IMG/VR virus record: IMGVR_UViG_3300003324_000266
Location: 2,152 to 36,580 of that record
Length of the DNA: 34,429 nt
Origin: a virus
Strand: one strand, 5' to 3'
Shown here piece after piece: positions 1 through 34,429 of this stretch (position 1 is the stretch's first letter; the number at the start of each line of letters is the position of its first letter). The notes below the pieces were generated by a model. That model worked only from the letters and a program-made list of their open reading frames with translations. It had not been told where the DNA came from and ran no database searches. The position numbers and the translations under genes are program-made.

Positions 1-882
1 CGAACGAGCGTCGATCCAATCTCCAACTGCGGGAGCCGACCCAACTAACGCCGTATAGGAGTATGTGGCGTTTGATCCGCTCATACTCACCTGAGTGAGC
101 GAGAACGACGAACCGGCTTTCTTTATCGCATACAGCTTCGACGAGGCAAGATCGTAGCGCGCGAGGACATAAGGCTTGAGACCATCCTTGTATGGATCAG
201 TCCACAGCCAAATCGTGTTGCTCGTATCATCGAAGAGGACGTTGGTCGAGCGAACTAGCGGCCCGCTTGCGTACGTCGTGGTCTTCGTCAGTGAGGCGCC
301 ATTCCACAGGTCAACATCTCCAGTACTCTGTACGACGACAAAGTTACTATTCGAGATGTTCGAGACGGACGAAGAACCGCCTACACCGAACGATCCCTGA
401 CCCACGGCGGTCGATTGGATGATCGTCTGAGATGCCGTACTCCATTTACGGATCGCGCCATTCGTCGTAGTAAAGAGGATCGTATCGTCGGCAGGGATGT
501 AGGCAAGGAATCTCCCCGCGATGTTGTCATTCGCTGACGCAACCGTGTTGTTGATGTTGGTTATGTCAAGCGTGATGTGATCGGACTCTTGTCCCGGCTC
601 GACGAAGAAGTCGTACAGGAGGCCGATATTGGCGCCACAGTTCCCGTTATCGTTCCACTGCACCGCACGGAACGGTAAGTGAGGACACTTGCCGCCCTGC
701 CCGCCCTGCACAATCGTCGTGTTATTCGTGACGTTCGTGACTTGCTGCGGAATGACCTGAGGATTCGTCTGCTGGGTATCGACGTTCTGCGGGTCACCCA
801 TCTGCTGATTGGGCAACCACACGTCCTCAATCGAATTGAGCGGACGATGTTCTTCGACGAACGGTGAAGGGATACGAATCAT
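1..882 (-). CDS. Tail or virion protein, beta-propeller-like, C-terminus beyond left edge
   Basis: The frame is open for 294 codons from an ATG at 882-880 to the window edge with no stop, so the gene is partial. The N-terminus (MIRIPSPFVEEHRPLNSIED) is followed by a Gln/Asn/Thr-rich linker, a Gly-rich stretch (QGGQGGK) and then a repetitive beta-rich region with blade-like segments such as WNGASLTKTT and RYDLASSKLYAIKK. The ATG shares one base with the TAA of the nozzle gene upstream (TAATG), which implies translational coupling and assembly in the same tail module. The position just after the nozzle is where podoviruses often encode internal, fiber or spike proteins, but no enzymatic or receptor-binding motif is visible. 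The role is therefore inferred only from context. Confidence 0.75.
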   Translation of the reverse strand, partial: MIRIPSPFVEEHRPLNSIEDVWLPNQQMGDPQNVDTQQTNPQVIPQQVTNVTNNTTIVQGGQGGKCPHLPFRAVQWNDNGNCGANIGLLYDFFVEPGQESDHITLDITNINNTVASANDNIAGRFLAYIPADDTILFTTTNGAIRKWSTASQTIIQSTAVGQGSFGVGGSSSVSNISNSNFVVVQSTGDVDLWNGASLTKTTTYASGPLVRSTNVLFDDTSNTIWLWTDPYKDGLKPYVLARYDLASSKLYAIKKAGSSFSLTQVSMSGSNATYSYTALVGSAPAVGDWIDARS

Positions 883-3101
883 TACTTGCGGTAGTCCGTG
901 GTGTGCGGCAAGAAGTCAACGCCTAGCCCATACAGGATGTTCTGCACATTCTCCTGCGCGAAGGCGACCTTGACTTGAATGAAGCGTGCGAGGTTCGAGA
1001 TCGAGGCTTGGTTGAGGTAGAACCGTTTAATCGCGATGGTCGAGGAGGCGGGGAACTCGGGGTTATCCGCGACGCTATTCGCTAACGTGGTGAACAAGCC
1101 GCTTATCTCGTTGGGCCGGTACGACACCGTGGGATACGTCCCGGTCGCGTCGGTCTCAACGACGAGTGCATCAACTTCGAAGAACTTGCCGGGAGGTGCG
1201 AGGACGAGGGAGCCGATGACGACGAACGTGTTCGCGTAGTTCGATCCATCGTCCTGCAAGACCGACGTGTCGCGCTTCAGTATGTAGCCTGACGTGTTGG
1301 CGCGACCAATCAGCAGTGAGAAGGCGCCGTTGCCGGTCTCGACCACGCCAACCGCACTCGATGAGCCGACGTACTGATAACCGGGAGACCACGTACGGGT
1401 ATTGAGGTTAAAGCGTCCGATGGTGCCTGACGCGCTATTGCCGTCTAAGCCGCCATCACTGACGTACAGTGCTGATTCCGCCGCATTATCGCGCAGCACC
1501 GTCAGATAGAAGCGGGAACGGTCGGCGTAGAGGAAGAAGTTCTCTCCAATCGGATATCCGATCTCCTCGATCAGCGTCTCCTGTACCGCAAGCAACTGCG
1601 CCTGAGCCGTGAGGATATAGAGCGTATCTCCATCAATAGCGAGCGCATTCTGGTTGAGCGCCCCCATCATGTTCCGCCACGGCGTAACGAAGTACGAGTC
1701 CGGGTCGAGACCGCGAAGGATGTACGTCTTCGATGGCGTAAAGACGAGCAAGCCGAACTTCATTGGCGCCAATGCTGTCACGCGATCAGGGAAAGTAAAG
1801 GTGTTCGTGGAGTCAAAGGATTCGTCGGGTCGGCCCGTCGTGATCTCTCCGCCGCCGCCGTAGTACAGGATGTTGTCCTTCGCGCCGAATATCCGGCCCG
1901 TATGCACGACCGCGACTTGGAACCCAACCGGAGGAAGATTGCTCGACTCCGTGGGCGCCACAATCGCCGTATTGAGCTGCGCGTCGTCCTTTTGATCGCG
2001 GTACGTCCAAGTCGATCCTGCGGGGTTGTTCGCGATCTGATCGACGTAGAACAGCGTCGCTCCGCCGTCCTTCGTACGAAAGAGCCAGATATAATCGCAC
2101 TGTGTGTCGCTCGAATAATTCCCGGTGATGTCGAGATCGAGCGCCGAAGCTCCGATGATCGGCCCGGTCGTGTAGATCGGGCTTATCGAACTGACATGTC
2201 CGCTCGTCGTGTGGTACGCATAGGCGTACTGGAAGCCCGTCTGCGCCACAATGAGGTTCGACCCGAGACACACCCAACTGATCGTTCCATCTGTGGTCGT
2301 AGCTCCTACGCTAGTTCCCCACAACGGCTCAAAGGTATCGCTTACACCCCCGTCCACGGTACAGACCTGAAGATTCCCGTTACTGTCCGTGATGACCTGA
2401 TTGTTGATGTACGAAGTCGAGGGAGTCCAATTCTGTAGTTCACCTCCGCAAGTCCAACGTACCGTCGTCCCATCCGCTGTGATCGCGCCGACCGTCTCCT
2501 GCCATGCCGGAAAGGAGGGCTTACCCGTTGTCCCCGCGGTCGTGACGAACTGATAGTTCGCGTTCGGGTCTTTGATCGAATAGTTCGCAGAGAGGGCAGT
2601 CTGCTTCTGCCATAAGCGATTATTACCGCCGCTATGCGCGACGACCAAAGGAGTGTTCGCAGAGCGCGAGATACCCCAATTCGTTACCGTCGTCCCATTC
2701 CACTTCTTATTGTTTCCGCCGTCCGTGAAGTACAGGTACCCCGCTTGATTGACGAACGAGACCCTCCCGGTCGTGGGCGAATAGAGGTCAGTCCTTGCGC
2801 TCGTCGTGAACGCGCTGACCTTCTTGTCGGTATCCGCCACAATCCGGACGGAGTTCGTCACGTCTCGGAACGAATAGAACGAACGAATGATCTCGTCGTT
2901 CGCGAGCTGCACGGTCGAGTACTTCGACGTACCGGGCCTGCGCCTGATCGTGAAGTCGTTCTTCAACTCCATGTTCAGGCCGTCGATCAGCGCGTCGTGG
3001 CGAATGATCTGCTGCTGGCCGATGTACGAGACAGGCGCGACGAGAGGGGATCGCTGCACATACAGGCCAGTGATCCAACGATTGATGTAGAGATTTTCCA
3101 A
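882..3101 (-). CDS. Podovirus tail nozzle-like protein (T7 gp12-like / P22 gp10-like)
   Basis: The protein has 739 aa, about the length of T7 gp12 (tail tubular protein B). It opens with a short strand region and LKNDFTIRRRPGTSKYSTVQ, matching the 'receives a rule, RRPGT' start seen in nozzle proteins. A long beta-propeller-like region follows, with repeated W-N-G and W-x-C segments (for example KKWNGTTVTNWG and ISWVCLGS). The C-terminus ends in a beta domain (ARFIQVKVAF). Its place directly after two adaptor-like genes supports this assignment. The start is TTG (3101-3099), because no ATG or GTG fits before the preceding stop. The start lies in CTAACGCTTGG, an 11-mer also present at the portal start. 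The gene overlaps the next start by one base. Confidence 0.7.
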   Translation of the reverse strand: MENLYINRWITGLYVQRSPLVAPVSYIGQQQIIRHDALIDGLNMELKNDFTIRRRPGTSKYSTVQLANDEIIRSFYSFRDVTNSVRIVADTDKKVSAFTTSARTDLYSPTTGRVSFVNQAGYLYFTDGGNNKKWNGTTVTNWGISRSANTPLVVAHSGGNNRLWQKQTALSANYSIKDPNANYQFVTTAGTTGKPSFPAWQETVGAITADGTTVRWTCGGELQNWTPSTSYINNQVITDSNGNLQVCTVDGGVSDTFEPLWGTSVGATTTDGTISWVCLGSNLIVAQTGFQYAYAYHTTSGHVSSISPIYTTGPIIGASALDLDITGNYSSDTQCDYIWLFRTKDGGATLFYVDQIANNPAGSTWTYRDQKDDAQLNTAIVAPTESSNLPPVGFQVAVVHTGRIFGAKDNILYYGGGGEITTGRPDESFDSTNTFTFPDRVTALAPMKFGLLVFTPSKTYILRGLDPDSYFVTPWRNMMGALNQNALAIDGDTLYILTAQAQLLAVQETLIEEIGYPIGENFFLYADRSRFYLTVLRDNAAESALYVSDGGLDGNSASGTIGRFNLNTRTWSPGYQYVGSSSAVGVVETGNGAFSLLIGRANTSGYILKRDTSVLQDDGSNYANTFVVIGSLVLAPPGKFFEVDALVVETDATGTYPTVSYRPNEISGLFTTLANSVADNPEFPASSTIAIKRFYLNQASISNLARFIQVKVAFAQENVQNILYGLGVDFLPHTTDYRK

Positions 3102-3117
3102 GCGTTAGGCGGGGTGG

Positions 3118-3807
3118 TTAACCGAGCATCAACGAACGCTCGGGGAAGAACGCTTCGTGTTGAGGTTCTACGTCGTTCTCAGCGAGAGCCTTCCCGAGGA
3201 GGTCGCGGAACTTCATATACTCGGCATTGGCGCGAGCATCGTCCGCGTGGAGGAGGGCATGAGCGAGGAAGCCTTGCCTAATGACGTACCCGAGTTCGTC
3301 AGGGATCGGCGCCCAAGTGCTCGACAGCGACGTAATGAGCGGCGCCTTCTTCTGGTAGATCGGATAGACCGTATAGACGACCGACGAGGGGACAGGCCAC
3401 AACCGGAAGCGGATCGTACTAGTCGAGCCATCCGCCGCGGGTTGCCACGACAAGTTCTGCGGAATGCCCTTGAGGAAGTCCTTCGAGAGATTCTGCACAA
3501 CCTCGATGTCGTAGATCGGCTTCGGCGTCGAGGTGTTCGCCTTGTCCTCGATCTGTGCGGACTCCAACCATCCAAGGTCGGTTATCGAGGCGGTATAATC
3601 TTGCGAGCCATCCACGGTATCGAATGACGCCGCTTCCTTCCGGTTCCACTTCCAGTTAAACGGAGGCGCCAACATCTCCTGCATCACGTTATTCGCGATG
3701 GTCACTGCCGGTTGGTCGCTGAATCCCGCCGCGCCGATGATCGGCGTCAACTTCGGGAGCGTACGCGCCCAATCCACTACATCTTGTACGGTTATCGTGG
3801 AGGCCAT
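3118..3807 (-). CDS. Head-to-tail adaptor-like protein (T7 gp11-like), copy 2
   Basis: This 229-aa protein starts MASTITVQDVVDWAR. It has an N-terminal helical segment, a W-x-W-N motif (FNWKWNRKEA, about residues 50-59), a beta-rich middle with D-x-SQDYTASITDLGWLE, then YQKKAPLITSLSSTWAPIPDELG and a helical tail (GFLAHALLHADDARANAEYMK). This order matches podovirus gp11-type adaptors, which dock between portal and nozzle: an FN motif after the first helices, a beta barrel, and a late helix bearing the yxxA..FL pattern. The protein aligns along its whole length with the neighbouring gene, so the two are paralogs. It starts at ATG three bases after its neighbour ends and 16 bases before the nozzle gene begins. 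Confidence 0.65.
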   Translation of the reverse strand: MASTITVQDVVDWARTLPKLTPIIGAAGFSDQPAVTIANNVMQEMLAPPFNWKWNRKEAASFDTVDGSQDYTASITDLGWLESAQIEDKANTSTPKPIYDIEVVQNLSKDFLKGIPQNLSWQPAADGSTSTIRFRLWPVPSSVVYTVYPIYQKKAPLITSLSSTWAPIPDELGYVIRQGFLAHALLHADDARANAEYMKFRDLLGKALAENDVEPQHEAFFPERSLMLG

Positions 3808-3810
3808 TCG

Positions 3811-4473
3811 TTATTTCTGTGCTGAGGCGTCTTGCGCCTGAGGGTTCGCCGCGGCAAAGACCTTCGTGTCCGCGGAGAAGCCCTGCGAGGCGGCTAAGGC
3901 GAGCTGCATGAATTTTTGGTACTCTGCGACCGCTCGCTGATCCGCCGCATGGAGAAAAAGCATGGCGAGGAAGCCGGTCTCGTAGAGGTATGCGAGGTTG
4001 TCGGGGAGAATCCACGTCGCGGACAGAGAGGTGATCTTCGGCGCCGCCTTCTGGTACGTCACTGTCGCGGTGCCATTAAAGTTCGGCACAGGAAAGAACC
4101 GGAAGGTGACGGTGATTCCATCATCCTTCTGCGCGGCGACGACGAAGGGGCGATTCGTCTTCGTCTCCTCTGGCAGCACGTTGGCGATGTCCATCGAATA
4201 GATCGCACTCCCGGTCGAGATCGTGACCTTCTCGATGAACCCTAAGTCCGTCATCGCCTGTGCGTAGTCCTGTGTACCGTTGAGCACGTTGAACGTCACA
4301 CTCGTACGATTCCACCGCCACGCGAACGGTGCCGCCAGTAAGGTCTGTTGCACCATATTGGCGAGCGTGAGCGCCGGTTCGTTAGACACACCGCCGACGC
4401 CGGTATTCGGGAGAAGGCGCGTGAAGGCCTTCGCCCAATCAATCACGTTCTGGACTGTGACGGTATTAGCCAC
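3811..4473 (-). CDS. Head-to-tail adaptor-like protein (T7 gp11-like), copy 1
   Basis: This 220-aa protein starts at GTG 4473-4471 and reads MANTVTVQNVIDWAKAF. The start was chosen because it matches the ATG of the downstream paralog (MASTITVQDVVDWAR). The longer ATG at 4527 would add a Cys/Ser-rich leader that overlaps a separate membrane-peptide gene. Shared blocks with the paralog include PAxTxANxVxQ, PFxWxWNR, G(S/T)QDY..xxTDLG(W/F)(L/I)E, PVP, YQK(K/A)AP(L/K)ITSLS(S/A)TW and GFLAxxxLHAxDxRAxAEYxKF. The tail is longer and Ala/Gln-rich. It probably forms part of the ring beneath the portal. Two diverged adaptor genes in tandem suggest either a double ring or a division of labour. Confidence 0.65.
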   Translation of the reverse strand: MANTVTVQNVIDWAKAFTRLLPNTGVGGVSNEPALTLANMVQQTLLAAPFAWRWNRTSVTFNVLNGTQDYAQAMTDLGFIEKVTISTGSAIYSMDIANVLPEETKTNRPFVVAAQKDDGITVTFRFFPVPNFNGTATVTYQKAAPKITSLSATWILPDNLAYLYETGFLAMLFLHAADQRAVAEYQKFMQLALAASQGFSADTKVFAAANPQAQDASAQK

Positions 4474-4609
4474 GGTTAGCGAAGAACAGGAACAGCACGA
4501 CGAGCACTGCGATAGCCGCTGGAACAATGAACTTCTTCAGCTTGCTCGACGGCTTGGAGGGGTTGAGGACGAGGAACTGCTGAGGGTCTTTCTCTTTATC
4601 GTCTGCCAT
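4466..4609 (-). CDS. 47-aa single-pass membrane peptide
   Basis: An ATG at 4609-4607 opens a 47-codon frame ending at TAA 4468-4466. The first 26 residues are charged (MADDKEKDPQ...SSKLKK). They are followed by a hydrophobic helix, FIVPAAIAVLVVLFLFFA, and a short NRG tail, as in an N-in, C-out single-pass protein. Its stop overlaps the GTG of the first adaptor gene by 8 bases, which supports both the small gene and the GTG start. No family was recognised. Given its place in the late block it could help lysis (spanin or antiholin type) or be a virion membrane component; neither is shown. Confidence 0.55.
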   Translation of the reverse strand: MADDKEKDPQQFLVLNPSKPSSKLKKFIVPAAIAVLVVLFLFFANRG

Positions 4610-4612
4610 GGA

Positions 4613-4972
4613 TTAGAGTCCGACCGAGACGTTCTGGCGAGTGGGGATCGCGAGCAACTGGCGATACTTCGGGTGCTCAGGCTCGACGAGCAAATTGCAT
4701 CGCTGACACACGCCGCGGAACTGCTTATCCGGGTAGGAGTTCATCCACGCCATCGCGGAGGTGTTGTCTTCACGAAGATGCGAGCAATATTCCTGCTGGA
4801 GCTTCTGATCTGCGATGTGCTGACGATTTGCTTCACGAAGCTGTTCACGGCGCTTCGCCTTCAGTGCCTCAGCCTGTTCATCGACGTACGGCTTCCGAGC
4901 TTCCTTGAGAATCTCAACGAGCGTCGCGGCGTCGATCTGTAACGCGCCCTGAGGCGCAGATTGGTTAGCCAT
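4613..4972 (-). CDS. Unknown 119-aa protein with possible zinc site
   Basis: The N-terminal two-thirds is helical and charged, with coiled-coil character (LVEILKEARKPYVDEQ..AEALKAKRREQLREANRQ). The C-terminal part carries a CxH...CxxC arrangement: YCSH near residues 62-65 and CQRC near residues 88-91, about 25 residues apart. This would suit one zinc ion. It ends 3 bases before the 47-aa membrane peptide. A 13-bp palindrome (TTTCCT-T-AGGAAA on the plus strand) lies just upstream of the ATG and overlaps the AGGAAA ribosome-binding region. No function is assigned. Confidence 0.6.
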   Translation of the reverse strand: MANQSAPQGALQIDAATLVEILKEARKPYVDEQAEALKAKRREQLREANRQHIADQKLQQEYCSHLREDNTSAMAWMNSYPDKQFRGVCQRCNLLVEPEHPKYRQLLAIPTRQNVSVGL

Positions 4973-5034
4973 GTAGCTTTCCTTAGGAAAAGATTCGAGC
5001 GCCCGCTATGGGCTGGCCTCGTTAGTGGATTGGG

Positions 5035-5466
5035 TTAGCGGAGGATCGGAGCGAGCAGCACAGTGACGCCAAGGTCAGCGATCTCCGTACCAGCCGCGCT
5101 CGGCACGAAGGCGAGGGAATCGCCGTCAGCGAGCTTGAGGTCACTCAATGTGGCGCTAAGGGTTGGCGAAGCATTGGTATTCGCGGTTCCCTTCAGGTTG
5201 ATGCCGGTACCGTGGAGTGCCGTGCCGGAAGCCGGAGCGGTACCGCTCGGCACCTTATAGATCGTGCCGGTCAATGAACCCGCGGTTGCTTCCGCCGTAC
5301 CGTGACGCTCGACGATCTGCATCACGCGCATCTTGTGGCCGGTCTTGTTCGTGTAGAACACAACCGTCCGCAACGTACCGGCGCCTTGCTTCTGGAACGT
5401 CGCAGCTTCAAAAACCTCTGCCGGTTCCATCACGCCTTTTTGCGTGGTCTTTGGTGTAACAGCCAT
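5035..5466 (-). CDS. Probable virion protein, beta-rich, 143 aa
   Basis: The protein is rich in Ala, Gly and Thr with alternating hydrophobic strands (LRTVVFYTNKTGHKMRVMQIV, SLAFVPSAAG, VTVLLAPILR) and no cysteines. This is typical of decoration, fiber or jelly-roll virion proteins. It sits between the capsid gene and the adaptor genes and is followed by about 60 bases without a gene. AGGAGGAC precedes the ATG, a strong ribosome-binding site consistent with high expression. It resembles its upstream neighbour in composition but not clearly in sequence. A head-decoration role is inference only. Confidence 0.6.
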   Translation of the reverse strand: MAVTPKTTQKGVMEPAEVFEAATFQKQGAGTLRTVVFYTNKTGHKMRVMQIVERHGTAEATAGSLTGTIYKVPSGTAPASGTALHGTGINLKGTANTNASPTLSATLSDLKLADGDSLAFVPSAAGTEIADLGVTVLLAPILR

Positions 5467-5490
5467 ATAGTTAGTCCTCCTTTCTCAGAA

Positions 5491-5991
5491 TTACAGAGCT
5501 TCGATCTCGAAGTACTCCAGCGTCGCGGCGTTCGAGGCGTTCGACGCGGAGAACTGCAACGAAGCCGAGAACGACTGCGCGAGCGTGGGATCGATGGACG
5601 AGACGGAGCCGTTCGCCAGCGCGACGAGCGTCGCATTCACGTTGCCGACACCATGGCCTTGCAGCTTGTTCGAGGCGGAGTCGATCACGCCTTCGAACAC
5701 CAGCTCCCAATTAGCTGAAGCGGAGTTCACCGCCACAGCACCGCTCGACAGGACAGCCGAGCCTAGCGCGGCGCCGGTATAAATCTTCGCGGTGAAGTTC
5801 GTAGTCGTCCCACCTGTCACCTTCCCACCCGCCTTGATGCGGAAGGAACGGTTCTTCAGGTAGCCCGCGCCCACTGTGAGTACCGCGGCATTACCCGCGG
5901 AGTTGTTGAACTGAATTTCTGAGGTCGAGGAGGCGCCCTGCGCCGAGCCGGGGAGCTGCGTAGCGAAGGCGATTGTATTTACGTTAGCCAT
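5491..5991 (-). CDS. Probable virion protein, beta-rich, 166 aa
   Basis: The start chosen is ATG 5991-5989 (MANVNTIAFATQLPG). The longer in-frame start at 6054 adds a Cys-containing leader that lies inside the preceding gene. The protein is Ala/Gly/Ser/Thr-rich (FNNSAGNAAVLTVGAGYLKNRSFRIKAGGKVTGGTT) and ends in LEYFEIEAL. This is characteristic of a small phage structural protein with repeated strands. It overlaps the preceding gene by 8 bases. There is no catalytic motif. Position suggests a minor or decoration component of the head or neck. Confidence 0.6.
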   Translation of the reverse strand: MANVNTIAFATQLPGSAQGASSTSEIQFNNSAGNAAVLTVGAGYLKNRSFRIKAGGKVTGGTTTNFTAKIYTGAALGSAVLSSGAVAVNSASANWELVFEGVIDSASNKLQGHGVGNVNATLVALANGSVSSIDPTLAQSFSASLQFSASNASNAATLEYFEIEAL

Positions 5992-6496
5992 TGATTCGAT
6001 ACTTCTGTGTTTCGCGACGCCAGCGTTCCGAGCTGACGTGCATGGAATCACCAAAAGCCGCTTTTATCTGGCCCCACGAAAGGACGCCTTGTTTGAGCAG
6101 CCGTAAGAGGACGGTTCGCCATCCCCTCTTCTCTTTGATCGGCAAGTCCGCCGCATCGACGAGGACGTACGAGAACTCGGGTAGGAAGCCCTTCTCGAAC
6201 GAACCGAGATACTTCTTCGAGCCATCCGGCAGCTTCGTGTAGAAGCCGATCACCGTAGTTGGATTCGTGAGCGAATCTTCCGCCCACACGCTCGCATTCA
6301 ACGCCGTCACCTTACGAATGAGTTCGTTGTGGTGCATCGGCGTCCCCATGCGCGCGGCCTGATCCTTCAATGTCTCATGATCGTCGAGGCGATACCTGTC
6401 GAGCATGTGATCGGTCTGCTCAAATGACTGTTTGAGCTTCTCTTCAGCAGAGAGCTTCTTATCGCCAAGATGTGTTGAGTCAGGAAGGATGAGCAT
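5984..6496 (-). CDS. Unknown 170-aa late protein
   Basis: The protein opens MLILPDSTHLGDKKLSAEEK and has a mixed helix/strand composition. A central segment (NPTTVIGFYTKLPDGSKKYLGSF) is strand-rich, and the basic C-terminus (SSERWRRETQKYRING) could contact nucleic acid. It is the first gene after two hairpins that follow the capsid gene. Its stop overlaps the start of the next gene by 8 bases. I recognise no family. A head-associated role is suggested only by location. Confidence 0.6.
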   Translation of the reverse strand: MLILPDSTHLGDKKLSAEEKLKQSFEQTDHMLDRYRLDDHETLKDQAARMGTPMHHNELIRKVTALNASVWAEDSLTNPTTVIGFYTKLPDGSKKYLGSFEKGFLPEFSYVLVDAADLPIKEKRGWRTVLLRLLKQGVLSWGQIKAAFGDSMHVSSERWRRETQKYRING

Positions 6497-6504
6497 GAAG
6501 TAAG

Positions 6505-6530
6505 GAGGGCGAGTCGGTTAACCCGCCCTC
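6505..6530 (-). terminator. Hairpin between capsid gene and next late gene
   Basis: On the minus strand GAGGGCG pairs with CGCCCTC (7 bp) around a 12-base loop that itself contains GGTTAACC. The downstream bases are CTTACTTC rather than a clean T tract, so this may be a weak terminator, an attenuator or an mRNA-stabilising end. It lies just upstream of the ATG at 6496. Confidence 0.4.
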
Positions 6531-6589
6531 ATCGGGTCGAGTCCCACTTACCAGAGGCCGCTTGTTCGCTGCACAATCGACAAAGCAGA

Positions 6590-6612
6590 GGAGGCACTTA
6601 ACCGGCGCCTCC
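6590..6612 (-). terminator. Hairpin just after the capsid gene
   Basis: GGAGGC and GCCTCC form a 6-bp stem with an 11-base loop, about 25 bases past the capsid stop on the minus strand. No T tract follows. Together with the second hairpin 60 bases on, it fills the only gap of more than 100 bases inside the late block. This fits partial termination or 3'-end protection that sets capsid mRNA above the genes downstream. Confidence 0.4.
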
Positions 6613-6637
6613 CAATACCGTCTAATCGCAAGGGAGA

Positions 6638-7624
6638 TTAGCTGATCGACGCTTCAGACTTGATACGCCGCAAAGCCTGTGTGGTACCCGGACGGAGGAA
6701 GGCAACATACTTGAAGTTGTACGCGGCACTTGCACCGATGACGTTCGCAGGGTCACTGCGATCTCCGTCGTTGTAGTTCTTCACGATCAACTGGAAGTTC
6801 TTCTCACCCGGAATCTCGGTAGAGCCGAGACTGACGCTAAACACAGCGTCTTTACCCACAACATAGGTAGCGTAACCAGTCTTGCCCGAACTCGGATAGT
6901 TCGTGAAGGTCGTCACGGTCGTGGTTTCAATGAAACGCACACCCGCGAGATCAATCACGCGGAAGCCCTGAATGCCGCGCAGCATAGAGCTGACGCCGCT
7001 TTCAACGTGCTTCAGGATGTCAATGACACCACCAGCGGTGTTGTCGTTCACAAGATCAAACGCAACAAACGGATGGATAATGCCGTAGAACATCCCGTCA
7101 TCCTTCGGACGAACATTGCGACCACGCAGAGCCATCACAGCCTGACGCACGATAGCTGCACTAACGAACTCGTTGTCCGCCAGCGCAATATCTACCGATG
7201 AGTCAGTCGAGTTGGCCGAGTCAAAAACTGTCGCGGCGAGGGTATTGGCGGTAAGAGCCGCACGATAACCAAGTTCCGCAGCCGAGTTCTCGACAATCGG
7301 GTCGATGGCCGTCTGCTTGATGATGTCCGAGAAGGTCATGAAGTCGAAGTACTGAGCGACCGTTGCCGACGCCGTAGTGGTGCCGGGAGCGATGCCAGTG
7401 CCGACCGTGCCTTCCGTACCCGGAGTCGTGTTCGCGCTGAAGAGGTTGTAGGTAAAGACCTGAATGACTTTACCGTTCCGCTCAGGCAGGCGACGCCGTT
7501 CGGTAGCCGCCACGAAGGGGAGGTTCGCCTTGAGGTTCTCGACCGCAACGCGGTCGTACCAAACCGTAGCAAGGTGATTGACTCCACCAGTGGAGGTCAG
7601 AACTGATGCAGGAGAATAGGCCAA
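6638..7624 (-). CDS. Major capsid protein, N4-gp56 family-like
   Basis: This 328-aa protein starts MAYSPASVLTSTGGVNHLAT and continues with WYDRVAVENLKANLPFVAAT, ERRRLPERNGKVIQVFTYN and TTPGTEGTVGTGI. These are the features I know from the N4-gp56 capsid family: a 'bR..le.Lk..l.f...a..r.lp...Gk.i.~~r...l' N-arm with an HK97-type fold. The C-terminal half has YATYVVGKDAVFSVSLG and AYNFKYVAFLRPG. Scaffold and portal genes lie immediately upstream, as expected. The start is TTG (7624-7622), the only start that gives this typical N-terminus. Its Shine-Dalgarno is inside a hairpin (7630-7646). Confidence 0.88.
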   Translation of the reverse strand: MAYSPASVLTSTGGVNHLATVWYDRVAVENLKANLPFVAATERRRLPERNGKVIQVFTYNLFSANTTPGTEGTVGTGIAPGTTTASATVAQYFDFMTFSDIIKQTAIDPIVENSAAELGYRAALTANTLAATVFDSANSTDSSVDIALADNEFVSAAIVRQAVMALRGRNVRPKDDGMFYGIIHPFVAFDLVNDNTAGGVIDILKHVESGVSSMLRGIQGFRVIDLAGVRFIETTTVTTFTNYPSSGKTGYATYVVGKDAVFSVSLGSTEIPGEKNFQLIVKNYNDGDRSDPANVIGASAAYNFKYVAFLRPGTTQALRRIKSEASIS

Positions 7625-7629
7625 GCTGA

Positions 7630-7646
7630 TTCACCTAAGAGGTGAA
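7630..7646 (-). promoter_or_regulatory. Hairpin covering the capsid ribosome-binding site
   Basis: On the minus strand TTCACCT, loop CTT, AGGTGAA form a perfect 7-bp hairpin. Its 3' arm is the Shine-Dalgarno (AGGTGA), 5 bases before the TTG start of the capsid gene. The layout would hide the ribosome-binding site in the free mRNA, suggesting translational control or coupling to the upstream scaffold gene. Confidence 0.5.
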
Positions 7647-7680
7647 CTATTTGAGAGCCTCGAATGAGACCCTGCGAGGA

Positions 7681-8508
7681 TTAAGCGCGCGCGACTTGAC
7701 GCATGAGACGGTTGATCGCCTCGCGCGCTTCGTCGGTCGTGCCGTTCTTAAAGATGTCCTCTACGTTAGGCACAACAGAGTCGATCTGACGCGCTTGGTC
7801 GCGGTCACTCAGACCCGTTGTCACCTTCTTTTTCGGCGCCAGGGTTGGCTCAATCCGAGCCGCCTCTTCCTCGTCTGCGGCGCTAGCAGATGGGATAGGG
7901 ACGAGTAATCCACTCGTCGAAAGCTGTTGGTACGCAAACTCAAGGTTCTGGCGCGTCACGGCGAGACCGTTCGTCTCAAGGAAGCCATAAAGCGCCTGTG
8001 CGTTCTGCGGGACCGGGTTGTAGTCCTCCGCATGAGCGACCACGAACTCACTCGCGGCGATGGATTCCGCCTGAGCTGCTTCGAGGGCATCGAGGCGGCT
8101 CATCTTGGTCTGGAATTCGCTAATCGGGAGGCCAGTCACGGCCTCGAATATCTGCGCGACGGTCTGAGATGGATGAGTCTGGAACTTCTGAAGCAGCATG
8201 AACTCTTCGTCTTGAGAGAGCTGCTTGCCACTGTACTTACGCGGTTCTACGCGCTTCGCATCCGGTACCGCGGGCTTGCCTTTGAGCTGCTGGTTCTGCT
8301 GACGAATCTTCAGCGTTGCGTTCTTCTTTGACTCGACGAGCTTCGCGATCAGTTCTTCCTGTGTCGCGGCCTCGAAGACTTCCTTACCGCCGCCTTCGTA
8401 CTCGATCTCTTGCTTGAAGGTCTTCGGCGTGTCTTCGTTCGCTGTCGGCGTCAGAGTCGGCGCTCCGAACTCCGTATCGAACAGCGAGTTAGTAGTTGAT
8501 TGGGGCAT
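7681..8508 (-). CDS. Scaffold protein
   Basis: This 275-aa protein is acidic and highly charged, with no cysteine. It has a disordered N-terminus, then KEVFEAATQEELIAKLVESKKNA, and long predicted helices (SRLDALEAAQAESIAASEF, DARE..INRLMRQVARA at the C-terminus). Helical, polar proteins of this size between portal and capsid genes are the usual internal scaffolds that direct procapsid assembly. The phrase EFEA-x-TxEEL..KL is common in podovirus scaffolds. It overlaps the preceding gene by 20 bases and ends 56 bases before the capsid start. The assignment rests on composition and synteny rather than a diagnostic motif. Confidence 0.75.
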   Translation of the reverse strand: MPQSTTNSLFDTEFGAPTLTPTANEDTPKTFKQEIEYEGGGKEVFEAATQEELIAKLVESKKNATLKIRQQNQQLKGKPAVPDAKRVEPRKYSGKQLSQDEEFMLLQKFQTHPSQTVAQIFEAVTGLPISEFQTKMSRLDALEAAQAESIAASEFVVAHAEDYNPVPQNAQALYGFLETNGLAVTRQNLEFAYQQLSTSGLLVPIPSASAADEEEAARIEPTLAPKKKVTTGLSDRDQARQIDSVVPNVEDIFKNGTTDEAREAINRLMRQVARA

Positions 8509-8869
8509 TTACCTCTCCTTCCGCCAATCCGGGCGGTTCGGGTTTCAGCGCCGCGAGATGCTCATCAGCACTGTGTAATGTGTCGAATATGCGTGTCTGA
8601 ACCTTCTGAAAGAACTCTCGTTTGTCTCGCGCACGACGTTGGAGAGCGAGCACGATCTCGCGATCCGAGCCGTTGTAGTTCATGAGGTGATACTCAGCCT
8701 GAGCCACCTCTTCCTCCATGATGTCGAGCACGTCCTTCCAACCGTCCTGACCAATTACCTCGCGGAGCCTTCGCCCGCGCTCGATATCCTTGATGATGAG
8801 TGCCTGTTCGGGCGACTCATGCTGCGGAGGATCGTTCTCGATCTTCGGCGCGAACGCGGGAAGCCTCAT
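8489..8869 (-). CDS. Unknown 126-aa protein between portal and scaffold
   Basis: The protein is helical and charged, with an N-terminal Pro-rich stretch (MRLPAFAPKIENDPPQHESP) and a central coiled-coil-like region (VLDIMEEEVAQAEYHLMNY ... LALQRRARDKREFFQKVQ). It shares its first base with the last base of the portal stop and overlaps the scaffold start by 20 bases, so all three are probably translationally coupled. No family is recognised. An accessory role in head assembly is inferred from position. Confidence 0.6.
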   Translation of the reverse strand: MRLPAFAPKIENDPPQHESPEQALIIKDIERGRRLREVIGQDGWKDVLDIMEEEVAQAEYHLMNYNGSDREIVLALQRRARDKREFFQKVQTRIFDTLHSADEHLAALKPEPPGLAEGEVNAPINY

Positions 8870-10923
8870 TACTCGCCCCCACCACCACCCTCACCTAAGG
8901 CTCGGGTCGTCGCATTCCGCACCAGCTCGCGGATCACATCGCGGCCAGCGCGCGCGACGTTCTGTTCCTCAATGATTTGCTTCTGTGAGTCGAGCTTCTG
9001 CTGGTTCTGCGCGTTCGAGGTGATGAGCTGCTGCACCATTGGGTTATTCATCAGCGCGCGCTGCTCGTCCTCCTGCGACATATCCACGATCACGTCTTGA
9101 CGGTTGGGCCAACCGGACACGTCGTACAACATATTGACCATCTCGACGACGTTGACCTTCTTACCTTGCTGTTGGAGCGCGGACATGACCGGCTCAGTCA
9201 GGATGAACTGATAGAGCATCGGGATCATTTGCGTCATGGTGCGTCGGCTCTGTAGCTTCGCCGCGGCCACGATGTCGAAGTCGTACTCGCCATTGATTAG
9301 ATCTAAAACGTCGCCCTCGTACGCCTTCCCAAGTTCATTCGAGAGAATCTTCTCGATCTGAGAGGGCTTCAGTTTGGTCGCGTTCATCTTGTGGAACACA
9401 TCCAACGTCGGGATGAACACGAGCGACGCGAGGTTCTCAATGAAGTACTGAAGGCGGGCGCCCGAACCTCCTGTGAGGGCCTGCACGCCAGTAGCCGTCC
9501 GGGTGATGGACGAACGGGCGGCAGGAAGGGCGCCTTGGACTACGAGTTCGTTTGCTGCGGTGCGACGCTGCGCGCGAGCATCGCTCGACGCGAGCACATT
9601 CGCGGTCTCTGCGATAGGGAGCGGCTGGCGAGCTAAGACCTGTACGCCCTCAGCATCGTCGGTATCGATGACCCCGCCCGGACGCATCCGCAACTGCTGT
9701 GTGGGAGTATTGGTTCCGCGGCGGCGGATAAACATGCCGTTGAGCGAGAGGGCCAGCTCATCGAGGAACGTATTGATAACGCCTTGCTGCATCCGTTGTT
9801 CATTCCCGATCAGCTTCGCTACGCCGATGCCGTAGAACGAATCAGGCACGTCTGTGTAGGCGATGGAGCAGAACGGTATCTCGCCGTACTCATTCGCCTC
9901 ATTACGGATGACGACACGCCGCTGCAACACTACATACACCCGCTCCTTGTTCCAGTACTCCAAGACTTCGAGCGGCTGCTTCGTTACATCGATAGTGGTC
10001 TGTTCGTTGCGCGGACGCGCCTGAAACTCACGTTGCAACGACACATCAATCCCGTACTGCCCCTCCACCTTCGAGTCCACGACAGTCTCGGCAGGCGGGA
10101 AGAACAAGCGAATGAGCTGCTCTTTCGGAGGGAGGTTGTAGCCCTCCTGATCGCGCAGTGAATCGAGCTGATCGACAGTGAGGTAGAGGCGATGAATGAC
10201 GAACTTCGCCGTGCGAATGTCCTGCGTCCGCGTACCCGGATCGACGAGGATGTGGCGGATGTTGACCGCCTCGAATGTCGGATGGTTCTCTTCTTCTGCG
10301 ACCTGATACGGCTCGGTCTCATCGGATGCGGGCGTACGCACGGCGCCAAACGCTAACGGCTCGATCCCTTGGGCCTGCTTGCGGCGGTACTTCGTCTTGG
10401 TCTTACTTGAATACTTCCAACCCCACTTGAAGATGCCAGTACCGTAGATGAGCGCGGACTTGATGCCGAGCCGCAGCTCCTCACGAAAGTTGGCTTGCTT
10501 GAGTTCCCACGTCAGGAGGGCATCGTTGGCGCGAGCAGCCTGCATCGACGTGGCGGGCCGCGGACGGCTCATAAACGGAGGATCATCTCCGAACAGGCCG
10601 GTCACGACCTGAGGCAGAATCGATTCGACGTGCTCATAAACGAGCGGCATCCCGAGATGCGCTCGCGGGATAAGCGTCCCCTCCCAATACGCGATAGGGA
10701 CTTGGAACAGGTACAGTCGGTCGGCTTGGTTCCACTCGATGAGGAACCCTTTTTGGAGCAACCACGCCTCAGCCTTCGATACGTCCTGCGTGACGATCTT
10801 GAGGGCGGTGATATCCTCAGGCCGCTGCTGTACGAGCGCCTTCCCTTCCTTCTCTTCGAGCGGGATGAACCCTGTCCCGATGGGGAAGGTCTGTTTCGGT
10901 ATCAGTTCTTCTAAGAGAGCCAA
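8869..10923 (-). CDS. Portal protein
   Basis: This 684-aa protein has the size and order of large podovirus portals (P22/N4-like). It includes VYEHVESILPQVVTGLFGDDPPF near residue 120, a wing region with TRTQDIRTAKFVIHRLYLTVDQL, EVLEYWNKERVYVVLQRR, and the clip/stem region PFCSIAYTDVPDSFYGIGVAKLIGNEQRMQQGVINTFLDE. A C-terminal crown-like coiled coil is rich in Gln (QQLITSNAQNQQKLDSQKQ) and ends in a Gly tract. The portal forms the dodecameric DNA channel at the capsid vertex. It follows TerL directly and starts at TTG (10923-10921) within CTAACGCTTGG, the 11-mer repeated at the nozzle start. Confidence 0.88.
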   Translation of the reverse strand: MALLEELIPKQTFPIGTGFIPLEEKEGKALVQQRPEDITALKIVTQDVSKAEAWLLQKGFLIEWNQADRLYLFQVPIAYWEGTLIPRAHLGMPLVYEHVESILPQVVTGLFGDDPPFMSRPRPATSMQAARANDALLTWELKQANFREELRLGIKSALIYGTGIFKWGWKYSSKTKTKYRRKQAQGIEPLAFGAVRTPASDETEPYQVAEEENHPTFEAVNIRHILVDPGTRTQDIRTAKFVIHRLYLTVDQLDSLRDQEGYNLPPKEQLIRLFFPPAETVVDSKVEGQYGIDVSLQREFQARPRNEQTTIDVTKQPLEVLEYWNKERVYVVLQRRVVIRNEANEYGEIPFCSIAYTDVPDSFYGIGVAKLIGNEQRMQQGVINTFLDELALSLNGMFIRRRGTNTPTQQLRMRPGGVIDTDDAEGVQVLARQPLPIAETANVLASSDARAQRRTAANELVVQGALPAARSSITRTATGVQALTGGSGARLQYFIENLASLVFIPTLDVFHKMNATKLKPSQIEKILSNELGKAYEGDVLDLINGEYDFDIVAAAKLQSRRTMTQMIPMLYQFILTEPVMSALQQQGKKVNVVEMVNMLYDVSGWPNRQDVIVDMSQEDEQRALMNNPMVQQLITSNAQNQQKLDSQKQIIEEQNVARAGRDVIRELVRNATTRALGEGGGGGE

Positions 10924-10926
10924 GCG

Positions 10927-12426
10927 TTAGCCAACCAAACCGGCGCCCATCAATCCGTCGTCAAATACGGAGGCGCTGACCATCTCTACTCGGTCGTTAG
11001 GAATCTCGATGTCAATCGAGCCGCGGTATTGGAGGAGCATGGAGATGGCGTCGGGAATGTCTTTATGTACGTAACGGGGGAAGCGAACGAACTGTTTCAC
11101 CAGCTCATCCCACTTGTCCTGAGGGATGTTGGCGCTGAAGTAGAGTCGGTCGCGGTCGAGTAGCGGCTGGAGCGATCCAATTCGTTCTTCCTTCGCGCCC
11201 TTCGTGTTCTTCACTGGAATCCACTCAATCGGGAGGTGGATGCCTAGCTGACGGGCATACATCTCAAGCGCGGGGGCGAGCAACTCTGATCCAGCCGCTT
11301 TCTCTATGCCGACGCGAGAAGGTCTCCAACGAAGATAGAGAGCAACAATCTGCTGTACGAGTTCGTGAGGACTGAAGCGCCCGACCGCCACGTCAAGGAT
11401 GAACAACCGACCCTGAGCATCGAACATCCCCACGGCGCCGACCGAGAAGTCCGCGTACTCCCTACTGCTGAATCCCAAGTCCCACGTAATGAAGATTCGC
11501 CCTGTCCGTGGGATATGGTGGTGCGGAATCTTGTGTCGAAGGAGACCGACTTCAGTGAAGGACTGCTGCCCCTCTACGTGCGGGGTATTGAGGTACTGAT
11601 ATGAGAAGAACGCTCCCATATCCTTGTGCAGTTCCCTGAGCTTCTGTTCCGTGAACTCCTCAGGGAAGAGGATGTCCGTGTACTGCACGACCCCATCGGT
11701 CTTAATGAGCTTGCACGCGGCTCGGGTACTCGTCTTCCATTCGCCAGCGTTCTGTTCGTCGATCCAGCCGTACAAGTCCGAGAACGAGTAGCGCGTCCCA
11801 ATCACATCGACGAACCCCCACGGCTCTAATAGCGGCAAGGTGTTCTTGTATGCGTCGATGGTTCCTTCGAGCAGCTCCGCCGTCTGGTAGTTGTTTTCAT
11901 GTACCAGATCGTCGGCCTTCAGGATGTCGATATGTACTGAGGCCTTCGCGGAGTCGATGGTTGCGATGGATACCGAGGGTTCGCGTATGCCGACTGAGCG
12001 GTTCGCTAACGTAAACTCTTCCGAGTTATTGACCTTCTCGTAGTCAACCTTGTACTCAGGGAAGAGAGCTTGTACCCGAGGGTTCTTCTCGAACGCCTCC
12101 TTCACTTGCGCGAGCATCCTCTTCGCCAGCTTCTCCGTGCCGCTCATGATGAGGATTCGCGCGTCCGGGTCAATAAGGAGCCACTGCACGATATCCGCGA
12201 TATCAATGCTCGTCTTGAAGTGACCCCGAGGGTCTTCGAGCTTCCGCTTCTTTACCGGATCCGGCTGCTGACTAACCTTCAGCCCCGGTACCTTATGGAC
12301 GAAGAAATCGCAGATCGGCTGATGGACGCGCTTGTTTAAACGCGAGAAGCCGAGTATCTCTTTCGCCAACCAGAACAGGTCGGTACGCGCCCGGTAACGG
12401 CGCTTCTTGAGCGTCTCGCGATCCAA
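10927..12426 (-). CDS. Terminase large subunit
   Basis: This 499-aa packaging motor has an N-terminal ATPase. A variant P-loop, DPRGHFKTS, lies near residues 66-74. A Walker B-type segment, DILKADDLVHE, lies near residues 168-178. The adenine/coupling region and then a C-terminal RNase H-like nuclease follow: WDLGFSSREYADFS near residue 314, GIEKAAGSELL near residue 371 and the final acidic DAISMLL near residue 466. The His in the P-loop (GHFKTS) is typical of one terminase branch that lacks the canonical GKT. The start is TTG at 12426-12424. The gene follows a 47-aa membrane peptide and precedes the portal, the standard packaging order. Confidence 0.93.
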   Translation of the reverse strand: MDRETLKKRRYRARTDLFWLAKEILGFSRLNKRVHQPICDFFVHKVPGLKVSQQPDPVKKRKLEDPRGHFKTSIDIADIVQWLLIDPDARILIMSGTEKLAKRMLAQVKEAFEKNPRVQALFPEYKVDYEKVNNSEEFTLANRSVGIREPSVSIATIDSAKASVHIDILKADDLVHENNYQTAELLEGTIDAYKNTLPLLEPWGFVDVIGTRYSFSDLYGWIDEQNAGEWKTSTRAACKLIKTDGVVQYTDILFPEEFTEQKLRELHKDMGAFFSYQYLNTPHVEGQQSFTEVGLLRHKIPHHHIPRTGRIFITWDLGFSSREYADFSVGAVGMFDAQGRLFILDVAVGRFSPHELVQQIVALYLRWRPSRVGIEKAAGSELLAPALEMYARQLGIHLPIEWIPVKNTKGAKEERIGSLQPLLDRDRLYFSANIPQDKWDELVKQFVRFPRYVHKDIPDAISMLLQYRGSIDIEIPNDRVEMVSASVFDDGLMGAGLVG

Positions 12427-12430
12427 TCAA

Positions 12431-12574
12431 TTAGAACTTCGACTTGAGCTTGTTCTTCGCGTCGGCTTCGAGCTGTTGGACTTCCTCGACGAGTGGGGCC
12501 TTAAACGCGATACCGAGGACGAAGCCCACAACGACGGCGATCAGGAGAGAGCCTGCGATCTGAAAAGGGTTCAT
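12431..12574 (-). CDS. 47-aa single-pass membrane peptide, possibly lysis-related
   Basis: The frame starts MNPFQIAGSLLIAVVVGFVLGIAFKA and ends with a charged helix (VEEVQQLEADAKNKLKSKF). It has one transmembrane segment with Gly-rich packing, then a cytoplasmic or periplasmic amphipathic tail. The ATG (12574-12572) overlaps the TAA of the holin gene by one base (TAATG). A partner role such as antiholin or spanin-like protein is suggested by this coupling but not shown. It is distinct from the other 47-aa peptide at 4466-4609. Confidence 0.65.
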   Translation of the reverse strand: MNPFQIAGSLLIAVVVGFVLGIAFKAPLVEEVQQLEADAKNKLKSKF

Positions 12575-12996
12575 TATTGTGCTGATCCGTTCTTTTTCTC
12601 GACGGTGCGCGCGGCGGTGTAGCCGAGGAACCCGGCGCTGAAGAGACCGTACTCCGCGCTGTCGATAACTAGAGGCTGAAGATGCCCGCCGAAGAATTGG
12701 CTGACGAGAGGTAGGAAGAGGTTGAAGAAGAGGGCGATGGTCATCATCCACAGGAATGCGGGGCGAGCGCGACGCACGAAAGCATCGTTGCTGCTCGTCT
12801 CCGTTCGGATGTTCTGACCCGCGATGTCATTGAGCTTGGCTTCTAAGTCTCGATCCGCCTGCTTGCTCTGCTGCTCCAACTCCGCGAGCTTCGTCTCGAC
12901 TTCGGCCTTTTTTTCGGGGGAAAGATGAAACTCTTCTACGACCGACTTGAAGGCCTGTACGAGTGTGCCGCCGATAAGGTCAGTCAGGCCAGCCAT
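12574..12996 (-). CDS. Holin, 3TM gene-transfer-agent type
   Basis: The 140-aa protein has a long cytoplasmic N-terminal coiled coil (EEFHLSPEKKAEVETKLAELEQQ...), then the membrane region ARPAFLWMMTIALFFNLFLPLVSQF and GLFSAGFLGYTAARTVEKK. This layout (helical coiled coil, RP-x-x-W, several hydrophobic segments, R-x-x-EK tail) matches the 'holin of 3TMs, for gene-transfer release' family. Such holins permeabilise the inner membrane so that the endolysin can act. It overlaps both neighbours by one base, TAATG with the peptide downstream. The endolysin is not visible in the window. Confidence 0.75.
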   Translation of the reverse strand: MAGLTDLIGGTLVQAFKSVVEEFHLSPEKKAEVETKLAELEQQSKQADRDLEAKLNDIAGQNIRTETSSNDAFVRRARPAFLWMMTIALFFNLFLPLVSQFFGGHLQPLVIDSAEYGLFSAGFLGYTAARTVEKKNGSAQ

Positions 12997-13178
12997 TAGC
13001 CTTTGACCTTCTTCAAGGCGGGATTCTTGCGCTTCGCTGCGGCACTGGCGCGACGCGAACTAGCCGCGAGGATGGCCTTGGCGCGATCCGCCGAGACGCC
13101 CTCTTTACGCGCTATCGAACTCGCCACTGCTTTGAAGCCGGGGTGCTTGCCGGCGAGGATGTTCTTCGCTGCACTCAT
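12996..13178 (-). CDS. Small basic 60-aa phage protein
   Basis: The sequence is KHPGFKAVASSIARKEG...ADRAKAILASSRRASAAAKRKNPALKKVKG in outline. It is strongly basic and matches a small protein I have seen in many phages near the packaging genes (K-x-PGFK..V...IA.KEG.....A.AILA...R.AS..AK..NP.L..VKG). It may bind DNA or assist packaging; the function is unknown. It overlaps the small terminase gene by 4 bases (ATGA) and the holin gene by one, so the packaging-lysis genes form one translationally coupled string. Confidence 0.75.
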   Translation of the reverse strand: MSAAKNILAGKHPGFKAVASSIARKEGVSADRAKAILAASSRRASAAAKRKNPALKKVKG

Positions 13179-13570
13179 TCGTCGATGTCCTTAAAAATGT
13201 CTTCGGTCTGCTCGCCTTCAGCTATGGAGGCGCCCTTACCCTTCCATCGCTTCAAATCCGCGAGAAGGTTCGCTGCGGCTACCTTTGCCGCGTCACTCTT
13301 GCTCTCCCGTACGACTTGCCACAGCTCGGCTTCGAGCGTGTCGCGTGTATCGGGCAGCACATCGTTGAAGAACAGTGAGACGACCGCGGCGACCTTGGCT
13401 CGTCCGAGCACGGATCGCGCGTACTGTTGCGCGTATTCAGGCTTGATGTTGAACGCCGCTAACGCTGCCTTCGCTTCATCCTGATCGACAAGGTAGGACT
13501 CAAGGAACGTCCGCTCGCGAGGAAGTAAGCTCCTCCACTGCTTCTGTGCTTTGAGTACGTCGAGGGTCAT
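13175..13570 (-). CDS. Terminase small subunit-like protein
   Basis: The protein has 131 aa. The segment LLPRERTFLESYLVDQDEAKAALAAF...QQYARSVLGRAKVAAVVSLFF resembles the N-terminal helix-turn-helix of terminase small subunits (T-x-KQ-x-FvxxYLxdxnaxxAAxxAG...A..lLr...V...i). A second helical part (LEAELWQVVRESKSDAAKVAAANLLADLKRW) follows and probably forms the oligomer core. It recognises the packaging site and delivers DNA to TerL. It shares one base with the preceding gene and overlaps the next by 4. The G in the usual A-x-x-AGY is absent, which keeps this below certainty. Confidence 0.75.
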   Translation of the reverse strand: MTLDVLKAQKQWRSLLPRERTFLESYLVDQDEAKAALAAFNIKPEYAQQYARSVLGRAKVAAVVSLFFNDVLPDTRDTLEAELWQVVRESKSDAAKVAAANLLADLKRWKGKGASIAEGEQTEDIFKDIDE

Positions 13571-13857
13571 TACAGCGAGTACGAGACCTGTACCTTCTGC
13601 GCGTTCGCAGAGGCATCCACGTAGAGGCGGGTAATGTCAATGGCCGAGCCGGTCAGAACAAGAGCGGCGCCAGCAGCCAGCTTCGCGGTATAGCGCGAGC
13701 TAGACACGTTGAGGTCGCCAACGAAGATGTTGCCGGTATTACCTGTATCCGCCTCAAGGCGGATCATCGAGCACGGCTTATAGGTCGAGCTGACCTGTAC
13801 CTTAGTACCTGCCGTCGCGACCGTGACCGCGGGGAGCGTGCGTATGTTTGAGGGCAT
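13570..13857 (-). CDS. Small beta-rich virion-like protein, 95 aa
   Basis: The protein has no cysteine cluster or charge bias and alternates short strands: LPAVTVATAGTKVQVSS, IRLEADTGNTGNIFVGD, YTAKLAAGAALVLTG and RLYVDASANAQKVQVSYS. The pattern 'N-GNIFVGD...L..G..l.l' is common in small phage structural or decoration proteins. It overlaps the TerS gene by one base and would be the second translated product of the late transcript if the leader ORF is real. A capsid-decoration function is inference. Confidence 0.65.
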   Translation of the reverse strand: MPSNIRTLPAVTVATAGTKVQVSSTYKPCSMIRLEADTGNTGNIFVGDLNVSSSRYTAKLAAGAALVLTGSAIDITRLYVDASANAQKVQVSYSL

Positions 13858-13948
13858 TTACGGAGAACCTGAAGAAAGGATGGGTCGAGCGGCCTGACTA
13901 TTTCTGTCGCGTAACGAAGGGCGCTGTGTCTTTACGACACTGGCGATG

Positions 13949-14086
13949 CTACCGACAGCCCTCGCAGTAGGGATTGCCTGAGCGGGTTAGCGTGGCGCGG
14001 TCAGGCCGTCTGATCTGACCCTTTGTGTGAGCCACAGACACAGAGTAGCACGCTCGCGCCCACTTACGGAAGGGTACTGTCGTCAC
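13949..14086 (-). CDS. Leader ORF, 45 aa, zinc-finger-like, with in-frame amber after it
   Basis: A GTG at 14086-14084 is preceded by AGGAGG and AAGGAG and opens a frame reading MTTVPFRKWARAC...NPYCEGCR, ending at TAG 13951-13949. The same frame continues past the TAG for 16 more codons (HRQCRKDTAPFVTRQK) to a second TAG at 13900. The extension supplies HxxC after the CxxC, which would complete a zinc site if the amber were read through or is a recent mutation. It would be the first gene of the late transcript. It is small, so the call is tentative. Confidence 0.35.
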   Translation of the reverse strand: MTTVPFRKWARACYSVSVAHTKGQIRRPDRATLTRSGNPYCEGCR

Positions 14087-14093
14087 TGTCTCC
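14075..14093 (-). repeat. Pair of GACA boxes 9 bp apart at the leader-ORF start
   Basis: On the minus strand the start region reads GGAGACAGTGACGACAGTA. The two GACA boxes are 9 bases apart and the GTG start lies between them. It shares phase and spacing with the plus-strand repeats at 14692, 18496, 23625 and 24193. Confidence 0.5.
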
Positions 14094-14111
14094 TTATCCT
14101 CCTAACGGATT

Positions 14112-14137
14112 CCTTTATGGTACTACTACACTATAAG
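14112..14137 (+). promoter_or_regulatory. Candidate early promoter/operator with 15-bp shared element
   Basis: CCTTTATGGTACTAC (14112-14126) is followed by TATAAG at 14132-14137, with GGTAC 8 bases before the hexamer. The same 15-mer is on the minus strand at 21831-21817, again with GGTAC 8 bases before a -10-like GATAAA. There is no good TTGACA box. It may be a promoter of unusual type or an operator. If it drives the plus-strand genes, the leader to 14698 is long (about 550 bases). Confidence 0.4.
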
Positions 14138-14157
14138 TGAAAAGATGGGCAAGTTAA
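14130..14157 (-). promoter_or_regulatory. Candidate sigma70 promoter of the late (virion) block
   Basis: On the minus strand TTAACT (14157-14152), a 16-base spacer and TATAGT (14135-14130) form a plausible -35/-10 pair. It points at the leader ORF, whose GTG is about 40 bases past the expected start. Its -10 box overlaps the TATAAG of the opposing plus-strand element, so the two could compete as a switch between early and late transcription. Confidence 0.4.
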
Positions 14158-14691
14158 GAAAACAGCCTCCTATCCCGCGTGTAATCAACGACTTATAGCC
14201 CCTCTGTAACGTATTGCAGCCCTGTGACTTAGCGGCACGCCTTCCCATACCTCCCCTCCCGATCCGCCATGCGTATAAGTCCTAGAGCTACAAGTACTTA
14301 GATAGACAGCCCAATGCCCGTAAGTGCCTCATAACAGGCGACTTGCTAGGCACAGTAGCTCGGCTGACCGGCGTATGGAAGCTCCCCTACCCCTAAGCTA
14401 TTTAGGACAAGGTATCGCTATATGTTGTGGTCTCGCCTACGTCCTGCGCCACTATTGTACGTCCTCGCTGTATGCTGTAGGGGTACGCGCTAGTAGTCGC
14501 ACTATCGAGGGCGGTCGATGTCGTATCGATGTCGGCAGGATCGGCAGCGCGCGAACGTGGAAAGCATTTTCCCTCAGTGGGTAAAAGTGTGCAAGAAAGT
14601 GCAACAGTATCGGCAGTGTCCGCAGTGTAAGTAGCTGATAGCACGTCGCGCGGTGTGGTATTTAGCGTGCTCTAATGCGGTACGGAGGGAA
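14158..14691. other. Long divergent control region without a convincing gene
   Basis: Over 500 bases have no ORF with a credible start and composition. It holds three TATAAGT-like elements (plus strand at 14132 and 14273, minus strand at about 14193). It also has short direct repeats: TACGTCCT at about 14438 and 14459, TCGATGTCG at about 14517 and 14529, and GCAGTGT twice near 14611-14626. There is a GTGCCT/AGGCAC inverted repeat at 14324-14353. This mixture suits promoters, operators and possibly a replication origin, but none is proved. Confidence 0.4.
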
Positions 14692-14727
14692 CAGACAATG
14701 CAGACAGAACAGACAAAGCAGACAAGG
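14692..14727 (+). repeat. Four tandem 9-bp CAGACA repeats over a start codon
   Basis: The units are CAGACAATG, CAGACAGAA, CAGACAAAG and CAGACAAGG, exactly 9 bases apart. The first unit contains the ATG of the zinc protein, and the rest encode Q-T-E, Q-T-K and Q-T-R. The Shine-Dalgarno GGAGGGA lies immediately before the array. Similar arrays occur at four other starts. Confidence 0.7.
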
Positions 14728-14907
14728 TCGCTGCGAGTGCTTCTCGCACAGCTAATGCCTGAACTCGCGTGTGACGGCTGTAAGAGCCGCGATGTGCTCT
14801 GCGTCGTGAAGGACGGCGGCACCGATGAGCACGACATTGAGTATCTATGCCGTGATTGTGCTCGTTTGTTGTGGCAGCAACTAGTAACAGCATTGGAGGT
14901 GAAGTAA
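14698..14907 (+). CDS. Small two-CxxC zinc-ribbon protein, 69 aa
   Basis: The start is ATG 14698, 7 bases after GGAGGGA; longer in-frame starts lack a ribosome site. The N-terminus (MQTEQTKQTR) is encoded by the 9-bp repeat array. The body contains CDGC and CRDC (LACDGCKSRDVLCVV ... YLCRDCARLLW) about 26 residues apart, a typical small zinc ribbon. This is the first gene of the plus-strand string. Its TAA overlaps the next ATG by one base. It could be a DNA- or RNA-polymerase-binding regulator; the function is unknown. Confidence 0.75.
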   Translation: MQTEQTKQTRSLRVLLAQLMPELACDGCKSRDVLCVVKDGGTDEHDIEYLCRDCARLLWQQLVTALEVK

Positions 14908-15104
14908 TGCCACACGTTGACATCCTCACGGAATACCACGGCAGCATCGTGCTACTGCGCCCGCTTACATCAGCGGGAAAGCTGTGGTTACACGAACACG
15001 TCAGCATCGATGCGATGTGGTTTGGTGGCGCGCTGGCGTGTGAGCCGCGTTATGTGGAGCCGATTCTGCAAGGCATCGCGGATGACGGATTGGTGGCAGC
15101 ATGA
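14907..15104 (+). CDS. Conserved small phage protein, 65 aa
   Basis: It starts MPHVDILTEYHGSIVLLRPL at ATG 14907, overlapping the preceding stop by one base; an earlier in-frame start lies inside the zinc gene. The second half, MWFGGALACEPRYVEPILQG, matches a small family I recognise from many phages and mobile elements (a strand pair 'hGS..lL.P.t..a..W', then 'W.g.alavEPRYv..il.g...dGL'). No biochemical role is known to me. It overlaps the SprT-like gene by 4 bases (ATGA). Confidence 0.75.
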   Translation: MPHVDILTEYHGSIVLLRPLTSAGKLWLHEHVSIDAMWFGGALACEPRYVEPILQGIADDGLVAA

Positions 15105-15673
15105 CGCGCGAGCAATGGCTGAACGCGATGGCGGACGAACTACGCCCGATGTTCGTCGCACAGGGTAAGCCGCTACCTAACGCGCTGCGTATCTCTATCG
15201 GCTTTCCGTCTAAGAAGGCCTTGAGCGCGCGCAATCGCGTATTAGGTCAATGCTGGACACAAGCCGCGTCAGCAGACGGGGTACATCAGATTTTCATTTC
15301 TCCGTTGATCGGAGACGGGACACGCGCAGCGGACGTGTTGGTGCATGAATTGGCGCACGCGGCTTTACCGGCAGGTGTGGGGCATAAGAAACCGTTTGCT
15401 CTGCTTGCTGCTGCGCTTGGATTGGCAGGCAAACCCACTGCGACTATCGCGAGTCCAGAGCTAACGCAGTGTTTAAACAGGCTGATAGAGAAGATCGGCC
15501 CCTACCCACACGCGGCTCTTAATCCGGCAGTAGATGAGAAGAAACAGAGCACGCGCCTAATCAAGGTCGAGTGCTCCTCGTGCGGCTATACGTGCCGCGT
15601 AACGCGCAAGTGGATCGAGGCGAGCGGCGCACCTATCTGTCCTACTGACAACGAAGCTATGGAGGTCGCATGA
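15101..15673 (+). CDS. SprT-like zinc metalloprotease
   Basis: The 190-aa protein carries HELAH at residues 82-86, the HExxH catalytic zinc motif, with a further His at 95. A C-terminal zinc ribbon-like part follows (VECSSCGYTCRVTRKWIE, Cys 158, 161, 165, 180). This is the SprT/SprT-like layout. The family degrades DNA-crosslinked or otherwise condemned proteins; in phages the target is unknown. The phrase 'CxxCGY..R.TRKWIE..G.P.CP' matches phage SprT-like proteins I know. It overlaps both neighbours by 4 bases in ATGA arrangements. Confidence 0.85.
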   Translation: MTREQWLNAMADELRPMFVAQGKPLPNALRISIGFPSKKALSARNRVLGQCWTQAASADGVHQIFISPLIGDGTRAADVLVHELAHAALPAGVGHKKPFALLAAALGLAGKPTATIASPELTQCLNRLIEKIGPYPHAALNPAVDEKKQSTRLIKVECSSCGYTCRVTRKWIEASGAPICPTDNEAMEVA

Positions 15674-15900
15674 CTAAACGTCATTTCATCGCTCTAGCAG
15701 ATACGCTGAGCGACCTTCATGCCGACATTCAACGCGACGCGACAACGCCACAGATGCGAGCAGGACGTTTCGCACAGTGGCAGAACACGCTCAACGCATT
15801 GGCGGACTTCTGCGCCTCACAGAACCCGCGATTCAATCGCGAACGCTGGTTAGGGTACATCGCCGGTCTAAATGGGCCGAATGGAGGAAAACGCAAATGA
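15670..15900 (+). CDS. Unknown 76-aa protein
   Basis: It is helical, with FIALADTLSDLHADIQRDA and FAQWQNTLNALADFCASQNPRFNRERWLGYIAGL. The NPRFNRERWLGYI end recalls a small conserved phage protein (R..F..W...v...A..l...NP.F...RFl.yi.G.cGP.GG). It may contact nucleic acid or another protein; the role is unknown. It is coupled by ATGA to the preceding gene and to the next gene. Confidence 0.7.
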   Translation: MTKRHFIALADTLSDLHADIQRDATTPQMRAGRFAQWQNTLNALADFCASQNPRFNRERWLGYIAGLNGPNGGKRK

Positions 15901-16115
15901 AGCTAACCCTCTACAGCGGCTTACGCAAGGCAGAAGCTATTGCGCGGGTTCGAGCGATTGGGGTCGAGGAGCGCAAGCTGCGCGCATTAGGCGGAAATGG
16001 CAACTATTCGCGCTGGTACTACCAAAGCGAGTTTCAGACCGGCGAAGGATTGGATGTGCGCGAACGGATGAGGACGCATTACCGCGTAGTCGTAGAAACG
16101 CTGGAGGAAGCATGA
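15897..16115 (+). CDS. Unknown 72-aa protein
   Basis: The start is ATG 15897, overlapping the previous TGA (ATGA), preceded by GGAGGAAAA. The sequence opens MKLTLYSGLRKAEAIARVRA and has a Tyr/Trp-rich middle (NGNYSRWYYQSEFQTG) and basic, helical ends. No family is recognised. It is one of five consecutive 55-76-aa genes or pairs in this string, all linked by 4-base overlaps, so translation is probably coupled from gene to gene. Confidence 0.65.
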   Translation: MKLTLYSGLRKAEAIARVRAIGVEERKLRALGGNGNYSRWYYQSEFQTGEGLDVRERMRTHYRVVVETLEEA

Positions 16116-16285
16116 GAGGCGGATTAGAGAAGATCGAAACGCGCGTGTATCGGCTGAGTAATGGCGAATTGCTCAAGGTTGAGCTATCTCCGTTCTTCGT
16201 CGATAGTGGAGTGATCCAGTATGCCGGCAGTGATGGCGTGCGCTATACGCAAGCGGAGCTGAAGAGATTGGAGCGTGTCGCATGA
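16112..16285 (+). CDS. Unknown 57-aa protein
   Basis: The start is ATG 16112 in an ATGA overlap, with GGAGGAAG just upstream. The sequence MRGGLEKIETRVYRLSNGEL is followed by a strand-rich region ending YTQAELKRLERVA. It looks like a small beta-alpha protein. No recognised family and no charged active-site cluster were found. Translational coupling in the string is the main evidence that it is real. Confidence 0.6.
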   Translation: MRGGLEKIETRVYRLSNGELLKVELSPFFVDSGVIQYAGSDGVRYTQAELKRLERVA

Positions 16286-16449
16286 CGCAATCAATCCAGC
16301 AACGATTGGAATACTTGCGAGGCCAGTTGCGAGCCGAACGCATCAGCTATGACGAATTACACGAATTGCAGAGTCTAGCGAAGTACATTGATCCATCGGA
16401 CGTGGAATTACTCGAAGCGGCAGGAGTACCGGAGCACGACGAACAATGA
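16282..16449 (+). CDS. Unknown 55-aa protein
   Basis: The frame begins ATG 16282 (ATGA overlap) and reads MTQSIQQRLEYLRGQLRAER, then YDELHELQSLAKYIDPSDVELLEAAG. It is almost wholly helical. The 'RAERISYDELHELQSLA.YI...D.ELLEWAG' pattern is common in small phage proteins adjacent to metabolic genes. It overlaps the flavoprotein gene by 4 bases. No known function. Confidence 0.65.
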   Translation: MTQSIQQRLEYLRGQLRAERISYDELHELQSLAKYIDPSDVELLEAAGVPEHDEQ

Positions 16450-17402
16450 CGTACGACATCGCCATTATCGGAGGAGGTCCTGCTGGTTTGTCCGCAGCGC
16501 TCAATGCTGCGGCTGATGGATTCTCTGCGCTTGTACTAGAAGCACAGGAGAACATAGGCGGACAGGCGAAGCACACAGACGCCATTGAGAACTATGGCGG
16601 ACACGCGCGTGTCAGTGGTTCGGCGCTATGTGACCTTACCTACCGTCAAGGCCTGTCGTTTGGTGCGCGTTACTCGTTGGGCGATCCGGTCTTAGACATC
16701 GCGAGGGATGGCGATAGGCGCATTGTACTGGCGGATAGTGGCGAATATGCCGCACGCGCGGTACTCATCGCGGCGGGTCAACGCTGGCGCCGATTAGGGT
16801 GTAGTGAGGAGCATTGTTTCCTCGGTAGGGGTATCTACTACGGTGCGAGGCCTGAGGATGCCCAACGCCACGAAGGACAGGATGTAGTGATTGTGGGTGG
16901 GGCGAATAGTGCGGGACAGGCTGCACTCTATTGGAGTACATATGCGCGCCACATCTATCTAGTGATCCGCGCAGAGTCGATTGATGCTAGCATGAGCGCG
17001 TATCTCATCGAGCGCATATTGCGCACGCCTAACATTACGGTCTTATGCGAATGTGAGCTAACGCGCGCTCATGGTGAGGCGGAGTTATCGCGGATTACGT
17101 TGCAAGGCCGCGATTGGGCCGCGGACGTAGATGCGCGTGCGGTGCTTATCTTTATCGGGAGTGAGCCTGCCACGCATTGGCTCCCTAAGGAGATCGAGCG
17201 CAACGAACGCGGCTTTATTCGTACTGATGCGTTCTTTCGTACGACGATGGGCGGAGTATTCGCCATAGGCGATGTGCGGGATGGCATAGCGAAACGAGTC
17301 GGCGCGGCCATGGGCGATGGATCGGCAGCTATAAGCTGCGTTGCGCGCTACCTCAAGGGCGTTCCTTTGCCTGAGGCTAAACCATTGATGGTGACAGTAT
17401 GA
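16446..17402 (+). CDS. Thioredoxin-reductase-like flavoprotein lacking the redox CxxC
   Basis: The 318-aa protein has both dinucleotide domains of the low-molecular-weight thioredoxin reductase fold. The FAD motif GGGPAG is at residues 9-14 and GGQ at 38-40. The NAD(P)H motif GGANSAG is at 151-157, and the second FAD motif VFAIGDVRDG is at 271-280. Where true thioredoxin reductases have GRGVSYCATCDG, this reads GRGIYYGARPEDAQ, so the disulfide is missing. The sequence LIxERIxxTPNI and SAGQAALY match a CxxC-less subgroup often encoded in bacterial chromosomes. It may oxidise NAD(P)H with a partner or act as a sensor. It is unusual in a phage. Confidence 0.88.
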   Translation: MTYDIAIIGGGPAGLSAALNAAADGFSALVLEAQENIGGQAKHTDAIENYGGHARVSGSALCDLTYRQGLSFGARYSLGDPVLDIARDGDRRIVLADSGEYAARAVLIAAGQRWRRLGCSEEHCFLGRGIYYGARPEDAQRHEGQDVVIVGGANSAGQAALYWSTYARHIYLVIRAESIDASMSAYLIERILRTPNITVLCECELTRAHGEAELSRITLQGRDWAADVDARAVLIFIGSEPATHWLPKEIERNERGFIRTDAFFRTTMGGVFAIGDVRDGIAKRVGAAMGDGSAAISCVARYLKGVPLPEAKPLMVTV

Positions 17403-17581
17403 ACAGGACGAATCGTGCAGACTGTGTGCAGCATCTAAACGGCGCGGTTAAGTACTACGACAGTGGATGGCGATATGGGCGATTGCGCGAGCTGCGCGAT
17501 GAAGATGCGATTGTGGAGCACCCAATGACGGGTAAACGCAAGGTCGCCTATGCAGACCTTAGATGTGAGGAGGTGAGGTGA
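17399..17581 (+). CDS. Unknown 60-aa protein, possible SH3-like domain
   Basis: The sequence has KYYDSGWRYGRLRELRDEDA and VEHPMTGKRKVAYADLR, a strand-turn-strand pattern that resembles small SH3-like barrels (D.GwR.G.l.......v.hP.tG....v...dl). This is a loose impression, not a family match. It is coupled by ATGA to the flavoprotein gene. GGAGGTGA at the end of the gene acts as the ribosome site of the next one. Confidence 0.65.
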   Translation: MNRTNRADCVQHLNGAVKYYDSGWRYGRLRELRDEDAIVEHPMTGKRKVAYADLRCEEVR

Positions 17582-17832
17582 TGTACAGGATATACACAGA
17601 GGATACGCGCCGATCACGCATCAAGGCACTCGCCAACGTGTACTTCCCTAACGGTTTCACGATGCTCCGTGGTGAAGGATGTTGGCGTGGGAACTGCGAA
17701 AAGAGCCTCATTATTGAGGTGAGCGCGAGTGAGGAGGATGTGCGGTGCTTCGCGGACGCGCTCAAGGTCGAGAATCATCAAGAGGCCGTGCTAGTCCAGC
17801 GCACGCGGGAACCTGAGGCGGTGCTCGTATGA
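17581..17832 (+). CDS. Small phage protein, 83 aa (MYRIYTED family)
   Basis: ATG 17581 (not the GTG three bases earlier) follows GGAGGTGAGG. The sequence opens MYRIYTEDTRRSRIKALANVYFPNGFTMLRG and continues with GCWRGNCEKSLIIEVSASEED and ENHQEAVLVQ. This matches a small family I have seen in phages: a beta strand, helix, 'GFT...G.G.W.g..E.sl.iei.......v..la..i...n.Q.aVLv'. The fold is probably ferredoxin-like or PII-like. The function is unknown. Overlaps by 4 bases with the next gene. Confidence 0.75.
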   Translation: MYRIYTEDTRRSRIKALANVYFPNGFTMLRGEGCWRGNCEKSLIIEVSASEEDVRCFADALKVENHQEAVLVQRTREPEAVLV

Positions 17833-18256
17833 GGAAGCACTCATATACGCGCGCCGGTCACATGAGGCACCTTGAGCTGAAGGAATGGAAAGCCTCTGTT
17901 AAGGATGGTGTGGCGAACCTCAAGCCGCGTCGCCATTTGTTCGATGCCATCGCGTTCCGTGGCATGAGCGGTGCGATCATCGCGCCCGCCATTGCGGCGC
18001 GTTTAAACAAGCCCGTTCTTATGGTGCGGAAGGACGGCGGTCCGCCCCAAAGCGGTACGTCATCGTTGATGATTTCGTTTCAACGGGTCATACGGTCGAG
18101 ATGATCCGCGCGGACATCGCGCGGTATGCGCCAGAGGCGGAATGTATTGGCGTGTGCGAGCTGCGGAACCTGATGTGGAAGAGGGAGGAAGGCGAGGACG
18201 TGTCACAGGTTCCATTGACCAACCGTTTAAAGCGTTTAAACAATGAGGAGGAATAG
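17829..18256 (+). pseudogene. Phosphoribosyltransferase, frameshifted
   Basis: Frame 1 from ATG 17829 encodes MRKHSYTRAGH...FDAIAFRGMSGAIIAPAIAARLNKPVLMVRKDGG, the N-terminal half of a type I PRTase, then runs out of family. A second frame (offset by -1) from about 18041 encodes SAPKRYVIVDDFVSTGHTVEM and on to TAG 18254-18256. VDDFVSTGHT is the PRPP-binding loop. The flexible loop between MVRKD and RYVIVDD (usually about 12-15 residues with HS and EG) is missing, so a non-multiple-of-3 deletion is more likely than programmed frameshifting. No classical slippery heptamer is present at the join. Confidence 0.8.
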
Positions 18257-18454
18257 ATGGCAGGCGACATCATTATGCGCATGACCGAATACGAGCAAGG
18301 GACGCTATCGAAGGAGGACACGCTAGACCTCTTTGCGGACCTTCTTAATACGGGAGTGCTCTGGCAGATCAAAGCTAACGCTGAGTACGGGCGTAAGGCG
18401 TCCTATCTCATCGAATCCGGTCTGCTCGATTCGCAGCAGCACAAGCGATGCTGA
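18257..18454 (+). CDS. Small conserved phage protein, 65 aa
   Basis: The start is ATG 18257, directly after the TAG of the PRTase frame, with GAGGAGG upstream. MRMTEYEQGTLSKEDTLDLFADLLNTGVLWQ and YGRKASYLIESGLL match a small family in many phages: 'm..ye.G.L..eet.eLF..Lv.tG..w.lqg.YGr.A..LI..G.I'. It is helical, probably a protein-protein interaction module. The function is not known to me. Confidence 0.8.
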   Translation: MAGDIIMRMTEYEQGTLSKEDTLDLFADLLNTGVLWQIKANAEYGRKASYLIESGLLDSQQHKRC

Positions 18455-18495
18455 ATCCAGCAGCATACTTGTGCATCTCATGTATATGGAGGTAA

Positions 18496-18520
18496 GGACA
18501 GTGGAGACAAAACAGACATT
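18496..18520 (+). repeat. Three GACA boxes 9 bp apart at a start codon
   Basis: GGACA at 18496, AGACA at 18505 and AGACA at 18514 are each 9 bases apart. The GTG start at 18501 falls between the first two. The first encoded residues (V-E-T-K-Q-T) echo the M-Q-T-E-Q-T of the gene at 14698. Confidence 0.6.
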
Positions 18521-18704
18521 GACGGCGACGCCGGCACTGCCGACGCCAGAGCAGTTGAGTGAGGCGATCTATACGGCGCTAGTGACGGAGAAGCATACGA
18601 AGGACACGAATGCGGCGGCAGGCAAGACGGTCGAAGAATCGTTCTCTGCCGACCTTACGGCGATGCGGCTCCGCGGCGCCTCTGTACCTGACGAGGCTGT
18701 GTAA
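18501..18704 (+). CDS. Unknown 67-aa protein
   Basis: The GTG at 18501 is 7 bases after GGAGGT and is preferred over the ATGs at 18480 and 18486, which lack a ribosome site. The protein (METKQTLTATPALPTPEQLSE...ASVPDEAV) is Thr- and Ala-rich, helical in the middle and disordered at both ends, with no cysteine. The N-terminus is encoded by the 9-bp repeat. No family is recognised. Confidence 0.6.
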   Translation: METKQTLTATPALPTPEQLSEAIYTALVTEKHTKDTNAAAGKTVEESFSADLTAMRLRGASVPDEAV

Positions 18705-18727
18705 CCGCGTCATTCGGAGAGATAGAG

Positions 18728-18973
18728 ATGCTTACTGATGACGAACTGATGGAACGCCTCGATGAGATGGGGCCGTTGTACCGCTCGATTAAGTACCTCC
18801 ATGAGCGGATCGAGTCTCATATTCATAACTACGGATACGGCGACATGAACCGTAAGGATTTCCTGACGGCGACTCGGATCGACCTTCACTCTGCGATTGA
18901 GCAGCTTGACATAGTGGAGTCGCACGACGAAGAGAACAGAGAGTTCATGGCACTAGCAGAGAGTATCGATTGA
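18728..18973 (+). CDS. Unknown 81-aa helical protein
   Basis: The protein is acidic and helical (MLTDDELMERLDEMGPLY, HERIESHIHNYGYGDMNRKDF, DLHSAIEQLDIVESHDEENREF). It starts at ATG 18728 with GGAGAG upstream. The stop overlaps a possible TTG start of a tiny membrane ORF. No family is recognised. Confidence 0.65.
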   Translation: MLTDDELMERLDEMGPLYRSIKYLHERIESHIHNYGYGDMNRKDFLTATRIDLHSAIEQLDIVESHDEENREFMALAESID

Positions 18974-19068
18974 GAGTCCGCGTCCATAGGCCAACATGGA
19001 GAGACACGCTTGAGATGGCGTTCTGTCTCGCGGTAATGATTCTGCTACTCATGCGAGGAACATCGTGA
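18970..19068 (+). CDS. Tiny one-helix membrane peptide, 32 aa
   Basis: A TTG at 18970-18972 overlapping the preceding TGA opens a short frame. It reads MRVRVHRPTWRDTLEMAFCLAVMILLLMRGTS. It has a basic N-terminus and one hydrophobic helix. Its TGA overlaps the GTG start of the next gene by 4 bases (GTGA). Start codon and size make this tentative, but a similar peptide precedes the next paralog at 19421. Confidence 0.4.
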   Translation: MRVRVHRPTWRDTLEMAFCLAVMILLLMRGTS

Positions 19069-19424
19069 AGATATGGCTCGAAGTACAGGCACAAGACATT
19101 GAGAGAGCGGAGGTGATCCGCGATGAAGTACCGCACGCGGACTATAACCCTGCTCGCGTCGATCCGGTCGCTCTGGCGCTCGTACGGCAGGGCTTCTCAT
19201 CGCCTTCCGTCTCGCGCGGACAGATACGAGCGCAGGCTGGAGGGACGCCAGTCCGGGCGATGTACAGCGAGGATCATCCCGTCGCACAGGCAGTACTGCT
19301 GTGGGATCGGAAGCTAGGGATCGAGCCGTTCAAGTGTGAGCTGTCCTTCGAGGATATCTCGACGTACGAGCGGGATCATTGGCACTCGATGGTCGAGCAG
19401 GAGCCGAGAGAGGTCGCGGCATGA
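19065..19424 (+). CDS. Paralog family member 1, 119 aa
   Basis: The GTG 19065 is in a GTGA overlap. It opens MKIWLEVQAQDIERAEVIRDE, followed by RVDPVALALVRQGFSSPSVSRGQIRAQ and ends GIEPFKCELSFEDIST. The order 'beta, Q/E-DI...., PVALA/CPIALA hub, V.R......, then D.K.GI.PF...LSFE' is shared with 19543 and 24219, so the three are paralogs; this copy is the most divergent and longest. The Cys of the usual CPIA hub is replaced by D. No biochemical function is known to me. Confidence 0.65.
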   Translation: MKIWLEVQAQDIERAEVIRDEVPHADYNPARVDPVALALVRQGFSSPSVSRGQIRAQAGGTPVRAMYSEDHPVAQAVLLWDRKLGIEPFKCELSFEDISTYERDHWHSMVEQEPREVAA

Positions 19425-19546
19425 GCGCCACGCTACATATCGAATTGGATCATGCCGTTGTGCTCGCGGCGACCTTCATCACGATTGGATTCGGGATCGG
19501 GGTCATTACGGTGTTGGCGATGTTGAATAGGAGGAACGGGCAGTGA
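19421..19546 (+). CDS. Tiny one-helix membrane peptide, 41 aa
   Basis: ATG 19421 overlaps the preceding TGA (ATGA). The frame reads MSATLHIELDHAVVLAATFI then TIGFGIGVITVLAMLNRRNGQ. It has one Gly-containing transmembrane helix and a basic tail. Its TGA overlaps the GTG of the paralog at 19543 by 4 bases. Two of the three paralogs are thus preceded by a coupled one-helix peptide. Confidence 0.55.
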   Translation: MSATLHIELDHAVVLAATFITIGFGIGVITVLAMLNRRNGQ

Positions 19547-19812
19547 AGTATTCGATTGACGTAACGGAAGAGGACATCCATCAAGGCGAAGTATCAAGTC
19601 TGTCTGCGTGTCCTATTGCACTAGCAGTCCAGAGAACCTTCAATGTTGATTCGCGGCGTGTGCGTGTGGGCTTCACGTCAATCGAATTATCTCGCCCGCC
19701 TCGCCTCGATTTTGTCTCCCTTCCTCACGAGGCTCAAGAGTTCGTGCAGAACTTCGACCTCATTGGTCGCCACAGCGTCAAGCCTCTATCCTTTGAAATC
19801 GAGGTGCCATAA
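19543..19812 (+). CDS. Paralog family member 2, 89 aa
   Basis: The GTG 19543 overlaps the preceding TGA. The sequence is MKYSIDVTEEDIHQGEVSSL, CPIALAVQRTFNVDSRRVRVG, LPHEAQEFVQNFDLIGRHSV and KPLSFEIEVP in outline. This matches a small family I recognise from many actinobacterial and other phages: 'v..eDi..g...d...CPiAlAl.r.......V..........lp..v..Fi..fD.G..v.Pf.Fe'. The fold is probably alpha-beta. No activity is known to me. It ends 88 bases before the next gene. Confidence 0.75.
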   Translation: MKYSIDVTEEDIHQGEVSSLSACPIALAVQRTFNVDSRRVRVGFTSIELSRPPRLDFVSLPHEAQEFVQNFDLIGRHSVKPLSFEIEVP

Positions 19813-19824
19813 CTTCTAGCAATA

Positions 19825-19840
19825 CCACAACATTTTGTGG
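19825..19840 (+). other. Short hairpin after the paralog gene
   Basis: CCACAA and TTGTGG form a 6-bp stem around CATT, 12 bases past the stop at 19812. There is no T tract (CTTGTCTC follows), so it is at most a weak terminator. Confidence 0.3.
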
Positions 19841-19899
19841 CTTGTCTCATCTTCCCCCGATGGGATAGGCTACGGCGAATGTAAGGCGAAAGGAGTCCC

Positions 19900-20040
19900 A
19901 TGGAGGCAACTGTCGCTGTACCCGTCGCCCTTATTCGAGAGTTGAGTGAGGAATGGGAGATCGACCCGATAGGGGAGGAGTTCATTGATGCGCTGCTCGA
20001 ACTTGAGGAGCTGGCGCCGGAGGAGAACGAATGCGAATAG
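19900..20040 (+). CDS. Acidic 46-aa protein
   Basis: ATG 19900 lies 5 bases after AGGAG. The sequence reads MEATVAVPVALIRELSEEWE then IDPIGEEFIDALLELEEL, ending EENECE. It is very acidic and helical, resembling small phage inhibitor or adaptor peptides in charge but with no specific match. It overlaps the nuclease gene by 10 bases, which suggests coupled expression. Confidence 0.6.
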   Translation: MEATVAVPVALIRELSEEWEIDPIGEEFIDALLELEELAPEENECE

Positions 20041-20861
20041 ACCAAACCCGATACGATGCGTTCTGGCGCAATCCAGAGAAGTACAGGCTCGCGTATGAGC
20101 TGGATATCGTACCCCGAGCGACTCCATACGGCTTAGAGCGTGGTACGGCGTTCCATCTCATCGCGGAGGGCCGCGCCAAGGGAGCCAGCGATGAAGAGAT
20201 CGAACAGCTCATGAAGGACGCGGGCATAAAGGAGAAGACCCGCGCCGTCTCATGGGCGATGTACAACGAGTACGAGCGGAAGTACATCGGCTCAGATATC
20301 GAGGTCATCGCGGCTGAGATGGAGTTCATCGCGCCAATCCTCGGATCGCCTCATGAGATGGTCGGGAGGATCGATCAGATCATCAGGCGGGGCGAGCACC
20401 TGTGGGTGGGTGAGCTGAAGACCGCGAACGCCAAAGCACAGTACGACCGCATGGTGGAGGATTGGAGAGGGAAGCCGCAGGCTGATTTCGTGATCCTCGG
20501 AGCGCGAGCACTCGGGCATGATCCGGTCGGGGTGTTTGTGCGGGCCATAACCGAGACGGCGCCGCCGAAGGTTTGGGAGATCGAGGTACGGCGGAGTGAG
20601 CATCAGCTCAATCTCATGTCGTATCAGGTTCATGTGACATGCGAAACGATTGAGATGTATCGCCGCACGTTCGGGATCGACGCGCCGTGGCCGCATGTAC
20701 CGCTCTCGTACCCATGCAGCATGAGCGGGCGATGCGAATACGAAGGCGTGTGCGGGCTTGCATCGGTGCAGATGACCGAGGAGATGCTCGCAGGGTACAA
20801 GCAGCGTGAGGAGCATCTCGACTTAATGAAGGACAAAGAAGAGGAGCCGGTCGCCGCATGA
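20031..20861 (+). CDS. PD-(D/E)xK nuclease, Cas4/RecB-like, with C-terminal Cys cluster
   Basis: The 276-aa protein opens MRIDQTRYDAFWRNPEKYR, a Cas4/AddB-like 'S.s....f..CP.kyrl' analogue. It has GTAFH at residues 39-43, the core motif GRIDQIIRRGEHLWVGELKTAN (D about 118, E-x-K about 128-130), and YPCSMSGRCEYEGVCGL near residues 228-244. These three Cys may bind a 4Fe-4S cluster with one more ligand. Nucleases of this type resect DNA ends for recombination. It sits in the same operon as a Sak4-type ATPase and OB-fold-like protein. Confidence 0.8.
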   Translation: MRIDQTRYDAFWRNPEKYRLAYELDIVPRATPYGLERGTAFHLIAEGRAKGASDEEIEQLMKDAGIKEKTRAVSWAMYNEYERKYIGSDIEVIAAEMEFIAPILGSPHEMVGRIDQIIRRGEHLWVGELKTANAKAQYDRMVEDWRGKPQADFVILGARALGHDPVGVFVRAITETAPPKVWEIEVRRSEHQLNLMSYQVHVTCETIEMYRRTFGIDAPWPHVPLSYPCSMSGRCEYEGVCGLASVQMTEEMLAGYKQREEHLDLMKDKEEEPVAA

Positions 20862-20938
20862 CATTTATGATCGTCGCCGCGCTGTGGCTCCTCGGATTGT
20901 GGGCGTATGCGACGTTCAGGATTGGAGGGAAGAGATGA
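20858..20938 (+). CDS. Tiny one-helix membrane peptide, 26 aa
   Basis: ATG 20858 is in an ATGA overlap with the nuclease gene. The frame reads MTFMIVAALWLLGLWAYATF followed by RIGGKR, a single hydrophobic helix with a basic end. Its stop overlaps the ATG of the next gene (ATGA), and GGAGGGAAGAG inside it acts as that gene's ribosome site. Too small for certainty. Confidence 0.45.
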   Translation: MTFMIVAALWLLGLWAYATFRIGGKR

Positions 20939-21384
20939 ACCCCGAAGCCCTAGACCAGACCGTACAGCGGGTACGCGCCGACTGCGACGACCCAATCAAG
21001 GCAACAGTCCTACCGCCGCGAGTCGTGCTGCTTAAACGCGATGACGCGCTGGCCCTAGCCGACGCCGTGGGGGAGTTGCGCGACACAGCCGAGACTTATC
21101 GACAAACGCTGGCCGCGAACGAAGCATATTGCCTTGAGATGTCGGCCAAGCTCGCCGCCACCCAGCAGGCGCTCCGTAATCGCCAATGGTTCGCTGAATT
21201 TGTGCGCGGGATGAAGATCGTAATCGAGGATGACGCGGACTTGGCAATCTGGGACGGCTGGAATCAGGGACTCGACACAGTTGCGGCCGAAATCGAGGAC
21301 GAGTCGCCCAACGGAGAATTCACCATAGCACTTCGCGAGGCGCTGGCCGGGGCCGCGTCCCCAGCCGGAGAGGAGAAGAAGTAG
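20935..21384 (+). CDS. Unknown 149-aa coiled-coil protein
   Basis: ATG 20935 follows GGAGGGAAGAG. The longer frame from 20884 lies in the preceding peptide. The sequence (MNPEALDQTVQRVRADCDDP ... LLKRDDALALADAVGELRDTAETYRQTLAANE ... LAATQQALRN) has a long heptad-like region and an acidic C-terminus. Codon bias differs slightly from its neighbours, with more GCC. It could be a scaffold- or recombinase-associated protein; no family is recognised. Confidence 0.6.
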   Translation: MNPEALDQTVQRVRADCDDPIKATVLPPRVVLLKRDDALALADAVGELRDTAETYRQTLAANEAYCLEMSAKLAATQQALRNRQWFAEFVRGMKIVIEDDADLAIWDGWNQGLDTVAAEIEDESPNGEFTIALREALAGAASPAGEEKK

Positions 21385-21571
21385 ATGCAAATCGGTGATG
21401 TGGTTTATCTCAACAGCGGCAGCCCCGGCGGAGCCTGTTGCATATGATTTTCGCGCTGACAATGATTGCTTCTGCATCCGCGAAATGGGCGACGAAGAAG
21501 ACTGCCCGAAACACGGGGCCAGCGCAGACGCTCCCAGCGAAGCCCTTCTACGCCTCGAAGACTTGTGCTAA
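21385..21571 (+). pseudogene. Frameshifted small protein (GDVV..LxSG start)
   Basis: ATG 21385 directly after the previous stop gives MQIGDVVYLNSGSPGGACCI and then TGA. MxxGDVVxLxSGGPxMTV is the start of a small phage/YodC-like family (DUF2158). A +1-shifted frame continues with a plausible acidic protein, AYDFRADNDCFCIREMGDEE then DCPKHGASADAPSEALLR, ending at TAA 21569-21571. The join region is GGCGGAGCCTGTTGC. It looks like a single small gene broken by an indel. Overlaps the minus-strand gene end. Confidence 0.5.
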
Positions 21572-21790
21572 CGCCGCGTTGAGCTGCTCTCTCAACCTCT
21601 TCCAATGAATCCCGAACGACCGTACCACTCTCTTCCCTCCGCACTTCGGCGCTAGGATCGCTCCTTTGTCCGCGTTGTACACGAATCCATTCACGATAAA
21701 CGGCGAAAGAAGGAGCGAGAAGGTGTAGAGGCGGCGGTCGGGGTACTTCTCGATCCGCTTCAGATTGAGGACTTTCATCGCAGTTATCAT
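21548..21790 (-). CDS. Lone minus-strand gene in the early block, about 80 aa
   Basis: The best start is ATG 21790 (MITAMKVLNLKRIEKYPDRR) or ATG 21778 (MKVLN...); the 153-aa frame to 22009 is unlikely to be all coding. The conserved-looking body is YTFSLLLSPFIVNGFVYNADKGAILAPKCGGKRVVRSFGIHWKRLREQ in shape: strands, a Gly-rich turn, then a basic helix (RVVRSFGIHWKRLREQLNAAL). It has its own promoter-like element on the minus strand at 21831-21806, sharing a 15-mer with the main control region. This suggests a separately expressed moron or a regulator. No family is recognised. Confidence 0.5.
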   Translation of the reverse strand: MITAMKVLNLKRIEKYPDRRLYTFSLLLSPFIVNGFVYNADKGAILAPKCGGKRVVRSFGIHWKRLREQLNAALAQVFEA

Positions 21791-21805
21791 GCCATGCCGA
21801 CTTTG

Positions 21806-21831
21806 TTTATCGTAGGGTAGTACCATAAAGG
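21806..21831 (-). promoter_or_regulatory. Candidate promoter of the lone minus-strand gene
   Basis: Minus strand: CCTTTATGGTACTAC (21831-21817), then CCTAC, then GATAAA (21811-21806). The arrangement GGTAC-N8-GATAAA mirrors GGTAC-N8-TATAAG at 14119-14137. The ATG at 21790 is 15 bases beyond the hexamer. Confidence 0.45.
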
Positions 21832-21938
21832 CTTGACAGCACAAAGGTGGGGTTGCATCCTTTGGTACATTGATGACATCATATAGGGAGGTGACTTTGG
21901 TAACGTAGGGTAACGCTGAAGGAGGGTACGAAAGGACA

Positions 21939-22256
21939 ATGCCAGTAAAACGCATACCGAAGGCGAACGTGCCTAAGAGCCGTTTCCATTGGAGTCCGTT
22001 GTACGACACGAAGGAATGGAAGGATGTGCTGAAGGAGCTGGATCGCGGCCTGAAGCCGATGGAGGCGTTGGAGGTCAGCTTGTCTGAGGAGACCGTCGCG
22101 TCGCTCGCGCTGAAAGACCCGTTTCAGGCGCTATTCGTGGCGTTGAAGCGATGGGTCAGGGCAAAGAAGCTCCCTATCGATGTGCGCGTCCGCAATCCCT
22201 TAGGCGAGACAGAGCCGAAGATTTTCCTCGAAGGCCGGTCAGGGCGGATCGCCTAG
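21939..22256 (+). CDS. Unknown 105-aa protein
   Basis: The start ATG 21939 is preceded by GGAGGG and AAGGACA. The N-terminus is basic (MPVKRIPKANVPKSRFHW), followed by TKEWKDVLKELDRGLKPMEA and a C-terminal strand pair (LPIDVRVRNPLGETEPKIFL). The SxxE...AL..A..R.....L...V..R......IFL shape resembles small phage DNA-binding proteins, but this is a weak impression. It is the first plus gene after the lone minus-strand gene. Confidence 0.6.
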   Translation: MPVKRIPKANVPKSRFHWSPLYDTKEWKDVLKELDRGLKPMEALEVSLSEETVASLALKDPFQALFVALKRWVRAKKLPIDVRVRNPLGETEPKIFLEGRSGRIA

Positions 22257-22272
22257 CTACCCTTCAGTAGCA

Positions 22273-22294
22273 GGTACCGCCATGCTACATTAAG
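22273..22294 (+). promoter_or_regulatory. Candidate promoter upstream of the Sak4-like gene
   Basis: GGTAC (22273-22277), 8 bases, then TACATT (22286-22291) followed by AAG. The spacing matches the elements at 14119 and 21823, although the -10 hexamer is weaker. The gene starts at 22311 after AAAGGACATTC. Confidence 0.3.
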
Positions 22295-22310
22295 CAAGCA
22301 AAGGACATTC

Positions 22311-23321
22311 ATGCCTACAGAGCTGAAGCTACCGACAGTGAAGACGCAAGCGACAACGATGGACGTGCCGATGACCCCGAATGAGTTCCAGCAGGCGGCA
22401 GGGCGAACCATTGTGGCGTATGGAGACAGCGGCCTCGCCAAGACTACGAACGCAGGATTCTTCGCACAGTACGAGTACGAGAAGACTGGTAAGCCGGGTC
22501 GTCTGATATCCGTTGAGGATTCGTCGAAGATCATCTTCGAGCCTCTCATTCAGTTGGGGATCGTCGAGCCTCTCTTTCTCTCACGCTCGCAGCATCCTCT
22601 CGTAGCGATGCGTAAGCTCGCTGCCGGCAAATGGCCTCGGTTCTCGAAGGGCGGGACGGTCGAGTGGATTACGCTTGAGGATGCGTATGGGGATCGCTTC
22701 GGCTTCCTCATCGTTGAAGGTTTGACGACCATCGCGGAGGGTCTGTTAGAGGAGACCCGCGAGGAGCACCGCTTCCTTCGCGAACAGAAGGCCGATTCGT
22801 TCGAGCTAGGCGGGGAGAAGTTCGGTACGGCGAGTCAGACCGCGTTCGGGTTCGTGCAGATGGAGATGCTCCGACACCTCAAGGGCTTTGGAGCACTGCC
22901 CGTTGACCGGGTGCTTTGGACGGCACACGAATCGAAGGGCGTCGAGGAATCGAGTAAGGCGCCGATCCGCGGGCCGGGTATCGTGGGCAGCGCGGCGACC
23001 GATAAGGTGCAGAAGTACTGTTCGTTGATGCTGCACTTCGATGGCGTGACGAACAAGCAGACCGGAGCGGTGACGCCTCGCGTGTGGTACCGCCGCCACC
23101 CCGATCCGCAGTTCCCGAACATCTACTACCCCGCGAAGACGACGATCCCGAGCGAGCGCCTCCCTGAGCTTGAGAAGGACTATCCGGGCGGCTTCTTCGA
23201 TCCGACGCCATCCGAGGGTCTCGATAAATTCCTCGCGACGGAAGCACAGCTAGTCGCTGCCGCCACAGATCATTTGCGTCAATGGAAAGAGAAGGTCGAT
23301 AAGGCGAGGGCCGCGGCCTAA
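22311..23321 (+). CDS. Sak4-like RecA-fold ATPase (single-strand annealing/recombination)
   Basis: The 336-aa protein has Walker A YGDSGLAKTT at residues 37-46. The next motif, LISVEDSSKI, resembles the Sak4 'v..E....l' step, and the Walker B-like FLIVEG has Glu where Asp is usual. TVLWTAHE and RGPGIVGSAATDKVQKYCS (switch/arginine region) follow. The family (AAA_24/Sak4) drives phage recombination with an SSB. The end is acidic and Ala-rich. It precedes an OB-fold-like gene, a typical Sak4-SSB pairing. A gene-free gap of about 350 bases follows. Confidence 0.7.
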   Translation: MPTELKLPTVKTQATTMDVPMTPNEFQQAAGRTIVAYGDSGLAKTTNAGFFAQYEYEKTGKPGRLISVEDSSKIIFEPLIQLGIVEPLFLSRSQHPLVAMRKLAAGKWPRFSKGGTVEWITLEDAYGDRFGFLIVEGLTTIAEGLLEETREEHRFLREQKADSFELGGEKFGTASQTAFGFVQMEMLRHLKGFGALPVDRVLWTAHESKGVEESSKAPIRGPGIVGSAATDKVQKYCSLMLHFDGVTNKQTGAVTPRVWYRRHPDPQFPNIYYPAKTTIPSERLPELEKDYPGGFFDPTPSEGLDKFLATEAQLVAAATDHLRQWKEKVDKARAAA

Positions 23322-23599
23322 ACTCCGCGCTCTCTCATCTCCCTTCTCAGTATCGTATAGAAGACAAATAAGCGGCTTATCCCGCTCATTGCGGCACATG
23401 CACTAGCAAGACGCACATGCCCACCTATTCCTAGCAAGCCCGCTACCGTAAGCGAGCCGTCACTCACCACTTCCATAAGCAGCGAGAGCATGGGCCTCCC
23501 TGCGCTTTCTCTTTGAATGTTGGGGGAGGGGCGTATCGTAACCCGATTTCCTCATCAGTAGTGCGCCTTTCACGCACGAAAGTACCCTTCGGCTCAGTA

Positions 23600-23623
23600 C
23601 ACTGTCATGATATAAGAACAGTG
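23600..23623 (+). promoter_or_regulatory. Operator-like inverted repeat over a -10 box
   Basis: CACTGT and ACAGTG are perfect inverted copies with 12 bases between them. TATAAG (23611-23616) lies inside. It is about 62 bases before the start at 23678. Expected behaviour is a promoter occluded by a dimeric repressor; the repressor is unknown. Confidence 0.5.
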
Positions 23624-23624
23624 C

Positions 23625-23668
23625 AGACAGGCAAGACAGAGAGCCTGAATCGCTAGACAAAGGAGACA
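23625..23668 (+). repeat. Two pairs of AGACA boxes 9 bp apart upstream of a start
   Basis: AGACA begins at 23625 and 23634 (9 apart) and again at 23655 and 23664 (9 apart). The second pair contains the AAAGGAG ribosome site of the gene at 23678. Spacing matches the other four loci. Confidence 0.6.
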
Positions 23669-23677
23669 CATCAAACA

Positions 23678-24118
23678 ATGAGTACGACAACGGTTCTGCC
23701 GAAGCTGAAGGTTAGCGACGTACCGCAGCAAGCGGCTAAGGCCTTTAGCGCGGTCGGAGTCGTGCAGAAGGTCAGTACGAGGGAGGTCTCGAACGGTTAT
23801 ACGCGCGTCGAGGTTGCTCTCGCGTACACGACTGAACAGGGCAACGACTCGACGTTCTACGCGAGCTGGAATGTGCGACCGGAGTACTTCACGCCGGAGT
23901 TCATCGAGCGCGTCAAGAGCGGTGAGGTAACGGGTAGCGAGAAGACGCAATTCGATATCAATTTCTCGGGTCTGACGCGAGGGTTGTTCGCCGCGGCGGG
24001 CCTTGAGGATATCGACTTCGACGCGGTGATCGGATCGCGGGTCGGCTTCAAGACCAAGAACCGCAAAGACGATCCTTCGCGGCTCGATATCTCGCGGTTC
24101 TTCGCGCCGAAACAGTAA
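23678..24118 (+). CDS. Possible ssDNA-binding protein, OB-fold-like, 146 aa
   Basis: The start ATG 23678 follows AAAGGAGACACATC. The sequence has VVQKVSTREVSNGYTRVEVALAYTTEQG and FYASWNVRPEYFTPEFIERV, an arrangement of strands seen in OB-fold single-strand binding proteins, then a basic C-terminus (KTKNRKDDPSRLDISRFFAPKQ). The C-terminus is not the usual acidic DDDIPF tail. The gene follows a Sak4-like gene, where phage SSBs often occur. The call rests on shape and context, so it may be another OB-fold protein. Confidence 0.45.
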   Translation: MSTTTVLPKLKVSDVPQQAAKAFSAVGVVQKVSTREVSNGYTRVEVALAYTTEQGNDSTFYASWNVRPEYFTPEFIERVKSGEVTGSEKTQFDINFSGLTRGLFAAAGLEDIDFDAVIGSRVGFKTKNRKDDPSRLDISRFFAPKQ

Positions 24119-24192
24119 GACAACAGATCGCTCTCTGTTCTTCCGTAACGGAGGTATTGGCGGAGCTTTGGGCTGGTACCTCCGAAGGGTTG

Positions 24193-24219
24193 GAGACAGT
24201 AGAGACAAGGGAGACAAGA
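24193..24219 (+). repeat. Three tandem 9-bp GAGACA repeats before a start codon
   Basis: GAGACAGTA, GAGACAAGG and GAGACAAGA are consecutive. The A of the ATG at 24219 is the last base of the third unit, and AAGGGAG acts as the ribosome site. This is the cleanest plus-strand copy besides 14692. Confidence 0.7.
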
Positions 24220-24491
24220 TGAAGATCAATGTGACGCGCGAGCATATCAAGACAGCGAAATGTGGCGACGCTCGCAAGTGTGCTGTGGCACAGGCCATCT
24301 TCGAGCAAGTGCCGGGAGCTAAGGAAGTTTCCGTGAATGGTCTTGCTGCGCGGATCAACGGCTTGCAGTTCCCGTTGAACAAGCGAGTCCAGCAGTTCAT
24401 CAGCAACTTCGACAATATCGGACTTGACTACGCGAAGTACACGCGCACGACGCTGCCGACGATCAGCTTCGAGCTGAAAGGGTTGGCATAA
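24219..24491 (+). CDS. Paralog family member 3, 90 aa
   Basis: ATG 24219 (not the frame start at 24168) follows the repeat array. The sequence MKINVTREHIKTAKCGDARK is followed by CAVAQAIFEQVPGAKEVSV, LPxxxRVQQFISNFDNIGLDY and TLPTISFELKG. It aligns with the paralog at 19543 (VTxEDI..., CPIALA, FVQNFDLIG, PLSFE). The CAVAQAI hub replaces CPIALAV. It lies apart from the other two copies (4.4 kb) and lacks the membrane-peptide partner. The function is unknown. Confidence 0.75.
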   Translation: MKINVTREHIKTAKCGDARKCAVAQAIFEQVPGAKEVSVNGLAARINGLQFPLNKRVQQFISNFDNIGLDYAKYTRTTLPTISFELKGLA

Positions 24492-24497
24492 AGAGTG

Positions 24498-24914
24498 ATG
24501 CGATTCGAGGTCAACCTCAGCTTCTTCCAGAGCGACGCGATACGGAGTAATCGCTTCGGACGAGTGTTTGGCCCGAACGTCGCGCCGCTCATTCAACGAG
24601 GGATGACAGGCCCGCAGAAGGTTTGGCTCATGGTCGTACTTCAGGCGGTCGCAGAACAAGACCCGAAATTTGTGATGTCCGACGCGCATCGGCAGTATCG
24701 CCAGAAACGGCGGGAACGCGCGGCACGCGAAGCAAAGACGTATTTAGGGTCGCCTGACTTCGAGTACGTCTGCGAACTCGCCGGGATCGACCCTTCATTT
24801 GCGCGCTCGCTTACGCCTGAAAAGGCGAACGATGCGCTTAACACTTTAGCCGGGACGTTAGGACAGGACATACCGAACGAGCCGGATTACGAAGACGAAG
24901 AGTTTGCGGCTTGA
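24498..24914 (+). CDS. Unknown 138-aa protein
   Basis: ATG 24498 follows AAAGAG-T-G; the GTG three bases earlier is also possible. The middle is helical (MTGPQKVWLMVVLQAVAEQD, then a strongly basic RQKRRERAAREAK), followed by YVCELAGIDPSFARSLTPEKA and an acidic tail. The pattern 'F..vC..AGID.......R' resembles small phage proteins that pair with replication genes. No family is recognised. Its stop overlaps a TTG start of the next gene. Confidence 0.55.
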   Translation: MRFEVNLSFFQSDAIRSNRFGRVFGPNVAPLIQRGMTGPQKVWLMVVLQAVAEQDPKFVMSDAHRQYRQKRRERAAREAKTYLGSPDFEYVCELAGIDPSFARSLTPEKANDALNTLAGTLGQDIPNEPDYEDEEFAA

Positions 24915-25164
24915 GGAGTGGGAGCGCGGCGGAGGATTTGCGTGCCGTATCCATCCTGACCGACGAGCACAACGAGCGGCGTTCATTCACAACGGCACTA
25001 AACGTTGTAGCTCGTGCTTAAACACTAATCCAGCGAAGGAGAGACACCAGCGCAGATATATCGAGAGCGGTAAGAAGAGTAAAGCACAGCGGGAGCGACG
25101 TGGACGTAAGCGTGCCAACCGCATCGATAACTCAACCTTTAAGTGGAGCGACATCGGACTTTGA
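24904..25164 (+). CDS. Small basic zinc protein, 86 aa
   Basis: The frame from TTG 24904 (MRLEEWERGGGFACRIHPDR) has C-x2-H then CSSC (ACRIHP..., KRCSSCLNTN), a possible zinc site, and a very basic tail (RRYIESGKKSKAQRERRGRK). The shape suits a DNA- or RNA-binding protein, maybe an HNH-like remnant, but no HNH core is visible. The TTG start is uncertain; no better start is seen. Its stop overlaps the TTG of the next gene. Confidence 0.55.
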   Translation: MRLEEWERGGGFACRIHPDRRAQRAAFIHNGTKRCSSCLNTNPAKERHQRRYIESGKKSKAQRERRGRKRANRIDNSTFKWSDIGL

Positions 25165-26006
25165 CTAACACTATCGACAGACTCGACGCCTTACGCACCG
25201 CAGCGCCTAAGGCTGTCGTCACCATCAATCCGCTGCGTCAGGTAGGCAACGAGATCAAGGTACTCACGGCGACGTTCTCGCCTAAGAAGTACAAGACGCT
25301 CGAACTCCTAATGATTACGGATGTCCAGTGGGGGCATCAGGCGGTTAAGGAAGATCGGGTTATTGAGTTCCGCGATTGGGTGCTCGACCAACCGAATCGG
25401 TTCGTGTTCTTCGGCGGCGACATGATCGACGCAGAGACGCCCCTATCGAAGTTCATCGAGGCCGAGAGGTCGAACAAGTACGCGCCGAGCGAACAGGTCT
25501 TGAGGTTCGTTGAGGTGATGATGCCTCTTCGACATCGCGTGCTTGGGTACGTAGGCGGCAACCACGAGGATCGTACGGCGAAGGGCTTTGGGCCTGCCGG
25601 GGAGATGATCGCCACCTTGATGGGTATCCCTTACTCGCGAGGTAAGCAGTACATCGGCATCAACTACGGCGACCACGCGCCTTATCGAGTTGCGTTGTGG
25701 CACGGTACAGGCGCCGCGGCGACGAAGGGCAGTAAGGCTCAGATGCTCCATCGCTTCATGCAGACCGGGGATCATCAGCTTTATCTAGTCGGTCACTTAC
25801 ACGACGTTGTACTGCTGTTCGACTGGAAAGAGCGGTTTAAGGCTGATGGCGACGTAAGGCTACAGAAGATCGCCGGAGTGATGTCGTCGAGCTTCCTCGA
25901 TCACTTCGGGACGTATGCAGAACGAAAGGGACTTCCGCCCACGGACACGATGATGGCCCGCGCCATCCTTGAGCCGAATGGGAAGTGGGAAGTAACACTA
26001 CGGTAA
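25161..26006 (+). CDS. Metallophosphoesterase (calcineurin-like)
   Basis: The 281-aa protein carries the calcineurin-like motifs in order: ITDVQWGH (D-x-H position), FFGGDMID (GD), GYVGGNHEDR (GNHE/D), LWHGTG and LVGHLHD (GHxH). These bind two metals that cleave phosphoesters. The substrate is unknown; phage members act on nucleotides, DNA or RNA ends. The start is TTG 25161 in a TTGA overlap; GTG 25143 is possible. A FxxxxERL... helical C-terminus follows. It is in the nucleotide-metabolism part of the early block. Confidence 0.85.
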   Translation: MTNTIDRLDALRTAAPKAVVTINPLRQVGNEIKVLTATFSPKKYKTLELLMITDVQWGHQAVKEDRVIEFRDWVLDQPNRFVFFGGDMIDAETPLSKFIEAERSNKYAPSEQVLRFVEVMMPLRHRVLGYVGGNHEDRTAKGFGPAGEMIATLMGIPYSRGKQYIGINYGDHAPYRVALWHGTGAAATKGSKAQMLHRFMQTGDHQLYLVGHLHDVVLLFDWKERFKADGDVRLQKIAGVMSSSFLDHFGTYAERKGLPPTDTMMARAILEPNGKWEVTLR

Positions 26007-26015
26007 AGGAGAACA

Positions 26016-26282
26016 ATGGCAACGGAGATTCAGCAGATCGAAGCGTTCCTCGTATCGATTCATGATGACGTGAATCCGGAGCGAGCGCAGGAGTTAGGTA
26101 AGGCGGGCTTCCATCTCGCGAACGGACTAATCCAGAACGGCGAGTTCAAGAACGCTCTGATTGGCTTCCAGATGGTCGAGGCCTCGCTTGGTCACAACAT
26201 GGCTATCGCCGCAGCATTCGCGATGGGCTATCAGGCCGGTCAGTTCACAACGCAGGCCGTGGCGACTGAGAGCGTGAACTAA
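26016..26282 (+). CDS. Unknown 88-aa protein
   Basis: The sequence (MATEIQQIEAFLVSIHDDVN, AQELGKAGFHLANGLIQN, FKNALIGFQMVEASLGH) is a small helical protein with a hydrophobic Gly/Ala-rich segment (AIAAAFAMGYQAGQ). It follows an AAAGGAG site. No family recognised. Its TAA shares one base with the next ATG. Confidence 0.6.
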   Translation: MATEIQQIEAFLVSIHDDVNPERAQELGKAGFHLANGLIQNGEFKNALIGFQMVEASLGHNMAIAAAFAMGYQAGQFTTQAVATESVN

Positions 26283-26524
26283 TGGCACAGGACATCAAGG
26301 TTCACCTCAAGTGTGACTTCTGCGGCGATACGTTCTCGTTCTCGACGCAGCAGCCGCCTCCGCCCGAGTCCGCGTCGTGGATTCAGGTCGCCTACAACGA
26401 CGGCAAGAACCCGCCGAGTCAGTACTGCCGGAAGGGATGCGCCATCAACGGTCTCAAGCTCGCTATTGAGCAAGACCTCGGCAATCCGAATGCCGGTACG
26501 GTCGTCACGCCAGAGGGTCAATGA
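26282..26524 (+). CDS. Small zinc-finger protein, 80 aa
   Basis: CDFC at residues 11-14 (LKCDFCGDTFSFS) and a downstream C-x3-C (QYCRKGCAINGL) form a likely zinc site. A disordered proline run (QQPPPPESA) lies between them. The order 'kC.fCG.tf.f.......W' is common in small phage zinc proteins. Function not known. Coupled to the next gene by an ATGA overlap. Confidence 0.65.
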   Translation: MAQDIKVHLKCDFCGDTFSFSTQQPPPPESASWIQVAYNDGKNPPSQYCRKGCAINGLKLAIEQDLGNPNAGTVVTPEGQ

Positions 26525-26943
26525 AGGTCTATCTCGCCGCTCGCTTCTCTCGTAAGCCTGAGATGCAGCTCAAAGCTCAGGTCTTACGCGAGGAGGGGAT
26601 TGAGGTATCGAGTAACTGGCTCGACGAGATCGCAGGGCCGAACGCGACGCTCTCGGACTTCCCTGACGAGTACTTCGTCATGGCGGCGCAGACCGACCTC
26701 ACGGACATCGACGGGAGTGATGCGTTGCTGTTCTTCAGCGAAGACCCTCTTGAGCCTCATGTTCGCGGCGGGAGGCATGTCGAGTATGGATATGCGTTGG
26801 CGAAGGGGATACCAATCATTGTGATCGGGCCGAAGGAGAACATCTTCCACTTCATCGACCGCGTATTGGTGGTGAAGACGTTCGCGGATGCCGTAGGAGT
26901 GCTGAAGCAGTTAGCGGAGATCGAAGAGGAGATGAGGAATTGA
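26521..26943 (+). CDS. Nucleoside 2-deoxyribosyltransferase-like protein
   Basis: The 140-aa protein has a Rossmann-like opening (KVYLAARFSRKPEM), a D-rich middle (AAQTDLTDIDGSDALLFF) and GGRHVEYGYALAKGIP at residues 83-98, where Glu88 matches the catalytic Glu of this family (vE.GyA.a.g). VIGPKENIFHF ends the domain. Such enzymes swap bases on deoxynucleosides or cleave nucleotides. Related folds also occur in NAD-related defence enzymes. It neighbours the dATP/dGTP diphosphohydrolase-like gene, so nucleotide-pool editing is likely but the substrate is open. Confidence 0.65.
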   Translation: MKVYLAARFSRKPEMQLKAQVLREEGIEVSSNWLDEIAGPNATLSDFPDEYFVMAAQTDLTDIDGSDALLFFSEDPLEPHVRGGRHVEYGYALAKGIPIIVIGPKENIFHFIDRVLVVKTFADAVGVLKQLAEIEEEMRN

Positions 26944-27554
26944 GCGCAGTGCAGATGCACAAGACTTACGAAGAGTTCATGCACGGTTGTGGTGCGAGGG
27001 TGTACCACAACTATCAGGGAACGCTCTACAACGCCAGTACGCGGTCGCCTCACAAGTGTTCTGACTATACCGGCCCCATCCCGCTTGATGGTCGGCCTCA
27101 CTTCGAGTCGCTAACGAGTGGGCCGGTTCCCAATCAGAAGGCTACGGTAGTGCCGATCTCGGCATATCCAGTACTTGAGCCGAATCAGTCGAGCGGTACT
27201 ATCCGCACCTTCGACACTGGAGCCACCCGAGACGCTGATACGAACAAGTACGACTATGAGGGCTTCCTTTCGCCGGTTGTGCTTGAGCGGTTCGGGAAGT
27301 ATATGCACGTTCATCGGCGCCAGAGCGACGGATCGCTGCGCGCGTCGGATAACTGGCAGAAGGGCATCCCGCGCGAGGCGTACATGAAGTCCCTGCTCAG
27401 GCACGTCATGGACGTGTGGAAGATTCACCGCGGCGGGACGGCGACCGATCCGACGAACGGGAAGGAGATCACGCTGCAAGACGCATTGATGGGGGTGCTG
27501 TTCAACGCTCAGGGATACGCATACGAGGACATCAAAGAGAATGGCTCAGACTAA
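26940..27554 (+). CDS. dATP/dGTP diphosphohydrolase-like protein
   Basis: The 204-aa protein contains FDTGATRDADTNKYDYEGFL, then SPVVLERFGKYMHVHRRQSD, then GSLRASDNWQKGIPREAYMK and SLLRHVMDVWKIHRG near the middle. These blocks match the N-terminal dATP/dGTP diphosphohydrolase domain found in many phages (MazZ-related, from Z-genome phages, and others without modified DNA). It would hydrolyse dNTPs to monophosphates. The start is TTG 26940 in a TTGA overlap; ATG 26955 is possible. It overlaps the ClpP-like gene by 14 bases. Confidence 0.75.
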   Translation: MSAVQMHKTYEEFMHGCGARVYHNYQGTLYNASTRSPHKCSDYTGPIPLDGRPHFESLTSGPVPNQKATVVPISAYPVLEPNQSSGTIRTFDTGATRDADTNKYDYEGFLSPVVLERFGKYMHVHRRQSDGSLRASDNWQKGIPREAYMKSLLRHVMDVWKIHRGGTATDPTNGKEITLQDALMGVLFNAQGYAYEDIKENGSD

Positions 27555-28107
27555 AGGGAAACCAGCGAACTACGCCGATGCGGTTGAGATGGCCCTCAGA
27601 GACCAACGGGTCATTAACCTACATGGGGTTGTGGACTCGAACCTCCATCATGAGCTGTCGATGAGGTTAGGGTACCTCCTGACGCTACCCCCGAAGAAGC
27701 CCATCACGGTTTACCTCAATACGCCGGGAGGAGCGATTGTGGATGGACTGGCAATGTTCGATCTCATCCGGCGTGCGAACCAGACGCATGAAGTGAATGT
27801 CGTGGCGACCGGCGCCTGCATGAGTATGGGGGTCATTGTGCTTCAGGCAGGAGCGAAGCGAGCTGCTACGCCGAACGCGTACTTCCTCCTTCATGAGCTG
27901 CATACGGTACAGAGCGGCTCGTTGGGGCAGTTGAAGGATTCGCAGCAGCACGCGGAGAAGCTCCAGAACCACCTTAATTCACTGCTCGCGCAACGTACAG
28001 GACTGAGCGAGAAGAAGCTGGAGAAGTTGTTCTCGCGCAAAGACCTGTACCTCAACGCTGAGGAGGCTCTCGAACTCGGCCTCATCGACGAGATTCGGGA
28101 GGCATGA
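27541..28107 (+). CDS. ClpP-like serine protease
   Basis: The 188-aa protein has the ClpP fold and triad: Ser95 in ACMSMG, His118 in FLLHEL and Asp168 in SRKDLYL. The 'YLNTPGGAIVDGLAM' turn and C-terminal ALELGLIDEI also match. ClpP forms a chamber that degrades proteins. In phages it may process virion or host proteins. No Clp ATPase is seen nearby, so it may act alone or with host chaperones. Overlaps the preceding gene by 14 bases. Confidence 0.88.
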   Translation: MAQTKGKPANYADAVEMALRDQRVINLHGVVDSNLHHELSMRLGYLLTLPPKKPITVYLNTPGGAIVDGLAMFDLIRRANQTHEVNVVATGACMSMGVIVLQAGAKRAATPNAYFLLHELHTVQSGSLGQLKDSQQHAEKLQNHLNSLLAQRTGLSEKKLEKLFSRKDLYLNAEEALELGLIDEIREA

Positions 28108-28110
28108 TGC

Positions 28111-28878
28111 GTGGCCCTATCGCTCACGGATTTCTTAGCGAAGCGCCAGCACCTCGCGTATCTGCTGTTCCCGCTGCTGCCGAAGGGATCGCGCCTAATC
28201 ATCGGCGCCCCTCCTAAACACTTCAAGTCCTTCCTCACGCTCAACCTCGCCTATGCGTTAGCGGAAGGCGGCGAGTTCCTTAAATGGAAGGCCGAGCGCC
28301 CCCAACGAGTGCTCTACATCGAGCAGGAGATTGGGTGGTGGGGAATGAACAACCGGCTTGCGACACTACACGCGGCGAAGGGCGGGTCGATAGCGGGAGA
28401 CAACCTGTTTATCGAGGCGAAGGGGAAGGTGAGGTACTCGCTTGATGAGGGTAGTCCGGGCTTCGAGAGATTGAAGCAGTTGGTTGCGAAGGTTGATCCC
28501 GACGTGCTGATCCTCGATCCGCTCCGCAAGTTTACGCGGGCTGACGAGGACAGCTCGACCGAGATGGTGAAGGTCTTTCAGGCGCTCGATGAGCTACAGG
28601 CGAGAGAGGACGAGGATGGGACGAAGCGGGCGCCGCTCACAGTCGTGCTCGTTCACCACGCCGGCAAACGGAGTGAGTTTAGGGATGGTACGACGCCGGA
28701 GTCGCTGCGCGGTTCGAGCGAGATATTCGCGGATGGTGACTCATACATCATCCTCGAACAGCCCGTCAAAGGTAAGCCCGAAGTGCTGAGGATGCACTTC
28801 ACATTTAGGCACGCAGCGAATATTGAGCCGTTGCGGGTCACGTTCGAGAAGGAAAGTGGAGTCTTCACCTATGGCTGA
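28111..28878 (+). CDS. RepA-like RecA-fold ATPase (probable replicative helicase)
   Basis: The 255-aa protein has P-loop GAPPKHFKS at 32-40, LYIEQEIGWWG at 68-78, Walker B DVLILDP at 131-137, VHHAGK at 181-186 and SLRGSSEIFADGD at 198-210. These are the features of the RepA (AAA_25) family of hexameric DNA helicases. The P-loop has Lys-His-Phe where many have GxGKT. It starts at GTG 28111 after GGGAGG. It lies between ClpP and the polymerase, fitting a phage replisome role. Confidence 0.8.
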   Translation: MALSLTDFLAKRQHLAYLLFPLLPKGSRLIIGAPPKHFKSFLTLNLAYALAEGGEFLKWKAERPQRVLYIEQEIGWWGMNNRLATLHAAKGGSIAGDNLFIEAKGKVRYSLDEGSPGFERLKQLVAKVDPDVLILDPLRKFTRADEDSSTEMVKVFQALDELQAREDEDGTKRAPLTVVLVHHAGKRSEFRDGTTPESLRGSSEIFADGDSYIILEQPVKGKPEVLRMHFTFRHAANIEPLRVTFEKESGVFTYG

Positions 28879-28960
28879 GTGCGTGATTGCAGGTGTGGTT
28901 GTAGCGATACTGGCATTGGCGCTGTTTGGTCTATCTGACCCGCCTCGCCGTTGTTTGTGA
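28871..28960 (+). CDS. Tiny one-helix membrane peptide, 29 aa
   Basis: ATG 28871 overlaps the helicase stop by 8 bases. The frame reads MAECVIAGVVVAILALALFG then LSDPPRRCL. One transmembrane helix, short basic tail. Its TGA overlaps the GTG of the next gene (GTGA). Size makes it tentative. Confidence 0.45.
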   Translation: MAECVIAGVVVAILALALFGLSDPPRRCL

Positions 28961-29142
28961 TCTGTCCGATATGTCGCGGCAGAGGCGAGGTTGAGGCCGG
29001 CGTTGGGCTGCATGACGCTGAGTGGAATCCCGACGCGCGCGGTAAGGACGGACTGATTTGGTTGTTGGACATTAACCCTCTCGTACCGCAGTGGAGTACG
29101 GCGGTATGCGGGAGATGTAGAGGAACAGGCGAGGTGAAGTAG
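28957..29142 (+). CDS. DnaJ-type zinc-finger protein, 61 aa
   Basis: The GTG 28957 is in a GTGA overlap. Two CxxCxGxG-like motifs, CPICRGRGEVEAG and CGRCRGTGEVK, flank an acidic linker with a Trp pair. This is the DnaJ central zinc-finger pattern without the J domain. Such small proteins may bind unfolded proteins or nucleic acid. No other family hint. Confidence 0.7.
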   Translation: MICPICRGRGEVEAGVGLHDAEWNPDARGKDGLIWLLDINPLVPQWSTAVCGRCRGTGEVK

Positions 29143-29237
29143 TGATTCCGGTCTACGTTGGCGTTCCGCTTATTGTGGTGCTGTACGCCAGCTTAGTGTG
29201 GTTCATCTGCCGAAAGGTTGATTGCTGCTCACACTGA
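29142..29237 (+). CDS. Tiny one-helix membrane peptide, 31 aa
   Basis: GTG 29142 overlaps the previous TAG by one base. The frame reads MIPVYVGVPLIVVLYASLVW then FICRKVDCCSH. One hydrophobic helix and a Cys-rich end. It ends directly before the polymerase ATG. Tentative. Confidence 0.45.
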   Translation: MIPVYVGVPLIVVLYASLVWFICRKVDCCSH

Positions 29238-31520
29238 ATGGCTCGCACTCCCAAACCCGAAGGATGTAACGCTTGCCCTCTTCAACCGATTGGAGAGGGT
29301 TTCGTTCGCATCAGCCTCCCGAGCGACTACGACAACGTGAAGCTGCTCGTCCAAGGCGAGGCGCCGACGCGTGACGACGCGGATGAGTCGATCCCGTTCG
29401 TCGGCAAACCGGGCCATTGGATACGGAAGAACATTCTCGCCAACGCAGGATTAGCGGAGGGACAGGTCATTTTCGACAATACCCTCCGCTGCCTACCTCC
29501 GACCAATAAGAAGGGAGAGCACTATCCCATCGGGGAAGTGAAGGCGCTTGCAGAACAACACTGCCGCCAGTACGACGTGTGGGAACAAACCCCTAAGTCG
29601 ATCCCTCTCCTTCTCGTCGGCGGTAAGGCGCTGGCGCAGCGCACAGGAAGGGAGTCGATCAGCGAATGGCACGGACATATCGAGATGATCGAGGGTCGGC
29701 TAACCGGCGCGACCTTTCACCCCGCGGCTGTAATGAGACAGCCGAACCTGTTGCCGGTAGCGATCAGAGAGACAGCGAACCTGCTCGAAGCTGCTCGCAA
29801 TCCGGCAGTGCTGCGTCGGCCTGAGGTGGTGAAGGGGAACGTCCCGTATCTACAGAAGCCTGAGGTCGTCGTCGATCTCGAATGGAACCCCGGTACGCAG
29901 GAACTCACTGTAGTTGGCGTGGCATACGAGCGCGACCGAGCCTACTCGACGTACCACGTTAGCGAAGGCTTGGAGGTGGTACGCCAGCATTTCGCTGACG
30001 GACGGCGAGTGATTGGTCACAACTTCATCAAGGCCGATCTACCTCGCATTGGCGCACTACCGAAGACGTGGGGGCCGGAGCACATCATCGACACGATGGT
30101 GGTGGGACACCTTGTTCATTCCCACTTGGCTGAGTTGGGTTTGCTCGACCTTGGTTCGCTGACTCGCTACTACGAACCCACCTCGAACTGGAAGACCGAG
30201 AAGGGCGATCTGCTGCTCTATAACGGCCTCGATAATGCGTACAACTATCGGCTGTGGAAAGGAATCGAGCGCGATCTCACGCTAACGGATCAATGGCACC
30301 TCGTAGAGAAGCAACAGAAGCTCGCGCGTATGAGCGCGTTGATGCAGGAACAGGGGATACGAATTGATAAGGATGCCATTGTCGCCTTTCATAGCGATTG
30401 GCGTGAGCAGCGGTCAACTGCTGCTTCAGGCTTTCCGTTCAATCCGAACTCCCCGAAGCAAGTCAAAGCGTACTTCGAGGAGCGTGGGGTTCGTCTCAAC
30501 GACACCTCGTACGACACCATCGTCAAAGCGGCCAAGCGGAGTAAAGAAGGTTCTGAGGTAAGGGAGACGCTTGACAAGCTAGTCGAGTACAAGGACGCCG
30601 GGAAGTCGCTGCGGACGTGGTTCAACGAAGAGGCGGAGAGCCGCGGCTACATATATCCGGAGTTCAAGGAGACCGGCACCGACGTGGCACGGTTCTCCTG
30701 TAGCGGCCCGAACTGCCAGAACATCCCACCGCACTTACGCCACATCATCACGCCTCGCGACCCGGAGCTGATCCTCGCGGCGTTCGATGGTTCGCAGATC
30801 GAGAACCGGACAGTGGCGTGGATTGCCGACGAGAAGGCCATGTTAGCGGCGTTCGCGAGCGGCGCTGACTTCCATCGCCTCAATGCGGCGAACATTCAGT
30901 CGATGCTACAAGGCATCCGCGTGACGCCGGAGATGGTGACGAAGGAGCAGCGGCAGCAGGGTAAGACGGTCACGCACGCGACGGACTACAAGGAGACGCC
31001 GTTCAATCTCGCCCGCCGACTGTTCGGCAATACGAAGCGAGAGGCGCTTGATAAGGCGAAGGCGCTACAGGGCGCGTTCTTCAAGGCCTACCCGCGTATC
31101 CGTGAGTGGCACTCCGAACTTGAGAAGCAGTTCGAGCGCGGTGAAGTGATGCTCCGCTCTCCGTTCGGTCGGGCGCGAATGGTGTACGCCCCTGACGCGC
31201 ATGAGTTCGCCAAGAGAGCGAGTCACTTCCTCGGCTGTTCGAGTGCGGCGGACATCATCAACTCCGCGGCGATCCAGATATGGGAGCAGTTAGGACTGCT
31301 GCCGATCCTCATCGTTCATGACGAGCTGGTGTATGAGCTGCCGCGCGGCGAGGAGGGCCGCAAGCTCGCTGTACAGATCAAATCGATTATGGAGGAGCCG
31401 GTAAGCGAGATGGGAGGTTTGGTTATTCCAGCGGTAGCGAAGTTCGGGGTGAATTACGGGACGCTAAAGGAGGCCGTCGAGCCGAATGAGCTTGAGAAGG
31501 TGTTCTATGCGGCGGCTTAA
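29238..31520 (+). CDS. DNA polymerase: uracil-DNA glycosylase domain fused to PolA-type core
   Basis: The 760-aa protein has three parts. Residues 1-185 are a family-4-type uracil-DNA glycosylase: Cys10, 13, 85 and 109 could bind 4Fe-4S, GEAPTRDDADESIPFVG is near 40-56, and HPAA is at 161-164. Residues about 205-370 are a 3'-5' exonuclease: DLEW at about 212, HNFIKADL at 260, YNGLDNAYN at 327. The rest is a family A polymerase core: motif A FDGSQIENR at about 516, motif B HATDYKETPFNLA at about 577, motif C IVHDELVYEL at about 692. No 5'-3' exonuclease is present. The glycosylase fusion resembles the UDG-like part reported for SPO1 polymerase. Confidence 0.9.
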   Translation: MARTPKPEGCNACPLQPIGEGFVRISLPSDYDNVKLLVQGEAPTRDDADESIPFVGKPGHWIRKNILANAGLAEGQVIFDNTLRCLPPTNKKGEHYPIGEVKALAEQHCRQYDVWEQTPKSIPLLLVGGKALAQRTGRESISEWHGHIEMIEGRLTGATFHPAAVMRQPNLLPVAIRETANLLEAARNPAVLRRPEVVKGNVPYLQKPEVVVDLEWNPGTQELTVVGVAYERDRAYSTYHVSEGLEVVRQHFADGRRVIGHNFIKADLPRIGALPKTWGPEHIIDTMVVGHLVHSHLAELGLLDLGSLTRYYEPTSNWKTEKGDLLLYNGLDNAYNYRLWKGIERDLTLTDQWHLVEKQQKLARMSALMQEQGIRIDKDAIVAFHSDWREQRSTAASGFPFNPNSPKQVKAYFEERGVRLNDTSYDTIVKAAKRSKEGSEVRETLDKLVEYKDAGKSLRTWFNEEAESRGYIYPEFKETGTDVARFSCSGPNCQNIPPHLRHIITPRDPELILAAFDGSQIENRTVAWIADEKAMLAAFASGADFHRLNAANIQSMLQGIRVTPEMVTKEQRQQGKTVTHATDYKETPFNLARRLFGNTKREALDKAKALQGAFFKAYPRIREWHSELEKQFERGEVMLRSPFGRARMVYAPDAHEFAKRASHFLGCSSAADIINSAAIQIWEQLGLLPILIVHDELVYELPRGEEGRKLAVQIKSIMEEPVSEMGGLVIPAVAKFGVNYGTLKEAVEPNELEKVFYAAA

Positions 31521-31785
31521 GACGCCTCTGTTCTTAATCGTGGCGGCGATAGTCGGGCTGGTGCTCGCAGTACTGCTGACCGGCTGTGCTCCAAAGAAGC
31601 ACGTCCAAGCCGTCGTTCCTCCCACGGCTATCGACGAGATCACCTTCACGAAGCAGTGTGAGGAGATCAGTTCTACTCTCGCGCTCTGTAACGGCGTTGA
31701 AGTACGCCACAAACCAGTCGTCCAGTACGAGACCAAATCAGTTAAGCAGTACAAGCACATTAAGGTCAATCACAAGGAGAAATGA
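31507..31785 (+). CDS. Small lipoprotein, 92 aa
   Basis: ATG 31507 (not 31486) follows GAGAAGG and overlaps the polymerase end by 14 bases. The N-terminus MRRLKTPLFLIVAAIVGLVL ends in the lipobox AVLLTGC, so Cys27 would be lipidated. The mature part is short (APKKHVQ..., CEEISSTLALCNGVEVRH) with two further Cys and a basic Lys-rich tail. Phage lipoproteins of this kind are Rz1-type or superinfection-exclusion proteins; which one is not shown. Its TGA overlaps the next ATG. Confidence 0.65.
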   Translation: MRRLKTPLFLIVAAIVGLVLAVLLTGCAPKKHVQAVVPPTAIDEITFTKQCEEISSTLALCNGVEVRHKPVVQYETKSVKQYKHIKVNHKEK

Positions 31786-32447
31786 TGTACGCGTTCCACG
31801 AACAGTTACTCGAAGCCGTGAATGAGGCTCTCTGCGACAATCCGTCACTGACGGCACAAGCCGCGGCACCGCGCGAGGCGGTACAGGCCTTGGAGATCGC
31901 CTCGTCGAACCTTCAGGATCAGTTAACGAGCCTGACCACATCGGCGCCGACCGCTTCAGCAGAGCAGATCGCTGCGTCAGCGGGACAGGTCGCCGCGATA
32001 GCCGCGTTGATTATCGAGAAGCACGGCCCTCCGATTCCTCCGCCTGTCTCGGCAAGCGCACAGCAGTACGTACAGCTCACGCCGGAGGAACTCGCTTCTA
32101 TTGATGCGGTCAAGATTGGCGAGCTTCCGTTGGTTATCGCGGCCTTCACTCCGACCGCTACCGACGCGCAGAAGGCTGACGGCATATCGAGCGGTGGTTA
32201 CGTCGAGATCATCGTCAAGCGAGCCGATGGCGTCGAGTCGCGCAATACGGTGAAGCCGTTCGAGCTGTCGAACCCGCACGAGACCGGGCCGGTCATGCTG
32301 TGCCGCTACCTTCGCGCCACGAAGCCCGAGGAGCTGGTCTACATCGGTCCTCTCGGATCGTCACAGCAGCAGATCGACGCGTTCGTCTGCCCGCCTGAAA
32401 TCACCGCCATCCTTGGAGCTGACCTTGCTCAACCAGCGACGAACTAA
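31782..32447 (+). CDS. Unknown 221-aa protein with coiled-coil N-terminus
   Basis: Start ATG 31782 (or 31785). The first 80 residues are helical and Ala/Gln-rich (EAVQALEIASSNLQDQLTSL, AEQIAASAGQVAAIAALIIE). After a Pro-rich linker (GPPIPPPVS) comes a beta-rich domain (GYVEIIVKRADGVESRN, MLCRYLRATKPEELVYIGP). No family recognised. It could be an accessory virion protein or regulator. Location after the lipoprotein does not resolve it. Confidence 0.6.
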   Translation: MMYAFHEQLLEAVNEALCDNPSLTAQAAAPREAVQALEIASSNLQDQLTSLTTSAPTASAEQIAASAGQVAAIAALIIEKHGPPIPPPVSASAQQYVQLTPEELASIDAVKIGELPLVIAAFTPTATDAQKADGISSGGYVEIIVKRADGVESRNTVKPFELSNPHETGPVMLCRYLRATKPEELVYIGPLGSSQQQIDAFVCPPEITAILGADLAQPATN

Positions 32448-32694
32448 GCGCGAGCAGATCATCCACTTCTTCCTCGATCAGCCGGAAGGGGTGCGGTTCG
32501 GCACCGTCGAGCTGCATACGCGGTTCGGGCCGTCCTTTAGGTCGAGGGTATCGGAAATCAATCGCGATGAAACCGCCCCTATCACGATCATCAACGATAC
32601 GCGGCACAAGCGAGGGGTTGAGGTGAGTACGTATCATGCCCAACGCCGTCGCATCGTTGGGGAAGGAGACCTTGCCTATGCCCACTCTGCTTAA
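32425..32694 (+). CDS. Helix-turn-helix (HTH_39-like) protein, 89 aa
   Basis: TTG 32425 follows GGAG by 6 bases; TTG 32413 is possible. The sequence RRTKREQIIHFFLDQPEGVRFGTVEL then HTRFGPSFRSRVSEINRDET fits a winged-helix pattern (R..il..L...g..vt..eL...f......RIseL). A basic tail (HKRGVEVSTYHAQRRR) follows. Such proteins can be regulators or excisionase-like partners for the nearby integrase. Overlaps the preceding gene by 23 bases. Confidence 0.55.
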   Translation: MLNQRRTKREQIIHFFLDQPEGVRFGTVELHTRFGPSFRSRVSEINRDETAPITIINDTRHKRGVEVSTYHAQRRRIVGEGDLAYAHSA

Positions 32695-32800
32695 TCGCTA
32701 CGATTCGTACGTCACTTACTGCGCCACCCTCGGCATCCGTCCTGCGGATTGCGCGACGTGGCGCCGCACCGTTGAGGACATCCCCGACCGCTCGCTATGA
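32678..32800 (+). CDS. Unknown 40-aa peptide
   Basis: ATG 32678 gives MPTLLNRYDSYVTYCATLGI then RPADCATWRRTVEDIPDRSL. GGAAGGAG lies 10 bases upstream. It overlaps both neighbours (17 and 4 bases). The RYDxY..Y......P.....W form may be a tiny regulator. Low evidence beyond coupling and ribosome site. Confidence 0.45.
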   Translation: MPTLLNRYDSYVTYCATLGIRPADCATWRRTVEDIPDRSL

Positions 32801-32937
32801 ACCGCGCGACACTATTCGTATGGTCGATCATCGTCCTTCAGTTCTGTGCCGGCGTGTCGTACCTCATTAAGAAGGACTGGCGGCATGGGCTGTATTGGCT
32901 TGCCGCCGCATCTGTCAACCTCGCGGTCACGGTCTAA
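32797..32937 (+). CDS. Small membrane protein, 46 aa
   Basis: ATG 32797 (ATGA overlap). MNRATLFVWSIIVLQFCAGV is a first helix, SYLIKKDWRHGLYWLAAASV then NLAVTV the second. A short basic loop (KKDWRHG) links the two helices. The two-helix pattern with W and G before the second helix is common in small phage membrane proteins (m...ll.w..y....yf...d...g.yWlga...n..v). Function unknown. Confidence 0.65.
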   Translation: MNRATLFVWSIIVLQFCAGVSYLIKKDWRHGLYWLAAASVNLAVTV

Positions 32938-33002
32938 TTGCGCCAATGAGCAGCTCTCCTGCATCATATCCAGAAGGAGCCGTATCGACTGAAGGGTTGA
33001 AG

Positions 33003-34163
33003 ATGGCCCGTAAGCGATACCAGAAGGGTATGCTCTTTCTACGGGGTAAGCGCACTCCGGTATGGGTTGCGCGGTGGCGGGAGGATGAGACGACCCCGCA
33101 AGGCGGGGATCGACGTATCCTCCGTTCTGTGGTGATCGGCACAAAGGCTGACATCCCGACCAAACGCCTCGCGCAACGTGAACTGGAGCGGCGGCTTGCC
33201 TCAATCAACTCCCCCGACTATCGCCCCACGGTAGCCCTCAGCTTCTCCGAGCTGGTGACGAAGTGGGAGGCGATGGTCTTGCCGTCCTATAAGGCGTCTG
33301 TCCAACGTCAGTACCGGATGGACGTGCGAAATCACCTCTTACCGGCCTTCGGGATGTCGAGGTTGGGCAGCATAACAACCGAGACGCTTCAGAAGTACGC
33401 TGCGGCGTTCAAGGGATCGCCTAAGACGCTCCACAATGTCCTTGCGGTCATGCGTGCGGTATGGCGCTCCGCTAAGGCGTGGGGTTATGTCAAGCACGAT
33501 CCGTTTGAGGCGGTTGTGCTGCCGAAGCAAACGAAGCCCGAGCCGAAGCTGTTCACTCTTGATGAGGCGCAGCAGCTCATACGTGAGGCGCCGGAACCGC
33601 TAAAGACGATGTTGTGGATCACGGCGGAGACCGGCGTACGTGCGGGTGAGTTAGTCGCTCTGCGTAAAGAGGACGTTGACGTGCGAGGGCGGATCGTTCG
33701 TGTACGTCAGAGCCTCTGGCGTGGTCAGGTACAGACGCCTAAGAGCCGCGCCGGGGTGCGGTCGTTCAGCATCTCGCCGGGGCTTGCGGAACATCTGACG
33801 CAGCGTGTTAGCGGAGAGGGGCTGCTGTTCCTTAACCGCCTTGGTCGTCCCTTCTCGCAATCGAAGCTGGTTGAGAAGCATCTCAAGCCGCTCTGTACGC
33901 GCCTCGGCATTGAGCCTCGGGGCTTACACGCGCTGAGACACTTCAACGCCACGGTACTCGATCAGCTTGGAGTGCCGGTGAAGGTACGGCAATCGAGGTT
34001 AGGCCACAGCACAGCGATGGTCACGCTCGATCGCTACACGCATCAGATCACCACCGATGACGTGATTGCGGCAGAGAAGCTCGGTGCGATATTGTTCCCA
34101 ACTGTTCCCAACAACACGACGGCCCCACCACTCGCTAGTGATGAGGCCGTTGGGGTTCAGTAG
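33003..34163 (+). CDS. int: Tyrosine-type integrase
   Basis: The start ATG 33003 follows GAAGGGTTGAAG; the ATG at 32946 lacks a ribosome site. The N-terminal arm (ARKRYQKGMLFLRGKRTPVW) is followed by a SAM-like core-binding domain. The catalytic set in this numbering is R213 (GVRAGEL), K247 (TPKSRAG), H309 and R312 (HALRHFN), H335 (LGHS) and Y345 (DRYTH). It catalyses site-specific recombination between attP and attB. The last 30 residues overlap two TGTTCCCAA arm-type repeats of the attP. A hairpin-T-tract terminator lies 85 bases downstream. Confidence 0.93.
   Translation: MARKRYQKGMLFLRGKRTPVWVARWREDETTPQGGDRRILRSVVIGTKADIPTKRLAQRELERRLASINSPDYRPTVALSFSELVTKWEAMVLPSYKASVQRQYRMDVRNHLLPAFGMSRLGSITTETLQKYAAAFKGSPKTLHNVLAVMRAVWRSAKAWGYVKHDPFEAVVLPKQTKPEPKLFTLDEAQQLIREAPEPLKTMLWITAETGVRAGELVALRKEDVDVRGRIVRVRQSLWRGQVQTPKSRAGVRSFSISPGLAEHLTQRVSGEGLLFLNRLGRPFSQSKLVEKHLKPLCTRLGIEPRGLHALRHFNATVLDQLGVPVKVRQSRLGHSTAMVTLDRYTHQITTDDVIAAEKLGAILFPTVPNNTTAPPLASDEAVGVQ
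34094..34111 (+). repeat. Left pair of TGTTCCCAA direct repeats (possible P arm)
   Basis: GTTCCCAA begins at 34094 and 34104, 10 bases (about one helical turn) apart, inside the 3' end of the integrase gene. The same motif is paired at 34300 and 34311 on the other side of the tRNA-like core. Confidence 0.6.
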
Positions 34164-34176
34164 GTTATGAAGGATT

Positions 34177-34185
34177 GACCGCAGG
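34177..34185 (-). repeat. CCTGCGGTC copy, inverted
   Basis: CCTGCGGTC on the minus strand, just before the tRNA-like core. Two direct copies lie at 34258-34266 and 34380-34388 on the plus strand. The 9-mer would not be expected three times in 212 bases by chance. Confidence 0.5.
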
Positions 34186-34190
34186 AAACG

Positions 34191-34229
34191 TGGTCGGGGC
34201 GGCAGGATTCGAACCTGTCTCCCGACCGC
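34191..34229 (-). other. attP core: 3' end of a tRNA-Pro-like gene
   Basis: On the minus strand the sequence runs GGTCGGGAGACAGG, T-loop TTCGAAT, then CCTGCCGCCCCGACCA, the 3' half of a tRNA ending in CCA. No CGGGGCG partner for the acceptor occurs in the 100 bases 5' of it, so the gene is incomplete. CGCCCCGACCA matches tRNA-Pro 3' ends. GGTCGGG and CCCGACC (34192-34198 and 34221-34227) also form an inverted pair, as core-type integrase sites do. Confidence 0.7.
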
Positions 34230-34246
34230 TAACTTATTGTTGATAC

Positions 34247-34280
34247 GGCTGGCCTTACCTGCGGTCAGCCTTATTTTTTC
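34247..34280 (+). terminator. Rho-independent terminator after the integrase
   Basis: GGCTGGCC and GGTCAGCC (one mismatch) form a stem around TTACCTGC, followed by TTATTTTTT. It faces the plus-strand integrase transcript and overlaps one CCTGCGGTC copy. It lies just right of the tRNA-like core. Confidence 0.7.
34258..34266 (+). repeat. CCTGCGGTC copy, direct
   Basis: Second copy of the 9-mer, overlapping the terminator stem. Copies are at 34177 (inverted) and 34380 (direct). Confidence 0.5.
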
Positions 34281-34283
34281 GCC

Positions 34284-34429
34284 TTAAAGTGGGTGTTTTG
34301 TTCCCAAGATGTTCCCAACTTCGCTCACGGATACTTCGAGCGGCGAGCCGTCCGGTAGAAAGAAGCAGATCGATGTGAGCCTGCGGTCGTTTAAACGCTT
34401 CAAGGTGAGGATACCGAACAACATCTCCT
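34284..34429 (-). CDS. Partial minus-strand gene running in from the right edge
   Basis: The minus frame from 34429 to TAA 34286-34284 is open for over 45 codons and has the look of a real C-terminus (MLFGILTLKRLNDRRLTSIC, then FFLPDGSPLEVSVSEVGNIL). Its start is outside the window. The last codons overlap the right TGTTCCCAA pair. The product is unknown; possibly a minus-strand regulator or lysogeny gene next to attP. Confidence 0.4.
   Translation of the reverse strand, partial: EMLFGILTLKRLNDRRLTSICFFLPDGSPLEVSVSEVGNILGTKHPL
34300..34318 (+). repeat. Right pair of TGTTCCCAA direct repeats (possible P' arm)
   Basis: GTTCCCAA begins at 34300 and 34311, 11 bases apart and in the same orientation as the left pair, about as far from the core as the left pair. 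Confidence 0.6.
34380..34388 (+). repeat. CCTGCGGTC copy, direct
   Basis: Third copy of the 9-mer, inside the partial minus-strand ORF at the right edge. Confidence 0.45.

Follow-up and report, generated by a model that had tools for sequence, protein, structure and literature searches.

A probable complete attP in a viral contig, with paired putative integrase arm sites flanking a tRNA-Pro 3' end

The stretch of DNA analyzed here (34,429 nucleotides, hereafter the window) very probably carries, at positions 34093–34318, a full attP, through which a temperate phage would insert itself at the 3' end of a tRNA-Pro gene by means of its own tyrosine integrase; on the basis of sequence comparison, we assign this reading a probability of about 0.9. 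It rests on the anatomy of the region and on integrated relatives in which these components are divided, some at one end and some at the other. The window corresponds to bases 2152–36580 of a linear virus record of 36,580 bases (IMG/VR IMGVR_UViG_3300003324_000266), with which it shares its right end, 111 bases after the outermost arm site P'2. The features of the region are compiled in Table 1.

Table 1. Features of the integrase gene and the putative attP, with positions in the window.
Feature	Positions	Strand	Description	Basis
Tyrosine integrase, 386 aa	33003..34163	+	Predicted N-terminal three-stranded-sheet-plus-helix, SAM-like core-binding and catalytic domains	Pfam PF00589 (6e-19), PF14659, PF22022
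Putative proximal arm-site pair P1/P2	34093..34111	+	TGTTCCCAA-C-TGTTCCCAA; 10-bp start-to-start period; within the int reading frame (LFPTVP)	Acidobacteriota relatives have it at their int 3' ends
Inverted repeat, left half TGACCGCAGG	34176..34185	+	10-bp perfect repeat that spans the core; holds the inverted CCTGCGGTC	
Putative attP core	34190..34217	-	T-arm to CCA plus one base	28-bp match to tRNA-Pro 3' end
Conserved block TGTTGATACGGCTGGCCTTACCTGCGGT	34238..34265	+	28 nt	Matrix from relatives
Intrinsic-terminator-like hairpin, then TTATTTTTT	34247..34270	+	Same orientation as int; lies past the core	
Inverted repeat, right half CCTGCGGTCA	34258..34267	+	Shares positions with the conserved block and with the terminator-like hairpin	
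Putative distal arm-site pair P'1/P'2	34299..34318	+	TGTTCCCAA-GA-TGTTCCCAA; 11-bp start-to-start period	Integrated relatives have it next to the core copy, at the end away from int

The motif TGTTCCCAA is present four times in the 34 kb of the window (34093–34101, 34103–34111, 34299–34307 and 34310–34318), always on the + strand, a number that was reached in none of 100 dinucleotide shuffles. This agrees with the original prediction of four copies in one orientation, two on each side of a tRNA 3' end and about one helical turn apart within each pair. The repeats are also where that prediction had placed the start of the region (34094), except that the first pair begins one base earlier, within the coding part of the integrase gene. 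When a 321-bp sequence of this composition was shuffled 3000 times, some 9-mer reached at least three occurrences in 2 shuffles, and therefore both TGTTCCCAA and a second repeat family, CCTGCGGTC, exceed what is expected by chance.

Five integrated Acidobacteria elements were readable at both ends. At the int end, the integrase coding sequence contains a TGTTCCCAA pair in its terminal part, and the integration target, an intact tRNA gene in three of the five, comes next; at the opposite end, the target core is repeated, together with another TGTTCCCAA pair. Locus L364 (genome G009) has the integrase gene, a pair with a 1-nt spacer and an intact tRNA-Gln gene, and at a distance of 7 kb, 44 bp of the tRNA 3' part are repeated ahead of a pair with a 2-nt spacer; the same split arrangement is seen at a tRNA-Met gene across 28 kb in genome G001 (L365/L366). 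Genome G003 contains three end pairs, assigned to each other by shared core and not by read-through, of which two apparently target protein genes with 14-bp cores. Related integrases of this genome (L044, L140, L368 and L369) apparently use the 14-bp cores GTCATGCCGGGGAT and GTCATCCGCGAGAT, in protein genes and not in tRNA genes.

When the ends of the five relatives were rejoined, the distance from the core end to the distal pair was 86, 82, 85, 83 and 83 nt, compared to 81 in the window (34217 to 34299). Between the proximal pair and the end of the core, the distance was 103–104 in three relatives and 80 and 160 in the other two, compared to 106 in the window. Both att halves of the window match those of integrated Acidobacteria elements almost to the base. 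The attL and attR pairs of the relatives, with the same arms and spacing, support the earlier proposals that the TGTTCCCAA copies are probable integrase arm sites and that the region, with arms on both sides of its core, is a complete attP. That the region is instead an attL or attR, at the border of an integrated prophage, or what remains of a decayed tRNA gene, is worth considering since many viral contigs carry the core as part of tRNA genes or clusters and IMG/VR contains proviruses. We regard this as very improbable, because the attL and attR sites of the relatives have one arm pair each and their int-side end usually has an intact tRNA gene, whereas in the window a single core lies between both arm pairs, with no tRNA 5' half and with spacings like those of the rejoined relatives.

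Since neither host DNA nor a tRNA 5' half intervenes between the core and the two sets of arms, the sequence supports an unintegrated phage, as had been predicted. The accompanying suggestion of a circular genome was not supported: the record is classed as linear and no overlap of at least 15 bp was found between the contig ends. A run of N directly before the window start (L002:2140–2151) indicates that the record is a scaffold, or masked, at that point. A DNA similarity search against phage records returned no match. Elsewhere in the window, a single reading frame (29238–31520) combines a uracil-DNA-glycosylase domain (residues 32–171) with a family A DNA polymerase domain (residues 390–721), and the protein encoded at 16446–17402 has a Pfam match to pyridine-nucleotide-disulphide oxidoreductase and the PHROG label ribonucleotide reductase large subunit.

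The core of the putative attP begins 27 bp past the int stop codon and, in line with the prediction that the integrase lies on its 3' side, the integrase gene reads along the + strand and the tRNA end along the - strand. Positions 34191–34217 (27 bp) were found exactly in tRNA-Pro(TGG) genes of several contigs, and the complete 28-bp core in the tRNA-Pro gene of one Acidobacteriota genome; at the level of a sequence match, the proposed tRNA-Pro target is supported. Following the core, real tRNA genes continue with CGACC or a near variant and the anticodon arm, while the window continues with TCTCCCGACC. Since TCTCCCGACC is not readable as an anticodon arm, we place the end of the core in the T-arm, at 34217. 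The original prediction had extended the core to 34229 and suggested searching bacterial genomes for an intact tRNA-Pro gene with a 3' end matching 34191–34229. Such genes matched as far as 34217, but 34218–34229 had no match in them, and the longer core was replaced by one of 27–28 bp. An extension to the anticodon loop, as in most relatives, was also rejected, given that 34218–34237 is unreadable as a tRNA anticodon arm; the tRNA-targeting relatives have longer cores than the window, reaching the anticodon arm. No tRNA was detected in a tRNA search of the window, consistent with the predicted absence of the tRNA 5' half. The sequences GGTCGGG (34192–34198) and CCCGACC (34221–34227), noted previously, are both present. 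Around the T-arm (34192–34227), the core folds with them like a tRNA acceptor plus T-arm hairpin, of which the second half is not tRNA sequence. Compared by eye, the two sequences were not consistent in the five rejoined relatives and were discarded as a conserved feature.

The exact core was found in one of 396 Acidobacteriota genomes, which did not contain an integrated form of the window phage, and a host search for the exact core near the best integrase relative was negative in all 51 genomes covered. From the relatives of its integrase and att site among Acidobacteriota, phage records and fetched loci, the host of the phage is probably a member of the Acidobacteriota. The closest integrase in this same set, encoded at locus L383 of an Acidobacteriota genome, is 44% identical and has a tRNA-Met target; its pair is degenerate (TGTGTCCAA and TGTGGCCAA). 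A search of viral contigs with the integrase retrieved one relative, on a contig that ends before the att site.

The catalytic set R213, K247, H309, R312, H335 and Y345 of the integrase was invariant in an alignment of nine sequences. In the structural model of the protein (pLDDT 82), three strands and a helix (E10–14, E20–30, E36–47 and H54–68) are predicted to precede the SAM-like domain, which is the fold expected of an arm-binding domain; no Pfam arm-domain family matched the protein. Foldseek comparisons of the model matched Tn1549 Int (8e-11) and lambda Int (5e-8; 1z1b). No excisionase gene was recognized among the ORFs scanned near int and elsewhere, and a promoter scan of 33900–34429 was negative. 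A minus-strand gene ending in the distal arms was also considered; two frames are open there for just 36 codons to the contig end, and the idea was dropped as uninformative.

By analogy to lambda-type integrases, the N-terminal domain of the integrase would bind the paired TGTTCCCAA sites, both P1/P2 in the end of its own gene and P'1/P'2 past the core, while the core-binding and catalytic domains would act on the tRNA T-arm sequence at about 34200–34217, where the exact point of strand exchange is presumed to lie. On integration, the tRNA 3' end supplied by the phage, together with P1/P2 and the integrase gene, would come to adjoin the 5' part of the host tRNA gene, so that this gene would stay intact, and P'1/P'2 would be carried to the opposite end of the prophage.

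At least 119 loci with paired TGTTCCCAA were found in genomes, with Acidobacteria prominent among the matches listed. In about a dozen of the matches listed, the pair lies in the last 30–75 bases of an integrase gene, and in most of these a tRNA 3' end comes next, on the opposite strand. A tyrosine recombinase was detected within 500 bp of the pair at 31 of the 119 genome loci (among the matches listed) and at 6 of 14 viral loci, in contrast with none of 107 viral loci for a mirrored control pattern, a comparison in which the control covers viral loci only and the detector is a model grown from the integrase of the window itself. The peptide read from the pair is FPxVP where the spacer is 1 nt and LFPICSQ where it is 2 nt and, since the two spacers give different peptides, it is the DNA and not the peptide that is conserved. 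In five prophages with a distant integrase type (L006, L010, L012, L028 and L047), two of them in Pseudomonas genomes, TGTTCCCAAAGTGTTCCCAAA is located between int and the end of a tRNA-Leu or tRNA-Ser gene.

We also inspected 29 Acidobacteriota integrase loci that had been chosen by protein similarity only. A tandem repeat with a spacing of 10 or 11 bp was present near the int stop codon at 14 loci, some of which may not be arm sites, vs. 0.45 expected, and other repeat spacings were found at 0–2 loci. Tandems of 10/11 bp other than TGTTCCCAA were seen in this position at L383, L385, L386, L388, L390, L391, L395, L402 and L410 (TGGACCCAA, TGGTGACGA, TTGCACTGG, GGGAGTAAA and others). These data also bear on whether TGTTCCCAA might be an operator or replication-initiation site of another phage protein that lies near attP by chance. 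Many scattered copies of the motif and its complement, with no obvious att site, occur at L011:2105–2600, L014:9491–9990 and around 11290 of L009, and some proteins may use the motif otherwise. For the window, such an explanation is highly unlikely: its four copies are placed around the core at fixed distances, integrated relatives have one pair per end, pairs adjoin tyrosine recombinases far more often than the mirrored control does, and relatives with a different motif keep a 10/11-bp tandem pair at the same place.

Returning to the arm-site reading, we consider it an even bet that this Acidobacteriota integrase family keeps its proximal arms as a 10/11-bp tandem located at the 3' terminus of the integrase gene or close to it, often in frame, with a repeat that varies by integrase (TGTTCCCAA, TGGACCCAA, TGGTGACGA, TTGCACTGG, GGGAGTAAA and others) while place and spacing remain much the same. 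The tandems would then constitute readable arm-recognition codes, and the TGTTCCCAA code would recur beside unrelated integrases, e.g., in Pseudomonas prophages. Three features may be new, namely the location of arms within int, the conserved block and the series of arm codes; we found no description of them in the open-licence literature, and the papers listed for the motif with integrase were, judged by titles and abstracts, unrelated to att sites. Phage attP sites with both arm sets are seldom documented outside cultured hosts, and the match to the split Acidobacteriota sites indicates which phylum probably hosts this phage and which gene it targets, and delimits a testable minimal attP of about 230 bp. 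Relatives with differing tandems at a similar place would allow the arm specificity of tyrosine integrases to be mapped by comparison only, and the series of arm codes could provide orthogonal integration systems for a little-studied phylum.

A 28-nt block is conserved between the core and the distal arms. With a matrix built from nine relatives, the window being excluded, position 34238 on the + strand ranked first of 68,804 window positions, with 16.4 bits compared to 11.8 for the next one. The block lies 61 bases before the distal pair in the window and about 64 in the distal ends of the relatives. In a leave-one-out analysis of the matrix, the block ranked first in six of the nine relatives and fourth in one, and failed in two; since this succeeds in only part of the relatives, we consider the block a subfamily feature. 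It is perhaps a site for a host protein, a bending protein or an excisionase, the usual assumption for a block between core and arm.

The second repeat, CCTGCGGTC, had been predicted to occur three times and does so in the whole window, with all copies in the att region (34177–34185 on the - strand, and 34258 and 34380 on the + strand), although the first copy is inverted. Its proposed role as a second family of arm-type sites, or of excisionase or IHF-like sites, was not borne out and is doubtful. The three copies lie within 212 bp with none elsewhere in the 34 kb, triples of this kind being as rare in shuffles as stated above, and the copy at 34258 overlaps the conserved block. Against this, one copy is inverted, the one at 34380 lies outside the arms, and the five rejoined relatives have no repeated CCTGCGGTC set: related sequence is found in them only at the position of 34258, where it belongs to the conserved block, and nothing in them corresponds to the inverted copy.

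Slightly less likely still is that the inverted CCTGCGGTC pair acts as an RNA element, reminiscent of lambda sib retroregulation, in which int mRNA transcribed from attP would fold a stem across the core (34176–34185 with 34258–34267) that competes with the terminator-like hairpin and is split on integration. The perfect 10-bp inverted repeat spanning the core is longer than in 99.7% of shuffles (P about 0.003), the RNA fold has a z of -4.7 with the spanning stem in the best structure, and the hairpin uses the right half of the stem. The stem is absent, however, from all five relatives, and the tRNA T-arm and GGTCGGG/CCCGACC account for some of the folding energy.

Among known systems, lambda has an Int with separate N-terminal, core-binding and catalytic parts and arm sites on both sides of the core. 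The integrase of the window is predicted to have the same layout of parts, with a fold match to 1z1b, and has putative arms on both core sides; the sequence and number of the arms are different, an IHF site is not among the features recognized in the window, and the lambda target is intergenic, while that of the window appears to be a tRNA gene. The Acidobacteriota elements (G001, G003, G009 and others), for which no descriptive paper was found in the open-licence literature, share with the window the arm motif, the proximal pair in the int end, a distal spacing within 1–5 nt, a tRNA target in most and the same 28-nt block in most. They differ in that their integrases are 27–38% identical and their targets are tRNA-Gln, tRNA-Met, others and two apparent protein genes.

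The attP of ICEMlSymR7A, recognized by IntS, is 283 bp long and has five TGKTGGTATC sites (PMC11963761). Like the window attP, it is compact, adjoins int and contains several repeated arm motifs, but intS lies downstream of its own attP, which overlaps the presumed intS promoter, whereas int in the window reads toward attP and ends in it (PMC11963761). In the Cluster J mycobacteriophages Omega, BAKA and LittleE, as described in excerpts of the corresponding paper, attP is located 3' of a tyrosine-integrase gene, with a core about 100 bp from the int end that overlaps a tRNA gene, and 10-bp direct-repeat arm pairs P1-P2 and P3-P4 flank the core (PMC3706429). The arm consensus, TGCATACg/tPuPy in Cluster J, is not that of TGTTCCCAA; the Cluster J core has 44 bp and corresponds to tRNA-Leu, compared to the 28 bp and tRNA-Pro of the window, where it begins much closer to the int stop codon; and arm sites in the int reading frame are a feature of the window that these excerpts do not mention for the core-flanking arms of Cluster J (PMC3706429). 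In both cases, paired arm repeats, with periods of 10 and 11 bp in the window, flank a tRNA core shortly past int and, because the Cluster J arrangement is nearly the same as far as it is described there, the putative attP of the window represents a known kind of layout (PMC3706429).
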